Shown piece by piece: positions 1-64,000 of a stretch of 64,000 bases of DNA. Every line of letters begins with the position of its first letter. The first letter of the stretch is position 1. Origin of the DNA: Paenibacillus oceani (lineage in GTDB: Bacteria; Bacillota; Bacilli; Paenibacillales; NBRC-103111); assembly GCF_014705615.1 (NCBI RefSeq), contig NZ_JACXJA010000019.1, positions 1 through 64,000 of the forward strand, read 5' to 3'. The position numbers were made by a program, and so were the translations under genes. The notes beneath the pieces were generated by a model. The model made no database searches and was not told the DNA's origin. It was given only the letters and a program-made list of their open reading frames with translations.

Positions 1-127
1 CATTGGTTTTCCCTCCGAAATGGTCTGTTTGAACATAGTATGTCCCATTTTGATTCATTTCAAAGGTTCCACCTTTCATTTTACAGACCCATATTTTGCA
101 AATCCGGCCGATGGGCTTCAAATTACG

Positions 128-199
128 GCTGCAAAAGGCTCTTATTTTGGCTGAAACCCAATTTCGCGAGGAATAAGAGCTGCAAAAGACTGCTATTGT
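128..199 (+). repeat. Dispersed intergenic repeat, copy A (partial)
   Basis: It contains the modules gctgcaaaaggctcttatt, a GAAAC segment, then ggaataagagctgcaaaaga. The same order of modules (TTATTTTG..., GAAA, then GAATA-GAG-C) appears in two longer copies at about 26478-26676 and 56902-57095. All three lie between genes. CTCTTATT and AATAAGAG are inverted relative to each other, so the transcript could fold. Confidence 0.5.
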
Positions 200-416
200 C
201 CGCTGCTTTGCACTTGTCCGTGCATTCGCTGTTACTCCTGCTGCACTTGCGCCTACGCCTACACTCCTGTTTTGTTTCTGCTACAGTATTTCCTGATTAC
301 TCCTATTTACCTCCGACAACTCCAACTGCTGCCCGCCTTACCCCAATTCGCCGCACCTCCGCACTCCCGCTCTAGTCAATTTGCCAAACTCGCCGACCGC
401 GCCGACTTCCCGACCG

Positions 417-470
417 CCCCAAACTCCCCAAACTCCCCAAACTCCCCAAACTCCCCAAACTCCCCAAACT
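417..470. repeat. 9-bp tandem repeat, six copies
   Basis: Six perfect head-to-tail copies of CCCCAAACT run from 417 to 470. Because the unit is 9 bp it reads as a tripeptide repeat in every frame, which explains the spurious open frames on both strands. It sits inside the C-rich non-coding block. Confidence 0.95.
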
Positions 471-863
471 AGCCGTACTCTCCGCGTTCCCACCCGACCT
501 GCACTAGCCTCACCCCCATTCCCCAGGCACCTCTCCTGCCCAACCGAAGTCAAGTTAACCCCTAACTTGATCAAAAGCCCGTGCTCCCGTGGCGGCACAG
601 GAAAACTGTACCGCCCGGCTCCCTATGACAGCTCTGCCCCTCACCGCATAGCCCGGAAGTGGTCGCCCGGACCAGCCTCCGCGCATATCCCGGTAGAGAT
701 TTTTATCCCCCGATTCGAGAAATGTCCGTCTACTGGAAATTTGGTATCCTTCCTATAATTTGAATTGTAAGCGAATCCAAATTGGACGCTCGAACGAGGA
801 GGTCTCTTCTAATTGCGGTGGCTTCCGGCTCGGCCGGCCTATGCCGGAATTGAGGAGGCCGCC

Positions 864-1751
864 ATGAACAAAGTGCTGCGCAACCCGCTCGCTTATGTAT
901 TGTTTGTCGTCCCGGCGCTGGCGCTGTACATGACGTTTTATGTCGTCCCGATGCTCAGCTCGCTGAAATATTCGGTGACGAGCTGGAACGGGATCAATGA
1001 AGCGACGTTTAACGGCTTGGACAATTTTATAAAGGCGTTCCGGGACGAAAAGTTTCTGATCGCACTGAAAAACAACATCATCTTCGTGTTATTTTCCGTT
1101 TTCATCCAAATTCCGGCTATCGTAGGTTTGTCGATTCTCGTCAGCGGCGTGCGGCGGTTTCTCGATTTTTACAAAACGACGGTGTTTATGCCCAGCGTGC
1201 TCTCCACGGCTATCGTCGGGGTCATATGGAAGTTTATTTACCATCCGGATGCCGGACTCATCAACCAGGTGCTGCGCACGGTCGGACTCGAATCGTGGGC
1301 GCTCGGCTGGCTCGGGGAAGAAAATTTCGCGTTCCTTGCCATTCTCGTGACGAACGCTTGGCAGTGGACCGGTTTTTATATCGTGCTTGTGCTCGCGGCC
1401 ATCTTCGCCATTCCGAAAGAGATGCAGGAGGCCGGTGAGATCGAAGGCGCCGTCGGTTGGCGCAAAGCGCGTTACTTGACGATCCCGCTCATCCGTCCGG
1501 TCATCCTCGTCATTATGCTGTTGTCGATTACGGGGGCGATGAAGGCGATGGATATCGTGATGATCATGACATCGGGCGGACCGTTCGGCAGCTCGGAGGT
1601 TATGGGCACCTATATGTACAAGCAGGCGTATTCGATGTCGCAGTTCGGTTACGCCAACGCGATCTCGATCCTCATTTTCCTCTTCACCTGCGTACTGACG
1701 CTTATTTTTCACCTGATCACGAGAAGGAGCGAGGAGGTCGAATACGGATGA
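864..1751 (+). CDS. Sugar ABC transporter permease (MalF/UgpA type)
   Basis: This is an integral membrane subunit of a carbohydrate ABC importer of the CUT1 class. The start ATG at 864 is preceded by GAGGAGG (852-858) at good spacing. The protein is about 295 aa with roughly six hydrophobic segments. The cytoplasmic EAA loop that contacts the ATPase is visible as EAGEIEGAVGWRKARYLTIP near residue 190. Its stop overlaps the start of the next permease (ATGA), so the two are translationally coupled. No ATPase gene is nearby, as is common when a shared MsmX-type ATPase is used. The substrate cannot be read from the sequence; a sugar or oligosaccharide is likely. Confidence 0.9.
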   Translation: MNKVLRNPLAYVLFVVPALALYMTFYVVPMLSSLKYSVTSWNGINEATFNGLDNFIKAFRDEKFLIALKNNIIFVLFSVFIQIPAIVGLSILVSGVRRFLDFYKTTVFMPSVLSTAIVGVIWKFIYHPDAGLINQVLRTVGLESWALGWLGEENFAFLAILVTNAWQWTGFYIVLVLAAIFAIPKEMQEAGEIEGAVGWRKARYLTIPLIRPVILVIMLLSITGAMKAMDIVMIMTSGGPFGSSEVMGTYMYKQAYSMSQFGYANAISILIFLFTCVLTLIFHLITRRSEEVEYG

Positions 1752-2575
1752 CGCTGCAGCGGACCAAATGGATCTCGCATCTTGTGCTGCTCGTGTACGT
1801 CGCTGTCGTGCTGTATCCGCTGCTGTTCGTGTTTAACTCGTCGTTCAAAGGCAACTCCGAAATTGTGCTCCGCCCGTGGAGCTTGCCCGGGACGTTCCAG
1901 TGGGACAACTACGTCAACGCCTTTTCGAGCTCGCATATCGGTACTTATTTTCTGAACAGCTTGTACGTCAGCGGACTGTCTACGATTATCGGCATTTTGC
2001 TCGCGACGGGGATCGCTTACGCAGTCACCCGAATGAAATTCCCGAACGTCAGCAAGCTCGTGTACGGCGCCCTGCTGCTGTCCCTGCTCATTCCGCCGGT
2101 ATCTCTGCTGATCCCGTTGTATATTATGATTAAAGACATGGGGCTGTATAATACGCCGTTCGCGCTGCTCGTTCCTTATACGGCGTTCGGGATTCCGCTG
2201 TCGGTGTTCATTATCGCGGCGTTTCTGAAATCGGTGCCGAAAGAGCTGGAGGAGGCGGGCATCGTGGACGGACTGACGGTATACGGCTTGCTGGGCCGGA
2301 TCGTATTGCCGCTGACGACGCCTACGCTCGTGACGGTGTTTATTCTTAATTTCATGAACCATTGGAACGAATACATCATGGCCAACTTGTTTTTGTCCAG
2401 CCAAAGCCTCCGGACGCTTCCCGTGGCGGTCGTGCAATTCATGGACAAATTCAATATGAACTACGGGGCGCTGTGCGCATCGGTGATGATCAGCTGCATT
2501 CCGGTAATGATCGTCTACGCCGTTTTACAGCGTAAAATTATCGAGGGCGTGACGGCCGGCAGCGTCAAAGGGTAG
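1748..2575 (+). CDS. Sugar ABC transporter permease (MalG/UgpE type)
   Basis: This is the second membrane subunit of the CUT1 importer, 275 aa. ATG at 1748 overlaps the previous stop codon. Hydrophobic segments occur at about residues 10-32, 70-95, 105-130, 140-160, 185-205 and 240-262. The EAA loop reads EEAGIVDGLTVYGLLGRIVLP near residues 165-185. It pairs with the upstream MalF-type subunit, and the downstream lipoprotein is its presumed substrate-binding partner. This is the only permease pair in the window, although there are four SBPs. Confidence 0.9.
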   Translation: MTLQRTKWISHLVLLVYVAVVLYPLLFVFNSSFKGNSEIVLRPWSLPGTFQWDNYVNAFSSSHIGTYFLNSLYVSGLSTIIGILLATGIAYAVTRMKFPNVSKLVYGALLLSLLIPPVSLLIPLYIMIKDMGLYNTPFALLVPYTAFGIPLSVFIIAAFLKSVPKELEEAGIVDGLTVYGLLGRIVLPLTTPTLVTVFILNFMNHWNEYIMANLFLSSQSLRTLPVAVVQFMDKFNMNYGALCASVMISCIPVMIVYAVLQRKIIEGVTAGSVKG

Positions 2576-2707
2576 AGCGCCGGGAGGTTGTCTGTTTACC
2601 CGTCACCGGCTCTTTCGGGGTTGCTGACCGCGGGGAGGGGCGGACTGACAACGAGCGGTGAATCGGCTATGATAAAAGGAAAAGAAGCGGCAGGGGGGAT
2701 CGATCGT

Positions 2708-4105
2708 ATGAACCGGAGAGCGTCCGTCCTGCTGTCCTGCATACTCGGTCTCGCAGCCGTTGGTAGCGCTTGCAGCTTCGAAGGCGGGAGGAAGTCCGGA
2801 GATCAGGCGCAGCCGTTCACGATCTCGCTGCGTCATGTGCAGGTGCGCGACGATGCGCGGCCGAGGCTGAAGATGCTGGAGGACGTCGCTTCCCGGATGG
2901 AAGCGGCTGTTCCCGGCTTAAAGGTGGAGATGGAAGGGCTGGAGGACAAGGTGCACCGCTTCGAGAAGCTGCCGGCCGAGATGGCGGCGGGCGCGCCGCC
3001 GAAAATATTCGATCTGTTCGGCGGGGCCGATACGCACAAATACGCGAAGGCAAACCGGCTGCTCGACCTGACGCCGATTTTAAGCGAGCTCGGCTTGAAG
3101 GAGCAGTTTTTCAATCTCGACGAATTTACGGTCAATGGTAAAATTTATGGATTGCCCACAGCCGGCTTCGTCGAAGGAGTTTTCTATAACAAGCGGCTGT
3201 TCCGCGAGCTCGGCGCCCGGGTGCCGGGGACATGGGAGGAACTGATGTCCGTTGCGGAGAAGGCGCATCACCAAGGCGTCACTCCGTTCGCCCTCGCCTC
3301 CGCCGACGCCTGGGTGATCAATATGATGATGAATACGATGTGGGTGCGTATGGCGGGAACCGAGTCGGTGCGGGGCTTCGTGGACGGCACGAGGAAATGG
3401 ACCGATCCGGACGTAGCCGAAGCGTTCAAGCGGTATGAGACGCTCGTCCAAAAAGGATATTTTCCCGAGCAGAGTCTGGGCTTGAAGTATGCGGATCAGC
3501 AGACCGCGTTCCGTCAGGGAGAGGCGGCGATGGTGTTCGACGGCAGCTGGGCGAATTCGGGGCTCGCGGCTCCGGGCAGGTCGGTCGTCGAGGACGATGT
3601 CGGCTTTTTTAACTTTCCGAGCATGGGAGGGCCCGGGGACGGGACGATCAATGCAAGCTACTCGAACGGGTACGGCTTCTCCGCCCATCTGAACGCCAAG
3701 GAGCTGGAGGCCGTAAAAGCGTTTATCCGGATCATGTTCAGCGAGGAGATGCAGAAGCGGCAGCTTGCCGAGGTCGGCATCCTGCCGGCGATGAAGCTGG
3801 CCGATCTGTCCGGCGTCCGTCCGATCGTCGGCGAGCTGCTGAAGGCGGCTGACACACGGACGTTTCCGGCGTTCGACTCGATCGTGCAGGCGAAGGTGCG
3901 GGAAGCGCTCGAAACCGGGATGCAGGAGCTGATCGGCGGCAAAACGACGGCGATCCAGCTGCTGGAGCGTGTGCAGCAGGCACAGGACAACGCCAACCGG
4001 GAGCTGCATAAACCGGTTCAGGACCGGTACGGCGGCGGCACAGGACCGTCCGCACGGTTGGAGACATCCCCGGGTTCGTCAGGCGGAAGCAGGGTGATCG
4101 GATGA
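2708..4105 (+). CDS. Extracellular solute-binding lipoprotein, family 1 (sugar)
   Basis: This is the predicted substrate receptor of the importer. The open frame extends upstream, but ATG at 2708 is the better start: it follows a purine-rich site around 2691 and immediately gives a lipoprotein signal peptide (MNRRASVLLSCILGLAAVGS, then the lipobox Cys). The mature protein of about 440 aa has the periplasmic-binding fold signatures of family 1 SBPs (IYGLPTAGFVEGVFYNKRLF, then TWEELM). Its last codon overlaps the start of the response regulator gene, so receptor and regulator are translated together. Confidence 0.85.
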   Translation: MNRRASVLLSCILGLAAVGSACSFEGGRKSGDQAQPFTISLRHVQVRDDARPRLKMLEDVASRMEAAVPGLKVEMEGLEDKVHRFEKLPAEMAAGAPPKIFDLFGGADTHKYAKANRLLDLTPILSELGLKEQFFNLDEFTVNGKIYGLPTAGFVEGVFYNKRLFRELGARVPGTWEELMSVAEKAHHQGVTPFALASADAWVINMMMNTMWVRMAGTESVRGFVDGTRKWTDPDVAEAFKRYETLVQKGYFPEQSLGLKYADQQTAFRQGEAAMVFDGSWANSGLAAPGRSVVEDDVGFFNFPSMGGPGDGTINASYSNGYGFSAHLNAKELEAVKAFIRIMFSEEMQKRQLAEVGILPAMKLADLSGVRPIVGELLKAADTRTFPAFDSIVQAKVREALETGMQELIGGKTTAIQLLERVQQAQDNANRELHKPVQDRYGGGTGPSARLETSPGSSGGSRVIG

Positions 4106-5721
4106 ATCTCCGCAATAAAGTATTAAAGGCGCTGCTCGTCGACGACGAAATCAACATTATGCGCAACTTGCAGACGGTTATTCCTTGGGAGGAGCTGAAC
4201 TTCGGCGTCGTCGGAATGGCGACGAACGGGGTGAAGGCGATGGAACTGGTCGGGGAGTTTGCTCCCGACCTCATCCTGTCCGATATCCGGATGCCGGTAA
4301 TGGACGGGATTGCGCTGCTGAAATGGCTGCAGGAGCAAAAGTACGAGGGCGAAGTCGTGATGCTGACCGGTTTCCAGGAGTTCGACTACGCCCGTTCAGC
4401 GGTCAAATACGGCGCCAAAGACTTCATTCTGAAGCCGATCGACTACGAGGAGCTCCGGCAGATCGTGGAAAGGCTCGCCCTGCAAATCCGGGAGAAGCGG
4501 ATGGAACGGCTGAAGGAAGAGAAGACGTGGAAGCGGCTGTCCAGCCTCGCTTATGAGAAAATGCTGCATGACGTTCTGCTCGACTATACGTCGGTTTGCT
4601 CGCTGCATCTGCTTCCCGAGGAAGGCGAGCTGCCGGACCAACCCGCTTATACGCTGCTCGTCGCCGATCTGGACGGCTATTCGCAAATCGCCCGGCCGTG
4701 GAGCGAACGGGAGCGGAAGCTATGGAATTTCGCGGTCCGCAACGTGCTGCAGGAGGCGCTGGTTCCTGATGAACAGGCTTACGCGGTGCTGCAAACCCGC
4801 GAAGGCGAATGGTGTCTGCTCCTCGAGCATCGTCCGGACCGCGCGATTCCCGGAACGGAACAGATCCGTGTCTGGTCGCACTCGCTGCAGGCCGCTGTCG
4901 AACAGTACGCCAAGCTGACGGTCAGTATCGGCATCTTCGCGTCGCCGGTACCGATGGAGCGTTTGGCGGAAGCTTATAAATGCGTACAGCGGTCCCTTCA
5001 ACTGTCGCCGGGGAAGCAGCATGTGGTGTTTGTAGACGGAGCCGGAGACGGAGGCGAGACGAACGAGCCGCTCTGGAGCGTGCTCGACGAGCTGGTAGCC
5101 GGGCTGAAGCAGAAGGACAGAGCCAAGGTCGAGCAGGCGACACAAGGGCTGCATGCCAGCGTGAAGGCGATCCTCGCATTTTCGGTGCTGCGCGGCGAGC
5201 AGATGCTGCACTTCGTCGTGCTTCATCTGATGCGGGAGATGCGGGAGATCGGGCTGCTTGAGGGCGAACAGGAAGAAGCGGTATGGGCGAAGCTGGAGAA
5301 AAGCGTCTGCGTCAAGGAGCTGCTCGATACGATCGACGGGCTGACGAGCGCCTGCATGAACGCCGGGCTGGCGAAGAAAACGGGTGAAGTGCTGATGGTG
5401 TCGGCCAAAAACTATATTCAGCGGCATATGTCCAGCGATCTCGGAATCGAAGAGGTTGCCGACTATCTCGGCATCAGCTGCAGCTATTTCAGCCTGCTGT
5501 TCAAGCAGCAGTTCGGGGAGACGTTCGTCGAATATTTGACCCGGCAGCGGATGGAACTGGCGAAGTCGCTGCTCGTCATGACCGGCAAAAGCGTTACGTC
5601 GATCGGGAATAAGGTAGGGTATGCGGAACGCCGCTACTTTACGAAGGTATTCCATAAATACGAGGGAATGACGCCGACGGAATTCCGGGAGCGCCATGCG
5701 GCAGGCGAGGCGGATGGCTGA
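4102..5721 (+). CDS. YesN-like response regulator with AraC-type HTH
   Basis: This is a 539-aa two-component regulator. The N-terminal receiver (about 1-125) carries acidic residues D14-D15-E16 and the phosphoacceptor D61 in LSDIRMPVMDG. A middle region (about 140-410) is a poorly conserved linker, possibly with a degenerate GGDEF-like fold. Two AraC-family HTHs occupy about 430-530. ATG 4102 overlaps the SBP stop (ATGA). Regulators of this type usually work with a YesM-type kinase and activate sugar uptake operons. No such kinase is encoded in this window, so its partner is either outside or distant. Confidence 0.85.
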   Translation: MNLRNKVLKALLVDDEINIMRNLQTVIPWEELNFGVVGMATNGVKAMELVGEFAPDLILSDIRMPVMDGIALLKWLQEQKYEGEVVMLTGFQEFDYARSAVKYGAKDFILKPIDYEELRQIVERLALQIREKRMERLKEEKTWKRLSSLAYEKMLHDVLLDYTSVCSLHLLPEEGELPDQPAYTLLVADLDGYSQIARPWSERERKLWNFAVRNVLQEALVPDEQAYAVLQTREGEWCLLLEHRPDRAIPGTEQIRVWSHSLQAAVEQYAKLTVSIGIFASPVPMERLAEAYKCVQRSLQLSPGKQHVVFVDGAGDGGETNEPLWSVLDELVAGLKQKDRAKVEQATQGLHASVKAILAFSVLRGEQMLHFVVLHLMREMREIGLLEGEQEEAVWAKLEKSVCVKELLDTIDGLTSACMNAGLAKKTGEVLMVSAKNYIQRHMSSDLGIEEVADYLGISCSYFSLLFKQQFGETFVEYLTRQRMELAKSLLVMTGKSVTSIGNKVGYAERRYFTKVFHKYEGMTPTEFRERHAAGEADG

Positions 5722-5749
5722 CGGCCGATGAACGGAAGGATTCAAGGCT

Positions 5750-6001
5750 TTATGTCAGCCATTCTTCCGCCTGCACCTCCTGCCTGTAGCCGCAGCTCTC
5801 GCAATAGGTCTGGTGCACGCACAGCCGGCGGTCCAGATCGGGGTATCCGTTCGTGAGCTTCAGGTCGTCGATGGCGCGATAAGGCGAATACGGGCCGAGG
5901 TAGTCGTCGAGGCGGCCGCCGTCGAACAAACGGTTTCCGCATTGCGGGCATTGCAGGTTGAGAGTGGTCATTCCGTTGCAGTAAGGGCATAACGAGGACA
6001 T
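5750..6001 (-). CDS. Small double zinc-ribbon protein, unknown function
   Basis: This 83-aa protein has a start at 6001 preceded by GGAAAGGAGAAT on the minus strand. It contains three CxxC knuckles (CPYC at about 5-8, CPQC at about 18-21, CESC near residue 68) plus a further Cys in CVHQTYC, consistent with two zinc ribbons. No catalytic domain is visible. Zinc ribbons of this size often mediate protein or nucleic-acid contacts, but I do not recognise the family and assign no function. It converges with the response regulator gene and lies downstream of a hairpin-rich intergenic region. Confidence 0.7.
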   Translation of the reverse strand: MSSLCPYCNGMTTLNLQCPQCGNRLFDGGRLDDYLGPYSPYRAIDDLKLTNGYPDLDRRLCVHQTYCESCGYRQEVQAEEWLT

Positions 6002-6077
6002 CTGCCATTCTCCTTTCCGGTTGGGACATCTTGATCGCGCATGATCAACGTCCCGCTATCGGAAAATCCCGATCCTA

Positions 6078-6124
6078 ATCCGCCCATAGGTTTCCTCCGC
6101 ACGGCGAAACCTATTCGGGCGGAT
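6078..6124. other. Long imperfect hairpin in an intergenic region
   Basis: The arms ATCCGCCCATAGGTTTC and GAAACCTATTCGGGCGGAT pair with one small internal bulge around an 11-nt loop. There is no T-run on either side. It lies in the presumed 5' region of the zinc-ribbon gene and just beyond the terminator of the ferredoxin-NADP reductase gene. Function unknown. Confidence 0.5.
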
Positions 6125-6134
6125 GCGGAACGCC

Positions 6135-6170
6135 AAAAAAAGCGCCCGCGCGGATGGCCGCGGAGCGCTT
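6135..6170 (-). terminator. Rho-independent terminator of the ferredoxin-NADP reductase gene
   Basis: On the minus strand a GC-rich stem (GCGCTCCGCG ... CGCGCGGGCGC) is followed by seven T residues, about 15 bp after the stop codon of the reductase gene. Confidence 0.8.
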
Positions 6171-6184
6171 CTATGCGTGCTATA

Positions 6185-7186
6185 TTAAAACTTCATGTTG
6201 CTACTGTGGCCCGGGGAAAGCTTCGCATCCGGATCGATGTATACCTTGGCGTTGTTGATCGCGGTAGGGGCTTCTCCGAATCCGACCGCAATCAGTTTCA
6301 GCTTGCCCGGATAAGTGGTAATGTCGCCTGCGGCGAAGATGCCGGGAATCGACGTCTCCATACGGGAGTCGACAATAATCGAGCCGTTCTCGATCTCGAA
6401 GCCCCATTCGGCAATCGGTCCGAGCGAGGAGACGAAGCCGAAGTTGACGATGACCGCATCGACCGGGATGACGCTGGCTGCTCCGGATTTTACTTCCTTG
6501 ATCGTAACCGATTCGATTTTGTCGGTTCCGTTCAAGCTTTCGATCTCAACTGGCGTAACCACCTCAACCTTCGACTGCTTCAGCAGCTCGACACTATGCT
6601 CGTGAGCGCGGAACTTGTCTCGCCGATGAATAAGCGTCACTTTCTCGGCGATCGGCTCGAGCATCAGAGCCCAGTCTACCGCGGAGTCGCCGCCTCCGCT
6701 GATCAGCACCTTTTGTCCGGCGAACTTGTTCAGATCGCTTACGAAGTAGTGCAGGTTTTTCTTCTCGAATTTGGCCGCTTCCGGCAAGTCCAGCTTCCGC
6801 GGCTCGAAAGCGCCGACGCCGGCCGTAACGATGATCGCCTTGGATTGGTGGACGCCCTGATCGGTCTCGACCTCGAACAGACGCTCGTCCTTCTTCGTCA
6901 CTTTCAGAACCTTCTCTTCCAGCCGGACATCAACCGGAAAATGGCTCATTTGTTCGTTCAACCGGTTCACAAGCTCCTGTGCAGTCACCTTTGGAAATCC
7001 CGCAACATCATAAATATATTTTTCAGGATAAAGCGCTGCAAGCTGTCCGCCTAGCTGCGGCATGCTCTCGATGATTTTTACGGAAGCTTGGCGCATTCCT
7101 GCGTAAAATGCCGCAAACATCCCGGCAGGCCCGCCGCCGATGACGATAATATCCGTCACGCCTTGATTTTGTACATTCGCTGACAC
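6185..7186 (-). CDS. yumC: Ferredoxin/flavodoxin-NADP+ reductase, type 2 (YumC family)
   Basis: This is a cytoplasmic FAD enzyme that passes electrons between NADPH and ferredoxin or flavodoxin. I choose GTG at 7186 because GGAGGT lies 8 bp upstream; an earlier in-frame start lacks such a site. The 333-aa protein has the length of B. subtilis YumC. The FAD-binding motif [14 protein letters not shown] is near residue 17 and the NADP-binding motif [11 protein letters not shown] near 160, with a C-terminal [20 protein letters not shown] segment. It is divergent from the NADH dehydrogenase gene, and both share a 376-bp regulatory region. Confidence 0.9.
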
Positions 7187-7275
7187 GAAAAGACACCTCC
7201 ATAGCATTTTGTACAGCCTTGTTACATTTTCTCACACCACTTATTATAAACAAAGGAATGTGCAGAAGGGAAGCG

Positions 7276-7300
7276 ATTTTGTCACAAATAACGACAAAAT
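7276..7300. promoter_or_regulatory. Perfect inverted repeat, candidate operator
   Basis: ATTTTGTC and GACAAAAT are perfect 8-bp arms separated by 9 nt. The dyad lies about 90 bp upstream of the reductase start. The protein that would bind it is unknown. Confidence 0.4.
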
Positions 7301-7502
7301 TTAGACAGTTTGTCGCTTGATATTTTCAATAGGAAGATATATGATTGCAGGTAACAAATATTGATAAGTATTGTCGAATATTGTACGAGCGGCCTTGCCG
7401 CTGCGGCAATTTGGGTCATATAGAGAGAGCTTGACGGTGTGCGTGAGGTTGCATGAACAGTCGGTGTCTGGAAAGCTTGAACTGAGCTTTGTCTGACAAC
7501 GC

Positions 7503-7520
7503 TTGTGTAATTTTTCACAG
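7503..7520. promoter_or_regulatory. Candidate Rex box upstream of NADH dehydrogenase
   Basis: TTGTGTA-ATTT-TTCACAG matches the Rex consensus TTGTGAA-N4-TTCACAA at 12 of 14 fixed positions. Rex is the NADH/NAD+ sensing repressor of Gram-positive bacteria and controls ndh in B. subtilis. The box ends 42 bp before the start codon. The identification rests only on motif match and context. Confidence 0.55.
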
Positions 7521-7562
7521 CTATCGGACAGCCAACAAACCGGATATGGAAGGGATACGAAG

Positions 7563-8753
7563 ATGAGTACAGTTCCAAGAATCGTCATATTGGGTGCAGG
7601 CTATGGTGGGGTGCTGACCGCTCTTAGACTGCAGAAAGAGCTCAATTATAACGAGGCGAATGTCACGCTGGTCAACAAGCACGATTATCATTATATCACA
7701 ACTCATCTTCATATGCCTGCGGCAGGTACGGACAATCCGGAAAATGCCCGAGTCAGCATATCGAAGCTGATCGATGAGTTCAAGATTGATTTCGTCAAGT
7801 CGACCGTCGTTCAAATTAAGCCCCAGGAGAAAAAGGTCATTCTCGAAGACGGCACGCTGTCCTACGACTATCTCGTCATCGGCTTGGGCGGAGAATCGGA
7901 AACGTTCGGCATCCCGGGACTTCAGGAGTTTGCTTTCAATATTCGCAGCATCAACAGCGTCCGGCTGATCCGGGAGCATATCGAATACCAGTTCGCTAAG
8001 TTCAAGCGCGAGCCGGAACGCAAAGATTATTTGACGTTCGTCGTCGGCGGGGCCGGGTTTACAGGCATCGAATTCATCGGCGAGCTGGCCGACCGGATTC
8101 CGAAGCTGTGCAAAGAATTCGACGTCGATCCGTCGCTTGTCAAAATCTACAATATCGAAGCGGCTCCGACCGCTCTCCCGGGCTTCGATCCGGAGCTGGT
8201 CGAATACGCGATGCAGGTGCTTGCGGACAAAGGCGTCACGTTCAAAATCGCTACGGCGATCAAGGAATGTACGCCCGAGGGTGTCATTCTGGCCAGCGGA
8301 GAGACGATCAAATCGTCCACCGTCGTCTGGACGGGCGGCATCCGCGGCAACCGGCTCGTCGAGCAAGCCGGCTTCGAGGCGATGCGGGGCCGCGTGAAGG
8401 TCGATTCGTATTTGCGGACGGAACAGTATGAGAATGTATCTATTATCGGGGATTGCTCCCTGATCCTGAACGAACAGGGCAGGCCTTACCCGCCTACGGC
8501 CCAGATCGCGATGCAGCAAGGCGTGACGTGCGCTTACAATCTGGTCGCTTCGATTCGCAACCAGCCGCTGCGCGAGTTCAAGTTCGACAACAAAGGCGTC
8601 GTCGCCTCGCTCGGCAAAGGCGAAGCGATCGGGATCGTCTTCGGCAAGAAGCTGAAGGGCGGCACCGCCGCAATGATGAAGAAGCTGATCGACATGCGGT
8701 ATTTGTACATGATCGGAGGCATCTCGCTCTTACTGCGCAAAGGAAAGTTCTAA
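7563..8753 (+). CDS. yumB: Type II NADH dehydrogenase (NDH-2, YumB/YutJ-like)
   Basis: This is a membrane-associated, non-proton-pumping FAD enzyme that oxidises NADH and reduces quinone. ATG 7563 is preceded by GGAAGGGAT. The 396-aa protein has the N-terminal FAD fold ([16 protein letters not shown], about 7-22), a central NADH fold ([16 protein letters not shown], about 160-175), the second FAD contact IIGDCS near residue 297 and the quinone-site sequence [13 protein letters not shown]. The C-terminus is basic and amphipathic, as needed for membrane attachment. A candidate Rex box upstream fits redox control. A small ORF follows 27 bp downstream. Confidence 0.85.
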
Positions 8754-8780
8754 TCGTTAGGGACCGGGAGGCGTTGGCCC

Positions 8781-9035
8781 GTGAGACATTGCAGCGTTCA
8801 GGTACGGGGGTTGCTCACCCGTGAGGAATTGGACCGGTATAACGCGCTGATGGAAGTCGGATCGTATCTCGAGTCGCAAAACCGGTACGATCTCGCCTAC
8901 ACCGTGCAAAAAGAAGTCGACTTGCTCATCATGCCAGCCATCGAACGGCTTAAGGAAAAAGGCCGCGCCCGCGACAGGGCAGACGAAGAATATTTGCGCC
9001 GGCTCGCCGAGGGTGATGACGAGGACGACGATTAA
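8781..9035 (+). CDS. Small acidic-tailed protein, unknown
   Basis: This is an 84-aa protein with GTG start at 8781 and GGGAGG 9 bp upstream. It is predicted mostly helical, with charged helices (TREELDRYNALMEVGSYLES, then a KEKGRARDRADEEYLRR stretch) and a C-terminal run of Asp/Glu. There are no Cys, membrane segments or signal peptide. It is 27 bp after the NADH dehydrogenase gene and is followed by a terminator, so it is probably in the same transcript. I do not recognise the family. Confidence 0.65.
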   Translation: MRHCSVQVRGLLTREELDRYNALMEVGSYLESQNRYDLAYTVQKEVDLLIMPAIERLKEKGRARDRADEEYLRRLAEGDDEDDD

Positions 9036-9081
9036 GAATCAGCCAGTCTGTTGAAGCTCCAGCAGGCTTCCATACGTACCG

Positions 9082-9110
9082 ATAACCTTCATCTTCGATG
9101 AAGGTTATTT
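9082..9110. terminator. Bidirectional terminator
   Basis: A perfect 12-bp stem (ATAACCTTCATC / GATGAAGGTTAT) with a 3-nt loop is followed by TTTGCTTT. It lies between the converging small ORF and the AraC regulator gene. Confidence 0.8.
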
Positions 9111-9173
9111 GCTTTGCAGACGCCCATCAACATCCCGCGGACATATCCCGGCAGCCCAGCCTCGCTCCCGGCA

Positions 9174-10046
9174 CTACGGTCGGCGATACTCCTGCCAGTC
9201 GGTTTCACGGAACGCTGTGGCGAAGTCGATCCGGTACGCAGACGGGGAAACGCCGCCATGATGCTTGAAAAATTTCGTGAAATAGTCCGGTAATACCCCG
9301 ACCCGGTCAGCAATCTCGTTCATATTCAGGTTGGTTGTCCGCAGCAGCGTGCAAGCGCGGTCGTAGCGAAGTTTGGCAATATATTGCATGGGGGAAAAAC
9401 CGGTCATCGATTTGAATACCGTTATGAAATAACGGGGATGAAAATGGGCCAGCTTCGCAAGCTCGTCTACGGACAATTTTTGCGCCAGATGCAAGTTGAT
9501 ATATTCCAGCACCCGGGTAATCCGCTGCACGTCCAGATGACCGGAATCGTTAATGATCAGCTTCGGACTTTTCTCTATACAATAACAAATCAGTTGCAAT
9601 AACGTCGCTTTGGCGCGCAGAAGAGAGGTCATGCCATTGCCGTTATGCGATTCGTTCAGCTCCCGGAACAGCTCCCCCATGAGCGGTTTATCCTCCACAT
9701 CGATCAATAGCGACAGCTCCAGCAAATCGAACAGGCGGGTTTCGCCGATCGTGGATGTAAAGTGGCAATAATACTTTCCGAAAACTTCCCCGTTATACGA
9801 TGAAGCGGAAATCGTAGCACCTGCCGGCAGCAGAACGAGCTGTCCGGAAGTGGGCGTGATGACCGATCCGTTCACCCATATCTTGCATCTCCCGGAAACC
9901 ATGTAATACAACAGGTTGAAATCGTATGTCAAATTGGAATGACTCCACTCTGCACCTAACATCCGATAAGAAGATCTGAGAATAGCGGTCTGTACATTGG
10001 CAAGATAGCTGGAAAAGTTCCCCTTTTGTCTTTGCGCGCTTTGCAT
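9174..10046 (-). CDS. AraC family transcriptional regulator
   Basis: This 290-aa protein has a start at 10046 preceded by AAGGGGGGAA on the minus strand. Residues about 30-150 form the cupin-like sensing domain (YMVSGRCKIWVNG, LVLLPAGATISASSYNGEVFGKYYCHF). Residues about 180-285 hold two AraC HTHs (LSVDELAKLAHFHPRYFITV and MNEIADRVGVLPDYFTKFFK). It is transcribed divergently from the GH109-like gene at 10258 with a 211-bp shared intergenic region, so it is the natural candidate activator of that catabolic operon. The ligand is unknown, most likely a sugar. Confidence 0.9.
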   Translation of the reverse strand: MQSAQRQKGNFSSYLANVQTAILRSSYRMLGAEWSHSNLTYDFNLLYYMVSGRCKIWVNGSVITPTSGQLVLLPAGATISASSYNGEVFGKYYCHFTSTIGETRLFDLLELSLLIDVEDKPLMGELFRELNESHNGNGMTSLLRAKATLLQLICYCIEKSPKLIINDSGHLDVQRITRVLEYINLHLAQKLSVDELAKLAHFHPRYFITVFKSMTGFSPMQYIAKLRYDRACTLLRTTNLNMNEIADRVGVLPDYFTKFFKHHGGVSPSAYRIDFATAFRETDWQEYRRP

Positions 10047-10257
10047 AAACCGTTCCCCCCTTGATCGATTTTGGGTTACAGCGGTCGTGAGCGATCTGTG
10101 TCTGATTATAACCCACTTGTTCCGGCAGCGTATAGGGACGATGGGGACGGAAAGTCGGATCTGAGTTTTTTACAGATTGGCCTGACTGTTTTCCATTCCG
10201 ATTCCGGCTTGAATTCTTATAATTCATAGTAAGAATCGAGTTAAAGGAGCGATCGGG
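10047..10257. promoter_or_regulatory. Divergent promoter region, AraC regulator / catabolic operon
   Basis: A TATAAT hexamer at 10219-10224 is the likely -10 for the plus-strand operon, 33 bp before its start codon. No convincing -35 hexamer lies at 16-18 bp, consistent with an activator-dependent promoter. Confidence 0.4.
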
Positions 10258-11457
10258 ATGACCAAACGAGTGCGATTGGCTGTCGTAGGCGGAAACCGCG
10301 GTTTTGCCTACCACAAATGCTGCGATTTTTTACCCGAACTTGTCGAAGTGAGCGCCATATGCGATCTGAATGAAGAGGTGTTTGCCAAATGGAAGCGGCA
10401 GTATCCGGCTATCCGCACGTTCACAAGCTTCGAGCATCTGCTCGACGATGGCGATATCGATGCGGTGCTGCTGGCCACGCCGATGGAGGTTCATGCCAGC
10501 CAGTCGATTCAAGCGATGAATGCCGGCAAGCATGTGTTATGCGAAGTTGCATCCGCGCAAACGATAGAAGAATGCTGGGAGCTGGTCCAGACGGTCGAGC
10601 GGACGGGGGCCGTCTACATGTTAGCCGAAAACTTCTGCTACACCCGGACGAACATGATGGTGCGGACGATGGCCGAATCCGGGGCCTTCGGGGAGTTGAC
10701 CCATGCGGAGTGCGGTTACATCCATGATGTCCGGACAGCCACTCACGATGACCGGGGGGAATTGAAGTGGAGGGGGGAGATGATGCGCAAGTTCAACGGC
10801 AACAATTACCCGACTCATTCGCTCGGACCAGTATCGCAGTGGCTTGGCATCAATAGGGGGGATACCTTTGATTATATGACGACCATCGTGTCGAAGCCGG
10901 CGGCGCAAAGCGACTATTTCAAGGAAGTGTTCGGTCCGGATCACCCCGGCGCCCGGATGGATTATTGGCAGCAAGGCGATTCCTGCTTGTCGCTTATACG
11001 CACCAAACAAGGAGCCGTTATTTATTTGCGCAACGATTTTTCGTCCCCGCGGCCTTTCAACTACTTGTCCTACGAGCTGCAAGGAACGAAGGGAGCTTTC
11101 GTATCCGGCCGCGACACCGTGGAGGAGCCCCTGATCTGGCTCGATGGCAGCACACCCGGAAAATCGTACCTGGGCAATGTATCCTGGTCCAAGCTGTCCG
11201 AATACGCCGGGACTTTCGAACACCCGTGGTGGAGTAACGAGACCGACCGGGAGCAGGCCGTGCAGGCCGCCCGATTCGGCGACTATTTTGTCATGAAAGA
11301 ATTCGCAACCGCTGTTGTGGAGAAGCGCCGGCCCGACTTCGATGTGTACGATTCCGTTGCCGTCAGCTCCATCATGCCGCTTTCGGCGCAATCTGCATCA
11401 CAAGGCGGAAGTCCGGTCTATTTCCCCGATTTTGCCAAAAACAAGCGGTTGCAGTAG
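10258..11457 (+). CDS. Gfo/Idh/MocA family protein, GH109-like
   Basis: This 399-aa protein has a Rossmann-fold N-terminus (VRLAVVGGNRGFAYHKC, about 5-20). RBS AAAGGAG precedes the ATG. Ordinary dehydrogenases of this superfamily carry an EKP motif with catalytic Lys; here the position reads CEVASA. The second domain has AENFCYTR, then CGYIHDVR, GNNYPTHSLGPVSQWLGINRGD, which I recognise as the pattern of GH109 enzymes (NAD-dependent alpha-N-acetylgalactosaminidases). I infer a glycosidase using transient oxidation rather than a plain dehydrogenase. Unlike many GH109 proteins, there is no Tat signal, so it would act in the cytoplasm. It heads an operon with a sugar isomerase. Confidence 0.7.
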   Translation: MTKRVRLAVVGGNRGFAYHKCCDFLPELVEVSAICDLNEEVFAKWKRQYPAIRTFTSFEHLLDDGDIDAVLLATPMEVHASQSIQAMNAGKHVLCEVASAQTIEECWELVQTVERTGAVYMLAENFCYTRTNMMVRTMAESGAFGELTHAECGYIHDVRTATHDDRGELKWRGEMMRKFNGNNYPTHSLGPVSQWLGINRGDTFDYMTTIVSKPAAQSDYFKEVFGPDHPGARMDYWQQGDSCLSLIRTKQGAVIYLRNDFSSPRPFNYLSYELQGTKGAFVSGRDTVEEPLIWLDGSTPGKSYLGNVSWSKLSEYAGTFEHPWWSNETDREQAVQAARFGDYFVMKEFATAVVEKRRPDFDVYDSVAVSSIMPLSAQSASQGGSPVYFPDFAKNKRLQ

Positions 11458-11482
11458 GAAGACAAAGGAGAGAAGCAAGCTT

Positions 11483-12355
11483 ATGAAATTGGGGATCAGT
11501 TTGTATAGTTTGAAAGGTGCGATCGTATCCGGAGAAATGACTGTGACGGATGCCATCGAGTGGATTGCGGAAGTTGGAGGGGAGCATGTCGAGATCGTTC
11601 CGGTCGGATTCGATCTGCTGGAGCAGCCGGAGCTTGCAGACCGGATTCGGGACAAGGCGGGGCAGGCCGGGATCGAGGTGTCGAACTACTGCGTCCGGGC
11701 GAATTTCATTGCGGCCGATGAGCAGGAATATGAGCGGACGATCGACAGGGTGAAACGCCATGTTGAGATTACCCGGCGGCTTGGCGCGAAACGGATGCGT
11801 CATGACGTGGCCTCGCGTCCTCTCGGCGACATTTCCGTCCGCAACTTCAACCGCGATCTTCCGAAGCTGGCGGAAGCGTGCCGCACGATTGCCGACTACG
11901 CCGCTCCGTACGGAATTACGACAAGCGTAGAGAACCACGGCTATTACGTTCAGGCCAGCGAAAGGGTGCAACGTTTGATCCATGAGGTAAATCGCGACAA
12001 TTACCGGACTACGCTCGACATTGGCAATTTTCTATGTGTCGACGAGTTGCCGCTTACCGGCGTCAGACATAATATAGCCCTTGCGTCCATGGTTCATCTG
12101 AAAGATTTCTATATCCGTACGCCGGACCGAAGCCCCGGCCCGGCTTGCCCCGGCTGGTTTCCAACGGCGGGAAGCAATTGGCTTCGCGGTGCGATTGTGG
12201 GCCAAGGCGACATCAACTTGCGCGAAGTGCTGAGGTTGATCAAGCAGTCCCGATACGACGGTTGCATGTCGATCGAGTTCGAAGGCGTAGAGGAATGCCG
12301 AAGCGCCACAAGGCAAGGATTGGAGTACGCCAGACGGGTGTGGGACGAAGTATAG
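11483..12355 (+). CDS. Sugar phosphate isomerase/epimerase (xylose isomerase-like TIM barrel)
   Basis: This 290-aa protein has ATG at 11483 with AAAGGAGAG upstream, 25 bp after the oxidoreductase gene. It is an AP-endonuclease-2/IolE-type TIM barrel. Metal-ligand candidates are E in TSVENHGYY, D and H in TLDIGNFLCVD and VHLKDFY, and E in CMSIEFEG near the end. Members interconvert keto- and aldo-sugars or epimerise them. Its pairing with a Gfo/Idh/MocA protein is a frequent arrangement in sugar catabolic operons. The exact substrate cannot be told from the sequence. Confidence 0.85.
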   Translation: MKLGISLYSLKGAIVSGEMTVTDAIEWIAEVGGEHVEIVPVGFDLLEQPELADRIRDKAGQAGIEVSNYCVRANFIAADEQEYERTIDRVKRHVEITRRLGAKRMRHDVASRPLGDISVRNFNRDLPKLAEACRTIADYAAPYGITTSVENHGYYVQASERVQRLIHEVNRDNYRTTLDIGNFLCVDELPLTGVRHNIALASMVHLKDFYIRTPDRSPGPACPGWFPTAGSNWLRGAIVGQGDINLREVLRLIKQSRYDGCMSIEFEGVEECRSATRQGLEYARRVWDEV

Positions 12356-12557
12356 AAGAACCGGCCTTAGCCGCACCAAATAAAATCTCTCCCGATTGGC
12401 AGTGTCCCTTTCTCGAGCTGTAACTGGGCCCTTAATGGAACAACGGAATCGGAGCCGGAATGGAGGTGATGGCTCATAGGACATGAGCGCTGCGGGATAC
12501 GCCTATCGCGATTGTGAAGGAAAGCGGGTCTCACTATGAACAACGGGAGGAATACGG

Positions 12558-14849
12558 ATGGTTAGAACATCGACGTCAGTGTTATTGTCTCTTATTCTAG
12601 TGGTGGTAACGATGCAAAGTTTCACGTTCGCGGCACCCGACTCTATGAACGGACAGGGGAACCAGATGATGCTGGCGAGCAACGGAAAAGGGAAATACGG
12701 GGTCTTCGTCAGCTCCAATGCCGATGCTCTTGAGCGCCATGCCGCTCAAGAGCTGGTAAATTACTTGACCCAGGTCACCGGAGCGCCTTTTCAGCTGTCC
12801 GAAGGTACGACTCCGCCGGCCGGTCCGCTATTTGTCGTCGGGAGAAACGCGTTGACCGAGAATCTCGTTCCGGAGCTGGCGGGAAATTCGCTTGGGGAGG
12901 ACGGCTTTGTCATCCGCGCCGCGCAGCGGTACATCATCATTGCGGGCAGCGATCCGCGCGGAACGATGTATGGCGTCAACTATTTTCTGGATTATTATGT
13001 CGGGGTCAAATGGTATTCGCCCTCCTATACGTTCGTGCCGACCAACCCGAACTTGCGTCTCCGTGTCACGAACGACGTGCAGGTGCCGCGCTTTGAATAC
13101 CGCGAAATGTACGTCAATGACGGCAATAATGAGCAATACCGCGCCCATAATTTACTGAACGGGAAGTATCGCGACCGGTCTATCCATGTTCCTCAGTCGG
13201 AGCCTTGGCTGGACAGCTGGTCCTCCTATTGGCCTTATGACGTGCACAACTTCAAAAAGATCGTGCCGCAAACTCCATATCACCACGGAAACCAACTGCT
13301 GGCGATGAATGAAAGCGTTCGCAGTATCGCGGCCGGCAATCTGGTCCAGCTCATTACCCAAAGGGTCAGTGAGGGAAAAGACGCTTCCTTCGGCTTCAGC
13401 CAAGAGGACACGACCTGGAATCCGGACCCGGACTCTCTGGCGTTCGCCAACCAGCATGGAGGCTCGCTTGCCGCGCCAGTTATGGATATGGTCGGCGATA
13501 TTGCGACCCGGGTGAAGACGGAAATTCCGGATGCGCGGATCGGTACGCTTGCTTACATGTTTACAGAAGAGGCCCCGACCGGTATGACTTTGCCGGATAA
13601 TGTGGTCATTACGTTCGCCCCGATCTATAAAGATCACGGCCGGGCGCTGAACGATCCCAAGAACAGCTTTTCCAAAGCGAATATCGAACAATGGGCGCAA
13701 ATGTCGGACGATATTTTGTTTTGGGACTATATCATGGACTTTTCGGGCGGCGGCTATCTGATGCCTTATCCGAGTCTATATGCGATGAGCGAAACGATCC
13801 AGTATTTGGCGACTCTCCCTTCGGTCAAAGGTTACTTCGGAGAGCATATTGTCGGCAATACCGCACCGATCAGTACGGGACTTACCGATCTGCGCGCATG
13901 GGTCGGCGCCCGGCTGCTCTGGAATCCCGATCAGGATTACCGCGAGCTGATCGACGAATTTGTTAACGGGTATTACGGAGACGCCGCGCCGTACATCAGC
14001 CAGTACATTACGCTGCTGCATGAGGCGTTCGAGCAAAGCGATTCTACGCTTACGATCTCCACACCCATCACGTCTCCTTTTCTTTCGTTTGATCTGATGC
14101 GTCAAATCGACGGATTATTTGACCAGGCTGTGGCAGCGACGAACGATCCGGTATCGTTGAATCATGTGCAGCGGACGCGCATTGAGGTGGACTATACGAT
14201 CCTGATGCGATACGTTGATTATAGGAGCGAAGCGCGCAAACGGAATATCCAATGGGACCCCGATTACGATAACCGGTACGCCCGGTTTAAAACGTACACG
14301 GCCGATATTATCAATTACAAGAGCAAGGGTACGATGGAATCGTTGTACCGCCTGATCGATATACGCCGGACGCTTCCGACGATCCCGGACTTTGTCAGCG
14401 GGTTGCCCGATTCGGATTGGATGGACTTCCAGGATCATATGTTCTGGCTATACGAACCTGCAGGGACGACGCTCGTAAGCGATGCGGCCGCTTCCGATCA
14501 AGCAGCGGCCAAGGTGAAGGGGAGCACGAATCAGTGGGCCATTCAATTGCACGATACGGTCCTGCCCCGCGAAGGCCAGTGGAAATTGTACGCGAACGTC
14601 CGTGTAGATCCGGGTACCGGCTCGCCCGGAACGACCGCATTTAACTTCGGCTTCAATTCGCCTTCGGGTGGAGGCCGGACGTCGATGGATTATGCGCATG
14701 TAGCCGACGGTGCGTACAGCTTCGTGGAATTTCCGTGGGTATACGAGTACAATCCGAACCAGCCCAACCGTTATTTCTGGCTGGCTCCGCCGAACTCCAG
14801 CGCCATCGCCAATCTGTACGTGGACCGGATCATCGCGGTCAGGCAATAA
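12558..14849 (+). CDS. Secreted DUF4838 protein with GH67 N-terminal-like domain
   Basis: This 763-aa protein has ATG 12558 preceded by GGGAGGAA. An N-terminal signal peptide (hydrophobic to about residue 25, FAAPD cleavage region) predicts secretion. Residues about 35-170 resemble the alpha-glucuronidase N-terminal domain (ERHAAQELVNYLTQVTG, GFVIRA, GTMYGVNYFLDYYVGVKWYSP). Residues about 190-560 match the DUF4838 pattern, a TIM-barrel-like region associated with polysaccharide operons. A C-terminal beta domain (about 620-763) may bind carbohydrate. It is between the isomerase and an SBP in the same operon and probably acts on an extracellular glycan, but activity is unproven. Confidence 0.75.
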   Translation: MVRTSTSVLLSLILVVVTMQSFTFAAPDSMNGQGNQMMLASNGKGKYGVFVSSNADALERHAAQELVNYLTQVTGAPFQLSEGTTPPAGPLFVVGRNALTENLVPELAGNSLGEDGFVIRAAQRYIIIAGSDPRGTMYGVNYFLDYYVGVKWYSPSYTFVPTNPNLRLRVTNDVQVPRFEYREMYVNDGNNEQYRAHNLLNGKYRDRSIHVPQSEPWLDSWSSYWPYDVHNFKKIVPQTPYHHGNQLLAMNESVRSIAAGNLVQLITQRVSEGKDASFGFSQEDTTWNPDPDSLAFANQHGGSLAAPVMDMVGDIATRVKTEIPDARIGTLAYMFTEEAPTGMTLPDNVVITFAPIYKDHGRALNDPKNSFSKANIEQWAQMSDDILFWDYIMDFSGGGYLMPYPSLYAMSETIQYLATLPSVKGYFGEHIVGNTAPISTGLTDLRAWVGARLLWNPDQDYRELIDEFVNGYYGDAAPYISQYITLLHEAFEQSDSTLTISTPITSPFLSFDLMRQIDGLFDQAVAATNDPVSLNHVQRTRIEVDYTILMRYVDYRSEARKRNIQWDPDYDNRYARFKTYTADIINYKSKGTMESLYRLIDIRRTLPTIPDFVSGLPDSDWMDFQDHMFWLYEPAGTTLVSDAAASDQAAAKVKGSTNQWAIQLHDTVLPREGQWKLYANVRVDPGTGSPGTTAFNFGFNSPSGGGRTSMDYAHVADGAYSFVEFPWVYEYNPNQPNRYFWLAPPNSSAIANLYVDRIIAVRQ

Positions 14850-14911
14850 ACGACGGAGGCAGCCGCAGGTAAATTTGCAGGCGCTTTCATAGTATCCAAG
14901 GGGGAAGCACA

Positions 14912-16249
14912 ATGAAAATAAGAAAAGGCGCAGTTCTGCTGTCGCTATGCATCTTGGTGCAGGCAGGTCTGGTCGGTTGCTCGGGAGGCAGCGGCGGCAA
15001 GGCGGGAAACGAACAGCCAGGCAAGGGGGGGGAGCCGGCTGTTTCCCACGAACCGGTCACTCTTTCATTCAAATTGAACGTAGGGTCGATCACTTCGAAG
15101 GAAGGTTTTATGGCTGTATTCGGTGATAAAATCAAGGAGAAGTTTCCGCATGTGACACCTGAATTCATCGCGCCGGATATCACGCTTAAAGCGATTTTGG
15201 AAACTGGACAGCAACTGGATATTTATTACGACTCCTTCGCAAATACCCCTACGAATCTGCTTCAAAACGGGCTTCAATACGATCTGACTGGTCTGATGAA
15301 AGAGCACAAGTATGATTTGTCCCCGCTAGAGAAAACTTCTGTAGATGCGCAGCGCCAACTGGCGAGCGGGGGGATGTACGGACTTCCGGTTTCGATCGAT
15401 TCGGTTGCGCTGATCTATAACAAAGGACTCTTCAATCAGTTCGGCCTTCCGGTTCCGAAGGACGGCATGACGATGGAGGAATTATACGACTTGACCCGCA
15501 GGATGAGCCGTCTGGTGGACGGCGTCCATTATTATGGTTTCGGCACTTCACTCGGCTTTGTGATGTCTTTGGACCCGCTTGCCCCGTCGTTTATCGATCC
15601 GGTGACCAATAAAGCGACGATGTCGTCAGAGAAATTCAAGCTGATCTTCCAGTCTTTGACCGGCTTATTTCAAGTACCGAACAACGAATACGACAAAACC
15701 ACGCTGACTTATTCGGCTCAATTGAAGCTGTTCGGCGAACAGCGACTAGCGATGCTGCTTGGGCCCAATGCTTTGGGTACGCGATACTTCGCCGATAAGG
15801 ACAAGACGCTGGACTGGGATTTGACCACCTATCCTACTTACAAGGAGGCGGCCAATACAGGACCTCAGAATGCGCCCGGCTATTTCTATGTGACATCCAA
15901 CAGCAAGCATAAGGATGCGGCGTTTCAGGTTGCGGCCTACGTGACTTCACCGGAATTCCAGAAGCATCTGGCCCGTAAAGGATATGTGCCGGCGCTGCAA
16001 AACGCGGACACGGTGAATGAATTCGGCAAAGACCTTCCCTTTCTGAAAGATAAAAACGTGAAAGCCTTGTTTACGGCGAAACCGGCGCCAATAACGAGTC
16101 TGACGCGCTTCCAGGCAATAGCGCTGGCGGAAGTTCAGACAGCCTTCAACGACCTGCAGTGGAACGGAAAAGACATTAACACCGTACTTCGTGAAGCGGA
16201 TGAACGCACGGATCAGAAAATTGCCGCCGAAATGAGTAAAAGCAAGTAA
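14912..16249 (+). CDS. Extracellular solute-binding lipoprotein without linked permeases
   Basis: This 445-aa protein has RBS AAGGGGGAAG and a lipoprotein signal peptide (ILVQAGLVGCSGG, lipobox LVGC). It has family 1 SBP signatures: YGLPVSIDSVALIYNKGLFNQ near residue 155 and PKDGMTMEELYDL shortly after. It closely resembles the SBPs at 18951 and 52331 in layout and motifs (K-E-K-F-P-H-V, YNKGLF, PKDGMT), so the three are paralogues. No ABC permease genes are in this operon, so it must deliver its sugar to permeases encoded elsewhere. Confidence 0.85.
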   Translation: MKIRKGAVLLSLCILVQAGLVGCSGGSGGKAGNEQPGKGGEPAVSHEPVTLSFKLNVGSITSKEGFMAVFGDKIKEKFPHVTPEFIAPDITLKAILETGQQLDIYYDSFANTPTNLLQNGLQYDLTGLMKEHKYDLSPLEKTSVDAQRQLASGGMYGLPVSIDSVALIYNKGLFNQFGLPVPKDGMTMEELYDLTRRMSRLVDGVHYYGFGTSLGFVMSLDPLAPSFIDPVTNKATMSSEKFKLIFQSLTGLFQVPNNEYDKTTLTYSAQLKLFGEQRLAMLLGPNALGTRYFADKDKTLDWDLTTYPTYKEAANTGPQNAPGYFYVTSNSKHKDAAFQVAAYVTSPEFQKHLARKGYVPALQNADTVNEFGKDLPFLKDKNVKALFTAKPAPITSLTRFQAIALAEVQTAFNDLQWNGKDINTVLREADERTDQKIAAEMSKSK

Positions 16250-16307
16250 CGGCTCTCTTTGCGGAGCGGCATGATTTTCGGTTTTCAGGATGGAGGAACA
16301 TCATAAG

Positions 16308-17798
16308 ATGGACAACACCACCGTTATATATGAGGCGGCGAAGGTAGGGGCCGCTCCGGCTCGCAGCCTGCCGGAACGAAAAAGGGTTCCCGCAGGCTGG
16401 TCGGCTGTACCGATTGGAGGTGCAGGCCACGAATTGAAATTAACGTGGGATGGCCCGGTCATGCAGCGGTTTCTGGACACCCTGCACCTGGCTGCAAGGC
16501 TGCGCATTACAATCGCTGTGGAAATGAGAGAAGTGTTGTTTGTTGAAGCGTACTTGCTCGATTCTGGAGAACGGCTGGGATCTTACGACATTCGCTACGC
16601 CTACGTATTTCAACCCTTTGAATTGCCGTTAACTCGTACACAGGTTCAAGCAGCGCTGCGGCAGGGCATCGGACTGCGGATCATCGAGACCGATTCGACT
16701 TTATGGGTGTTTGACGGCTTGAGTGCCGACGATAGCCGAAAGTTTTTCTCTCCTCATCTGATGCTGGCGGAGGAAGATCAGCGTATCCGGCAGTTCCGGC
16801 AACGGATGATGTCTCTGGACAGTTTGCAGCCTTTTGGCTGGCTGGAAGGATGCGTTCTCGACGGATTGTACGATATGCGCAGGGTGGGGGAAACGAATCG
16901 GGCCGAGCAAGTGATCGCCGGTCATTTGGATCAATATGTGAACGGTAACGGCCAATTGATTTACGAGGATCTGCACGGACTGCCGTCAGACGGGAGTTTT
17001 TCCGGAATCGAAAGCACCCTGCCGATCGCCGTTATCGCGAAGCTGACACCGGATCATCCGCTTGTAGGGCAGCTGGTTTCGTACTGGAACTCCCATCTTG
17101 TCGAAGAGAAAGGAATCCTCTCCGCGGAGACTTCCCTTACGGCGGAAGGCGCCTATACGATGGGGTATCCGATGGCGGTCATTGCGTCGAGACTCGGGAA
17201 CGATCAGCTTGCGCAGACGGCTCTACGGCAGCTTTTGCTTCGCCGGAAGGCGCTTACGGACGGTCGCGACTTGTACGGCATCGTCTCAAGTAGCGGGCAA
17301 AAGCGGATTATGCGGAACTGGGCACGCTCCTACACCTGGTACATGCTCGGATTCGTCCGGACCTTTATGGAGCTTCAAGGTTCGCGGCGTTATGCCAAGC
17401 TGGCCGGTATGGAAGAGGTGTCGGCGGAATTCAGGCGTATGTCTGAAATTGCTTTATCACGGCGGGAGCCGGGAGGGCTGTGGTCTTGCTTTCTCGGGGA
17501 GCCGGAGACGGGCATCGAGACTTCCGGCTCGGCAGGGATTGCCGCCGCTTTGGCGCTCGGGGCGCGAGCCGGTGTGCTGCCGCACACAATGCTTGACGCA
17601 GCCCGGGAAGCGATGCAGGCACTGGAGACGTATTTGACGCCGGACGGGGTATTGCAGGGCGTCTGCCAGCATAATTGCGGGGGACTCCAGCTGCAGCGAG
17701 GGGGATACCGGGTTTTGTCGCAGATGGGGATGGGGTTGATGGCGCAGCTGTATGCGGCGGTTTACTCCGAACCCGAGCGGGGGACTGCACAACGTTAA
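16308..17798 (+). CDS. GH88/GH105-like (alpha/alpha)6-barrel glycoside hydrolase
   Basis: This 496-aa protein has ATG 16308 with GGAGGA 10 bp upstream; an earlier ATG at 16290 overlaps that site and is less likely. It has an N-terminal beta-rich extension (about 1-140) followed by an all-helical barrel. The sequence MRNWARSYTWYMLGFVRTF resembles the WARGNGWY signature of unsaturated glucuronyl/rhamnogalacturonyl hydrolases, although the central RGNG is replaced by RSYT. LEGCVLDGLYDMRRVGETN near residue 185 is a second barrel signature. No signal peptide, so it would act on imported oligosaccharides in the cytoplasm. Family assignment is by pattern only. Confidence 0.6.
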   Translation: MDNTTVIYEAAKVGAAPARSLPERKRVPAGWSAVPIGGAGHELKLTWDGPVMQRFLDTLHLAARLRITIAVEMREVLFVEAYLLDSGERLGSYDIRYAYVFQPFELPLTRTQVQAALRQGIGLRIIETDSTLWVFDGLSADDSRKFFSPHLMLAEEDQRIRQFRQRMMSLDSLQPFGWLEGCVLDGLYDMRRVGETNRAEQVIAGHLDQYVNGNGQLIYEDLHGLPSDGSFSGIESTLPIAVIAKLTPDHPLVGQLVSYWNSHLVEEKGILSAETSLTAEGAYTMGYPMAVIASRLGNDQLAQTALRQLLLRRKALTDGRDLYGIVSSSGQKRIMRNWARSYTWYMLGFVRTFMELQGSRRYAKLAGMEEVSAEFRRMSEIALSRREPGGLWSCFLGEPETGIETSGSAGIAAALALGARAGVLPHTMLDAAREAMQALETYLTPDGVLQGVCQHNCGGLQLQRGGYRVLSQMGMGLMAQLYAAVYSEPERGTAQR

Positions 17799-17814
17799 CC
17801 CTTCCCGAATGAAT

Positions 17815-17853
17815 AAAAAACGAACTGCTGACGGGTAGCAGTTCGTTTTTTTT
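17815..17853. terminator. Bidirectional terminator
   Basis: A run of A, then stem CGAACTGCT / AGCAGTTCG (loop GACGGGT) and eight T. It lies between the converging hydrolase and AraC genes and would work on both strands. Confidence 0.85.
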
Positions 17854-17862
17854 GTTGTCCGT

Positions 17863-18750
17863 TCAAGATTCGGCGTCCGTGGAGCGCTCGCTCCATGTTC
17901 TCCGGTATACCGAAGGGGAGACGCCCTTCAGATCGTTAAACACGCGCGAGAAGCTGGCGAACGAACGGAATCCGACCTCCATCGCGATGTCGGTTATCGT
18001 CATCCGGCTCGACTGGAGCAAGCTGCAAGCCTGGCGAATTCTCAGCTCGTGGATGAAGTCGATGAAGCTCGTGCCGAGATGACGCTTTAGCAGTTTGCTA
18101 AGATTCGGCACGCTGAAATGAAACAGCTTCGACAGCTCGGCGAGCGTTAACGGCTCCTGATAGTGCTGGTGGATGTAGTGAATGATTTCCCATATTGTCG
18201 AATGATCCGATCTGCGGGTTATGGCTGCCTCTATGGACGGTTCCGCCTGACAACGAATCCGGTCGAATCCGGCCAGCGCCTCGAACAGCATCGAGGTGAG
18301 CATCAGCCGTTTCCATCGCTCGTTCCGGCTATACTCCAGCTGCATCCGGTCGAACAAGGCGAGCATATCCCGGTACTGCTCGCGGCTGATCTGAACGAAA
18401 GGCGCGAGCTTCGTCTCGTCGTCATGCAGCAAGCAGTGGCCGAGCTCGCGATCGGGTGCGTTCAGCAGCAGTCCCATGTCGAAGTTGCATACGTAGAGCA
18501 GCAGATCCAGACCCTCTTCTGCATGAATCTCGTGGATTTGGTAGGGGAGAAGAAAGGTCATCGTCCCCGGTTCCAGCGTATGCGACACTCCGTTTACGAA
18601 CTCGGTTCCTCTTCCTTCGACGACAAGGCAAAGCTCCAGGAAGTCGTGCCGGTGAGGGGGGATGTTATTATTTATTTTTTGGATAATGTAAAACGGAAAC
18701 CCGTCTTTGTTCGGATAATCGGTTAGCACCGGCGGGAATACGGACGGCAT
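17863..18750 (-). CDS. AraC family transcriptional regulator
   Basis: This 295-aa protein has an N-terminal cupin domain (IPPHRHDFLELCLVVEGRGTEFVNG at about 28-54, with the metal/ligand-type HRH motif) and a C-terminal double HTH (LTLAELSKLFHFSVPNLSKLL and MTITDIAMEVGFRSFASFSRVF, about 190-285). It converges with the GH88/105-like gene and is divergent from the SBP gene at 18951 with 200 bp between them, so it is the probable activator of the 18951-23094 operon. Cupin sensing suggests a sugar or uronate effector. Confidence 0.88.
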   Translation of the reverse strand: MPSVFPPVLTDYPNKDGFPFYIIQKINNNIPPHRHDFLELCLVVEGRGTEFVNGVSHTLEPGTMTFLLPYQIHEIHAEEGLDLLLYVCNFDMGLLLNAPDRELGHCLLHDDETKLAPFVQISREQYRDMLALFDRMQLEYSRNERWKRLMLTSMLFEALAGFDRIRCQAEPSIEAAITRRSDHSTIWEIIHYIHQHYQEPLTLAELSKLFHFSVPNLSKLLKRHLGTSFIDFIHELRIRQACSLLQSSRMTITDIAMEVGFRSFASFSRVFNDLKGVSPSVYRRTWSERSTDAES

Positions 18751-18898
18751 GGGGGGCCCCCTTTGCTGCGTAATCAGTCTAGCTTCTGGTAGAATAAGAA
18801 GTTCGGTTTACAAAACGTACAGTGAAAATAATGAGAGGAATCGAAAAAATATAGGACGTATTCCAAAGTTAATCAAGTTATTCTGAATATAGCAAGAG

Positions 18899-18912
18899 GG
18901 AAAGCGCTTTAA
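18899..18912. promoter_or_regulatory. Candidate catabolite-responsive element
   Basis: GGAAAGCGCTTTAA contains the perfect palindrome AAAGCGCTTT (18901-18910), the core of CcpA cre sites, about 40 bp before the SBP start codon. The outer positions deviate from the consensus, so confidence is moderate. Confidence 0.4.
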
Positions 18913-18950
18913 CAGGAGCTGCTATCTATCATAACACAGGGGGTTTTACT

Positions 18951-20255
18951 ATGAAAAAAAGCTTATTAGCCGCCGCTGTCGTTCTGGCCGCCGCATCGGT
19001 CTCCGGCTGCGGAACCGGCGGAACAAGCGGGGAGCAGGGGCAGCAGTCGGCGGCGGTACCCGGCGATAAACCGGTAGAGCTTGTATTTACCGGTATCCCG
19101 ATCACGGAAGAAGAGTTCCAGGAACAATTCGGCAAGCCGATTCGCGAGAAATATCCGCACATTTCTACGAAATACATTGTGCCGGGGAAAGGCACGGAAT
19201 TGAAAGATCTGGTAGCCGCCGGGACGATTCCCGACGTGTATATGACCGCCAGAGTTAATTTGCCGATGTTTCTGGATTTGAAGCTCGGTCAAAATCTGGA
19301 CGAATGGATTAAGAAGTATAATTTCGATCTGAACAGGCTGGAACCGAATGCGGTGCAGGCCATGCGTGATATGACGGCGGATCAGATGGTTTTCGGGATT
19401 CCTTACCAAAATGCCTCCTTGGGTTACGTGCTTTATTACAACAAAGACATTTTCGATAAATTCGGAGTTCCGTATCCGAAGGACGGCATGACCTGGGACG
19501 AGACGTACGAGCTCGCCAAAAGGCTTACCCGGGTCGAGGACGGCGTGCAGATCAGGGGATTAAGCGCCAACTGGTCGAATATTTTCGTGATCAATAATCA
19601 GCTTTCCTTGCTGGCATTGGATGGCAACGATAAGGCGGTCATCAACACGGATTCCTGGAAAATGGTGTTTAATAACGTGAAACGGTTTTATGAAATTCCG
19701 GGCAACCACGTCACGAAGGACACGCTCTCGGATCAGATTCAAGAACGCGATTTCCTTACCGGAACCGTAGCGATGACGGTAGGCGGTGGAGCGGCTGCAG
19801 CCGCGGATAAAGCGATCAACTTCGATTACGTGGCGCTTCCGACTTATCCGGAGGCTCCGGGTATGGGCACGAAGACGTCGGGAAGATACTTGTTGCCCAC
19901 GAGTACGAGCAAGCATAAGGAAGATGTGTTTAAAGCGATCACCGTCATCACCTCCGACGAGTTTCAAATGAACGCGTCCAAGGATGGACGGGCAACGGCT
20001 TTGCAAAATAAAGAGATTCAAAAAGCGTATATGCAAAACAATCCGAAATTAAAGGACAAGAACAATTTCGCTTATTTCTACAATAAGTCTGCGTCTGCCC
20101 CGAAGATCAATCCGGAGCTGATCGGCATTAATGAATTCCATTTCGCCGCCGGGGAATTGTCGAAAGTGATATTGGGCGAGAGCGATGTGGCAACGGCTCT
20201 ACGTACAGCTGACGAGAAGCTGAACCAGGCTGTGGAGGCTAAAAAGAAACAGTAA
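18951..20255 (+). CDS. Extracellular solute-binding lipoprotein without linked permeases
   Basis: This 434-aa lipoprotein has a signal peptide MKKSLLAAAVVLAAASVSGC with lipobox VSGC. Family 1 SBP signatures include FGIPYQNASLGYVLYYNKDIF near residue 150 and PKDGMTWDETYELAKRL. It is a paralogue of the SBPs at 14912 and 52331. It leads an operon with RraA-like, N-acetylneuraminate-lyase-like and Asp-box proteins, which suggests that it captures a sialic-acid-like or other keto-acid sugar. A cre-like palindrome lies upstream, and the divergent AraC regulator is the likely activator. No permease is linked. Confidence 0.85.
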   Translation: MKKSLLAAAVVLAAASVSGCGTGGTSGEQGQQSAAVPGDKPVELVFTGIPITEEEFQEQFGKPIREKYPHISTKYIVPGKGTELKDLVAAGTIPDVYMTARVNLPMFLDLKLGQNLDEWIKKYNFDLNRLEPNAVQAMRDMTADQMVFGIPYQNASLGYVLYYNKDIFDKFGVPYPKDGMTWDETYELAKRLTRVEDGVQIRGLSANWSNIFVINNQLSLLALDGNDKAVINTDSWKMVFNNVKRFYEIPGNHVTKDTLSDQIQERDFLTGTVAMTVGGGAAAAADKAINFDYVALPTYPEAPGMGTKTSGRYLLPTSTSKHKEDVFKAITVITSDEFQMNASKDGRATALQNKEIQKAYMQNNPKLKDKNNFAYFYNKSASAPKINPELIGINEFHFAAGELSKVILGESDVATALRTADEKLNQAVEAKKKQ

Positions 20256-20290
20256 GCATCCGCGGCAAGAAGCGAAAGTGGGGATGAAGG

Positions 20291-21043
20291 ATGAACCTGC
20301 AGCGTCCAAGCTACGGCGAATTGTTGAAGTTGAAAAGATGGAATACGCCGACCATCTACAATGGCTGGGAAGCGATCACGGAGCATGACATTACGACGGG
20401 GTTCAATCGGGAGGAAACGCGGGATTATATGCCGCAGATGGGACCGATGGCCGGTTATGCCGTAACGGTACAGATCGAGCCCGGGAACCCGGCGCATCCG
20501 CAAAGCAATCCGAATGCGTGGAGCGAATACCGGCACTACGTGGCAAGCCGCCCCGGTCCCAAAATCGTTGTCGTTCAGGATTTGGATGCACCCCGGGTAA
20601 TCGGAGCGTTCTGGGGAGAGGTGAACAGCAATATTCACCGCGCTTTAGGATGCGTCGGTACGATCACGGACGGTGCGATCCGCGATCTCGATGAAATGAC
20701 GAACGCCGGCTTCAAGGCGATCGCCCGCAGATTGTGTGTCGGTCATGCCTATAGCACGCCGGTCCGCTGGGGCTGTGAGGTTGAAGTATTTGGTTGTACG
20801 GTTAGGCCGGGCCAGCTCATTCATGCGGATAAACACGGCTTCCTCGTCATTCCGGAGGAAGATGAGCGCCGGTTGTTGGAAGCCGCCCGCTTCATGGACG
20901 ATAATGAGTGCGATACGCTGATCCCCGCGGCCAGAAGTGGAGCCGGCAAGTCCGCCGGGGAGCTGCTTCAGGCAATCGATGCCGCGGGCGGCGAGTTCGG
21001 TCTCCGGACCAAGCAGGCTTACAGGAAATCCGGAGAATGGTAA
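20291..21043 (+). CDS. RraA-like / 4-hydroxy-4-methyl-2-oxoglutarate aldolase family protein
   Basis: This 250-aa protein contains the fold signature of the RraA/HMG-aldolase family: GEVNSNIHRALGCVGTITDGAIRDLDEM (about 115-142), where the glycines and the DG..RD acidic pair bind metal and pyruvate. In catabolic operons such proteins are usually class II aldolases or oxaloacetate decarboxylases acting on 2-keto acids, not RNase E regulators. It lies 35 bp after the SBP and 49 bp before the lyase-like gene. A role in splitting a keto-acid sugar intermediate is an inference from context. Confidence 0.7.
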   Translation: MNLQRPSYGELLKLKRWNTPTIYNGWEAITEHDITTGFNREETRDYMPQMGPMAGYAVTVQIEPGNPAHPQSNPNAWSEYRHYVASRPGPKIVVVQDLDAPRVIGAFWGEVNSNIHRALGCVGTITDGAIRDLDEMTNAGFKAIARRLCVGHAYSTPVRWGCEVEVFGCTVRPGQLIHADKHGFLVIPEEDERRLLEAARFMDDNECDTLIPAARSGAGKSAGELLQAIDAAGGEFGLRTKQAYRKSGEW

Positions 21044-21092
21044 GACGATTCAGCAACTAAAAAAAACAGAGACGGGATAGATAGGTGAGAGC

Positions 21093-21995
21093 ATGCTGGC
21101 TTTAGAACGATTTCAAGGTATTATTCCGGCAATCCTTACGCCCTATGACGAATCGGGAAATGTAAGCGAGCGGGCGACCCGCCAGCTTGTCCGGCATTTG
21201 CTGGGGAAGCGGGTCGACGGGTTTTATGTAGGCGGAAGTACGGGAGAAGGGTTTCTATTATCCGCCGGGGAACGCGAATTGTTATTGGAAGTGATTATAG
21301 ACGAAGTCCGCGGAACCGTACCGGTCATCGCCCATGTCGGCGCAATGGACACGGATACCAGCGTCAAGCTGACCAAACATGCGGCGCGGGCCGGAGCCGA
21401 TGCGGTGTCGTCGGTTGCCCCTTTTTATTACAAGCACGGTGCGGAGCAGGTTCGCGGCCACTATCTCGATATTGCGCAGGCGTCGGACCTTCCGCTGATC
21501 CTGTACCATTTCCCCGCGATGACGGGCGTTCAATCGACGGTGCGGTTTTACGAGGAGTTATCCAAGGTGGACAATATCGCCGGAGTGAAGTTCACGTCCA
21601 AAGATACGTTTGAGCTGCAGCAACTGATCGAAGCGTGCGGGCCGGACTTCCGTGTCTTCAACGGTCCGGACGAATGTCTGCTGGCCGGGCTCGCGGTCGG
21701 CTGCTGCGGCGCGATCGGAAGCACGTATAACATCATGCCGAAATTGTTCACACAGCTGTACTCGAAGTTCAAGGCGGGGGACATGGCCGAGGCGCTCCGG
21801 CTGCAGGCGAAAGCGAACCGGGTGATCGCCGAGCTGCTGAAATACGATTTTATCGCCTTCGAGCGGGAAATTTTGCGGCTGCAAGGCATCGACACAGGGC
21901 GGCCGAGAAAGCCGATTCAGCAACTAACGGAGGAAGAACGGCAGCAGATCCGTCTGTTTGCGCAGCAGTTCGATTTTTTGGGAGTGAAGGATTAA
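21093..21995 (+). CDS. nanA: N-acetylneuraminate lyase-like aldolase (DapA/NanA family)
   Basis: This 300-aa TIM-barrel aldolase forms a Schiff base with a keto acid. The family motif GGSTGEGF is at 47-54, the catalytic Tyr138 is in LYHFPAMTG and the Schiff-base Lys166 in GVKFTS. The segment FNGPDE...GAIGSTYNIM is characteristic of N-acetylneuraminate lyases rather than dihydrodipicolinate synthases, so I favour cleavage of sialic acid or a close analogue to a hexosamine and pyruvate. RBS AGGTGAGAG. The downstream Asp-box protein fits, but nanE/nanK homologues are absent nearby, so another keto-acid sugar is possible. Confidence 0.75.
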   Translation: MLALERFQGIIPAILTPYDESGNVSERATRQLVRHLLGKRVDGFYVGGSTGEGFLLSAGERELLLEVIIDEVRGTVPVIAHVGAMDTDTSVKLTKHAARAGADAVSSVAPFYYKHGAEQVRGHYLDIAQASDLPLILYHFPAMTGVQSTVRFYEELSKVDNIAGVKFTSKDTFELQQLIEACGPDFRVFNGPDECLLAGLAVGCCGAIGSTYNIMPKLFTQLYSKFKAGDMAEALRLQAKANRVIAELLKYDFIAFEREILRLQGIDTGRPRKPIQQLTEEERQQIRLFAQQFDFLGVKD

Positions 21996-22008
21996 GGAGC
22001 TGAAGCTT

Positions 22009-23094
22009 ATGTCGAATACAGGGATTCAATATGTAGTAGTCGCCGAATCCGGAGCCGGCAATCCGCGTAACGATACGGCGAGTATCGTGGCGCTAAAGGA
22101 CGGGCGCTTGATGCTCGTATGGCATAAATACGAGGAGGGGCCGGGGGGAGGCAGCGATTTCGGATTGTGCCGCATCTACTCCAAAACTTCGGCTGACGGC
22201 GGGATCACCTGGGACGGGGAACGAATGCTCGTCGACGTATCGCCGGGCGATCATAATGTGCAAGCTCCGGGCTTGTCCCGGCTGCCTTCCGGCGACTTGC
22301 TGCTGCACTGTCTGCGCGGGCATCACGGCGCGAGCAGCTCGAGTATGATCCTGTTCCGGTCCTCGGACGAAGGAGAGACTTGGCAGGAAGCGGGAGCCAT
22401 ATGGGAGCGGAGCGCGGGACAATGGCTGCAGGGCGGAGCCAACCATATGAACGTATTAAGCAATGGCCGTCTGCTGCTGCCGTATCATTTCGGTACGGGG
22501 CATCAGGGAGGCCAGCACAATACGATCAGCTGCTTCTTAAGCGACGATGACGGGGTGAACTGGCGGCGGGCGAGCACGGTTCTGGATTTGCCGATGAGAG
22601 GCGCTATGGAGGCGTCTGTGGCCGAAGGGGACGGCGGGCAGTTGCTCATGTCGATCCGTACGCAGCTGGGTGCGGTGTTCCTGTCGCGCTCCGAGGATTA
22701 CGGAGAGACTTGGTCGATGCCGCAAACTTCCGGCTTGCACGCTCCGGAATCGTGTACGTGTCTGCGGCGAATACCGGGCACTTGCGATCTGGTGCTGTTT
22801 TACAATGCCAGCAAGTACGATCCGACCAGACATCACTACGGACTGCGCACGCCTCTGACCGCCGCCTTGTCCCGCGACGGCGGAGCGACATGGAGCAAGG
22901 TCGGGGATATTGAGACGGGGCCGTACGAGTATATGAACGTAAACTGCATGATGACCGAGAAGGGGGATGCGCTGCTCACCTACGCAAAGGTGGAGGACCC
23001 GCAATTGATCCGGCGTGATCCGGCGCTTCCTTTCCAGCGGAAAGGGATGGACCTGTGCCTCGCTTTGATCGACCGGGAATGGTTTGGCGGGTAA
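22009..23094 (+). CDS. Sialidase-like Asp-box (BNR) beta-propeller protein
   Basis: This 361-aa protein has five Asp-boxes: SADGGITW, SSDEGETW, SDDDGVNW, SEDYGETW and SRDGGATW, spaced as in a six-bladed propeller. RBS AAGGAG precedes ATG, 13 bp after the lyase-like gene. There is no signal peptide, and I do not see the N-terminal FRIP arginine motif of classical GH33 sialidases, so catalytic activity on sialosides is uncertain. It may be an intracellular glycosidase acting on an imported oligosaccharide. Last gene of the operon, followed by a terminator. Confidence 0.75.
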   Translation: MSNTGIQYVVVAESGAGNPRNDTASIVALKDGRLMLVWHKYEEGPGGGSDFGLCRIYSKTSADGGITWDGERMLVDVSPGDHNVQAPGLSRLPSGDLLLHCLRGHHGASSSSMILFRSSDEGETWQEAGAIWERSAGQWLQGGANHMNVLSNGRLLLPYHFGTGHQGGQHNTISCFLSDDDGVNWRRASTVLDLPMRGAMEASVAEGDGGQLLMSIRTQLGAVFLSRSEDYGETWSMPQTSGLHAPESCTCLRRIPGTCDLVLFYNASKYDPTRHHYGLRTPLTAALSRDGGATWSKVGDIETGPYEYMNVNCMMTEKGDALLTYAKVEDPQLIRRDPALPFQRKGMDLCLALIDREWFGG

Positions 23095-23161
23095 CATGTT
23101 AGTTCTGCGAGGGTTATAACGGATAATCGTCTTGTTGCTTGCGTAATGGGAAAATACCGAA

Positions 23162-23204
23162 AAACCGCTCAGGCTGATGTTCAGCGCCGGGCGGTTTTCT
23201 TTGT
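23162..23204 (+). terminator. Rho-independent terminator
   Basis: AAAACCGCTC pairs with GGGCGGTTTT around an inner hairpin (GGCTGA...TCAGC), followed by CTTTG. It ends the operon and also serves the converging lipoprotein gene. Confidence 0.75.
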
Positions 23205-23228
23205 TTGCTGTCTGCCCGTTTGTGGTTG

Positions 23229-23813
23229 TTAACTTTGTTTCTCGTTGATGCGGGTCACATTGACTTTGTGTATGCTTTTGGATTCGCTATGCATATCTGC
23301 AATAAAGATCAGTTGATAAGGCGCTAAATTGTAAATCAGGTAGTAGCCGCCGTATGCTTCGCCCACATACTCGATGTCGGGATTCCCCAATGCCAGCTTT
23401 ACGTCCTCAGCTGTCATCCGGATCTGCAAAAACTCGGCAGTCACTGAAATTTTATTAAGCGTGGTTTCCGGCTTCAGAACATTAAGCCCGTCCGAACAGG
23501 AGTCATGATGAAAATAAAAAGCGCCTTCTGTCCGGGTATGACCATACGAATACGTCAAGCATTCTTCGTTCGAGATGCCTTCCGGCTCGCCATAGGTTTG
23601 AGCAATCTCTTGAAAAGTCGAACCCAGCGGCAGTTTGATTTCTTTCATTCGGCCTTGGAGGGCTGCTTTTTTTATGTCCTGAATCGACTTCAGCTTCAAC
23701 GAAGCGCTCTCCTGATGTCCAGGCCCAGCTGTATCCGGCTGCATATGCATCGTACAGCCAAACAATAGACCGGCTATCGCTAGCCATAGGAACCAAATGT
23801 ATGATCTTCTCAT
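23229..23813 (-). CDS. Lipoprotein, YjgB/DUF4309-like
   Basis: This protein of about 194 aa has ATG 23813 with GGGGGA upstream. The signal peptide MRRSYIWFLWLAIAGLLFGC ends in a lipobox LFGC, so it is membrane-anchored outside the cell. The body contains a pattern seen in DUF4309 proteins: a conserved LPLGSTFQEIAQTYGEPE early motif, then TYSYG near the middle and a repeat-like MTAEDVKLALGNPDIEYVG later, suggesting two related alpha/beta units. Function is unknown. It is isolated, divergent from the GH95 gene. Confidence 0.65.
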   Translation of the reverse strand: MRRSYIWFLWLAIAGLLFGCTMHMQPDTAGPGHQESASLKLKSIQDIKKAALQGRMKEIKLPLGSTFQEIAQTYGEPEGISNEECLTYSYGHTRTEGAFYFHHDSCSDGLNVLKPETTLNKISVTAEFLQIRMTAEDVKLALGNPDIEYVGEAYGGYYLIYNLAPYQLIFIADMHSESKSIHKVNVTRINEKQS

Positions 23814-23918
23814 CCAATCCCCCGCAAACTCCACCCATATGGAAGGTATTCTCTATTATTAAAACACGGGAATACAAAGGCAGGTTGCAGATTAGCGTGT
23901 AAAAGACTACAAAGTCCA

Positions 23919-23947
23919 TTGACAGAAAGCGGAAGCCGGTTTACATT
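23919..23947 (+). promoter_or_regulatory. Sigma-A promoter of the GH95 gene
   Basis: TTGACA (23919-23924), a 17-bp spacer and TACATT (23942-23947) form a good vegetative promoter 33 bp before the start codon. Confidence 0.75.
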
Positions 23948-23967
23948 GAGGTTACCGGTAACCTCAA
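23946..23967. promoter_or_regulatory. Perfect 22-bp palindromic operator at the GH95 promoter
   Basis: The half-site TTGAGGTTACC is mirrored exactly around a central CCGG core. It overlaps the end of the -10 hexamer and covers the expected start of transcription, the classical position for a repressor. A CG-centred palindrome of this kind fits a LacI-family regulator. Confidence 0.8.
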
Positions 23968-23979
23968 AGGAGGATTTCA

Positions 23980-26277
23980 ATGAGTCAAATGAACGAAAAG
24001 CTAACTTATATAAAGCCGGCCAGAAGCTGGGTCGAGGGGCTGCCGATCGGCAACGGCAGGCTGGGAGGCATGATATTCGGCCGGACGGCCGAGGAGCGGA
24101 TTCAGCTTAATGAGGATTCCGTCTGGTACGGCGGTCCGAAGCAGCGGGACAACCCGGAGGCGATCCGACATCTTGGGGACATTCGCCGCCTGTTGTTCGA
24201 AGGCAAACCGAAGGAAGCGGAGCGTCTCGCCAGAATCACGATGAGCTCGATGCCGCATCATTTTGCCCCGTATCAGACGCTTGGCGATTTGTCTCTGTTC
24301 TTCGAAGGGGTGGAGAAGGACGTTCAGGACTACAAGCGGGAGCTGGATCTGGCGCGCGGCGCGGCGGTTGTCGAATTTGTCAGCGGAGCGGCAGCATTTC
24401 GGAGGGTCCAATTCTCAAGTGCCGTTGACCAGGTTATCGTAATTCGGCTTACTGCCGGTGCACCAGGGGCACTTACCTTTACAGCGGACTTGAACCGGCG
24501 GCCGTTCGACGGGGAGATCTCGCTGATCGGATCGGATACAATTGCGATGGGCGGACAATGCGGTCCGGACGGCGTCGTTTACTCCGTCGTATTGAAAGCG
24601 GTTGCCGAAGGGGGGAGCGTCCATACGATCGGCGGCGTTGTGTCGGTGGAAGGGGCGGATTCCGTTACTTTGCTGGTGGCGGCCCAGACGACGTTTCGGT
24701 GCGGTGATCCGCGCGGGCTGTGCCTTGAGCAAGTGGAGGCCGCGGCACGGAAAGGTTATGACGCGCTGCTTCGCGATCACCAGGACGATCACCGCTCGCT
24801 GTTTGACAGAGTGGGGCTTGAGCTGGACGACGGGCAGTCGGAGGAGACGGCGGACCTGCCGACTGACGAACGGCTTCGCCGCGTGCGGGAAGGCGGAAGG
24901 GACATCGGGTTGGAATCATTATTTTTTCAATACGGACGTTACCTGCTTATGGCCAGCTCCAGACCGGGCTCTCTGCCCGCCAACCTGCAAGGGATCTGGA
25001 ATGAGAGCCATACGCCGCCTTGGGAGGCCGATTACCATATCAATATCAACCTGCAGATGAATTACTGGCCGGCGGAGGTCACCGGACTGGCCGAATGCCA
25101 TGAGCCGTTGTTCGATCTGCTGGACCGGCTTCGGGAGAACGGGCGGCGTACGGCTCAAATCGTATATGGAGCCGAAGGCTTCGTCGCTCATCACGCCACC
25201 GACCTGTGGGCGGATACTGCCATTCAAGGCACGTACATTCCGGCCGTGTACTGGCCGACGGGCGGTGCGTGGCTGGCGCTGCACGCTTGGGAGCATTACC
25301 GGTTCGGCTTGTCCGAGTCGTTCCTTGCGGAGCGGGCATACCCGGTTATGAAGGACGCTGCGTTGTTTTTCCTGGACTTTCTGATCGAGGATGATCAAGG
25401 CCGGCTCGTAACCGCTCCTTCCTTGTCTCCGGAGAACCAATACCGGCTGCCGAACGGCAACACCGGATGTATGTGCGTCGGGCCGTCGATGGATACGCAA
25501 ATTGTGCGCGCCTTGTTTACAGGCTGCGTGGAAGCATCTGTGCGGCTGGGCATTGACGGGGATTTTCGAATGCGGCTAGCGGAGGCGCTGGGCAAGCTTC
25601 CGGAGCCGGCGATCGGCCGTCACGGTCAAATTATGGAGTGGGCGGACGATTACGAGGAGGTTGAGCCCGGTCATCGGCATATCTCTCATCTGTTCGCGCT
25701 GCACCCCGGCGAGCAGATTACGCTTCGGGGTACTCCGGAGCTGGCCGAGGCGGCGCGCATCACCCTGGAGCGGCGGCTGAAGCATGGCGGCGGCCATACG
25801 GGCTGGAGCCGGGCTTGGATTATTCACTTTATGGCTCGTCTTGAAGACGGAGAGCAAGCGTACGACAACTATGCGGCTCTGCTTAGACACTCGGTTCATC
25901 CGAATTTGTTCGGCGATCACCCGCCGTTCCAGATCGATGCGAATTTCGGCGGAACGTCTGCGGTTGCCGAGATGCTGCTGCAGTCGCACGGCGGAGAGCT
26001 GCGGCTGCTGCCGGCGCTGCCTGCGGCATGGCCCGGCGGGCGTGTCCGCGGACTGCGGGCAAGAGGCGGCTTCGAGGTCGATATCGAGTGGAGCGAGGGC
26101 AAGCTGACCCGGGCCGCCATCCGTTCGAGGAGCGGAGGCTTGTGCGTTGTCCGCAGCGATACCCGGTTGGTTGTGAGGGACGCGGAGCGTCCGGGCGGCG
26201 TGCTGGCGCAAGGCGGGACGCTTGTCCGCTTCGAGACGAAGGCGGGGCATAGCTACACGTTGAGCTGCGGCGATTAA
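23980..26277 (+). CDS. GH95 alpha-L-fucosidase (or related alpha-galactosidase)
   Basis: This 765-aa protein has RBS AAAGGAGG and ATG 23980. It follows the GH95 domain order: N-terminal beta domain ([25 protein letters not shown]), helical linker, (alpha/alpha)6 catalytic barrel and C-terminal beta domain. Visible active-site segments are [12 protein letters not shown] (the two Asn that activate water), the acid in [24 protein letters not shown] and Asp in [16 protein letters not shown]. No signal peptide, so it would trim imported fucosylated oligosaccharides inside the cell. Its own promoter with a perfect operator suggests a monocistronic, substrate-inducible gene. Some GH95 enzymes prefer alpha-1,2-L-galactose. 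Confidence 0.9.
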
Positions 26278-26477
26278 GGCAGGCGGGGGGCGGGCGGTTT
26301 GGCGGTTCGCCTTTCGTGCTTGCATCGGGATAGGGAAGCTCTGCACCGTATGAAAATGGGACGGGAGGCTAACTTGTTTGAGCCCAAAATGGTTTAGGCG
26401 AAGTAAAGGCTGCCCTAGCTGCACAGATAGGCTCACTGCTGTTGTGGTGCGTCTGTGTATGGGGGGAGGCTGGAGCC

Positions 26478-26676
26478 GGATAAGAGTTGTTTGTACGTCA
26501 TAATTTGTCTGAAACCGTCTTGGTTGGGGGAATAAGAGCGGTTTGGGGAGCCTAATTTCCGCGAGATCAGTGCAGAGCCGGTCAACTGGTTGAAATAAGA
26601 GGTACAAACCGCCTTTATTCGCTTCTGTTTGCCTAATATGCTGAAAATAGAAGCTGCAAAAAACTCTTATTGCTTT
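26478..26676 (+). repeat. Dispersed intergenic repeat, copy B
   Basis: About 200 bp align along their whole length with 56902-57095: GGATAAGAG at the start, a TTTGTC(T/C)GAAA segment, GAATA-GAGCGGTTTG, then GAAATAAG-GGTACAAACCGCC and a final AAA-CTTAT end. Inverted modules (AATAAGAG.. and ..CTCTTATT) would let it fold. Confidence 0.75.
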
Positions 26677-26742
26677 TTGGAGAGCCAGTCACGGGTATGA
26701 ACACCCATAAAAGAAGCGCCCATGTAACGCTTTCCCAGTTGT

Positions 26743-26770
26743 TAAAGCCCTGCGGGGCTTTTTTCTTTTT
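26743..26770 (+). terminator. Rho-independent terminator
   Basis: AAAGCCC, loop TGC, GGGGCTTT, then TTTTCTTTTT. It is about 470 bp beyond the GH95 stop and immediately after the dispersed repeat. Confidence 0.7.
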
Positions 26771-26871
26771 CGGGAAATGTTTTATCTTTCCATGCGATTG
26801 AAGTGATAATTGCGTTTAAATAGCCGTGTCGGTAACATAAGTCGCGGTGCGGAGCGTTTGGCTCGTAAGGC

Positions 26872-26885
26872 TGAAAGCGCATTAA
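26872..26885. promoter_or_regulatory. Weak candidate cre site
   Basis: TGAAAGCGCATTAA matches much of the CcpA cre consensus but lacks the conserved C near its end. It lies about 210 bp before the SLH protein gene. Confidence 0.25.
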
Positions 26886-27094
26886 TTCGTTACAGGGGCG
26901 TTCTACCAGGCGAATAAAGCCGACGGCGAATGCGCGTTACATGTAAGCGGTTGCGAAATGTTCCGGCTTTCAAACCTGTTCCGATAAGGAGTGATGTCAA
27001 CGCGGCCAGCCGAAGGTGAGTGTGCGTAATAAGGAAGCTGTATCGGCAGTTTCCGGTGTGTAAGGCATGGAACTATCGAGAAGGAGGTTCTTTT

Positions 27095-30094
27095 ATGCGT
27101 TGGAAATCCAAAATGACCGGATTGCTCGTATTCGTCATGGTGGTGGCGCTGCTGCCGTTCGGACCGGCCTATGCGGCCGGAGATCCGGGAGGGTCTGCGG
27201 GGGATACCGTAACCAACCTGGTGTACAACAAGCAGCCGGTATTGTCGGTCGAATCCGGGGATGCGGCCGTTCGGACCAGCGAGCAGGCGAAGGTGAAGTT
27301 TTTGACGGACAGCTTGCTGGGTACCGGGGATTGGGGCAAAGAGGGCTCGACCCGGTATGCCAGCTTTTTCCGCAACATCGGCAGAAGCCTGGTCATCGAT
27401 CTCGGTCAGCCGTCCACGCTTCGGGAAGTGAACGTGCGGGCGCTTGACGACCCTTCCGCCGGGATCTACAAGCCCGACTATCTAGCCGTATCGGTATCGA
27501 ACGATGACGGGCAGTCGTGGCATTTTCTCGGGAAAATTCCGAACAGCGCGGCGGTGAAGCTCGACGCGAAGCAGTATGTGTATACGCTCGGAGGACTGAA
27601 CGTCAAAGCTTCGAAAATCAAAATCAGCTTCGAGGTTGACGTCTTTATTTTCCTCGATGAGATTGAGGCGCTTGGTCTGACACAGGTAGCTGCAGACGCC
27701 GTTGTTCCGGCCGGACCGGACTTCAGCCCGTATCTGCCTAACGAGGAGCACAAGTTTCCGGCCCCCGGCTCGGCCCAGGTAGGAGGTTTGAAGCACGAGT
27801 ATTTGCTGTACGGAGGCTGGCATACGAACGGCACTGTGTATTTGCCGAGGACGTATCAGGATATGCTGCCGGTTGTCGCATACATTGACGGCGACGGGGT
27901 GATTCAGGATTGGTTTTACGACACGATCCTGTTCATGAACTATGCGACCAGCTCCCAAAATCGCTCGTATATCAGTGCGAGTACGGTGACCTCCGCCGCC
28001 TACGCCTCGAATAAGGAGGACTGGCAGGAGTACGCCGACCTGCTGTTCAAGCCGGACGTTCAGCTTGCCGCTTTGGAGCAAGCGGTTGCGGACGTCAAGA
28101 CGAAGCTGAACCAGCCGGATTACAAGTACAAAGTATATATCTCCATTCCGAAGGCGCTTCCGATCCAAAACCATTTCGGGGTCGTCAACGGCAAAACGCT
28201 CAATTTCGACCATAACGCCGTTGGAGACGATCAAGCGCTGGACAATCGGATGGCTGCCGTGAAATGGTATGTCGATCTGTTGATGCAGAAATGGGAAGCC
28301 GCCGGCTTCAAACATTTGTCGCTTGAGGGCTTTTACTGGTACGACGAGGCGGTACATAATTATGCGAGCAACCGGGAAGAAGAGCTGGTGAAGCAATCGA
28401 CGGCCTACGTACACGCGAAAGGCAAAAAGATTCACTGGATTCCGTTTTATCAGGCGGCGGGAGCGTTCCGCTGGAAGGAGCTTGGCTTCGACTTCGCTTT
28501 TATCCAGCCGAACTACGCTTTCTACACCAGCCCGAAAACAAGACCGACGGATACGGCGGATCTTGCGAAACGGTTCGGACTCGGCGTGGAGATGGAAGTG
28601 CACCATAACATTTTCAGAGACGAGGCACTGCGGACGAAGTTTTACGATTATCTGGACCAGGGCGTCACAGCCGCATATATGAAAGAGTCGGCGCTCGCCT
28701 GGTATTGGGCGACCGATACGTTCCAGCTTGCTTATAAGAGTAAGGTTGCAAGAGACCGGAAAATTTATGAGGACACCTATAATTTCGTAAAAGGCACGTA
28801 TCCGGACAAGTATGTTCCGCCTGTTATCGAAAACCCGGGCAATAACCCGGATGACGGTACGGACGACACGCCGGGCAGCGGACCGGTTAGCGGAGGCTCC
28901 GGCCCCGGACCTGGATCTGGACCTGGACCGGTGACGGTTCAGCCTTCGACTCCGGATGGGGAACGGCAGACGATTGGCCGGGAGCAGCTTGGCGGCAGCC
29001 GGGACGGACAAGTGACGATTCAACTGCCGGCCGGCGTCCGCGAGGCAGTCCTGCCGGCTGACGAACTTGCGAAGCTGGGGGACGAACGGCTGGTGTTGCA
29101 TTTCGGAGCCGCTTCGGTACTAGTGCCGGCTGCGGTTCTGAAGCAGATTACGGAGCTCGCAGCGGACGGTAACGGTGCGAGAGCGGAAGCGATCGTTACG
29201 GCGCGTCCGGTTGCTGCCGACCAAGCCGGTGACAAAAAGCCGGCTGGAGCAAGCGGAGGGCTGGCTGTCACTGCGGCGGGCGACCTGTACGAATTCGCGA
29301 TCACGATCGTACCGGCCGGCGGCCAAACGTCGGTAGAACTGGACCGGTTCAGTGAACCGGTTAACGTCGAAGTGCCGTACCGCAAAGGAGCGGTAAACGA
29401 AAACCTGATCGGTTTGTATGTATACAATGAAAGCACTAAGGAATGGGACTATGTCGGCGGCAGGGCCGATGCGAGCAAAGGTGTCGTGACCGCCGCGCTG
29501 AATCACTTCAGCACGTATGCCGTTCTGGAATATGACAAGACGTTTGCCGATGTCGGCAAAACGGATTGGGCGTATGAAGCGATCCGGAGCTTGTCGGCGA
29601 AACATCTGGTCGAAGGGGTGTCGGCTCGCGCCTTCGAACCGTCCCGCAGCGTGACGCGCGCCGAGTTTGCGACGCTGCTCGTGCGGATGCTCGGACTTAC
29701 GAAGGACGCTTCCGGAGCCGCTCCGGCGTTCGCGTTCGCGGATGTAACGCGGTCCGACTGGCATTACGACGCGATTGCGGCGGCCTCCGACGCCGGATTG
29801 ATTCAGGGCCGATCGGCTGACGCGTTCAAGCCGCAAGCTACGATCTCCAGAGAGGAGATGGCGGCGCTGATGGTGCGGGCGTACGCGTACGCGTCGGGCA
29901 CACGGCCGGCCGGCACGGCAGCCGAGCGGTATTCGGATGAGTCGGATATTTCCGAATGGGCGCGCGCAGACGTATATGCCGCCTCGGAAGCCGGCTTGAT
30001 GCAGGGCACGGGTGACGAGCGGTTCGCAGCGAAGTCGGCTGTAACCCGGGCGGAAGCCGTACAGGCGATCTACAATTTGGTGAAGCAGCGTTAA
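27095..30094 (+). CDS. SLH-anchored surface protein with DUF4855 domain
   Basis: This 999-aa protein has ATG 27095 with GAAGGAGGT; the longer open frame has no such site. A signal peptide ends near GPAYAA (about 27). Residues about 35-190 look like a discoidin (F5/8 type C) carbohydrate-binding module (SLVIDLGQPSTLREVNVR). Residues about 245-575 match the DUF4855 pattern (VYLPRTYQDMLPVVAYIDG; SLEGFYWYDE, acidic residues that could be catalytic). A Gly-Pro-rich linker (about 590-620), a beta domain (about 620-815) and three SLH domains (FADVGKTDWAYEAI, FADVTRSDWHYDAI, YSDESDISEWARADV) follow. SLH domains bind pyruvylated wall polymer, so it is cell-surface attached. Likely an exported glycan-active protein. 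Confidence 0.85.
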   Translation: MRWKSKMTGLLVFVMVVALLPFGPAYAAGDPGGSAGDTVTNLVYNKQPVLSVESGDAAVRTSEQAKVKFLTDSLLGTGDWGKEGSTRYASFFRNIGRSLVIDLGQPSTLREVNVRALDDPSAGIYKPDYLAVSVSNDDGQSWHFLGKIPNSAAVKLDAKQYVYTLGGLNVKASKIKISFEVDVFIFLDEIEALGLTQVAADAVVPAGPDFSPYLPNEEHKFPAPGSAQVGGLKHEYLLYGGWHTNGTVYLPRTYQDMLPVVAYIDGDGVIQDWFYDTILFMNYATSSQNRSYISASTVTSAAYASNKEDWQEYADLLFKPDVQLAALEQAVADVKTKLNQPDYKYKVYISIPKALPIQNHFGVVNGKTLNFDHNAVGDDQALDNRMAAVKWYVDLLMQKWEAAGFKHLSLEGFYWYDEAVHNYASNREEELVKQSTAYVHAKGKKIHWIPFYQAAGAFRWKELGFDFAFIQPNYAFYTSPKTRPTDTADLAKRFGLGVEMEVHHNIFRDEALRTKFYDYLDQGVTAAYMKESALAWYWATDTFQLAYKSKVARDRKIYEDTYNFVKGTYPDKYVPPVIENPGNNPDDGTDDTPGSGPVSGGSGPGPGSGPGPVTVQPSTPDGERQTIGREQLGGSRDGQVTIQLPAGVREAVLPADELAKLGDERLVLHFGAASVLVPAAVLKQITELAADGNGARAEAIVTARPVAADQAGDKKPAGASGGLAVTAAGDLYEFAITIVPAGGQTSVELDRFSEPVNVEVPYRKGAVNENLIGLYVYNESTKEWDYVGGRADASKGVVTAALNHFSTYAVLEYDKTFADVGKTDWAYEAIRSLSAKHLVEGVSARAFEPSRSVTRAEFATLLVRMLGLTKDASGAAPAFAFADVTRSDWHYDAIAAASDAGLIQGRSADAFKPQATISREEMAALMVRAYAYASGTRPAGTAAERYSDESDISEWARADVYAASEAGLMQGTGDERFAAKSAVTRAEAVQAIYNLVKQR

Positions 30095-30103
30095 AGAGTA
30101 ACG

Positions 30104-30153
30104 AAACCGCAGCGCCTCGAGCCGTAGTAGCTCGAAGCGCTGCGGTTTTTTTT
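30104..30153 (+). terminator. Rho-independent terminator
   Basis: AACCGCAGCGC pairs with GCGCTGCGGTT, with a further inner stem TCGAGC/GCTCGA, followed by eight T. Confidence 0.9.
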
Positions 30154-30229
30154 GAGCTCGGAGAGGAGAGTCGAACGTCGCTGCCTGCATTTGGATTGTA
30201 AAACAAATTTTCATGATATATTTTTAATA

Positions 30230-30257
30230 TTGAAATATTATTTCAGAGTGTTATAAT
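30230..30257 (+). promoter_or_regulatory. Sigma-A promoter with overlapping palindrome, namZ operon
   Basis: TTGAAA (30230-30235), 16-bp spacer, TATAAT (30252-30257). The perfect dyad TGAAATA-T-TATTTCA (30231-30245) overlaps the -35 element and is a candidate operator. In B. subtilis the namZ cluster is repressed by MurR, but no murR-like gene is in this window. Confidence 0.65.
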
Positions 30258-30379
30258 GGGGCTGTGGTTGAAATAAGGTTTACGAGCGTTAGGAATTGCA
30301 CAAACTAGGAAGCGGAATTTTTCGGAAAACAGAAACGATGTAAGCGATACCAAGAAGATAACGAATGGAGGTCGTTCAA

Positions 30380-31561
30380 TTGGAACGTCTCACGCGGCAT
30401 CCTTCCGTGATAACCGGAGCCGATCGGCTGCAAGATTCGGCGGAAGCTTATCTGGGCGGAAAACGAATCGGACTGTTAACGAATCCGACAGGAATCACTA
30501 CACATTTTCGTTCTACGATCGACGTATGCGCCGGTGTATCCTCGGCCCAGTTGACCGCCTTGTTCGCGTGCGAGCACGGCATTCGGGGAGAGCGGCAGGC
30601 CGGGGTTTATTTCGAAGACGAGCCGGACCCGGGTCTTGGCATTACGGTATTCAGCCTCTACGGCACACACCGGGCTCCGACTGCGGAGATGCTCGAATCT
30701 TTGGACGCCGTCGTATTTGATATTCAAGATTTGGGCGTAAGATTTTATACGTACTTAACGACGCTGGTGTATACAATGCAGGCTTGTGCCAAGGCGGGCA
30801 AGGAACTGATCGTATTGGACCGGCCGAATCCGCTTGGCGGACGGACGGTAGAGGGAGGCGTCCTGCGAGACGGCTACCAGTCGATGGTTGGCGTCTGGCA
30901 GGTTCCGTTCCGGACCGGCATGACGATCGGGGAATTCGCCAAGCTCGTGAACGACCAATCGGAGCCGAAATGCCGGTTGACTGTTGTTCCGCTCGAAGGC
31001 TGGACCCGGGATATGGAATTCCCGGAGACGGGGCAGCCGTGGATCATGCCTTCTCCGAACATGCCGACGATGGATACCGTGCGCGTCTACTCGGGCACTT
31101 GTCTGTTCGAGGGAACGAATCTCTCGGAGGGGAGGGGAACGACGAAACCGTTCGAAATGATCGGCGCCCCCTGGCTGGACGGCAAAGCGACGGCCGAGGC
31201 GATGAACCGGCACGGATTGCCCGGCGTTGTCTTTCATCCGGTATATTTTACCCCCATGTTCTCCAAACATAAGGGAGAGTTGTGCGGCGGCGTTCAAGTG
31301 CATGTGACCGATCGGGCGGAGTACCGGGCTGTACGGACCGGGTTGTATTTGCTGAAGCAGGTACAGGACCTGCATGCGGACCATTTCGAATGGCTGCCGC
31401 CCTATAAGGAAGGCTCCAAGCCATTCATCGACTTGTTAACCGGCAACGACCGGGTAAGGCTGACACTGCACGAATCGTCCGCCGAACGGATCACGGACGA
31501 CTGGGACCGGGAAGCCGCCGAATGGTCGAAAACCCGGGAAGCTTATTTGATCTACGAGTAA
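30380..31561 (+). CDS. namZ: Exo-beta-N-acetylmuramidase NamZ-like (GH171, DUF1343)
   Basis: NamZ removes terminal MurNAc from the non-reducing end of peptidoglycan chains during wall recycling. I choose TTG 30380 because GGAGGT (30367-30372) lies 7 bp upstream; the ATG at 30365 overlaps that site. The 393-aa protein has the DUF1343 signatures KRIGLLTNPTGIT, LFACEHGIRGERQAG, VFDIQDLGVRFYTY, LDRPNPLGG and CLFEGTNLSEGRGTTKPFE. There is no signal peptide, unlike the secreted B. subtilis enzyme, so this one would process imported muropeptide sugars in the cytoplasm. It is followed by GNAT and PIG-L genes in one operon. Confidence 0.88.
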   Translation: MERLTRHPSVITGADRLQDSAEAYLGGKRIGLLTNPTGITTHFRSTIDVCAGVSSAQLTALFACEHGIRGERQAGVYFEDEPDPGLGITVFSLYGTHRAPTAEMLESLDAVVFDIQDLGVRFYTYLTTLVYTMQACAKAGKELIVLDRPNPLGGRTVEGGVLRDGYQSMVGVWQVPFRTGMTIGEFAKLVNDQSEPKCRLTVVPLEGWTRDMEFPETGQPWIMPSPNMPTMDTVRVYSGTCLFEGTNLSEGRGTTKPFEMIGAPWLDGKATAEAMNRHGLPGVVFHPVYFTPMFSKHKGELCGGVQVHVTDRAEYRAVRTGLYLLKQVQDLHADHFEWLPPYKEGSKPFIDLLTGNDRVRLTLHESSAERITDDWDREAAEWSKTREAYLIYE

Positions 31562-31581
31562 TTGGCAAAGGAGAATCTGAG

Positions 31582-32535
31582 ATGACGTCAATCGTCTACC
31601 GTTATTACGAGTCCGGCGACGAAGCGGCTATCGTCAAGCTGTGGAACGAATGTTTACGCCACGATCCGGTAACGCCGCTAAGGTTCCGCAATATGGTGCT
31701 GCTCGACGGCAACTTTGACCCGGAAGGACTGCGTCTGGCGTTTGAAGGAAAGCAGCTCGTAGGGGCCGTGTACAGCTTGCGCAGATTGCTGCCAATGATC
31801 GGAACGGAGCTGGAGCCGGACAACGGGTGGATCACGTTTTTCTTCGTAGCCCCCGAGATGCGCCGTCAAGGCGTCGGAACCCGGCTCATGCAGGATGCAT
31901 TCGAATTTTTGGCGGCGCGGGGCTGCAAGCAGGTGTTTTTCTCGTCGTATGCTCCGAACTATTTCGTACCGGGCGTCGATGAAGAGAGCTATCCGGAAGG
32001 GTATGCGTTTTTGACGGCACAAGGCTTTGCCCGCTTGTACTCGCCGGTTGCGATGGATTATTCGCTCGTCCGTTATGCGTATCCGCAAGAGGTGAAGGCG
32101 CTCAAGCGCGAAAGAGAACGGGAGGGCTACGAGTTTGGTTTGGCCCAGGACCGGGATCTGATCGAAGTGATCAAGCTGGCTGCGGATGTGTTTAACCCCG
32201 ATTGGGGCCGGGCGATCCGTGAAGGGCTGCTGCGGGGACTGCCGATGACCGCGATCCATGTCGTCCGGCATGAGGGAAAGCTGGTCGGGTTTTGTATGCA
32301 CGGCGGCTACGAGGGCGTCCGCGAAAGATTTGGTCCGTTCGGCGTCGATCCGTCACAGCAGGGCAAAGGGCTCGGCAAAATACTGCTGCACGACTGCCTT
32401 GCCAACATGCGCGCACAAGGGCTGCACGGCGCCTGGTTTTTATGGACCGGGGAGGCGACGGCGGCCGGCCAGCTGTATATGAAGCTCGGCTTCAAGATTA
32501 CGCGGCGGTTTCATGTGTGCAAGAAAATATTGTAG
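31582..32535 (+). CDS. Tandem GNAT family N-acetyltransferase
   Basis: This 317-aa protein has AAAGGAG and ATG 31582, 20 bp after namZ. It carries two GNAT folds. The first (about 5-165) has the acetyl-CoA motif FFFVAPEMRRQGVGTRLM; the second (about 180-317) has GPFGVDPSQQGKGLGKILL. Q/RxxGxG/A pyrophosphate loops are intact in both. Such double-GNAT proteins modify amines of small molecules or sugars. Next to NamZ and a PIG-L protein, an amino-sugar or muropeptide fragment is a reasonable substrate, but this is inference. Confidence 0.8.
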   Translation: MTSIVYRYYESGDEAAIVKLWNECLRHDPVTPLRFRNMVLLDGNFDPEGLRLAFEGKQLVGAVYSLRRLLPMIGTELEPDNGWITFFFVAPEMRRQGVGTRLMQDAFEFLAARGCKQVFFSSYAPNYFVPGVDEESYPEGYAFLTAQGFARLYSPVAMDYSLVRYAYPQEVKALKREREREGYEFGLAQDRDLIEVIKLAADVFNPDWGRAIREGLLRGLPMTAIHVVRHEGKLVGFCMHGGYEGVRERFGPFGVDPSQQGKGLGKILLHDCLANMRAQGLHGAWFLWTGEATAAGQLYMKLGFKITRRFHVCKKIL

Positions 32536-32592
32536 ATCGATGAGCGAACGGACTTGGCTTGGCGTTATGCAGACATAAAGGAGAGATCAACC

Positions 32593-33300
32593 ATGGCTGG
32601 AGAAGGTAAAAAACATATTCTGGCGATCAGCGCCCATGCCGGCGACCAGGAACTAACAGCCGGAGCGACGATTGCGAAATACACGCAGGAAGGCCATAAA
32701 GCGACGTTTCTGCATCTGACTCCCGGGGAGAAAGGGCATCCGCGGTTGACGCCCGACGAATATGCGAAGCAGAAAATCGAGGAAGCGTACAAATCGGCCG
32801 AAATTCTCGGCGCGGACGTCCGTTTCCTGCAATACAAAGATGCGGAAATTCCGGTCAACGACGAGATCAAATACGAGGTTGCGGACATCATCCGCGAGGT
32901 GAAGCCGGACATCATTATTACTCACTGGAAAAACAGCATCCATAAAGATCATGCCAATACGCACAAAATCGTCGAGGACGCGCATTTTTATGCCGCCTTG
33001 AAAACGATCGAGCGCGATCTGCCTTCCCACTATGCCGGCAAGCTGTATTTCTCGGAAAACTGGGAAGATATGCACGAGTTCGTGCCCGAGGTGTTCGTGG
33101 ACATTCCGGAGGATGCGTTCGAGACGTGGATTAAAGCGCTTAGCGTGTACGCTTTTGCGAGGGGAGAGACTTACGGCTTCCCGTACATCGATTATTATAA
33201 ATCGCTGACGGTCGTTCGCGGAGCGCCGGTTTATTTCAAAAGGGCGCAAGGGTTTATGGTGCCGCGGGGCGCCTTGAACCAGCGGCTCCAGTGGTTTTGA
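32593..33300 (+). CDS. PIG-L family protein with variant active-site motif
   Basis: This 235-aa protein has AAAGGAGAG and ATG 32593. PIG-L deacetylases (MshB, BshB, GlcNAc-PI deacetylase) have AHPDDE, in which His and the second Asp bind zinc and the first Asp is the general base. Here the motif reads AHAGDQE: the zinc His and second Asp are kept, but Gly replaces the general base. The distal zinc ligand region SIHKDHANTHK is intact. A comparable AHAxD motif occurs in the PIG-L-fold hydratase GalB, so this may not be a standard deacetylase. It is the last gene of the namZ operon. Confidence 0.75.
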   Translation: MAGEGKKHILAISAHAGDQELTAGATIAKYTQEGHKATFLHLTPGEKGHPRLTPDEYAKQKIEEAYKSAEILGADVRFLQYKDAEIPVNDEIKYEVADIIREVKPDIIITHWKNSIHKDHANTHKIVEDAHFYAALKTIERDLPSHYAGKLYFSENWEDMHEFVPEVFVDIPEDAFETWIKALSVYAFARGETYGFPYIDYYKSLTVVRGAPVYFKRAQGFMVPRGALNQRLQWF

Positions 33301-33342
33301 GCAGACGGAGATTGACTGAGGTATCGGGATAGCGGGATAACG

Positions 33343-33386
33343 GGAGTCCTTGACACTGTCGGTGACGGTGTCGGGGGCTTCTTTTG
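33343..33386 (+). terminator. Probable terminator after the PIG-L gene
   Basis: GACACTGTC and GACGGTGTC form a stem with G-T pairs, extended by GGAGTCC / GGGGGCTTC, followed by TTTT. Confidence 0.6.
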
Positions 33387-33507
33387 CATATCGGCGAAAA
33401 AAAACGAAAGTTTCGCTGCTGTCGATCATATGTTACTTTGTGCCGTAAAATGCGAGGGGTCCGAGGACGTGCGGTGCGAATTCGATCGAACATGGAGGTA
33501 TGGTGTC

Positions 33508-34089
33508 ATGCCCACAAGTTCAGAGTTGCGTGCGGCGGGAAGAAGAAGCTTGACCGGTTATTGGTGGAATGCGGTTGGTCTGACCTTGATTTACTCGCTC
33601 ATTCTCGGGCTCGTCGGTTCGATTCCGGGGATCGGATGGATCGGGGTTCTGCTGCTGGGCGGTCCGTTAACTTTTGCGATGTACGTTTTCTTCCTCAGGC
33701 TGCATAGGGGAGAACGTCCGCTAATCGGCTCGTTGTTCGACGGCTTCAGCCGGTATGCGCCGACCATGGCTCTTTATTTGCTGATGTATGTATTGATTAT
33801 TTTGTGGTCGCTTCTGCTGGTCGTACCGGGCATTATCGCCGCTCTCCGCTATTCGCAGGCTTATTTTATTATGCAGGACGATGCGACAATTGGTCCGCAG
33901 GATGCGATTGAGCGAAGCAAAGAAATGATGTACGGGCATAAGTGGCGATTGTTCGTTCTGTATGTGTCCTTTATTGGCTGGGCGCTTCTGAGCGCCATTA
34001 CATTCGGCATCGGCTCGTTGTGGCTGGTTCCTTATATGCTGGCGAGCCAGGCGGCTTTTTACGAGGACTTGAAGAGCCGGTCCAGCTAA
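33508..34089 (+). CDS. DUF975 family integral membrane protein
   Basis: This 193-aa protein has ATG 33508 with GGAGGT 8 bp upstream; the longer open frame lacks a site. Hydrophobic segments are at about 20-38, 40-58, 80-108 and 145-178. The pattern RSLTGYWWNAVGLTLIYSLI at the N-terminus, PGIIAALRYSQAYFIMQDD in the middle and A-I-E-R-SKEMMYGHKWRLF is the DUF975 signature. These are multi-pass membrane proteins of unknown function. The gene stands alone between two terminators. Confidence 0.8.
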   Translation: MPTSSELRAAGRRSLTGYWWNAVGLTLIYSLILGLVGSIPGIGWIGVLLLGGPLTFAMYVFFLRLHRGERPLIGSLFDGFSRYAPTMALYLLMYVLIILWSLLLVVPGIIAALRYSQAYFIMQDDATIGPQDAIERSKEMMYGHKWRLFVLYVSFIGWALLSAITFGIGSLWLVPYMLASQAAFYEDLKSRSS

Positions 34090-34166
34090 CGGAATCTCGG
34101 TCTGTCTTGACACATTGCTGTATCTATGGTATTTTCAGGAAGGAATCGTTTGAAATGAGCGGAAGC

Positions 34167-34214
34167 ACCGCCATTATGCACATCTGAAGAGATGCGCGTA
34201 GTGGCGGTTTTTTA
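34167..34214 (+). terminator. Rho-independent terminator
   Basis: ACCGCCATTATGCACATCT pairs with AGATGCGCGTAGTGGCGGT (a few G-T or mismatched pairs) and is followed by TTTTTTATT. Confidence 0.8.
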
Positions 34215-34310
34215 TTGTGGAAATATGTGGACGAGAATGAATATTTTATGTGATACTACTGCTGATGGATGACTTTGGACCTATGCTACCGATAAAAGGG
34301 GAGATTGATG

Positions 34311-35615
34311 ATGAATAAACATTGGATCACTTTGAGCGCTTTGTTGTTAATTGTTTCGGCCTGCGATTCGACGACCACGAGTGCAAGTGCCCATACGGGC
34401 TTGAAGGCGGAGCCTGCTGCGGCGGCGTCTTCTGGCGCTGCCAAAAACGTCGTGCTGACAGACATTAGCGGGCATTGGGGCGAGACAAGTATCCAGAAGG
34501 CGGTCAAGAAAGGGTATGTGGATGGGTACGAGGATGCGACGTTCCGTGCGGAAAAAGAGGTATCGCGCGCAGAGTTTATTAAGATGGTGCTTACGGCGAT
34601 GGGACCGGATACGACGGCGGCGAAGCCGGCAGTTGATTCGAAGCAGGCGGGTTCAGCGAAGGAATTGACCGTATCGGCGGGAGAGCCGGCCAATTGGTAC
34701 GATTCGTATGTGCAGAAGGCGCAGGAGATCGGCATTCAGCGCAAGGAAGATTTCAAGGAAGGCGACATGAATACCTCTATGACCCGGCTGGAAATGGCCC
34801 GGATCGCCGTTCGCGCTACTGACCCGACCCTCCAAAAGCCCGAAGTTCGTATTGACGACCGTTCGGTCATGTACAATGCGACGAAGAAAGGGTTAATACA
34901 AGGATTGGAAGCGGGAGATCTGGCTCCGGACAACACCACGACGCGGGCGCAGTCGGTCACGATCATCGAGCGGGTTTTGACCGTGAACAGCGGCGGTACG
35001 CTGGAAGTGGATAAGTATGCGCTGGGAAATGCGGAGCTAGCGCTGAAAAAGACGAATATTTTTACAGTTATGCCGGAGTTTTTTGGGGGCAAAGGATTTC
35101 CATGGAATATGGACAATTTGACGATTGAAACGAGCGATGGATTGTATAAAGGCGTCGTAACCCGTGTTGTTGCTGTGGATTTGGAGGATCCGAATGACCC
35201 GAATCGGGGAATTATGGGGGATTTGAATGAGCTGGTTTGGCGTGGGGGAGGAAATGAATACTTTAATGTTCTGGATTATCCGGATAGCTATCTTTTCGTA
35301 GTTGAGACGCATACAGAGTTTAATAATGATGAGTCATACACACTATACCCAAAAAGAGCAAACGGGCTTGATTTCTCACTTTATGGCATTCTTAGGCCTG
35401 ATTCGAGCGCTTTAAGTGAAGGGAAATTAAACTCATGGGCACGTCTTTATAATAAAAACGATACGCAGAAAGCGCTCAAAGCCATGATTTTGCCGAAACA
35501 CGGAATACAAACTGATGGGTCCATAACATTACGCTTGCGGGTTACCTCTCATCCTTCTGCAGGGCCTAATTACAAAGACGTATTCGAATTAGTTACGCCA
35601 AAACTGATTGAGTAG
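34311..35615 (+). CDS. SLH-domain lipoprotein
   Basis: This protein is about 434 aa. AAGGGGAG lies 7 bp before ATG 34311; ATG 34308 and TTG 34305 are in frame just upstream. The signal peptide MNKHWITLSALLLIVSAC gives a lipobox VSAC. One clear SLH domain (LTDISGHWGETSIQKAVKKGY, about 47-97) and two weaker ones (about 125-165 and 175-225) follow. The C-terminal 200 residues form an unrecognised domain (FFGGKGFPWNMDN, ETHTEFNNDE). From about 35100 the DNA becomes clearly richer in A/T and stays so into the next gene. The stop is 11 bp from the giant protein gene, so the two are co-expressed and probably interact at the cell surface. Confidence 0.75.
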   Translation: MNKHWITLSALLLIVSACDSTTTSASAHTGLKAEPAAAASSGAAKNVVLTDISGHWGETSIQKAVKKGYVDGYEDATFRAEKEVSRAEFIKMVLTAMGPDTTAAKPAVDSKQAGSAKELTVSAGEPANWYDSYVQKAQEIGIQRKEDFKEGDMNTSMTRLEMARIAVRATDPTLQKPEVRIDDRSVMYNATKKGLIQGLEAGDLAPDNTTTRAQSVTIIERVLTVNSGGTLEVDKYALGNAELALKKTNIFTVMPEFFGGKGFPWNMDNLTIETSDGLYKGVVTRVVAVDLEDPNDPNRGIMGDLNELVWRGGGNEYFNVLDYPDSYLFVVETHTEFNNDESYTLYPKRANGLDFSLYGILRPDSSALSEGKLNSWARLYNKNDTQKALKAMILPKHGIQTDGSITLRLRVTSHPSAGPNYKDVFELVTPKLIE

Positions 35616-35626
35616 GCGGTGGACAG

Positions 35627-38600
35627 ATGTTTCGAACTCTCAAGAGGCGGATCGCCTATCTCTGCCTGGCTCTCATGATTGGTAGTCTTCTACCACTTGA
35701 CCTTATTATTCCGGAACTGCGTTCATTATCCAGAGCAGCACAAGCGGCAGGGGAAACCACTGAAATAGTTATGTTGAACTATAACGGTACAGCTCACTGG
35801 GAAGGGTATTCGAAAGAACAAGTCCTTAATCCAACAACTCAAATCGAATTCAGACAAGGAAAGAAAATTAAAAACGCGGTATTCGTAAATGGAGACGGAT
35901 CAACTAAGCCCATCCCGCAGGCTATTGGGCAGGCTAGTTGGTCCGGTAGTATAAGTACGACAGGGCTGGAGATCAAGGTCACATCAACCAACAATTCCGA
36001 GACACATACGTTTTTCGCATGGTACCGATACAGCTATACTAATCCTAAAAAGGGCTGGTATGCAAATAAAGAAGATATGCACGGAAATATTAAACAGGTG
36101 TACTGCGAAGGCGGTAAAACAGAGTATTATGGCGGCGTTGAGATGTACGAGTTTCCTTCTTGTACACAGGAACTGGAGTTCCCGGCTAATCGAACAAAGG
36201 CATTCTACGATAGTACTCAAAAATATTACGACGATAATCATTTAAAGGTTACAAGTTTTAAAACTCCTAAAGTGGAAGAAGAGGTCGAAATTGAAGGCCC
36301 TGAAGGCACATATGGCACCTCAGAAGGAATAGGGACGAAAAACAAGATTAGTAACGCGAGACTTGTCCAGAAAGATCCAAGCGATGTGAATAGCTTCTAT
36401 ATCCGATACTCACAGTCATTCTTAGATTATCCTAACGATGGAACACCGCCACCCAGCAGCGCCATCAAAAACCCTGGCGCCCTTGGAGCCAGGATGATGG
36501 CCTACTTTGCAGCCTTTACCTTTGATTTAGAAGGCCGAACATACCAGCACCCAACTTATATCACCGTCACCTACGAGGACAACGTCCTTCCGGAGCCGGA
36601 CATTGCAGATATTAAAGTGACCGCCGCACAGAGCTGTATCTTGGTCGGCGTCAACATGAGCTTTTACGTCAGCGTGACGAACCACGGAGCGCCTTACTCC
36701 GGGGCGTTTAATGCGAAAGTAAGCGTGGACGGGACCGTCATCAAGACGATTCCGTTTAACGGCATCGCGAACGGGGAAGTGAAGAAGGACGAATTTCTGT
36801 ACAAGTTCACGGCAGCCGGATCGAAAACATTTACCGTAACGGTCGATACGCTGCCCGGAGAGAAAAACACCGGGAACAACTCCAAGACGTTCTCCTTTGA
36901 GGGGAAGGTGTCCTGCAGTGACCCCGGTCCCGATCCGGAGCCCAATGATGGTCCGGAAGTGATTACAGGGGACTTTATGTTTGTATACCCGTCCCCGGTC
37001 GAGTACGGAAAAAGCCAAGTATACCGGCCGCTGGATGTATCGGTGAAAGGGAAGAAAGACGGAAACGTGTGTACGCTTGCTCAATTGCTTTGGACCTCGA
37101 CTCAAGGGAGCAAGGTCCATACGGAAGATGCAGGATCTAGCATTTATTCGGGGGGGATCAGCGGGCCGCCATACCCGGCTGGCATCGGGGGTGGAATCGT
37201 AAATGTTACGATGAAGATAACGTCCTCCTGTGGCTCTACAAAGGTCGTGACGAAGCCGTTCGAAATTGTCGTACCTTCCGGCAACAGTCCTCCCGTGTTC
37301 TTTCCGGGCTGGTTTGCAGGCGGCAACAGCTTTGCCTTTCCCTCGATCAGCCAAGTTGTAGTCGGCAGTTATGTCGATCTCGGCATCATCCATAATCCGC
37401 TGGACGATCCGCCTACTCCTTACGATCCGGAAGGCGACGGTATTATCTACTATTTCGATTTCAAAAACACGACCAGCACTTGGCTGAAACAGCTGTACGA
37501 AGATCGGGGGTTTTGGTCGTACGACGAGCATTTCCGGATGCTGAAAGCGGACGTGCTCGGGTCTCATTCCATCAACGTTTGTGCTCAGGACGTCCGCGGC
37601 GCGGACGCCGGATGTAAAACGACTACGCTGAATGTTGTTCCACCGGAACCGATTCCGGTCATTACAGGAGGGGATAACGCCGTTGAAGGCCGTCCGATCC
37701 CGGTCCCGTTCAGTTGCGCGGACAGCTATACGCCATTTGGAGAAATTACAAGCTGTCTGTGGGGTGGAGACAAGCGTACGATGTATCCGGAATCCGGCTA
37801 CTACACGGTGTACCTCGACGTGTTTAATAGCGCGGGGCTGAAAAACTTGCCGGAGGATCAGGCGTCGAAGACGATTTATGTCAGACCCGACTTGCCGCCT
37901 GTTCCGGACTTGGATAACCCCGGCATCGGCATTCGCAACGTGGCACTCCATTTCAGGGAGAAATCGTACAGTCCGGATGACGATCCGATGTTCATCTCCA
38001 AAGTGAGTCTGATGTATGACAGCAACAATGACGGTTCTTTTAGCGACGAGGCGATCGAGCCGGTCGAGCTGGATACCGGTCGAAAGTTTAGCTTCACGCC
38101 GACGAAGGTAGGGAAGTACGCGATTCGGGTATTCGCCCAAGAGTCGGTAGGATACAAAAAATCGGCGACGAAAGACTTTTATTTTGAAGTGATCAACGAA
38201 GCGCCGGAAGCGCCGTTTTACGTCAAAGGATCAGACTTCCAACCGCCGCAGGTTGAATCCAAGGCATTCAGCCCGGAAACGCTGCTATACGATCCGAGCT
38301 GGACCGCTTCTTCGATCTCGATGGCCGCAAAACCGAAGGAATACAATATCAACAGCAGTGAGAATGCGCTGGAAGTGCCGGGCACACCGATTTCGCAAGG
38401 GTTAGCTCCAACCAATAGCAATGTCACCAGCAAAGTGCTGACTTGGGGTTGCGGAGATATTCTTTACGGGAACTGTTGGGGCCTTGGCTCCATGTTGAAG
38501 CCGTATGTATTTACCGGTTCCAATGCGAACGGCTGGCTGAACCTGAACAGCACAGCATCGAACATCTCCCGGACACAGGCGATGCAAAATCATAGTTCGG

Positions 38601-41600
38601 AAAGTATATGGCCCAACAGCTACGTCGTGACCCCCAATTTTGAAACCGGCCGGGTGATGTTCCGTTCCAACAATCGATGTACTTGTAATACGTACGGCTA
38701 CTATTATCACACCTATGTATTTAATATTTCGGACGTCGAAAACGCAGCCTTCCGGGCGCAAGGAGGAGGGACACCGGCATTACCGACACCGCTGTACTTT
38801 AGAGAATATTTCGTATCGTTTAACACGCCGAATTACGATAAAGTGCTGCCACCGGACCCGCCAACAAATATTTGGACCTATCCGGCAGCCAAGCCGATGT
38901 ACGAGATTGGTCCTGTATCCCGAATGGAAGGGCTGCCTGTCGTGACGGATCAAGTCGTTCAGCGTGTGAAGTCTTATGCCAATAGCCGTAGTTACGGCAC
39001 AGACTACAAGGGAAATCCGTATGTGTATGCTTGTTATTTAGACAATGACAATAACACGAATTGGCAGTTTCCCTACGCTTGCGATTTACAAAAGAAAGAC
39101 CGGAACGGCAATCTGCTCTGGACCATACCGAAAATAAAACGTCTGTATCGGTATGATTCGCAAATCCAGAACGGAGTGGTCGAATATGTAACGGCCGATA
39201 ACAATAAAGCAATCATAACTGTTCCAGGTAGCCCTGGCGGCGAGCGAGCCAAAGTATTTGATAACAACACGGGGGCTTTACTCTATGAGATCCCGCAGCG
39301 CGATTACGGCGGTGCGAGTCAACTTGTAACCGTGCATGACAAAGTCATCTACTGGACCACCACCATTAAAAGCTCAGATGGCGATGTTGTCAACTACTAC
39401 AATTACATGAACATTCTTGATTTGAACACCTTTTCAATCGTTACTGTGTTGGCCGGGGAGTCGCGCTATTACAATGAAGATTCCTACTTCATTTATGGCG
39501 GCCTCATGCTACCAGCAACCGTAACGGCGGACGGCAAGATTTTATTTACTAACCATATCGGCCTTCAAGTGTACGATCTGAACGGAAACAAACTTACAGA
39601 ATATACGAAACCAAGCAATATCTATGGATTCACAGATCGCGCCCCACTGGTTATGGAAGACGGAACGGTCGTAATTGAATTCCGGTATGATTCCGGTTCG
39701 ACCTTCTGGGCCTGGGTGGTTAAAACGGATGTCGATCCACATACAGCAGATCTGTACAATTTCGGCCAGTTGAGCAATCCGAATGAAACGCTGGATAACG
39801 GCGAGGTAGCAGCAGGCTTTAAACTCAATCACGAGAACTTTGCAAATACGGTTTCCTTTGGATTAGCGGCCCGGATGGTCGATCACCGGAACATGTACAG
39901 ACTGGAGGTAACGGACGAGAAATCCAAAATCGTAAAAATCGTAGATGGCGTGAAAACGACGCTGCAGGAAGTCTCTTACCCAATCAGCAAAGGTAACTAT
40001 TACGATGTGAAGCTGAAACTCAGCGGGGACCGTCTGAAGGGGTATGTAGGCGGGGTACCTCTCCTGGATGTTACGGATTCGACGTTTTCCTCCGGGATGA
40101 TGGGGCCGTATTCGGAAGTAACGCATGTTTTGATCAAAGGTTTCCATTACACGAAGTACATCGGCAACGAGGGCAGCACGAAGAACACGGCCATTGTAGG
40201 CGCTCCGGTAGAATATGTGATCAGCTATTCCGACCTGGAGAACGATCCGGCCATAACCGACTGGAGCCGGTGGACGTTCGATCATGTGGAGCCGAACAAG
40301 TTTTTGGATGCCGGCGACGGCTACTCCGGGTTATCCGCGTTTCACGGTCAAATGGTGACATCGCCGCATCTGATCATGGATAAAGTCGGTCGGTACAAAG
40401 TTTCCTATCAGGTTCCCGACGATCCGTCACCAGCCGGATACGAGTATCCGAATGGGACGTTCGGCAGCTATCGCAAATATTCCGATCTGCAGACGGAATT
40501 CGTCATCATCCACCGCCGGCCGATCGCCGTATTCACGGTCGCTCAAAACCCGGATTATACCATTGGCTGGACCGACACGAGCTACGATCCGGACCGCTGG
40601 CTGGCGCCATGGCACTATTCGACGGAAGCAACCGGGATCGATTATGCGGCTACCCGCGGCGTCATCGAGCGCAGGTACAATTACACCGATCCGGACGGCA
40701 TCACCCAGTTCGGGAAACTGACAAGGCCGTCGAAAAAAGGAGCGTACACCGTACGGCTGGCCGTCAAGGACGAGTACGGGGCTTGGAGTGATTGGGCCGA
40801 GCAAATGATCAACGTATCGCAGCCGGTGCCGAACACCCCGCCGACCGTGTTGCTGACGTTCCCAAGCGGAAGCCAAACAAGTCCGTCTTACGTGAACACG
40901 CTGCAGCCGACGCTGACATGGAACCAGCACGACATCGATCCCGATACGACGTTCGCTGCGTTCCACTTGATCGTCCGGGACGAATGGGGCACTGTGGTCC
41001 GCGATACCGCCATCAAGCCGCAAGGGACAACCTCCAATACGGCACAGTGGACGATGGATACAAACCTGGCGATCGGGCAGAAGTACCAGGTTCAGGTGAG
41101 GGTGAGCGACGGCAATGATTGGTCGGACTGGTCGAATATCGGCTGGCTCGTGACGAACCGGCCGCCCGAAGCCGTGATGACGTACCCAGACGGAACGCAA
41201 GCTCAGCCGACGGTCGTGAGCACGATACGGCCGGTGTTCCAGTGGTCGCAGACGGACCCCGACCCAGGCACCACGTTCCATTACTTCGAGCTGGAAGTGT
41301 GGAACGAGGCTAACGATACGCGTCTCCTGACATCGGGACAGCACTGGCAAGGTTCCACTCTATCGGCGGGAACATGGACCGCTGGCAGCGATCTGCCGGG
41401 CGGACAGAAGCTTCGCGTACGCGTCAGGGTCCATGACGGTTACGTCTGGTCCGGATGGTCCGCGGATACTTGGCTGTATGTGAATCGGGTGCCGGTCCCG
41501 GACTTTGACTGGGCCCCAAAGCCGATTTGGGAAGGGGATACCGTTTATTTGAAAAATATGTCTTCCGATCCCGATGGCGATGTACTGACTTCCCGCTGGG

Positions 41601-42166
41601 ATATTGAAACGCCGGTCGGAGACAGGTTCGTACTGATCTCGACGGACGCCTTGTTCATCTTCTCGGTACCGGGTGTTTACACCGTCACGCTGACCGTTAG
41701 CGACGGCTATGAGACTGTCAGCACAACTAAAACGCCAGTTGCCGCGCCGCTGACGATCTTGTCCGATGTCAGCCATACGCCGCAGTGGCGCGACATTCAT
41801 GAAGCCAAAGGTCACAATACGACAGCCGCGCCCAAAGACTTTTATTCCGGCGAAGTGTTCGTCGTTCAGACCGAAAGCTCCCCGGCGCCCGTGGCCGAAG
41901 CGGTTGCCTGGATCGATACGGTGGGGAAGGACGGCGGCCGCTTTTTTGTCAGCGAATTGCTTATTGTGGAGGACGGGTCAAGCACGCGATTCTCCGGACG
42001 GCTTTTCGATGAGAGATGGATGTCGGTTACGCAAGGCTTCCCGGAAGCTGAACAGATCGTCCATTTTCGCATCCGTTACCAGAACGGCGTCGTCAAAACG
42101 GAGGACATCCCGCTCCGAATCATCGGCAATATCCAGGAAGCGGTCCAGGTTCACCGGAGACAATAA
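35627..42166 (+). CDS. Giant secreted multidomain protein (CARDB, PKD, Fn3-like)
   Basis: This 2179-aa protein has a signal peptide (hydrophobic 10-28, cleavage near 40). Order: unrecognised N-terminal domain (about 45-320); CARDB-like domain (about 324-426, PDIADIKVTAAQS...NTGNNSKTF); PKD/Ig-like units (about 445-870); a Cys-containing region (to about 1160); a beta-propeller-like stretch (about 1150-1380); a LamG/DUF1080-like domain (about 1380-1515, GDRLKGYVGGVPLLDV); PKD-like (about 1515-1735); two tandem Fn3-like repeats (about 1735-1955, each with QPTLTWNQHD or RPVFQWSQTD and VRVSDGNDWSDWS or VRVHDGYVWSGWS); and a PKD domain (about 1955-2043, YLKNMSSDPDGDVLTSRWD). No enzyme motif is evident. 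Adhesion, matrix or polymer binding is likely. The 5' third is A/T-richer than the rest. The ribosome-binding site is weak. Confidence 0.75.
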   Translation: MFRTLKRRIAYLCLALMIGSLLPLDLIIPELRSLSRAAQAAGETTEIVMLNYNGTAHWEGYSKEQVLNPTTQIEFRQGKKIKNAVFVNGDGSTKPIPQAIGQASWSGSISTTGLEIKVTSTNNSETHTFFAWYRYSYTNPKKGWYANKEDMHGNIKQVYCEGGKTEYYGGVEMYEFPSCTQELEFPANRTKAFYDSTQKYYDDNHLKVTSFKTPKVEEEVEIEGPEGTYGTSEGIGTKNKISNARLVQKDPSDVNSFYIRYSQSFLDYPNDGTPPPSSAIKNPGALGARMMAYFAAFTFDLEGRTYQHPTYITVTYEDNVLPEPDIADIKVTAAQSCILVGVNMSFYVSVTNHGAPYSGAFNAKVSVDGTVIKTIPFNGIANGEVKKDEFLYKFTAAGSKTFTVTVDTLPGEKNTGNNSKTFSFEGKVSCSDPGPDPEPNDGPEVITGDFMFVYPSPVEYGKSQVYRPLDVSVKGKKDGNVCTLAQLLWTSTQGSKVHTEDAGSSIYSGGISGPPYPAGIGGGIVNVTMKITSSCGSTKVVTKPFEIVVPSGNSPPVFFPGWFAGGNSFAFPSISQVVVGSYVDLGIIHNPLDDPPTPYDPEGDGIIYYFDFKNTTSTWLKQLYEDRGFWSYDEHFRMLKADVLGSHSINVCAQDVRGADAGCKTTTLNVVPPEPIPVITGGDNAVEGRPIPVPFSCADSYTPFGEITSCLWGGDKRTMYPESGYYTVYLDVFNSAGLKNLPEDQASKTIYVRPDLPPVPDLDNPGIGIRNVALHFREKSYSPDDDPMFISKVSLMYDSNNDGSFSDEAIEPVELDTGRKFSFTPTKVGKYAIRVFAQESVGYKKSATKDFYFEVINEAPEAPFYVKGSDFQPPQVESKAFSPETLLYDPSWTASSISMAAKPKEYNINSSENALEVPGTPISQGLAPTNSNVTSKVLTWGCGDILYGNCWGLGSMLKPYVFTGSNANGWLNLNSTASNISRTQAMQNHSSESIWPNSYVVTPNFETGRVMFRSNNRCTCNTYGYYYHTYVFNISDVENAAFRAQGGGTPALPTPLYFREYFVSFNTPNYDKVLPPDPPTNIWTYPAAKPMYEIGPVSRMEGLPVVTDQVVQRVKSYANSRSYGTDYKGNPYVYACYLDNDNNTNWQFPYACDLQKKDRNGNLLWTIPKIKRLYRYDSQIQNGVVEYVTADNNKAIITVPGSPGGERAKVFDNNTGALLYEIPQRDYGGASQLVTVHDKVIYWTTTIKSSDGDVVNYYNYMNILDLNTFSIVTVLAGESRYYNEDSYFIYGGLMLPATVTADGKILFTNHIGLQVYDLNGNKLTEYTKPSNIYGFTDRAPLVMEDGTVVIEFRYDSGSTFWAWVVKTDVDPHTADLYNFGQLSNPNETLDNGEVAAGFKLNHENFANTVSFGLAARMVDHRNMYRLEVTDEKSKIVKIVDGVKTTLQEVSYPISKGNYYDVKLKLSGDRLKGYVGGVPLLDVTDSTFSSGMMGPYSEVTHVLIKGFHYTKYIGNEGSTKNTAIVGAPVEYVISYSDLENDPAITDWSRWTFDHVEPNKFLDAGDGYSGLSAFHGQMVTSPHLIMDKVGRYKVSYQVPDDPSPAGYEYPNGTFGSYRKYSDLQTEFVIIHRRPIAVFTVAQNPDYTIGWTDTSYDPDRWLAPWHYSTEATGIDYAATRGVIERRYNYTDPDGITQFGKLTRPSKKGAYTVRLAVKDEYGAWSDWAEQMINVSQPVPNTPPTVLLTFPSGSQTSPSYVNTLQPTLTWNQHDIDPDTTFAAFHLIVRDEWGTVVRDTAIKPQGTTSNTAQWTMDTNLAIGQKYQVQVRVSDGNDWSDWSNIGWLVTNRPPEAVMTYPDGTQAQPTVVSTIRPVFQWSQTDPDPGTTFHYFELEVWNEANDTRLLTSGQHWQGSTLSAGTWTAGSDLPGGQKLRVRVRVHDGYVWSGWSADTWLYVNRVPVPDFDWAPKPIWEGDTVYLKNMSSDPDGDVLTSRWDIETPVGDRFVLISTDALFIFSVPGVYTVTLTVSDGYETVSTTKTPVAAPLTILSDVSHTPQWRDIHEAKGHNTTAAPKDFYSGEVFVVQTESSPAPVAEAVAWIDTVGKDGGRFFVSELLIVEDGSSTRFSGRLFDERWMSVTQGFPEAEQIVHFRIRYQNGVVKTEDIPLRIIGNIQEAVQVHRRQ
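40833..41490 (+). repeat. Tandem Fn3-like coding repeat, two copies
   Basis: Two consecutive units of about 325 bp (40833-41160 and 41161-41490) encode the same plan: a PPT/PPE start, FPSG or YPDG, QP.LTW / RP.FQW, DPDTTF / DPGTTF, a central beta region, QVRVSDGNDWSDWS / RVRVHDGYVWSGWS and a final VTNRPP / VNRVPV. The copies are diverged at the DNA level. Confidence 0.75.
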
Positions 42167-42188
42167 TACCAAACGATACTACCAAACG

Positions 42189-42221
42189 GCCTGATTCCGC
42201 GAATGCTTCGCGATTTCAGGC
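42189..42221. terminator. Hairpin between converging genes, possible terminator
   Basis: GCCTGA...TCAGGC encloses CGCGAA/TTCGCG with a small internal mismatch. There is no strong T-run, so termination is uncertain. Confidence 0.4.
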
Positions 42222-42346
42222 AGTTTGTCCGTCTTACCGTTACAGATGATAGTTCGCCGGACCAGATGCAGAGAGGCTTCGAACCGGGGGTTCGTTTCTT
42301 TACGAGGGACTGCCTACTTCCCCAGCCATCCCTGCTCCTGTTACGC

Positions 42347-43306
42347 TCATAGCTCCGTAGGGTCCATAGCGGGCTGCCCGGCGGGACCCAACGTCAGTTC
42401 CTGGAACTGCTCCTTCCACGGCGACAGAGCGGGCAGCCCGTCCAACGTTTCTACGGCCTTTTGCATAAACAGCGACTGGATCACCTCGGTATACTCGGCG
42501 CATCCCGATTCGGCGATGTACGCCATGCATGCTCCCTTGTGCTGCAAAAACTGTTCCCGGGTCATCGCGCCCGAGTAATAGTCCTGAATCGGGGCGAACC
42601 TGCCTTCCGTATCGTCCCCGAGCAAGTACAAGATCGGCAACGTCTTTTTTCGGTGCAGCAGGTCGTTTTTCAGATCGTAACGCAAGACATCCCGCATATC
42701 GTTGGACAGTTGATACACAACCCCGACGTAACCGGCCAGCAGCTCCATCTGCTCGGCGATGTCACCGCCTGCGGGAGCTGCCCCGTAACCCATGTAATAG
42801 GCTAACTTCAGCAGCATGCACGATTTGTGCTGCACGACGGAGATGTAATCCTGCTCGGTTTCGATATCGTTCGTTAAGTCGCGATACTGTCCGTTTACCG
42901 CATGCATGACGATTTGGCTAATCTCACCGGGCTCGGGAAACCGCTCCTCCGGATGCTCCGCCTGCAATCGGCCCAACTCGGCGATCGCTCCCATCAGCAG
43001 ACCCATCACTGCATTCAGCGCCAGCTCGGGCGGGCATTTCATCCAGCTTTTGTCCATATTGTCGCGGTCCTGCAAATCGTCGGCGATATCCAGCGCGAGC
43101 ACGAGCAGCTCCGTCAAAGCCGCCAGCCGGTCGATATGGGGCGAACGTCCGCCATACATGAAGTGGGCCAGCCGCGTCGATTGTCCCCAGCGCGACGTTT
43201 CCCCCGCCTTGTCGGAGGCGAACGCTTTCAGCAAGGCGTTGAAATCCGCTACCGGTACGAGCCGGTCGATCGTTTGCTCGATTTCGTTCAACAGGGCAGC
43301 CTGCAT
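42347..43306 (-). CDS. comQ: ComQ-like isoprenyl transferase (pheromone-modifying)
   Basis: This 319-aa member of the polyprenyl synthetase superfamily starts at ATG 43306; GGAGGA lies 10 bp upstream, and an in-frame TTG directly precedes the ATG. The first aspartate-rich motif is DDLQD (76-80). The second is NDMRD (202-206), followed by DLKNDLLHRKKTLPILYLL, an arrangement typical of ComQ proteins rather than of ordinary farnesyl synthases. ComQ attaches a prenyl group to a tryptophan near the C-terminus of ComX. It is the last gene of a minus-strand operon after a ComP-like kinase and a ComA-like regulator; its start is 3 bp after the comA stop. Length agrees with ComQ (about 300). Confidence 0.8.
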   Translation of the reverse strand: MQAALLNEIEQTIDRLVPVADFNALLKAFASDKAGETSRWGQSTRLAHFMYGGRSPHIDRLAALTELLVLALDIADDLQDRDNMDKSWMKCPPELALNAVMGLLMGAIAELGRLQAEHPEERFPEPGEISQIVMHAVNGQYRDLTNDIETEQDYISVVQHKSCMLLKLAYYMGYGAAPAGGDIAEQMELLAGYVGVVYQLSNDMRDVLRYDLKNDLLHRKKTLPILYLLGDDTEGRFAPIQDYYSGAMTREQFLQHKGACMAYIAESGCAEYTEVIQSLFMQKAVETLDGLPALSPWKEQFQELTLGPAGQPAMDPTEL

Positions 43307-43309
43307 CAA

Positions 43310-43972
43310 TTAGGGCTCCTCCGGAAGATCGGCGTACATCGGACTCCGCACAAATTTCTCGATCGCCTGAATGCGGGTGGAGACGCCGAACTTGTCGTAT
43401 ATTTTTTTGAGATAATTGTCTACCGACCGTTTGCTGACATGGATCTGATCGGCGATCTGTTCATGGGTAACGCCTTTGACCAGCAACGACATAATTTGCA
43501 GCTCGTCGGCGGACAAGACGACCGTTTCCGTCTCGGCGGGGCGGGGCACCCGGTTCGTTACCCGCATCTGCTGATACAGCGGGAGCGGAATCATCGTATG
43601 GTTGTCGAGAATGCAGCGGACGAGGTTCTGGATCGTCGTCTCTCCGGACTCTTTCGAAATGATGCCGCTAACCCCGATCTCAAGCAAGTGGTTGTACAAG
43701 TCGGCGACATCGATTCCGGTAAAAATGACGATGTGCGTCTGCGGGTAGCGCCGCTTCACTTTCTCGGCGACCAGACTGCCGTACTGGTCCGGCATATGGT
43801 AATCGAGAAACAGCAGCTCCGGCTGATGCTCTTCAACCAGCTCCAGACATTGTTGTCCGTTCGACGCAACTCCTACGACGGTGATGCCTTCCACCTGCTC
43901 CAAAATCAGTTTCGTCGCCCGAGCTACAACGGGATGATCGTCTACGACTACCGTCCTGACGGTTCGTTTCAT
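43310..43972 (-). CDS. comA: ComA-like response regulator (NarL/LuxR family)
   Basis: This 220-aa protein has a receiver domain (about 5-125) with acidic pair D11-D12, phosphoacceptor D57 in FLDYHMP, T85 in IFTGID and K107 in ISKES. The C-terminal LuxR-type HTH is at about 150-210 (LSADELQIMSLLVKGVTHEQ, then SKRSVDNYLKKIYDKFGVSTR). ATG 43972 overlaps the kinase stop (ATGA), the sign of a cognate pair. In B. subtilis, ComA activates srfA and other genes in response to ComX; the targets here are unknown. A ComA-type box was not found in the locus. Confidence 0.75.
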   Translation of the reverse strand: MKRTVRTVVVDDHPVVARATKLILEQVEGITVVGVASNGQQCLELVEEHQPELLFLDYHMPDQYGSLVAEKVKRRYPQTHIVIFTGIDVADLYNHLLEIGVSGIISKESGETTIQNLVRCILDNHTMIPLPLYQQMRVTNRVPRPAETETVVLSADELQIMSLLVKGVTHEQIADQIHVSKRSVDNYLKKIYDKFGVSTRIQAIEKFVRSPMYADLPEEP

Positions 43973-46305
43973 GCAGTCTTTCCCCCTTTCATCGGAAACG
44001 AAATACGGATACTGACTCCTTCCCCTTGATGAGCGTCCAGCTCCAACTGGCCGTTCAGATGAAGAACACGGCTACGAAGCTGTTCGATCCCGACTCCGGA
44101 CGTGCCGATATCCGGCGCCGTCATCTCTTCCGGGTCGAAGCCGACGCCGTCATCCTGGTAATGCAGAACGACTTGTCCGCTTATCGTGGTGAGCCGAAGC
44201 GAGATAAAGGAAGCTTCTGAATGCTTCTTCGCGTTATTGATTAATTCCTGCACGATTCGGAAAATATGGCGTTTCGTTTCCAGATCGCGGCGTTCGACCG
44301 CAATCGCGCCGGAGGCGTCGAAGCGGATCTGGAACGGGCTGCTGAACGATTCCCGTTCAATAATTTTTTCGATCGTCCGGACAAGCCCGATTTCCTGCAG
44401 CAGATAAGGGTTAAGATCGAAGCAGCTTTGACGCAGGTTCACATTGATAATTTCAATATAATCGACGAGTCCGTGAATCGTCTCCTTGGCGTCGGCCGGA
44501 AGTCCCAGCCGTTCCCCAAGCGCCGTCAGCTTGCGCTTCAAGAAGAACAAGTCCTGCATTGTCGTATCGTGCAGATCGGAGGCAATTCGCACCCGCTCCT
44601 GTTCCTGAAGCTCGAAGGTCAGTTTGCGGAACCAGTTGAAATCGTACGCCTCTTGCTCGTTCGGCAGCTGGGAGGCGAGCCGGTTCAGCTTCACGGTCAG
44701 CTTGCGGATCAAGTAGATGTTCTCCAGACTGACGGCCAAATACGAGATAATAAGACTCAGCCATTGCACTTCCTCCAGACCGAGCTTGGTATTCGACTTT
44801 TTCTGGGTCATGATCAGGTAACTCGTATATTCCTCGTGCCGGTTGATTTCGAATTTCATCAGGTTCGGGTGTTCCGATGACGGTTCGCTGGCTACTATTT
44901 TCTCGACTTCCTCCTGATTGATGTCCCCTTCGCGGATCATTTCGATACTGTCGCGATGACGGAACACGATGGCGCCTCCGTACACCTGCAGCGTATTCAC
45001 GATATCGCTCAGAAAGAGATCCTTCAGATCGCGGAAGCTGGATATGGACGTCAGGTCTTTCGATATTTTTTTGAGCGCTTCCTGCAAGTAATGTTTACGC
45101 GGAAACATCACCCGCTCCAGGCGCGTGTACATGTTCTCGACGGAATATAGAACGAAAGTTAATATAACCAAGACAACGATAAAGGAGAAGAAAAAATATT
45201 TAAGGTTGATATAGTCTTGGAAAATCAAGGCGTTGACCAGTACGATAGCTCCGCTCGGCAGCAGCGCGACAATAACGGTGAACAAAAGCCGGCGAAGCAC
45301 GATATCGATGTCGTATAATTGCTTGGTTAACAATAGATAGGCGAACGAAAGCGGGAAAAAAAGCACAAACCATCCCATATACAGCGAGCTGACCCACTCT
45401 ACGTTATACAACACAAGCGGGAGAAAGGATAAAGTGACGATCGGAATGAAAGAGATGATCAGCGCAACCCAGACTACTTTTATAATGGTGGATAAATAGG
45501 AATTGCTCTTATAATTTTTGATATATAACCCGGCTAGCACGGCGAAACTTAACGAAATCGAAAGGATAAACATAATAATATTGATCATGGAAGTGATGCG
45601 TGTCATATAAAACGCTGCGAAGCTTTCGAAAAAAAAGGTGCACCGGAACAGAAAATTGACGGCAACCGATATGTATAAATATTTCAAGTATCCTCGCGGC
45701 AAATCCTGATCGCCTTTTTCTTTAAAAAACTCGATTAAGAAATGCAAGAAAACGACCGGTAATAAGACGAGAAACGTATTGATTAAGTTTTTGCCAAGCG
45801 CGTCTCCGCGTATGGAGGCCCCAAGACTCATAAAAGTGATCCCGATACAGACGAAAACAAGAGCAAGAAGAGTAGCGGATTTGGAAAATTTGATCCGGGA
45901 ATTAATGAACAGCGCTATGGTAAAGCAGACGATTTCGGCTATGAAGGGCAGCAGCGAATAGGAAAGCGAGTTCGAGACGCCTTCCGTAGTAACGGTGAGC
46001 TGTTGATGGTTCCGTTCGATTATAATTTCATCGACCTGTTCAATCGAGCCCCACTTTTTGATAGGAGGATGTTCGGAGGGAGGAACTCCGTCTACCGAAA
46101 CGATCGTATCTCCGATTCGGATGTCCAGATGCTGGGATACGCTTTCCGGATCGAGACTTTCTACCACCCATTCACTGCCAGGATTTTTAGCCAAATTAAT
46201 CCCTATATACGGGTAGCGGAAGGTCAGGTAGGCAAACCAGATTTGAATGCCGATGAGAGCGAGGATGATAATCGGCAGTTTTCGACCCCTCAAAAAAAAA
46301 AACAT
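43969..46305 (-). CDS. comP: ComP-like membrane histidine kinase
   Basis: This 778-aa kinase (B. subtilis ComP is 769) has about ten hydrophobic segments: 10-28, 115-136, 145-163, 175-195, 207-226, 238-262, 275-298, 306-327, 338-360 and 368-388. The long loop between the first two (29-114) contains a PDZ-like stretch (VVESLDPESVSQHLDIRIGDTIVSVDG), the same architecture as ComP. A GAF-like linker (about 415-535) follows. The HisKA_3 motif QEQERVRIASDLHDTTMQDLFFLKRKL has phospho-His 579, and the ATPase has ELINNAKKHSEAS (N box) and DDGVGFD (G1). Codons 2-5 contain an 11-nt T tract, a possible slippage site. It is divergent from the candidate pheromone gene. Confidence 0.78.
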   Translation of the reverse strand: MFFFLRGRKLPIIILALIGIQIWFAYLTFRYPYIGINLAKNPGSEWVVESLDPESVSQHLDIRIGDTIVSVDGVPPSEHPPIKKWGSIEQVDEIIIERNHQQLTVTTEGVSNSLSYSLLPFIAEIVCFTIALFINSRIKFSKSATLLALVFVCIGITFMSLGASIRGDALGKNLINTFLVLLPVVFLHFLIEFFKEKGDQDLPRGYLKYLYISVAVNFLFRCTFFFESFAAFYMTRITSMINIIMFILSISLSFAVLAGLYIKNYKSNSYLSTIIKVVWVALIISFIPIVTLSFLPLVLYNVEWVSSLYMGWFVLFFPLSFAYLLLTKQLYDIDIVLRRLLFTVIVALLPSGAIVLVNALIFQDYINLKYFFFSFIVVLVILTFVLYSVENMYTRLERVMFPRKHYLQEALKKISKDLTSISSFRDLKDLFLSDIVNTLQVYGGAIVFRHRDSIEMIREGDINQEEVEKIVASEPSSEHPNLMKFEINRHEEYTSYLIMTQKKSNTKLGLEEVQWLSLIISYLAVSLENIYLIRKLTVKLNRLASQLPNEQEAYDFNWFRKLTFELQEQERVRIASDLHDTTMQDLFFLKRKLTALGERLGLPADAKETIHGLVDYIEIINVNLRQSCFDLNPYLLQEIGLVRTIEKIIERESFSSPFQIRFDASGAIAVERRDLETKRHIFRIVQELINNAKKHSEASFISLRLTTISGQVVLHYQDDGVGFDPEEMTAPDIGTSGVGIEQLRSRVLHLNGQLELDAHQGEGVSIRISFPMKGGKTA
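46292..46302. repeat. 11-nt homopolymer tract at the start of comP
   Basis: Eleven A on the plus strand (T on the coding strand) span codons 2-5 of the kinase gene, directly after the ATG. Confidence 0.9.
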
Positions 46306-46327
46306 ATAATCACCTACAATTTGGTAT

Positions 46328-46377
46328 TTGAACTTCCATAATTTTCTGGTACTATTGGATTAGTAACGGATTATAAA
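46328..46377. promoter_or_regulatory. Overlapping divergent promoters of comX-like and comP genes
   Basis: For the plus strand, TTGAAC (46328-46333) and TACTAT (46350-46355) with an extended TGG form a plausible promoter. On the minus strand TATAAT is at 46371-46376. The dyad TACTA-N6-TAGTA (46350-46365) lies between them and could be an operator. The intergenic space is only 94 bp. Confidence 0.4.
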
Positions 46378-46399
46378 AATAAGGAGGAATATCCTAAGT

Positions 46400-46567
46400 A
46401 TGCAAACTTTAACTTGGTCCCCGCAACTGCAACTGACTGTTAGAAACTCGAGAAAAGAAAGCGTTACCGAAAACAAAATGTTGTCGCCGTCCGAGAATGC
46501 AGCTGTCCGTACTGTGCTGAATAAAGAAGGACTCAAGGCCAAAGTCCAACAATTGTGGTGGTCCTAA
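46400..46567 (+). CDS. comX: Candidate ComX-like pheromone precursor
   Basis: This 55-codon ORF starts at ATG 46400, with AAGGAGG at 46381-46387 (a long spacing of 12 bp), and is followed 19 bp later by a strong terminator. The product begins MQTLTWSPQ, is hydrophilic and basic in the middle, and ends KVQQLWWS. B. subtilis 168 ComX is also 55 aa with the prenylated Trp third from the C-terminus; here Trp53 and Trp54 occupy the third- and second-last positions. The N-terminal part does not resemble known ComX, so the claim rests on size, the C-terminal Trp and the adjacent comP-comA-comQ operon. ComX is cleaved and prenylated by ComQ; a C-terminal peptide with a modified Trp would be the signal. 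It is not in the standard open-frame size range, so it is easily missed by annotation. Confidence 0.65.
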   Translation: MQTLTWSPQLQLTVRNSRKESVTENKMLSPSENAAVRTVLNKEGLKAKVQQLWWS

Positions 46568-46586
46568 GAGGTGCTATTATTTTAAC

Positions 46587-46633
46587 AAAAAAAAGAGAGG
46601 TTGTATATTTTCATATACAGTCTCTCTTTTTTT
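46587..46633. terminator. Bidirectional terminator
   Basis: AAAAAAGAGAGG-TTGTATAT pairs with ATATACA-(G)TCTCTCTTTTTTT around a TTTC loop. It ends the comX-like gene and, on the other strand, the LTA synthase gene. Confidence 0.9.
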
Positions 46634-46721
46634 GCACGTATTTTGTCAGTGCCGCGCTCTATCGATTTCGCTTCTCTATGAAATGCTGCTAACTTCCGCC
46701 GTTTACCGGCAACCCCCATTC

Positions 46722-48572
46722 TTATTCAGGCTCGCCGTCCAGGTCGGGCAGCTGCATCACGTAGTGATCCGACAGCCGGAGCAGCATCAGCGCCCGCTCG
46801 TATTCGTCCTCCGTCGCGGAAGGGTCCGGCAAGCCGATCTTCGCGAACGGATACAGGCTGCCGTCGTCATAACCGCTTCCCGGAATAAAGATCGTCTCTT
46901 CGTTCATAAACGAACCGGAGGGCAAATAATACCGCTGCGGCAGCAAATTGCCGGTTTGATTCAGCAGATCCTGGCCGAAGTAAATCTGGTCCTGCAGAGG
47001 AATACCCGTCAAGCTCGCGATCGTTGGCAGCAGGTCGACTTGTCCCCCGAGCTTATCGAGCACAGCCGGCTGGGTGATTCCCGGAGCGGCGACGACGAGC
47101 GGGATGTTCAGCATATCCGGATACGTATATTCGCGTCCGAGCAGGCCGTTCATCAGCTCTTTTTCCCCTCGCGTCAGCATGTACACCGGCAGTCCGAGAT
47201 GGTCCCCGTATACGACGATCAGACTGTTCTCCCAGAGGCCGCTCGACTGCAACTTGTCGATAAAACGGCCGAGCGCCGCATCCGCGTAATGCTGCGCCAA
47301 AATATAGTTGCCCACGAACGTGTCCTTGTAGACGTCGGGAAGAGGGAACTTCCGCTTGTCCGGCGGAATCGTATACGGATGATGCGCGGTCATCGAGATA
47401 ACTTGGGCGTAAAACGGCTTGTCCTCCTCTTCCTGAACCCGTGCCAGCTCCCGGGCTGTTTTGTCATACAGCACATCGTCGGAGGAACCGAAGAAAACCG
47501 GATCGTCTTCGCCGAAAAAGGCTCTGTCGTAATAACGGTCAAACCCGAGAGAGCGGTATAGTTCGCGCCGGTTCCAAAAGCTGGCGTCGTTCGTATGGAA
47601 CGTCAGCGAGCTGTACCCATGCTGCTTCATCAGCTTCGGCAAGCTGGGCAGCTCTTTGCCGGCATACCGCTGTGTCGCAGCCTCCTGAGGCGGGATGTAA
47701 AGGGACGTATTCACGACAAATTCGGCGTCGGACGTATTGCCGGGACCTACCTGCTGATAAAAGTTGGAGAAATAGAGATGCTCCCGGGCCAGCCCGTTCA
47801 GGACAGGCGTAACCTCCGTGCCGCCGACCTGCAGTCCGATCAGAAAGTTCTGGAACGACTCGAGCTGGATCACGATGACGTTCCGTTGCGAAGCGGCTCC
47901 GGCATATTCCGGCGCCTCCGGGACGAGAGTCCGCTTGAGGGCGTCGATATCGGCTTGTACGACAGGGGGGCCCGAGGCGGCCTGCCGCTCTTGTTTCGTG
48001 AGCAGCGTGTAAGCTTCGTAGCCGAGAATTCCCATTTCTTCGGCTTGTTTGAATTCGCTCATGCTTGCCCGGTTCGGCATAATATTGAATAAACAGATTG
48101 CCAGCGATACGGTGAACAAAAACGTAGCCGCTTTGCGGTTATGGACGAGCGCGAACAGCTGCATGTGCGGGTTCTGTTTTTTGCTGCGGATCAGCAGCAT
48201 GCTGATGACGACGATGTCGAGAAAAATAAACAAATAGTAAGGATGCATCAGCGAGAACACGCTGCTTTTGACGGCCGTCACTTGGCCTAGCATTTTCAAG
48301 GCATGATAGGTGACGATGACACCGTAATACTTGTAGTACATGATAACGGCAAAAAAGACGGCTGTAAGCGTAACATTTACGGTCATATACCAGGCGAGCT
48401 TCCGCTTGGTCGCCAACATCTCGATTAAACCGAACAGCATCCAGACGAACGGGATTTCGGTCAGCAGCGGCGCCCACGACCAGCTGCCCTCGGAGATGAC
48501 CAGCCAGGTGAGACCGCTTTTGAGCAGCATAATCAAGGAGAAAAAGAGAAAGGGCTTCATCCGCTTCGTCAA
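46722..48572 (-). CDS. ltaS: Lipoteichoic acid synthase family protein (LtaS-like)
   Basis: This membrane enzyme polymerises glycerol phosphate from phosphatidylglycerol. I choose TTG 48572 because GGGAGG lies 8 bp upstream, giving 616 aa, near the length of LtaS (about 650); the open frame extends much further upstream without a site. Five N-terminal membrane segments (to about residue 165) precede an extracellular sulfatase-like domain (about 215-600). Metal and catalytic residues appear in QLESFQNF (Glu), GPGNTSDAEF (nucleophilic Thr), SFWNRRELYRSLGFD, and VYGDHLG (Asp-His). It converges with the comX-like gene and diverges from a small ORF. Confidence 0.88.
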   Translation of the reverse strand: MTKRMKPFLFFSLIMLLKSGLTWLVISEGSWSWAPLLTEIPFVWMLFGLIEMLATKRKLAWYMTVNVTLTAVFFAVIMYYKYYGVIVTYHALKMLGQVTAVKSSVFSLMHPYYLFIFLDIVVISMLLIRSKKQNPHMQLFALVHNRKAATFLFTVSLAICLFNIMPNRASMSEFKQAEEMGILGYEAYTLLTKQERQAASGPPVVQADIDALKRTLVPEAPEYAGAASQRNVIVIQLESFQNFLIGLQVGGTEVTPVLNGLAREHLYFSNFYQQVGPGNTSDAEFVVNTSLYIPPQEAATQRYAGKELPSLPKLMKQHGYSSLTFHTNDASFWNRRELYRSLGFDRYYDRAFFGEDDPVFFGSSDDVLYDKTARELARVQEEEDKPFYAQVISMTAHHPYTIPPDKRKFPLPDVYKDTFVGNYILAQHYADAALGRFIDKLQSSGLWENSLIVVYGDHLGLPVYMLTRGEKELMNGLLGREYTYPDMLNIPLVVAAPGITQPAVLDKLGGQVDLLPTIASLTGIPLQDQIYFGQDLLNQTGNLLPQRYYLPSGSFMNEETIFIPGSGYDDGSLYPFAKIGLPDPSATEDEYERALMLLRLSDHYVMQLPDLDGEPE

Positions 48573-48901
48573 ATTTCCAGCCTCCCGTGCTTTAGTCCGA
48601 TTCCTATAAATCTCGTTAAAAATATTATGCAACGGCGGAGCGAGGAAGTCAAAAACTGGAACGAAAAGGAAAACCCAACCGCTCAAATTCGACAATATCC
48701 CGGTATAACGATCGGTGAAACGGATTCCGGAAAGCGGAAACAAGCCGCCTTGCGTCCGAGTGCAAACCGATTTGCATTCAAATGCAACAAATTTGCGCTG
48801 AATCCCGGGCCGATTCCGGATAACATAGAAAGTGTATAAATATGGAAGTGTCGTCGGTGTTGATACTCGCCGCGGACTTACATCCTGGGAGGGGACGAGA
48901 G
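48573..48901. promoter_or_regulatory. Divergent intergenic region with phased TTTGCA elements
   Basis: No gene is seen. Short TTGCG/TGCAAA/TTTGCA/AATGCAA/TTTGCG elements begin at about 48750, 48761, 48771, 48781 and 48791, that is, every 10 bp, and pair with one another as dyads. A partial DnaA-box-like TTATCCGGA lies on the minus strand near 48815-48825. Confidence 0.45.
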
Positions 48902-49129
48902 ATGAAGGTGAATCAAGGAGACGAACGTTTCTTTGCTTTGGCGATTCAAACCGTGCTTCACAGCAACAAGCACCGCCTCTATTTACTGACCGATACTGGG
49001 GAATGCGATTCCTTTCTCCGCGAAATGTCCGACGAGATTTTACATAGAGCACAAGCGTTCAAGCGGATTACCGAAACGGCGGTTCGCGAGCTGGATCACG
49101 AAGGCTTTTACAGGGAGGGAGTCGTGTGA
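48902..49129 (+). CDS. Small protein upstream of sda, unknown
   Basis: This 75-aa protein has GGGAGGGG 7 bp before ATG 48902; an earlier ATG at 48842 has a weaker site. It is charged and mostly helical (DERFFALAIQTVLHSNKHRLY, SDEILHRAQAFKRITETAVREL) with no membrane segment. Its stop overlaps the GTG of sda, so the two are translationally coupled. I do not recognise the family. Confidence 0.6.
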   Translation: MKVNQGDERFFALAIQTVLHSNKHRLYLLTDTGECDSFLREMSDEILHRAQAFKRITETAVRELDHEGFYREGVV

Positions 49130-49311
49130 AGAGACTGCGGGATGACATTCTGGTCGACTGTTACGTCAAGTCGGTGGAGTGGCAGCTTGAGCAGGACTTC
49201 ATCGATATCTTGCGCCAGGAGATGGAGAAGCGCAATCTGAAGGTGCCCGACTGCAGCTCTGTGCTGGCGGTTCCGGCAGCTTCAGGGTACAGCCGGCTGC
49301 AATCGTCGTAG
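49126..49311 (+). CDS. sda: Sporulation histidine kinase inhibitor Sda
   Basis: Sda binds the sporulation kinases and blocks phosphorylation when DNA replication is disturbed. This 61-aa protein starts at GTG 49126 with GGGAGG 7 bp upstream. The first 40 residues follow the Sda pattern: LRDDILVDCYVKSVEWQLEQ, then DFIDILRQEMEKRNL, a helical hairpin in which the Leu/Phe residues make the kinase contact. It is about 15 residues longer at the C-terminus than the B. subtilis protein. It overlaps the preceding small ORF. Confidence 0.85.
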   Translation: MKRLRDDILVDCYVKSVEWQLEQDFIDILRQEMEKRNLKVPDCSSVLAVPAASGYSRLQSS

Positions 49312-49356
49312 CGATTTTGTTAAACTGCAGCAAAGTGAAACATGGTTTTCCATAGC

Positions 49357-49389
49357 AAAGCCCGGTCCGCAACGGACTCGGGCTTTTTT
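49357..49389 (+). terminator. Rho-independent terminator after sda
   Basis: AAGCCCGGTCCG, loop CAA, CGGACTCGGGCTT followed by seven T. Confidence 0.9.
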
Positions 49390-49660
49390 TGAACGAAATA
49401 CAACAGCAGAGCAGGGGGCTCCGTAGAAGGAACCAAAGACTCGTCTTTGTCAGAGCCGGCGTGTTTGTGCGTTCCCGTGTGCATATGTTATGGCGAAGGC
49501 GAACACAACCCGCCCACTAATATCTTCTGATGAGACTGTCGATTAAATGTGAAGAAGTGTTATCTGGCCGTTCCAAGTGAAAAGTTGCCTTCTTCTGCTC
49601 AGACAGGTTGTCCGGAATCCCTTACAGGTGACTTCCCCTGACGGTGCTTTTCATAAATCC

Positions 49661-49680
49661 GGTTTGAACCGGTTCAAACC
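49661..49680. promoter_or_regulatory. Perfect 20-bp palindrome downstream of hemQ
   Basis: GGTTTGAACC is mirrored exactly. It lies 9 bp beyond the hemQ stop, with no T-run on either strand. Between 49390 and this site I see no gene; the region is otherwise unremarkable. It could be an operator or a processing hairpin. Confidence 0.5.
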
Positions 49681-49689
49681 ACGTTTCAC

Positions 49690-50436
49690 TTATACGCGGA
49701 GCAAGCTGCGGCATTTGTCCGAATCGAGAAGGTTGCCGACGTAAAAAGCGCCGAATTCGCCGAAACGGGCGCTTGCTTCGTCAAAGCGCATCTCGTATAC
49801 GAGCTTTTTGAACGTAAGCGGATCGTCGGAGAACAGCGTAACGCCCCACTCCCAGTCGTCCAGACCTACGGAGCCGGTGATGATCTGCTTGACCCGTCCC
49901 GCATAGCTGCGGCCGATCATGCCATGGCTGCGCATAAAGCCGCGGCGTTCTTCCATGCTGAGCATATACCAGTTGTCGTCGCCGGAGCGGCGCTTGTTCA
50001 TCGGATAGAAGCAAATATGTTTCGCTTTCGGCAAAATCGGCTTCAGACGAGCCATAATTTCCGGGTCCTGCATCGGATCGGTGCCCGGCTTCGCCATATA
50101 GCTGCTAAGCTCAACGACGGAGACGTACGAATAAACGGGAATCGTATATTGGGCGAAAGTCGTCTTGTTGAACGCCGTCTCAAGCTCGTTTAATTCGTCG
50201 AACGTTTCACGCAGATGCATGAAGACGATGTCCGCTTTTTGACCTACTATCGTATAAAATGCCGTGCTGCCTGTCTTCTGCTGTTCGACTTCGTTCCACT
50301 CGGCAAGCAGCGTATACAGCTCGTCCTCCGCCTTGGCGCGTTCTTCGGGGGATATCCGTTTCCAGGCGTTCCAGTCGATCGCGCGGAAATCGTGCAGCGC
50401 ATACCAGCCTTCCAGCGTTTGTACCGCTTCGCTCAT
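49690..50436 (-). CDS. hemQ: Coproheme decarboxylase HemQ
   Basis: HemQ performs the last step of the coproporphyrin-dependent haem pathway of Gram-positive bacteria, oxidatively decarboxylating coproheme to haem b. I choose ATG 50436 since AAAGGAG lies 8 bp upstream; the earlier start is less likely. The 248-aa protein has Tyr144 in CFYPMNKRR (radical-forming Tyr), Lys148 and the proximal haem His171 in MRSHGMIGR, matching the known catalytic set. Length agrees with the family (about 250). It stands alone on the minus strand. Confidence 0.92.
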
Positions 50437-50685
50437 AGGTGCAGCTCCTTTCGTCAATCCGTTCGGATTATCGGTTTACGCCATAATTGTAGCGAAACGG
50501 AGCCCAAAGGGCAAACGCTTCACAGAGTTGACACAAACCGTTCAGGACCGGCTGAACAGAGCGGTCTGTCAACAGCCGGTTCCCGTGACGGATTTCGCAC
50601 AGTTGGCGGTTAAGCCTTTACTTCGCCGCCCATTTCAACTACAATTGACGTGAAAAACGGGAATCAAGCCCGGGAGGTACTTCGC

Positions 50686-50976
50686 ATGATCGATATCATT
50701 CAGCTCGTTATCGCTATGGTGCTTGTGTTCGTGCTTATGTACGGTATCGGCTTCATCTTTAACATGCTGCTGAAAACTACGCATTTCCCCATCTACCTGT
50801 ACACGCTGGCGGTCATCGGCATGCTCGTTTATTGGGCGTGGCACTCCGGTTCGCTGCTTTCGCATCTGGCCGAATTAAGGGGCGAATATTTGTTGTTTAT
50901 TTGCGGGCTGCTCGGCGCGATTTTGAGCGGCAAGACGATCCAATTTTTGCGGCTGCGGGGATATAAAATGTTTTGA
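50686..50976 (+). CDS. yuiB: YuiB-like small membrane protein
   Basis: This 96-aa protein has GGGAGGT 7 bp before ATG 50686. Three hydrophobic segments (about 4-30, 36-54, 66-84) indicate a multi-pass membrane protein. The beginning (IDIIQLVIAMVLVFVLMYGIGFIFNMLL) resembles B. subtilis YuiB, a protein of unknown function encoded near yumB and yumC there. The assignment is by general resemblance. Confidence 0.6.
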   Translation: MIDIIQLVIAMVLVFVLMYGIGFIFNMLLKTTHFPIYLYTLAVIGMLVYWAWHSGSLLSHLAELRGEYLLFICGLLGAILSGKTIQFLRLRGYKMF

Positions 50977-50979
50977 TCG

Positions 50980-51007
50980 GGCTTCTCCGTCGGGAGAGGC
51001 TTTTTTT
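50980..51007 (+). terminator. Rho-independent terminator
   Basis: GCTTCTCC, loop GTCG, GGAGAGGC, then seven T. Confidence 0.8.
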
Positions 51008-51074
51008 CTCGTTAATGACAAGCGAAGGCTCGACTCGGAGATCGGCCGGGACAGGCATGGAGAGGATAAGCGGC

Positions 51075-52112
51075 ATGAAAAAAAATATAACGATGAAAGA
51101 TATCGCCGATTATTTGGGCGTGGATCGTACGACGATTTCGAAAGCTTTGGCCGGGGCGCCCGGAGTTTCGCCGAAAACGATCGAGAAGGTGAGGCAGACT
51201 GCGGAACAGCTCGGCTACCGGAAAGACATTTTTGCAAGCGGTTTTAATACCGGTAAAAATGCGGTGCTCGGTCTGCTGCTCGCCGACATGACCCGGGGCA
51301 TCTACGCCCCGCTCGTGGAGAGCTTTCAAAGAACGGCGCTCGGGCTTCACTACAGCACGATCCTGTTTTATTTGAACCGGAGCGAGGAAGAACTGGCCAA
51401 TGCGGTCGAACTGCTCAAGCAGCAGCGGGTGTCCGGCGCTACGTTTATTTCCGCCGCGGCGCCGGCGACGCTGACGAAATATTTGACTGACTTTGCCGAG
51501 AACGGCTTGGCGGTGAATACGCTGGAGCGGAGCTTCGTCGAGCGCGATGCCGATTGCGTTGCGTTTAACCATGTCCGGGCGGGTTACGATTTGACGAATC
51601 ATTTCATTGACCTCGGGCACCGGAACATCGCATTTATGACCTATCGGGATATCGGCGGCACGCCCCAAGGCCGGTTGAAAGGGTACATGGAAGCGATGCG
51701 CGGCGCGGGGCTGTCTCCCCGGGTTATCGCCGAAGACAATCCGGTCTCCCATCGGGCCGGGGACGAAGTGCGGATCGCGTACGAACGGCTGCATCAAGCG
51801 TGGGACCAGACGGACATGCCGACCGGATGGATCGGGGTCAACGACAATTTTGCCCTCGGTATCCTGCATGCCTTGAAGGATAAACGGATCGCCGTCCCCG
51901 GCGACATGTCGGTGGCGGGTTTCGACGATTTGAACGCGACGCTCGGCATTCCTCAACTGACGTCGATGCGCATGCCCATGGACCGGGCGGGCGAAGCGCT
52001 GGCCGGGCTGCTCGTCGAACGGATCTCCGCTGCTACCCAGACGGCTTCCCAAGTAACGCTCGATTACGAGATAATCGTCAGAGACTCGACCGCTCCTTGC
52101 CCCCCAAGTTGA
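51075..52112 (+). CDS. LacI family transcriptional regulator
   Basis: This 345-aa protein has ATG 51075 with GGAGAGG about 10 bp upstream (a second start at 51057 is possible). The LacI HTH with hinge is at about 4-58 (ITMKDIADYLGVDRTTISKAL). Residues about 62-340 are the periplasmic-binding-like sensor, with NDNFALGILHALKDKRIAVPGDMSVAGFDD as signature. It is followed by its own terminator and then by the SBP gene, whose promoter contains an inverted repeat over the expected start of transcription; it is the likely regulator of that operon. Confidence 0.9.
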   Translation: MKKNITMKDIADYLGVDRTTISKALAGAPGVSPKTIEKVRQTAEQLGYRKDIFASGFNTGKNAVLGLLLADMTRGIYAPLVESFQRTALGLHYSTILFYLNRSEEELANAVELLKQQRVSGATFISAAAPATLTKYLTDFAENGLAVNTLERSFVERDADCVAFNHVRAGYDLTNHFIDLGHRNIAFMTYRDIGGTPQGRLKGYMEAMRGAGLSPRVIAEDNPVSHRAGDEVRIAYERLHQAWDQTDMPTGWIGVNDNFALGILHALKDKRIAVPGDMSVAGFDDLNATLGIPQLTSMRMPMDRAGEALAGLLVERISAATQTASQVTLDYEIIVRDSTAPCPPS

Positions 52113-52149
52113 ATCGCCTTCTGTAACGGAATATACAGACAAGTACGAG

Positions 52150-52176
52150 GAATGCCGAGCGATTCGGCATTTTTTG
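52150..52176 (+). terminator. Rho-independent terminator
   Basis: AATGCCGA, loop, TCGGCATT, then TTTTG. It separates the LacI gene from the SBP operon. Confidence 0.8.
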
Positions 52177-52250
52177 TTGTTTTAAGGACGATGAGCCTTC
52201 CTAAACGATGGATGAAATGCCCCAGCCATGTAAGCGGCCCCAAAATGGAA

Positions 52251-52280
52251 TTGACAGGCGGAAAATGCGGGGGATATAAT
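52251..52280 (+). promoter_or_regulatory. Consensus sigma-A promoter of the SBP operon
   Basis: TTGACA (52251-52256), 18-bp spacer, TATAAT (52275-52280): perfect hexamers, suggesting a strong promoter that needs repression. Confidence 0.85.
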
Positions 52281-52295
52281 GAAATCGTAATTTCA
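52280..52295. promoter_or_regulatory. Candidate operator TGAAAT-N4-ATTTCA
   Basis: Inverted repeat TGAAAT-CGTA-ATTTCA begins at the last base of the -10 and covers the predicted transcription start. The LacI gene immediately upstream is the natural candidate binder. Confidence 0.55.
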
Positions 52296-52330
52296 ACCGA
52301 GTGAAATATATGAAAAGAGGAGGTAATTCT

Positions 52331-53677
52331 ATGAAACGACGATGGTGTCTGGCCGCTTTGTCCGTGATGATGCTCGGGGCGGCCGCCTGCGGTGCTCAGA
52401 CGGGAACCGGCGCGGAGCCGGGCGATTCGCAGTCAAAAGGGGACGGCGGCCCTGAAAGCAAGCCGAAGCAGCCGATCGAGCTCTACATTCAAAATATTTA
52501 CTCCGGCAGTCCGACCGCAGAAGAGTTTACAGACATGTACGGCCGGCTCATTCAACAAAAGTTTCCGCATATCGAGAGCATTCATTACTACAGCAACGCT
52601 ACCCGCCCTCTCGACCAGGTGCTGGTCAACAAAGATCGGATGGATATCGTCATTACTTCCCAAGCCACCTTCCAATCCGCATTCGTCGCCAATTCCCTGC
52701 ATACCGACATCTCCGGCTATATCGCCCAAACGAAATACGACGTAAACCGGCTGGACGCTTCCTCGCTGAACCTGGTCAAGCAGCTGGGAGGAGGCAAGCT
52801 GTACGGATTGCCCGTTGATGCCGGAGGCACGTGGCTGATCTACAACAAAGATTTGTTCGACAAGTTCGGAGTGTCCTATCCGAGCGATTCCATGACGTGG
52901 GAGCAATTTGAAGATCTGGCGAAAAAGCTGAGCCGGACGGACGGAGGCGTAAAATATCACGGCGCTGCGCTGCCTCCGGTCAATTACCTGATCCGCAATC
53001 CGTACGGGCTGAACCATATCGACGCCGCCACCGGCAAAGCGAGCTTTCAAGATCCGGGGTGGTCCCGTTTCCTGAACCGGATCGCCGACCTGTACCGGAT
53101 ACCCGGGAACGAAAAGGACGCCCAGCAGCTCGGAACTTCCGGGGCGCTTAATCTGTTCCGTAAAGACAAAACGGCCGCGATGTACTCGCCGATCGTCAGC
53201 AACGACATTACCTTGGCCTTCGGCCTAGAAGACGTGAACTTCGATTTTACCCGGTTCCCTTCGATGAGCGACGCGCCGGGAGGCGTGCAGACATACCCGA
53301 ATATTTACGCATTGTCGGCTACAAGCCCTCACAAGGAAGACGCCTTTGACGTAATCGCCTACATGACATCCGAGGAAGTCCAACTGGCCAAGTCCAGACG
53401 CGGCGGGTTCGCTTCGTTGAACAACGACTCGATCCGGGCGGCGTTCGGTCAGGAGGCGCCGGCGTTTATCCGAGCGAAAAATTTGAAAGTGTTTGCCGAG
53501 CCGAACCGGTACGTCACCCCGACGTTTTTCTCGGAATATGTGAGCATTGCCAACACCGAATTAAATGCGGCATTAACAAGCGTTGTTACGGGTGGAACGG
53601 ATATGAATACGGCGCTTCGCCAAGCGGCGGAGAGCGCGGACCGTAAAATCGAGCAGGCGAAGCAGGCAAAAAAATAA
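52331..53677 (+). CDS. Extracellular solute-binding lipoprotein without linked permeases
   Basis: This 448-aa protein has GAGGAGGT 6 bp before ATG 52331. The signal peptide MKRRWCLAALSVMMLGAAAC ends in a lipobox AAAC. The SBP signatures YGLPVDAGGTWLIYNKDLFDK and SDSMTWEQFEDLAKKL match those of the SBPs at 14912 and 18951. A consensus promoter and operator are upstream. It is followed by a large esterase-like protein, so the ligand may be an acetylated or esterified glycan fragment. No permease genes are linked. Confidence 0.85.
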   Translation: MKRRWCLAALSVMMLGAAACGAQTGTGAEPGDSQSKGDGGPESKPKQPIELYIQNIYSGSPTAEEFTDMYGRLIQQKFPHIESIHYYSNATRPLDQVLVNKDRMDIVITSQATFQSAFVANSLHTDISGYIAQTKYDVNRLDASSLNLVKQLGGGKLYGLPVDAGGTWLIYNKDLFDKFGVSYPSDSMTWEQFEDLAKKLSRTDGGVKYHGAALPPVNYLIRNPYGLNHIDAATGKASFQDPGWSRFLNRIADLYRIPGNEKDAQQLGTSGALNLFRKDKTAAMYSPIVSNDITLAFGLEDVNFDFTRFPSMSDAPGGVQTYPNIYALSATSPHKEDAFDVIAYMTSEEVQLAKSRRGGFASLNNDSIRAAFGQEAPAFIRAKNLKVFAEPNRYVTPTFFSEYVSIANTELNAALTSVVTGGTDMNTALRQAAESADRKIEQAKQAKK

Positions 53678-53749
53678 AGCGGCAGAAATAGGAATGAATA
53701 CGGGTTGCCAAAACGGCACTACGGGCAGCCGAAAAGGAGAGAAGCGAAC

Positions 53750-55702
53750 ATGCATATCAAAGAGTACCTGCACCAAATGGCGTGGAAGGCGGACGAAAGA
53801 GCGCTGCCGTCCTTCGGATCGGCGGATGAATTCGAGGTGTGGCGGCGGCAAAGACAAAAGCGCTTTCACGAAATGCTCGGCATCGATGGTTACCTGGCCG
53901 AGGAACGGACGCCGCTGCGTGTCACCGTGACCGGGTCTGTCGACTGCGGGACGCACCGGATCAACAAGCTGCATTACCAAAGCTTGCCCGGCCTGTACGT
54001 CGCGGCCAATCTGTATGTGCCTGCCGGGCTGAAGGAGCCCGCTCCCGGCATCTTATATGTGTGCGGCCATAGCGCGACGCAAAAAATCCAGTATCAAGAG
54101 CACTCCCGCCGCTTCGCCCAGGAAGGCTTCGTGACGCTGGTCGTAGATACGATCCAGCATGGAGAAGTGCAAGGCATCCATCACGGCACGTATTCGCGCG
54201 GCATGTTCGATTGGGTGAGCCGGGGGTATTCGCCGTCGGCTGCGGAAGTGTGGAACGCGATCCGCGGGCTTGACGTATTAAGCGAACTTACAGAGGTGGA
54301 CGCCGCCCGCCTGGGCATCACCGGACATTCCGGAGGCGGATCGATCAGCTGGTGGGCGATGTGTGCCGACGACCGGATCAAGGCGATGGCTTCGTCGTCG
54401 GGGACAGGCCATCTCACTTCCCATATCCGCGACCGGACGCTCGACTACCATTGCGACTGCAACTTCCCGAACAACCCGGACGGCTGGTCGCTGACCGAAG
54501 CTTATGCGCTCGCCGCGCCGCGGCCCGTGCTGATCGTCGCTCCCGCCCGGGACCGGGTATTCCGCATCGATTCCGTTCGTTACGTACATGACAAGCTCCA
54601 GGCGTTGTACCGGAACATCGGAGCGGAGGGACGGCTCGGCCTGTTCGAATTTCAAGCGCCCCATATGTATACGCCGGAGTCGCGCAAGCACGTGTTCAGC
54701 TGGTTTTTGACCCATCTGGCGGGACGCCCGGTCACACCTGAGCAAGCAACCGATTTCGACGGCGTGAAGCTTCCGGTCGAGCAGTTGCTCGTATTCGGGG
54801 GCAAGCCGCCGGCGGACGACCGTTCGACGACAGTGGAAGGCGGGTTCGTCCGGCTCCCCGTGCCCGCGGATATCGAGACGATGGAGCAGCTCGCCACAGA
54901 GCGGACACGCGTCATAGCCGCGCTGCGCAAGGAAAGCTTCGCCGCCTTCCCGCAGGAGCCGATTCCGCTTGCGGCCGAACGCGAGCACGAGTACGACTTG
55001 ATGGACGGCAACTGCTCGCGCAAATTTTCGTTCTCGTCCGATTCGTATTGGAGACTGGAGGGGGAGCTTCGCGGAATCGACGGCGGTTCGCCGCGTCCGG
55101 CCGCGGTTGCCCTGAGACGGTCGGTTCATCGGAAGGAAGACGAACCGTTCGACATCCTGAAGCAGTTGGGCGCCGGATGGATCAAGGCGCGTATCGATCC
55201 GCGCGGGACGGGCGATTCGACCTGGGGGCCGGAATTGAATTGGCATGTCCGGCGTTCCTCGGCTCTGATCGGTCATACGGTCACCTCGATGCGGGTATGG
55301 GACACACTGCGCGGTTTAGAAGTGATCCGGGCGAGACCGGAGGTTGACCCGGCCCGGGTATTGCTTGCCGGCAAAGGAGAGATGGCGGTCGTCGCTCTGC
55401 TCGCGGCTTTGCTCGACGGAGAGGTCGGCACGCTGGTGCTGGAGGATATGCCGTCCTCGTTTCTGCAAGCCGACGACGATCCCGCTCGCCTCGGGGAAGG
55501 GTTCGAGGTCATTAATGCGCTTCGCATCGCTGATCTGCCGCAGCTGGCGGCGTTGTTATGGCCGGTGAAGCTTATCGTGACGGGGAAACGCTGGCAAGGC
55601 TACGAGTATGCCGAGCGTCTGTACGCCCGGCTCGGCGGCCCGGGACGTATCATGTACCGTACCGATACGAACGGCTGGCCGGCGGACGAGGTCCGATTAT
55701 AA
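53750..55702 (+). CDS. Large alpha/beta-hydrolase (acetylxylan/glucuronoyl esterase-like) with second degenerate domain
   Basis: This 650-aa protein has AAAAGGAG and ATG 53750. The first alpha/beta-hydrolase domain (about 85-330) has the nucleophile elbow GITGHSGGGSISW, the acid in PARDRVF and His in FQAPHMYTPE, a complete triad. The C-terminal half (about 420-640) repeats the fold (GLEVIRARPEVDPARVLLAGKGEMAVVALL), but the elbow has AGKGEMA instead of a Ser nucleophile, so it is inactive or structural. No signal peptide, so it acts on imported esters. Similar proteins are annotated as acetyl xylan esterases or CE15-like enzymes; specificity is unknown. Confidence 0.75.
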   Translation: MHIKEYLHQMAWKADERALPSFGSADEFEVWRRQRQKRFHEMLGIDGYLAEERTPLRVTVTGSVDCGTHRINKLHYQSLPGLYVAANLYVPAGLKEPAPGILYVCGHSATQKIQYQEHSRRFAQEGFVTLVVDTIQHGEVQGIHHGTYSRGMFDWVSRGYSPSAAEVWNAIRGLDVLSELTEVDAARLGITGHSGGGSISWWAMCADDRIKAMASSSGTGHLTSHIRDRTLDYHCDCNFPNNPDGWSLTEAYALAAPRPVLIVAPARDRVFRIDSVRYVHDKLQALYRNIGAEGRLGLFEFQAPHMYTPESRKHVFSWFLTHLAGRPVTPEQATDFDGVKLPVEQLLVFGGKPPADDRSTTVEGGFVRLPVPADIETMEQLATERTRVIAALRKESFAAFPQEPIPLAAEREHEYDLMDGNCSRKFSFSSDSYWRLEGELRGIDGGSPRPAAVALRRSVHRKEDEPFDILKQLGAGWIKARIDPRGTGDSTWGPELNWHVRRSSALIGHTVTSMRVWDTLRGLEVIRARPEVDPARVLLAGKGEMAVVALLAALLDGEVGTLVLEDMPSSFLQADDDPARLGEGFEVINALRIADLPQLAALLWPVKLIVTGKRWQGYEYAERLYARLGGPGRIMYRTDTNGWPADEVRL

Positions 55703-55731
55703 ATTTCGGCTGTCCCGGGAAACGTAACCAA

Positions 55732-55771
55732 GTAAGTTGAACGAATGAAATTGCGTTCATTTCATTCAACT
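55732..55771. other. Hairpin after the esterase gene
   Basis: AAGTTGAA pairs with TTCAACTT around an imperfect middle part. There is no following T-run, so it may be a processing site rather than a terminator. Confidence 0.35.
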
Positions 55772-55812
55772 TATCCAGGTAGAACGGTTATTTTTTCCGG
55801 GAGGTAAGCACG

Positions 55813-56697
55813 ATGCCAACAGCCAATATAAACGGAACCGACTTGTACTATGAGAAACGGGGAGACGGGCTTCCGATTATTTTCATACACCCGCCGCTGC
55901 TCACCAGCGCGAACTTCCGCTACCAGCAGGTGCAGCTGGCCGGGCAATTTACGGTGATCACGTTCGACATTCGCGGACACGGGCGGAGCGGGGCGTCCGA
56001 GGCGCCGGTCACCTACGAGCTGATCGTGGAAGATATGCTGCGGCTGCTCGATCATTTGAAGCTACCGGAAGCTTTCGTCTGCGGATACTCGACCGGAGGC
56101 TCGATTGCGCTCGAAGCGTTGTTGACTAACCCGGACCGGTTCACCGGGGGCATTCTGGTCAGCGCGATGTCGGAAGTGAGCGACTTTGTGCTGCGCAACC
56201 GGATTCGCGTAGCGGTAGGCATGTCCAGATGGAAGCCGCTGATCCGGGTGCTGATGTGGGGCATTACATGGGGAAACGCCGACGGGAGACAAACGTTCCA
56301 CAATTTGCTGCGCGACGCCCGGCGGGGGAATCCGGCGAATATTCACCAATATTACCGGTTCAGCCTGACCTACAGCTGTACGAAGCGATTGGCCGGATTG
56401 CGGGCGCCGGTGCTGCTGTTGTACGGGAACAAGGACGGAGGCTTTACTCTTTACCGCAAAAAGATTCAAAGCATGCTGCCTCATTACGATCTGCACATCC
56501 TGGAAAACGAGAAGCATCAAATTCCGACAAAAGCGGCCTCCGAAATGAACGATGTGATCGGCAAATGGATTCGGGGGCTGCAGCGTCCGCGGGAGAAAGC
56601 CGCTACCGGGCGGCCGGCTGAGCCGGAAGCCGGGATCGGCACAACCCCTTACGCCGCCCTCCCCAAAGAGCCGGCGGAGCAGCAGCCGGAAGTGTAA
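55813..56697 (+). CDS. Alpha/beta-fold hydrolase
   Basis: This 294-aa protein has GGGAGGT 9 bp before ATG 55813. The oxyanion segment IFIHPPLLTSANF is at about 23-35. The Ser nucleophile is in GYSTGGSIALEALL near residue 95, the acid in LLYGNKDGGFTLYRK and the His in LENEKHQIPTKA, a full triad. A Pro/Glu-rich tail of about 35 residues follows. The fold covers lipases, haloperoxidases and lactonases; the substrate cannot be told. It is 110 bp after the esterase-like gene, perhaps in the same transcript. Confidence 0.85.
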   Translation: MPTANINGTDLYYEKRGDGLPIIFIHPPLLTSANFRYQQVQLAGQFTVITFDIRGHGRSGASEAPVTYELIVEDMLRLLDHLKLPEAFVCGYSTGGSIALEALLTNPDRFTGGILVSAMSEVSDFVLRNRIRVAVGMSRWKPLIRVLMWGITWGNADGRQTFHNLLRDARRGNPANIHQYYRFSLTYSCTKRLAGLRAPVLLLYGNKDGGFTLYRKKIQSMLPHYDLHILENEKHQIPTKAASEMNDVIGKWIRGLQRPREKAATGRPAEPEAGIGTTPYAALPKEPAEQQPEV

Positions 56698-56713
56698 AAC
56701 GGCGGCGATTGTA

Positions 56714-56746
56714 CAACCTTGCCTGATTCGGGCAAGGTTTTTTTTC
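56714..56746 (+). terminator. Rho-independent terminator
   Basis: AACCTTGCC, loop TGATTCG, GGCAAGGTT followed by seven T. Confidence 0.9.
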
Positions 56747-56901
56747 GATACATGCAGAATGTTAAAGTTCTTCACAGTGTTAAAGCGAAAAGAGATCAGG
56801 GTTGAAGTTAGAAGACTTGTCACTTGTCGAGTCGGCTAATGTCGCAAATTGCTTATCGTGGCTGTTCGGTACTCTGCCCTGCTACTAGCTAGAGAAGGGG
56901 G

Positions 56902-57095
56902 CGGATAAGAGCGGTTTGCACCCTTTATTTTGTCCGAAAACTGGATTGGACGCGGAATACGAGCGGTTTGAAGCTGCTAATATCGGTGAAAACGGCACAG
57001 ACCCCTTCAGGTGGTGGAAATAAGGGGTACAAACCGCCTCTATTTGTTTATTTCTTCTCGAGGTACCAAAAATCGGAGGTACAAAAGACCCTTAT
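56902..57095 (+). repeat. Dispersed intergenic repeat, copy C
   Basis: It aligns with 26478-26676: GGATAAGAGCGGTTTG start, TTTTGTCCGAAAACTGG, CGGAATACGAGCGGTTTG, then GGAAATAAGGGGTACAAACC and a final ACAAAAGACCCTTAT segment. Confidence 0.75.
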
Positions 57096-57394
57096 GTGAT
57101 TAGTTAGCCTGTACGCATGTCGTCTCAGAGAAGCCCAACGCGATCGGTTCACAAGAAACGGGTTTGCGGACTTCATTCAGAGGGGGGGCCGCACAACCTC
57201 ATCGACGAGCGGCTGGAGCGAAGGTACCCACTCCCTTCCAACATACAAACTATGGGTTTGCACGTCAAAGGACCGTCGGGCGTCTTTATCGGACGGTTTT
57301 TCCTGATGCGGACCGAGGGCCGCTTCTCTATCAACGGAACTCCGAAACCAACCTAATGTTACCTCTTATAAAACTCCCTGCTTGTCGGTTTTTG

Positions 57395-57403
57395 TGATAG
57401 AAT
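57395..57403 (+). promoter_or_regulatory. Extended -10 promoter of dnaB-dnaI
   Basis: TGA-TAGAAT (57395-57403) is an extended -10 about 60 bp before the start codon. No good -35 is present. Confidence 0.4.
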
Positions 57404-57464
57404 AGAGAAACGGATTTGATAGACCGATTGGCTTTGCCGCCCGAACGAGATTGGAGATACATTG

Positions 57465-58964
57465 ATGCGTATTACGAACATGCTTCATTTTACGGAAAAT
57501 CACCGGTTTTGCGTATACCGGGATTTTTCGCTTAGCGGGCTGGATTACCGGATGCTGTCCGGCATTTATCAGCCTATGATCGGAGCATTTGCGATCAGCG
57601 TCTTCCAGACGATGTATCAGCAAGTGCCCGGAGATAAGACGGGATACTCGGAGCTGGAGCAGCAGCGGAAGCTGTTTTTGGCGCTCGATCTAGAGCCGGG
57701 GGAGCGGGGACGGAAGCTGTTGGCCGAGCTGACCTCGAAGCTGGAGGCGATCGGGCTGCTGCAGACGAACCGGAAGTATTCCCCTTCCACGGACGATTAC
57801 ATGTACGAATACGTGCTCGTACAGCCGCTGACGCCGCAGGAATTTTTCAAAAATCAGCATCTGGTTATGCTGCTGCACGATAAGGTCGGCAAATACGCCG
57901 TATTGTCGCTGCGCGAGCAGTATTATTCGCCGGAGCCCGAGGAGCTTCAGCATCCGGAGCTGGTATCGGAGGATTTGTCGGTTCCGTTCTACGATTTGTT
58001 CCGGCTCAACACCCAGGCGATTGATTACGAGCTCGAGCAGGCGCTGCAGGAGGCGGCCCCGTCGCGGGAGACCGAGCGCAAGCTTGACGTTACGACGAAG
58101 GCGTTCCATTACAGCGAGATTCTTCAGCGTTTCCCGCGCGGTACGTCCAGGAACCGCCCGTTCGTAGAAAATCTGCGCAACAAACCGGATCAGATGTTCG
58201 AGATTAACAAAGTCGCCCGCAAGTACGACTTGTCGCTTCGAGAAACGTGCAGGCTGCTGGACGAGGACGGGATGTTTACCGAGGACGGCGAGCTGCAGAA
58301 CGATATGCTGCAGTACAAAGCGAATTTGTATTTCCGTCAGGACAAGGAACGCGAGCAGGAGCGGGAGCGGCTGTTCCACAAAATAGCCGGCGTAGCGAAG
58401 CCCGAATCAGTCAGCGCACTCGAGGAGAAGCCGGTGGAGATGCAATATTATTTGGAAGTGCCGCCGCTGTTCGTCGGACAGTGCAACCAGCATCAGTACA
58501 ACCTGATTATGCGCAACGAGCCGCACACGAGAGTGCTAGAGCGGTTTTTCCAGAAAGGCGCCGTGCCGAAGCCCGTATCCGACATTTTTGAGAAGATCGA
58601 TGTGATCTACAAAATGCCGGACGAAGTGATCAACGTGATGATTCATCATCTGCACGTATACAAGGAATCGTCTTGGACAAAAAGTTATATCGACTCCGTC
58701 GCCTCCAATATGATGGCCAAAGGGGTCAGTACTTACGAGCAAGCGGTAGCTTACATACGCGAGCAAACGATCAAGCGCACCAAGCGGTCGTCCAAGGCCG
58801 ACGGCGGCTCGCTCGCCCCGTTTCCCGGGAAAGGGCGGAGAGGGCACCAGCAGAAGCCGAAAATCGCGATCATTACCGACATCCCGGCGCAAAAGCCGGT
58901 CAGCGACGAAAAGCTTGCGGAAATTCGCAAAAAAGCAATGAAGCTCGACGGCAAAATTACGTAA
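57465..58964 (+). CDS. dnaB: Replication initiation and membrane attachment protein DnaB
   Basis: DnaB of the Bacillales, together with DnaD and DnaI, loads the replicative helicase at oriC and restart forks. ATG 57465 follows GGAGAT; an in-frame TTG directly precedes it. The 499-aa protein (B. subtilis 472) has the N-terminal winged-helix region (ENHRFCVYRDFSLSGLDYRMLSGIYQPMIG) and C-terminal DnaB/DnaD helical domain (about 330-440: YKMPDEVINVMIHHLHVYKESSWTKSYIDSVASNMMAKGVSTYEQA). A basic, Pro/Lys-rich tail follows. The dnaI gene comes 46 bp later, as in B. subtilis. Confidence 0.93.
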   Translation: MRITNMLHFTENHRFCVYRDFSLSGLDYRMLSGIYQPMIGAFAISVFQTMYQQVPGDKTGYSELEQQRKLFLALDLEPGERGRKLLAELTSKLEAIGLLQTNRKYSPSTDDYMYEYVLVQPLTPQEFFKNQHLVMLLHDKVGKYAVLSLREQYYSPEPEELQHPELVSEDLSVPFYDLFRLNTQAIDYELEQALQEAAPSRETERKLDVTTKAFHYSEILQRFPRGTSRNRPFVENLRNKPDQMFEINKVARKYDLSLRETCRLLDEDGMFTEDGELQNDMLQYKANLYFRQDKEREQERERLFHKIAGVAKPESVSALEEKPVEMQYYLEVPPLFVGQCNQHQYNLIMRNEPHTRVLERFFQKGAVPKPVSDIFEKIDVIYKMPDEVINVMIHHLHVYKESSWTKSYIDSVASNMMAKGVSTYEQAVAYIREQTIKRTKRSSKADGGSLAPFPGKGRRGHQQKPKIAIITDIPAQKPVSDEKLAEIRKKAMKLDGKIT

Positions 58965-59010
58965 CCGGCGCAGCAGTCTGACTTTTCAGGAGAGGAGGCG
59001 GATCGGCCGC

Positions 59011-59970
59011 ATGGAACCTTTATCGGACATATTAGGCGACTTCCGGAATATGTCGTTCGCCAGAAAAGCGGAAGAAAAAACGAAGCTGCTGCTCAGTGAT
59101 CCGCTCGTGGCGAAGCTTCGCGCCAAATATCCGGAAATCGACGACCGTACGCTCAAAATCAATATGAACCGGATCTACCAGTATGTGAAGGAATACAAGC
59201 AATGCACGAACTGTCCCGGACTCGACCGGTGCCCGAACGACTTCGAAGGGTACTACACGAAGCTGACCGTCGAGACGATCAATGAGCAAACCTATATTCA
59301 TGATCAGAAGGTAGCATGCAAAAAGCTGATCGCCAAACAGTCGCAGGACGCCGTCCGCAACCGGATTCGCAGCTTTTACATCGACGACCGCGCGCTCCAG
59401 CAAGGATACTCGACCGCGGAGATCGTCGATATCGATCCGGAGCGGGTGCTGGCTGTCGAGCGTATCGTCGATTACATCCACAAGACGAACGAGGAAGGGC
59501 TGCAAAAGGAAGGGCTGTATCTGGTCGGCCCTTTCGGAACGGGCAAAACGTTTTTGATGTGCTACATGCTGAATCAGCTCGCCAAGAAGGGCCATTCCGG
59601 TGTGATTGTGTATATGCCGGATTTCGTCGAGGATTTGAAGTCGATGATCACTGAGCCGCAGCGGCTGAAAGAGACGGTTGAGCTGCTGAAGGAGACCGAT
59701 CTGCTCGTCTTCGACGATATCGGGGCGGAGAATCTGAATCCGTGGGCGCGCGATCACGTGATGGGGACGATTCTGAACTACCGGATGAACCGGAAGCCGA
59801 CCTTTTTCACGTCCAACCATGAGCCGGACGAGTTGGAGAAACATTTCAGCTTTACGAGCAAGGACGGGGACGAGGAGTACAAAGGGCAGCGGATTATGGA
59901 CCGGATTACCCCTTTTGTCGAGGTGGTTGTCGTGAACGGTACGAATAAGCGAGGAAAAGCGGGGGCGTAA
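59011..59970 (+). CDS. dnaI: Helicase loader DnaI
   Basis: DnaI is the AAA+ loader of the replicative helicase. The 319-aa protein (B. subtilis 311) has an N-terminal zinc-binding domain (C65, C68 and C74 in CTNCPGLDRC; H97, C103 in IHDQKVAC) for helicase contact. The AAA+ domain has Walker A GPFGTGKT at 173-180 and Walker B LLVFDDIGAEN near 230, with sensor FFTSNHEPDEL. GAGGAGG lies 12 bp before ATG, a rather long spacing. It forms an operon with dnaB and is followed by a terminator. Confidence 0.93.
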   Translation: MEPLSDILGDFRNMSFARKAEEKTKLLLSDPLVAKLRAKYPEIDDRTLKINMNRIYQYVKEYKQCTNCPGLDRCPNDFEGYYTKLTVETINEQTYIHDQKVACKKLIAKQSQDAVRNRIRSFYIDDRALQQGYSTAEIVDIDPERVLAVERIVDYIHKTNEEGLQKEGLYLVGPFGTGKTFLMCYMLNQLAKKGHSGVIVYMPDFVEDLKSMITEPQRLKETVELLKETDLLVFDDIGAENLNPWARDHVMGTILNYRMNRKPTFFTSNHEPDELEKHFSFTSKDGDEEYKGQRIMDRITPFVEVVVVNGTNKRGKAGA

Positions 59971-59998
59971 AGCCTTCGCTTAACAATAAAGCAGATCG

Positions 59999-60040
59999 AA
60001 AAAAGCCCGGCTCCGAAGCAGAAGGAGCGGGCTTTTCTTT
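59999..60040. terminator. Bidirectional terminator
   Basis: AAAAGCCCG-G-CTCC pairs with GGAG-CGGGCTTTT around a GAAGCAGAA loop, followed by CTTT; it also ends the converging small gene. Confidence 0.85.
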
Positions 60041-60072
60041 GGTTGCGCGGACGCGCTTGTGTGATCCGCAAA

Positions 60073-60204
60073 TTAGAACAGCGTAATGATGGTGGCCACG
60101 ATCGCGATCAGAAAGAAAGCGCCGAATGTGACGCCGAATCCGATGGCAACATCGAGAAAGTCGTTTCTCGGCTCCTCGTTGGCATGCACTCTTGGGTCAG
60201 TCAT
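60073..60204 (-). CDS. Small membrane protein, YqzM-like
   Basis: This 43-aa protein has ATG 60204 with GGGAGGA upstream on the minus strand. Residues 1-16 are hydrophilic (MTDPRVHANEEPRNDF) and residues 17-43 form one membrane segment (VAIGFGVTFGAFFLIAIVAT). Size and shape resemble the YqzM family, of unknown function. It is found by ribosome site and composition rather than homology. Confidence 0.5.
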   Translation of the reverse strand: MTDPRVHANEEPRNDFLDVAIGFGVTFGAFFLIAIVATIITLF

Positions 60205-60587
60205 AATTGGATTCCTCCCGAGTAAATCGTTCCCATAGCAAAATTGGCTATGTCTAGTATAACGAAACGTTCGGCGGCTTGTAAAGCGGAAGAAGTGACA
60301 ATTCTTCAACAAAATTCAGCCGTTCTTTCGCTGCGGCAGCTTGTCCATGCATAGGTTAGGCAGAGCGGCGAAACAATTAGAGAAGACCGCTTGGTCCAAA
60401 GATCCGGGCCCTGCACCCGGAATGCCCGGGCTGGCCGGAGCGGCGTCGCCCCTAGTATACGCCAAAAGTGGACGGAACATGTTTTCAGTTATGAAATTGG
60501 TACGAGTTGTGGTATACTTTACATGTCGTAGGAAAATCATTAAAATGTATAGGTACACACTTTTTGTTAGTATAAGGAGGAAATCCT
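60205..60587. promoter_or_regulatory. Intergenic region with trxA promoters
   Basis: No gene is seen. TTTACA (60518-60523), 17 bp, TAAAAT (60541-60546) is a good sigma-A promoter 42 bp before the trxA start. Another extended -10, TGG-TATACT (60510-60518), lies just upstream. Confidence 0.6.
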
Positions 60588-60905
60588 GTGGCTATCGTAA
60601 ACGTATCCGACCAATCGTTCAAAAGCGAAGTCGAAGGAGGAGGCACGGTTCTTGTCGACTTCTGGGCTCCATGGTGCGGACCTTGCAAGATGATCGCGCC
60701 TGTGCTTGAAGACTTGGATAAAGAAATGGGCGAGCAAGTTAAAATTGCCAAAGTGAACGTGGATGACAATCCGGAGTCCGCTTCCCGTTTCGGCGTAATG
60801 AGCATTCCAACTCTGATCGTATTCAAAGACGGCCAGCCTGTCGATAAAGTGGTCGGCTTCCAGCCTAAAGACGCTCTGAAAAGCGTCGTTGGACGTCACC
60901 TGTAA
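60588..60905 (+). CDS. trxA: Thioredoxin TrxA
   Basis: Cytoplasmic thiol-disulfide reductant of about 105 aa, the usual size. GTG 60588 is preceded by AAGGAGG at 7 bp. The active site WCGPC is at 29-33, the buried Asp at VLVDFW and the cis-Pro in SIPTLIVF. It precedes uvrC, the same neighbourhood as in B. subtilis. Confidence 0.97.
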
Positions 60906-60984
60906 GTTGCCCCAGATCCAATATGCGGCGGCGGGTTGTGCAAACGGCCCGACCGTCGTATGATATTTATAGGGAACGGCAGAA

Positions 60985-61021
60985 GAGTTCTTTTTCGCGT
61001 ATGCGAAACGGGACTTTTTTT
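60985..61021 (+). terminator. Terminator between trxA and uvrC
   Basis: Inner stem TTCGC-GTAT-GCGAA flanked by GAGTTC / GGGACT and a run of seven T. Confidence 0.6.
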
Positions 61022-61073
61022 GGTTCCGGGCCATGGAGGCATGAGGGAAGCTGATTTCAAGGAGGAACGAAGC

Positions 61074-62978
61074 ATGTCCGAACAGCGTGCCGGGGGAAGG
61101 CGCGATCACCTATCGGATTCGATCAAAAGCAAGCTGGCGCTGCTGCCGGACAAGCCGGGCTGTTATTTGATGAAAAACGCGGAAGGCACGATCATTTACG
61201 TCGGTAAAGCGAAAGTGCTCAAAAACCGCGTCCGTTCGTATTTCTCGGGCAGTCATGACGGCAAGACGCAGCGTCTTGTTACGGAAATAAGCGACTTCGA
61301 ATATATCGTCACGGCGAGCAATATGGAAGCGCTCATTCTGGAATGCAATCTGATCAAGCAATACCATCCAAGATATAACGTTTTGCTGAAGGACGACAAG
61401 ACGTTTCCCTATATCAAAATTACGCAAGAAGCGCATCCGCGGCTCGAAGTGACCCGCAAAGTGTATAAGGACAAAGCGAAATATTTCGGCCCTTATCCGA
61501 ATGCGTTCGCGGCGCAGCAGACGAAGAAGCTGCTGGACCGTCTGTACCCGCTCCGCAAATGCAAGACGATCCCGGACCGGGTATGCCTGTACTACCATTT
61601 GGGACAATGCATCGCTCCTTGTGAATATGAGGTGCCGGCCGGCGAGTACGAGCGGATGGTGCAAGAGATCAGCAAGTTTCTGAACGGCGGCCATGTTGCG
61701 ATTAAGGAAGAGCTGACCCGGAAAATGCACCAGGCCGCCGAGGATTTGAACTTCGAGCGGGCCAAGGAGCTGCGCGATCAGATCGTCAGCATCGATGCGG
61801 TTATGGAGAAGCAGACGATCACGATGACCGATGCGGTCGATCGCGACGTGTTCGGTTACGCCGTTGACAAAGGGTGGATGTGCGTCCAAATCCTGTATAT
61901 GCGCCAAGGCAAAATGATCGAGCGGCATGTGACGCTGTTCCCGTATTACGGCGATGCGTACGAGGATTTCATTTCGTTCGTGACGCAGTATTACAGCGAC
62001 AACCCGGCGCTGCCGAAAGAAATCTTTTTGCCCTCGGCGGAGGAGAAGGAAGAACACGAAGCAGAACCAGCATCGGCCTCATCCGATACGAGCGAGCAGC
62101 ACAGCGAGCGCGAAGTGGCCGAATTGCTGGAGTCGTGGCTGCGGGTCAAAGTGCATCAGCCGCAGCGCGGACAGAAAAAGAAGCTGCTCGGAATGGCCGC
62201 CGACAACGCCCGTGTCGCGCTGGAGGAGAAGTTCCGGCTGATCGAACGCGACGAGGAGCGGACGGTCAAAGCGGTAGAGAGTCTGGGCGAATGGATCGGG
62301 ACCGGAACGATCCGCCGGATCGAGGCGTTCGACAACTCGAACATTCAAGGGACCGACCCGGTATCGGCGATGGTCGTGTTCGTGGACGGCAAGCCGGACC
62401 GCAAAGAATACCGCAAGTATAAAATTCGGACCGTGCAAGGACCGGACGACTACGAGACGATGCGCGAAGTAATCCGCCGCCGGTACGAGCGGGTGCTGAA
62501 AGAGCAGCTGCCGATGCCGGATCTGGTCGTTGTCGACGGAGGCAAAGGACAAATATCGGCGGCTATAGACGTGCTGGAGAATGAGCTGGGCTTGTACATT
62601 CCGGTGTGCGGTCTCGTCAAGGATGCGAAGCATAAGACTGCGCAGCTGATGATGGGCGATCCGCCGGACATCGTGCCGATTCGGCGCGACAGCCAGGAGT
62701 TTTACTTGCTCCAGCGCATCCAGGAGGAAGTGCACCGGTTTGCGATCACGTTCCACCGGGAGACCCGGGCCAAGTCGATGGTCGCCTCCCAGCTGGATTC
62801 GATTCCCGGGATCGGGGAGAAGCGGCGCAAGGCGCTGCTGAAACATTTCGGCTCACTTAAGAAGATTAAAGAAGCGGCTGTCGACGATTTTCGCCCGCTC
62901 GGCATCGGCGACAAGCTGGCGCGCGACATCCTCGCCGCCCTGCACGGACCTGGGGAGACCGCCGATTCGGACGCTTAA
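61074..62978 (+). CDS. uvrC: Excinuclease ABC subunit UvrC
   Basis: UvrC makes both incisions in nucleotide excision repair. ATG 61074 is preceded by AAGGAGGAA; the open frame starts earlier without a site. The 634-aa protein has a GIY-YIG nuclease domain (about 20-100, [21 protein letters not shown]), a Cys-containing region (C in LYPLRKC and [13 protein letters not shown]), a UVR motif ([20 protein letters not shown], about 220-245), the RNase H-like endonuclease ([17 protein letters not shown] with catalytic Asp) and a C-terminal HhH pair ([31 protein letters not shown]). Confidence 0.96.
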
Positions 62979-63030
62979 TGCGCACGGCTGAACAGCAATA
63001 GCTCTATTAACATTCTTACTTCTGCAAAAC

Positions 63031-63082
63031 AAACCAACCTCCGAATGCCGCTGCAGTGCAGCTTCTCGAAGGTTGGTTTTTT
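63031..63082. terminator. Bidirectional terminator
   Basis: AACCAACCT pairs with AGGTTGGTT with an inner GCTGCAGTGCAGC hairpin, followed by TTTTTTG. It separates uvrC and the converging protease gene. Confidence 0.85.
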
Positions 63083-63099
63083 GTTCCTAGGGCAGCAGT

Positions 63100-64000
63100 C
63101 TAGACGAGGTCCGGTTTCGACGTCCGGAAGCCGCCTCCGGAATCCGGCGGCGGATCGTCCGCTCGCGGCCCGGGACGCCGTGCGACCGTTTTGCCGTGCA
63201 GCCACTTGATCACGATGGCGACGAGGGCAGGCAGCGCGATATAAAACGCGCCGAGACCGACATACCCGGCTCCTCCCATGCCCATCAGCGAAAAGCTCAT
63301 CAGGATGCTGTCCACGATGGCGTGGGCGAACAACGCCGTCGCAAACCCGTACTTCAGGAATGCGTAGCCGAACAAGATGCCGAGAATCGTCACTTCCACG
63401 AACCGGGTGTACACCGGGTAGATCGGATACTGCGTATGGCTGAACGCCCAGATGACGCTTGGTATAACGACGGCCAGAAACGTATTGCGAAGCAGTTTCT
63501 TAAACAGGGCGATGCCGAAAAAACGGTAAATCGCTTCCTCGGAAATCGCCGCCGTCCAGGCCATAAGCGGAAAGATCCCCGGAAGCAGCATGTTAAGCGG
63601 CGATCCGGACGGGTCGTTCACCGCCCACATATCGAACCGGTGTTCAGCGGTGAAAAACAGCAGCGACTGCACTCCTAGCAAACCGAAGGCGAGCAGGTAG
63701 CCCCGTTTCATGCTGGACAGCGTATGAGCCCCGAAGCCCGGCTCTCTCCATCGCGGCCACAGCCGTCTTCCTTGTTCCCGCCACAGCGGATCGCCGGCGG
63801 CGAACGAGAAGTAACAGATGATCGCCATGATCGTAACGACGACCGTCATCAGAATCATGGTGACGACGGCGGCTTCGGTTGAGAAGAAGGGGTCCATGCC
63901 TTCGGCTTCAAGTGTTTTGAAGGCGGGAATCATATTGATATTGTTGATCCAGTACAACACCAGAAAGGTGGCCGTTAAGCCGATCCCTCGGACGAACGAG
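63100..64000 (-). CDS. CPBP family intramembrane protease (5' end beyond the window)
   Basis: The reading frame stays open to the window edge: upstream of the possible GTG at 63960 it continues with a hydrophobic stretch (GIGLTATFLVLYWINN), so the true start is probably outside. At least 300 aa. Membrane segments include about 40-62, 95-112, 128-150, 165-183, 190-215 and 225-260 of the visible part. The CPBP glutamate motif SEEAIYRFFG (EExxxR) and the second motif FSH, with FAHAIVDSILM, contain the catalytic Glu and His residues. Family members cleave prenylated or other membrane proteins or confer bacteriocin immunity. Confidence 0.85.
   Translation of the reverse strand, partial: SFVRGIGLTATFLVLYWINNINMIPAFKTLEAEGMDPFFSTEAAVVTMILMTVVVTIMAIICYFSFAAGDPLWREQGRRLWPRWREPGFGAHTLSSMKRGYLLAFGLLGVQSLLFFTAEHRFDMWAVNDPSGSPLNMLLPGIFPLMAWTAAISEEAIYRFFGIALFKKLLRNTFLAVVIPSVIWAFSHTQYPIYPVYTRFVEVTILGILFGYAFLKYGFATALFAHAIVDSILMSFSLMGMGGAGYVGLGAFYIALPALVAIVIKWLHGKTVARRPGPRADDPPPDSGGGFRTSKPDLV

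Follow-up and report, generated by a model that had tools for sequence, protein, structure and literature searches.

Prenylated-tryptophan pheromones have been characterized in Bacillus. In the text of a 2014 census, the ComQXPA system comprises four genes on one strand whose local arrangement is "quite conserved", Paenibacillus curdlanolyticus is given with the canonical order, and a few unusual loci are mentioned in which a hypothetical comX, flanked by comQ and comP, is encoded by the other strand (PMC4008528). Passages in two P. polymyxa papers give comQXPA homologs as absent (PMC4209062, PMC6052121). The PalXPQ cluster was reported in 2023 as a RiPP cluster of a kinase, a precursor and an enzyme and is described there as conserved in various members of Paenibacillus; as excerpted, the report has PalQ of P. 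alvei prenylating a C-terminal Trp in vitro, an activity abolished by an alanine added after the Trp (PMC10853753), and a 2026 review, where it names PalQ, treats it as an enzyme tool (PMC13290415). The kind of locus described below is therefore partly reported before, in the 2014 census and as PalXPQ in 2023, and PalXPQ anticipates a large part of the idea. For the particular layout, with a divergent signal gene and comQ in last place, no description was found in the titles or abstract openings of the open-licence papers listed by literature searches.

The window, a stretch of 64,000 nucleotides of Paenibacillus oceani, holds comP, comA and comQ as one minus-strand run (42347-46305) and a short ORF, X, divergent from it on the plus strand, a layout written here as X/P-A-Q. 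We put the probability at about 85% that these genes form a peptide pheromone system of the ComX type, rearranged in layout and descended from a Q-X-P-A cassette. X (46400..46567, plus strand), which is supported by its ORF, a test for divergent ORFs and a profile, would be the 55-aa precursor of a ComX-like signal with the end QQLWWS, and its start is separated from that of comP by a 94-nt intergenic region (46306..46399). The run begins with a multi-TM ComP-like sensor kinase of 778 aa (43969..46305, minus strand) carrying HisKA_3 and HATPase_c domains, followed through an ATGA overlap by a 220-aa ComA-like response regulator (43310..43972, minus strand) whose Pfam domains Response_reg and GerE correspond to a REC domain and a LuxR-type HTH, as in ComA of ComQXPA systems. 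The start of comQ stands directly behind the comA stop, with TTG at 43309 and an ATG one codon further; its product (42347..43309, minus strand, 320 aa) matches polyprenyl_synt at 47.1 bits and, by its motifs, trees and model, is a putative ComQ-like tryptophan prenyltransferase with an isoprenoid synthase fold. ORFs, Pfam and the comP-start test all agree with the first-pass annotation of this DNA, which had seen four ORFs at these coordinates and strands, with the overlap, the LuxR-type regulator and a divergent 55-codon ORF ending LWWS, and had read them as the four ComQXPA functions with comQ behind comA and comX divergent. Adjacency of comQ, comX, comP and comA is as in ComQXPA, whereas the one-strand Q-X-P-A order is absent, and because X is divergent and Q comes after A, the locus is filed as a variant and not as ComQXPA proper. 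The cassette is flanked by a sulfatase-family gene and a 2179-aa PKD/CARDB gene, and a family search of six genes further upstream found no family of a ComQXPA-type system. The 2179-aa protein (35627-42166, plus strand), with CARDB, PKD and Ig-like domains, adjoins an SLH-domain gene at 34305-35615 and is likely a large surface protein.

In its topology the kinase may resemble ComP. Its PDZ-like region (residues 47-106; 45988..46167, minus strand) lies between TM peaks 1 and 2, in the first predicted outer loop, so the extracellular PDZ-like loop that had been proposed keeps its position and its family match, PDZ_6 at E 2e-5, although at 24.7 bits the score stays below the cut-off of 27. As to the proposed ten TM segments, a plain hydropathy scan gives ten peaks, of which nine are N-terminal and the tenth falls in the cytoplasmic part; a count of ten would fit the prediction for ComP of B. 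amyloliquefaciens, which has ten TM helices together with a loop of PDZ type (PMC9620489).

Several lines of evidence support X as a real gene. First, an ORF of 35-100 aa with a Trp in its last four residues, divergent from comP and beginning within 130 nt of its start, is found at 80 of the 83 usable comP starts of the same GTDB family (two of these starts belong to one locus, L038), compared with 150 of 4000 random positions drawn from the same loci, coding DNA included. The three remaining starts are those of L115, which has a weak, partial ComP match, and of L124 and L127, which have the canonical order. Next, one profile built from 62 of the divergent X matches 78 of the 80; set A2 holds 62 of 72 non-redundant X. 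A further set, A3, holds 21 of 22 located X, L263 being omitted for its doubtful X. The picks at L091 and L123 have no match to the profile and were discarded as X. When the window's genus is left out of the profile, the window X is nevertheless recovered, at 26.3 bits, and a profile search of all short ORFs matched 83 of 101 loci, while L080, among the 18 unmatched, has an X picked earlier. In the own genome the same kind of search (E <= 1) returned the window X as the sole match and no orphan X elsewhere. Finally, X changes like coding DNA, with 157, 61 and 385 substitutions at codon positions 1, 2 and 3 over 28 pairs of 75-99.9% DNA identity, although the pairs share sequences and the counts are thus not independent. 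The comP-start test, the profile and the locus counts show the short ORF to be retained in relatives, contrary to the lack of conservation that the first-pass annotation had named as an argument against it.

The family of X may be related to ComX at a distance. The columns M1, L10 and the terminal Trp are invariant across the 62 X. The window X has no Pfam match, PF05952 included, and 5 of the 62 relatives match PF05952 with a best E of 7e-4, but the window-type X profile aligns with the canonical ComX profile over 54 columns at an hhalign probability of 93.8 and E 1.7e-7. The NHLP leader family is not among the matches listed for the 62 X (the best 25 of 35 Pfam families and all 13 NCBIfam families); the 13 NCBIfam families match one member each and were taken as chance. 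Among the 78 X that match the profile, the Trp nearest the C-terminus is the penultimate residue in 54, the final one in 22 and the third from the end in 2, and in the window the tail is WWS, with Trp within the last 5-10 residues as in ComQXPA. The earlier statement that ComQ prenylates the C-terminal Trp of ComX is right as to the Trp and wrong as to the C-terminal residue: in the relevant passages of the literature, Bacillus ComQ modifies a Trp third or fourth from the end, and the enzyme of RO-E-2 takes one second to fourth from the end, which makes the WWS of the window X plausible (PMC5331326).

The X/P-A-Q gene order is shared by numerous related species, each tending to have a signal of its own. 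Within the GTDB family of the window, ComQ relatives were found in 84 of 104 genomes (E <= 1e-5), 80 after removal of four weak ones (G022, G023, G067, G076; E 7e-8 to 9e-6) whose matches are probably housekeeping synthases. In 93 neighborhoods fetched from own-family genomes, comP-comA-comQ is the rule; comA is absent between P and Q in seven loci (L039, L041, L043, L050, L060, L075, L089), no ComP adjoins ComQ in seven others (L042, L045, L053, L102, which lies near a contig start, L103, L122, L125), and the comP start was not found in five more (L040, L096, L100, L116, L126). Since some ComQ stand without ComP or X and seven loci are without comA, the enzyme may in some cases act outside this circuit. 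Among 80 named loci, mostly of the same assemblies as the comP-start set and including P. elgii, P. tyrfis, P. alginolyticus, Cohnella and Chengkuizengella, X is on the strand opposite to comQ in 66, co-oriented with Q and P and placed between them in one, and not found in 13. The survey of family and order fits the suggestion of a lineage-specific layout in Paenibacillus-type bacteria. Some loci are peculiar in themselves: L038:53-6924, from a congener, has two tandem X-comP pairs before comA-comQ, with the X tails SYWI and SHWM, and in L126 (G078) the coding regions of comP, comA and comQ are broken into several frames, by decay or by assembly errors.

As to the origin of the layout, most loci examined in f2, another family of the order, and most Bacillus-type loci of the class have the order Q-X-P-A with a known-type ComX, and P-A-Q with an opposite-strand X is found in the six ComP-holding loci (L283-L288) of the families f65, f66 and f67. 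In f66, L284, L285, L286 and L288 have a second, shorter ComP-like frame beyond X from a complete P-A-Q run, and the enzymes of L288 and Chengkuizengella L229 are identical. Three own-family loci (L124, L125, L127) fall on the canonical side, and in L124 and L127 the gene between Q and P is an X that by eye looks canonical in type. Two further loci, L231 of Paenibacillus sp. Soil522 and L319/L321 of G657, are intermediate: they have the Q-X-P-A order but a window-type X, matching the window-type profile at E 5.4e-5 and 0.0011, respectively. In a quick ComQ tree of 76 of 123 rows, labeled by family and order and not by layouts checked one by one, with the genome's three isoprenoid diphosphate synthases as outgroup, 29 canonical-side rows (93) separate from 44 window-side rows that form one clade (99); the canonical side includes L125, L262, L279, L281 and L297, in which X, ComP or ComA was partly not found, and among the window-side rows are six ComQ without an adjoining ComP and L282 near a contig start. 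In a further quick ComQ tree L231 joins the window side at 97, and a careful one places both intermediates there (94/93). In the ComP tree, which is unrooted and has no outgroup, canonical, intermediate and X/P-A-Q rows are each separated at 100/100, and the intermediates branch between the two layouts.

Taken together, the gene order and X type of the intermediates, the 100/100 separations in ComP and the less firm ComQ branches make one rearrangement of an ancestral Q-X-P-A cassette the simplest account, and such a single event is likely, well supported by ComP and uncontradicted by ComQ. A repeated origin of X/P-A-Q, or an ancestral status for it, appears unlikely but deserves some weight, for the ComP tree lacks an outgroup and the careful ComQ tree gives the X/P-A-Q clade without the intermediates only 77/58, so that these do not lie firmly outside it; however, ComP splits the intermediates from X/P-A-Q at full support, and the Bacillus-type loci, which lie outside Paenibacillales, are Q-X-P-A as well. 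The term "rearranged" in the first-pass annotation agrees with the trees and with the two canonical-order loci that carry a window-type X. A locus with a remote ComQ-like enzyme (L299, 98 bits) may have the order X-Q-P-A, which would be a third layout.

Signal and sensor change faster than the kinase part, the regulator and the enzyme, in the manner of Bacillus pherotypes. Identities were compared over 210 pairs with a ComA identity of at least 0.70, which are not independent of each other. Where ComA identity reaches 0.95 or more, which holds for 29 pairs, the means are 0.94 for ComQ, 0.96 for the kinase part of ComP and 0.76 for its sensor part, 0.69 for X and 0.61 for the last ten residues of X. 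The window and three congeners share 0.81-0.87 in ComA, 0.70-0.71 in ComQ and 0.75-0.79 in the kinase part, against 0.44-0.48 in the sensor part and 0.33-0.37 in X. The contrast is also seen in single pairs, such as L058/L079 (ComA 1.00, ComQ 0.98, kinase 0.99, sensor 0.67, X 0.50), and L107/L108 have an identical X and a near-identical sensor, whereas L051/L054, with a sensor identity of 0.63 yet an X tail of 0.90, do not fit a tight match of signal and sensor. The greater variation of X and sensor suits ligand-receptor specificity. It also bears on the notion that the peptide is a prenylated RiPP of PalX type, chiefly a secreted bioactive lipopeptide whose kinase and regulator merely control production or immunity. 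Such a role has the precedent of PalXPQ, a RiPP cluster that includes a kinase and whose enzyme is active on a C-terminal Trp in vitro, and would suit the relatives without comA; it is nevertheless improbable, given that variation is greater in X and the ComP sensor half than in the kinase half, the regulator and the enzyme, and that the neighbors in the window flanks are the sulfatase-family and PKD/CARDB genes and not transporter or immunity genes.

The active-site motifs of the enzyme are those of ComQ. Its FARM, DDLQD, occupies residues 77-81 (43067..43081, minus strand), and the second DDxxD of isoprenoid diphosphate synthases is not intact but reads NDMRD (residues 203-207), part of a pseudo-SARM QLSNDMRD at residues 200-207 (42689..42712, minus strand) with Asn in place of the first Asp; the first-pass annotation had picked out the same two motifs. 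Over 119 ComQ-like rows, 90 window-side and 29 canonical-side (L299 is set apart and also omitted from the later ComQ trees), Asp74, Asp77, Asp78, Asp81 and Gln200 are kept in all, and position 203 is Asn in 118, as opposed to Asp in all three of the genome's own isoprenoid diphosphate synthases. The ComQ tree groups the window enzyme with ComQ and apart from these three, and a position among isoprenoid synthases, which had been set beforehand as grounds for abandoning the idea, was not found with these three as the comparison. The structure predicted for the enzyme has a pLDDT of 91.8; a fold search with it ranks isoprenoid synthases best and Ord1, a tryptophan prenyltransferase, at 29 and below, so that the fold alone is indecisive. 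That the gene encodes an ordinary isoprenoid diphosphate synthase which merely lies beside a two-component system, the short ORF being spurious, is scarcely credible, as the Pfam name polyprenyl synthetase, the PDB sequence matches and the top fold matches, all to such synthases, are set against 47 bits to PF00348 versus 160-233 for the three other synthases, the missing first SARM Asp, a separate tree branch and an X conserved in place and coding, which already contradict it. Side findings of the enzyme searches include a ComQ-like paralog with no adjoining X or ComP in three genomes, at L042 (5995-6933, minus), L045 (5995-6999, minus) and L053 (5986-6915, plus), situated between apparent dnaE and HTH regulator genes named by eye, and, in the own genome, a frame of ~760-796 aa (L003, G000:C78) with an isoprenoid synthase domain in its C-terminal part, preceded by a long N-terminal part.

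The ComA box of B. subtilis has the consensus TTGCGGN4CCGCAA. Used in this form as a regulon marker it was discarded, with one site in the own genome, within a CDS, and a same-spacer site in two congeners that falls within the same, near-identical coding DNA. Separately, L307:3221-5939 (own genome, C36) and L308 and L309 of two congeners share 2.7 kb of 93% identical DNA while congener ComQ is only about 70% identical, which suggests a recent transfer. Upstream of X an AAGGAGG stands at a rather long spacing of 12 nt. An extended -10 of X scores 5 or 6 of 6 in 58 of 80 regions of relatives, compared with 101 of 1600 shuffles; in the window only TGGTACTAT was seen by eye as a -10, a promoter scan of the X-comP region listed nothing, and no comP promoter was identified. 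The promoter common to signal and receptor that the first-pass annotation had envisaged finds no clear support, as the relatives' X has an extended -10 of its own and the offsets of the best two -10 candidates scatter, the commonest value occurring in 17 of 80; a shared bidirectional -10 is therefore not claimed. A hairpin with A/T flanks 3′ of X (46588..46633, plus strand) has a z of -5.29, with 0 of 200 shuffles equally stable, and is a probable terminator, although a consensus terminator scan did not list it.

By analogy with Bacillus, we infer prenylation and signaling by the locus along the following lines. X would be made as a 55-aa precursor, ComQ would put a geranyl or farnesyl group on a Trp at its C-terminal end, and a protease and an exporter would free a short C-terminal lipopeptide. 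ComP would sense this lipopeptide via its variable N-terminal membrane/PDZ part and phosphorylate ComA, and phosphorylated ComA would switch target genes. The layout itself would have come about by inversion of X and a move of comQ behind comA, most simply once, within Paenibacillales. A wider proposal, which we advance tentatively and at a little under even odds, is that X/P-A-Q forms a separate family of prenyl-peptide signaling. This family would have split from the ComQXPA line through a single inversion-plus-translocation, would be more common than any other ComQ-bearing system in its GTDB family, where about 80 of 104 genomes have a ComQ, and would have radiated into species-specific pherotypes, with the prenyl-Trp at or next to the C-terminus, the last residue possibly trimmed, and with the regulator lost in a subset, where the kinase would feed another. 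The occurrence of the cassette in many Paenibacillus as well as in Cohnella and Chengkuizengella loci, with near-identical genome pairs that differ in signal and sensor, allows the evolution of pherotypes, the substrate choice of ComQ and the effect of gene order to be tested directly, and the ComQ/X pairs of the survey are a ready-made set for peptide lipidation.

Among the known systems for comparison is Ord1 (PDB 9v4g, 9v4h, 9v4i), whose fold the predicted enzyme would share at a TMq of 0.67-0.77 among the matches listed; Ord1 also has a Gln before the SARM, but the identity is 16-17% and its substrate, as the review describes it, is free tryptophan (PMC13290415). PalXPQ of P. alvei likewise pairs a kinase with a terminal-Trp precursor and an IDS-like peptide Trp prenyltransferase in Paenibacillus, and in the paper's numbering PalQ would have SARM Asp at Q+3 (D200) and Q+7 (D204), positions at which the window enzyme has Asn, as does its clade, and Asp, respectively; the cluster is reported with three genes and no response regulator, and the PalX precursor combines a leader of NHLP type with a Trp that closes the chain, whereas the window X ends WWS (PMC10853753). 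A search of 392 genomes for the PalX core DNVRRFFW gave one match, in a 14-codon frame, taken as chance. The unusual loci of the census (for example B. cereus VD102 and L. fusiformis ZC1) are similar in having an opposite-strand comX for which Trp is the sole clear comX likeness, and differ, as described, in that comX lies between comQ and comP while comQ of the window stands behind comA (PMC4008528). The last comparison is with ComQXPA of Bacillus subtilis and relatives, in which Q-X-P-A lie on one strand and X is not divergent as it is here. Further differences are the window-type leader M..I..SP.L...V..LK, a last Trp that is usually last or second-last, and a window X outside PF05952. This system and the window locus share the four predicted functions, a Trp near the precursor C-terminus, a HisKA_3/HATPase_c kinase, a REC-GerE regulator and the FARM and pseudo-SARM of ComQ, and Bacillus ComP is also described with a PDZ loop (PMC9620489), while the order of variability A, P, Q, X is much the same here as given in the census (PMC4008528).
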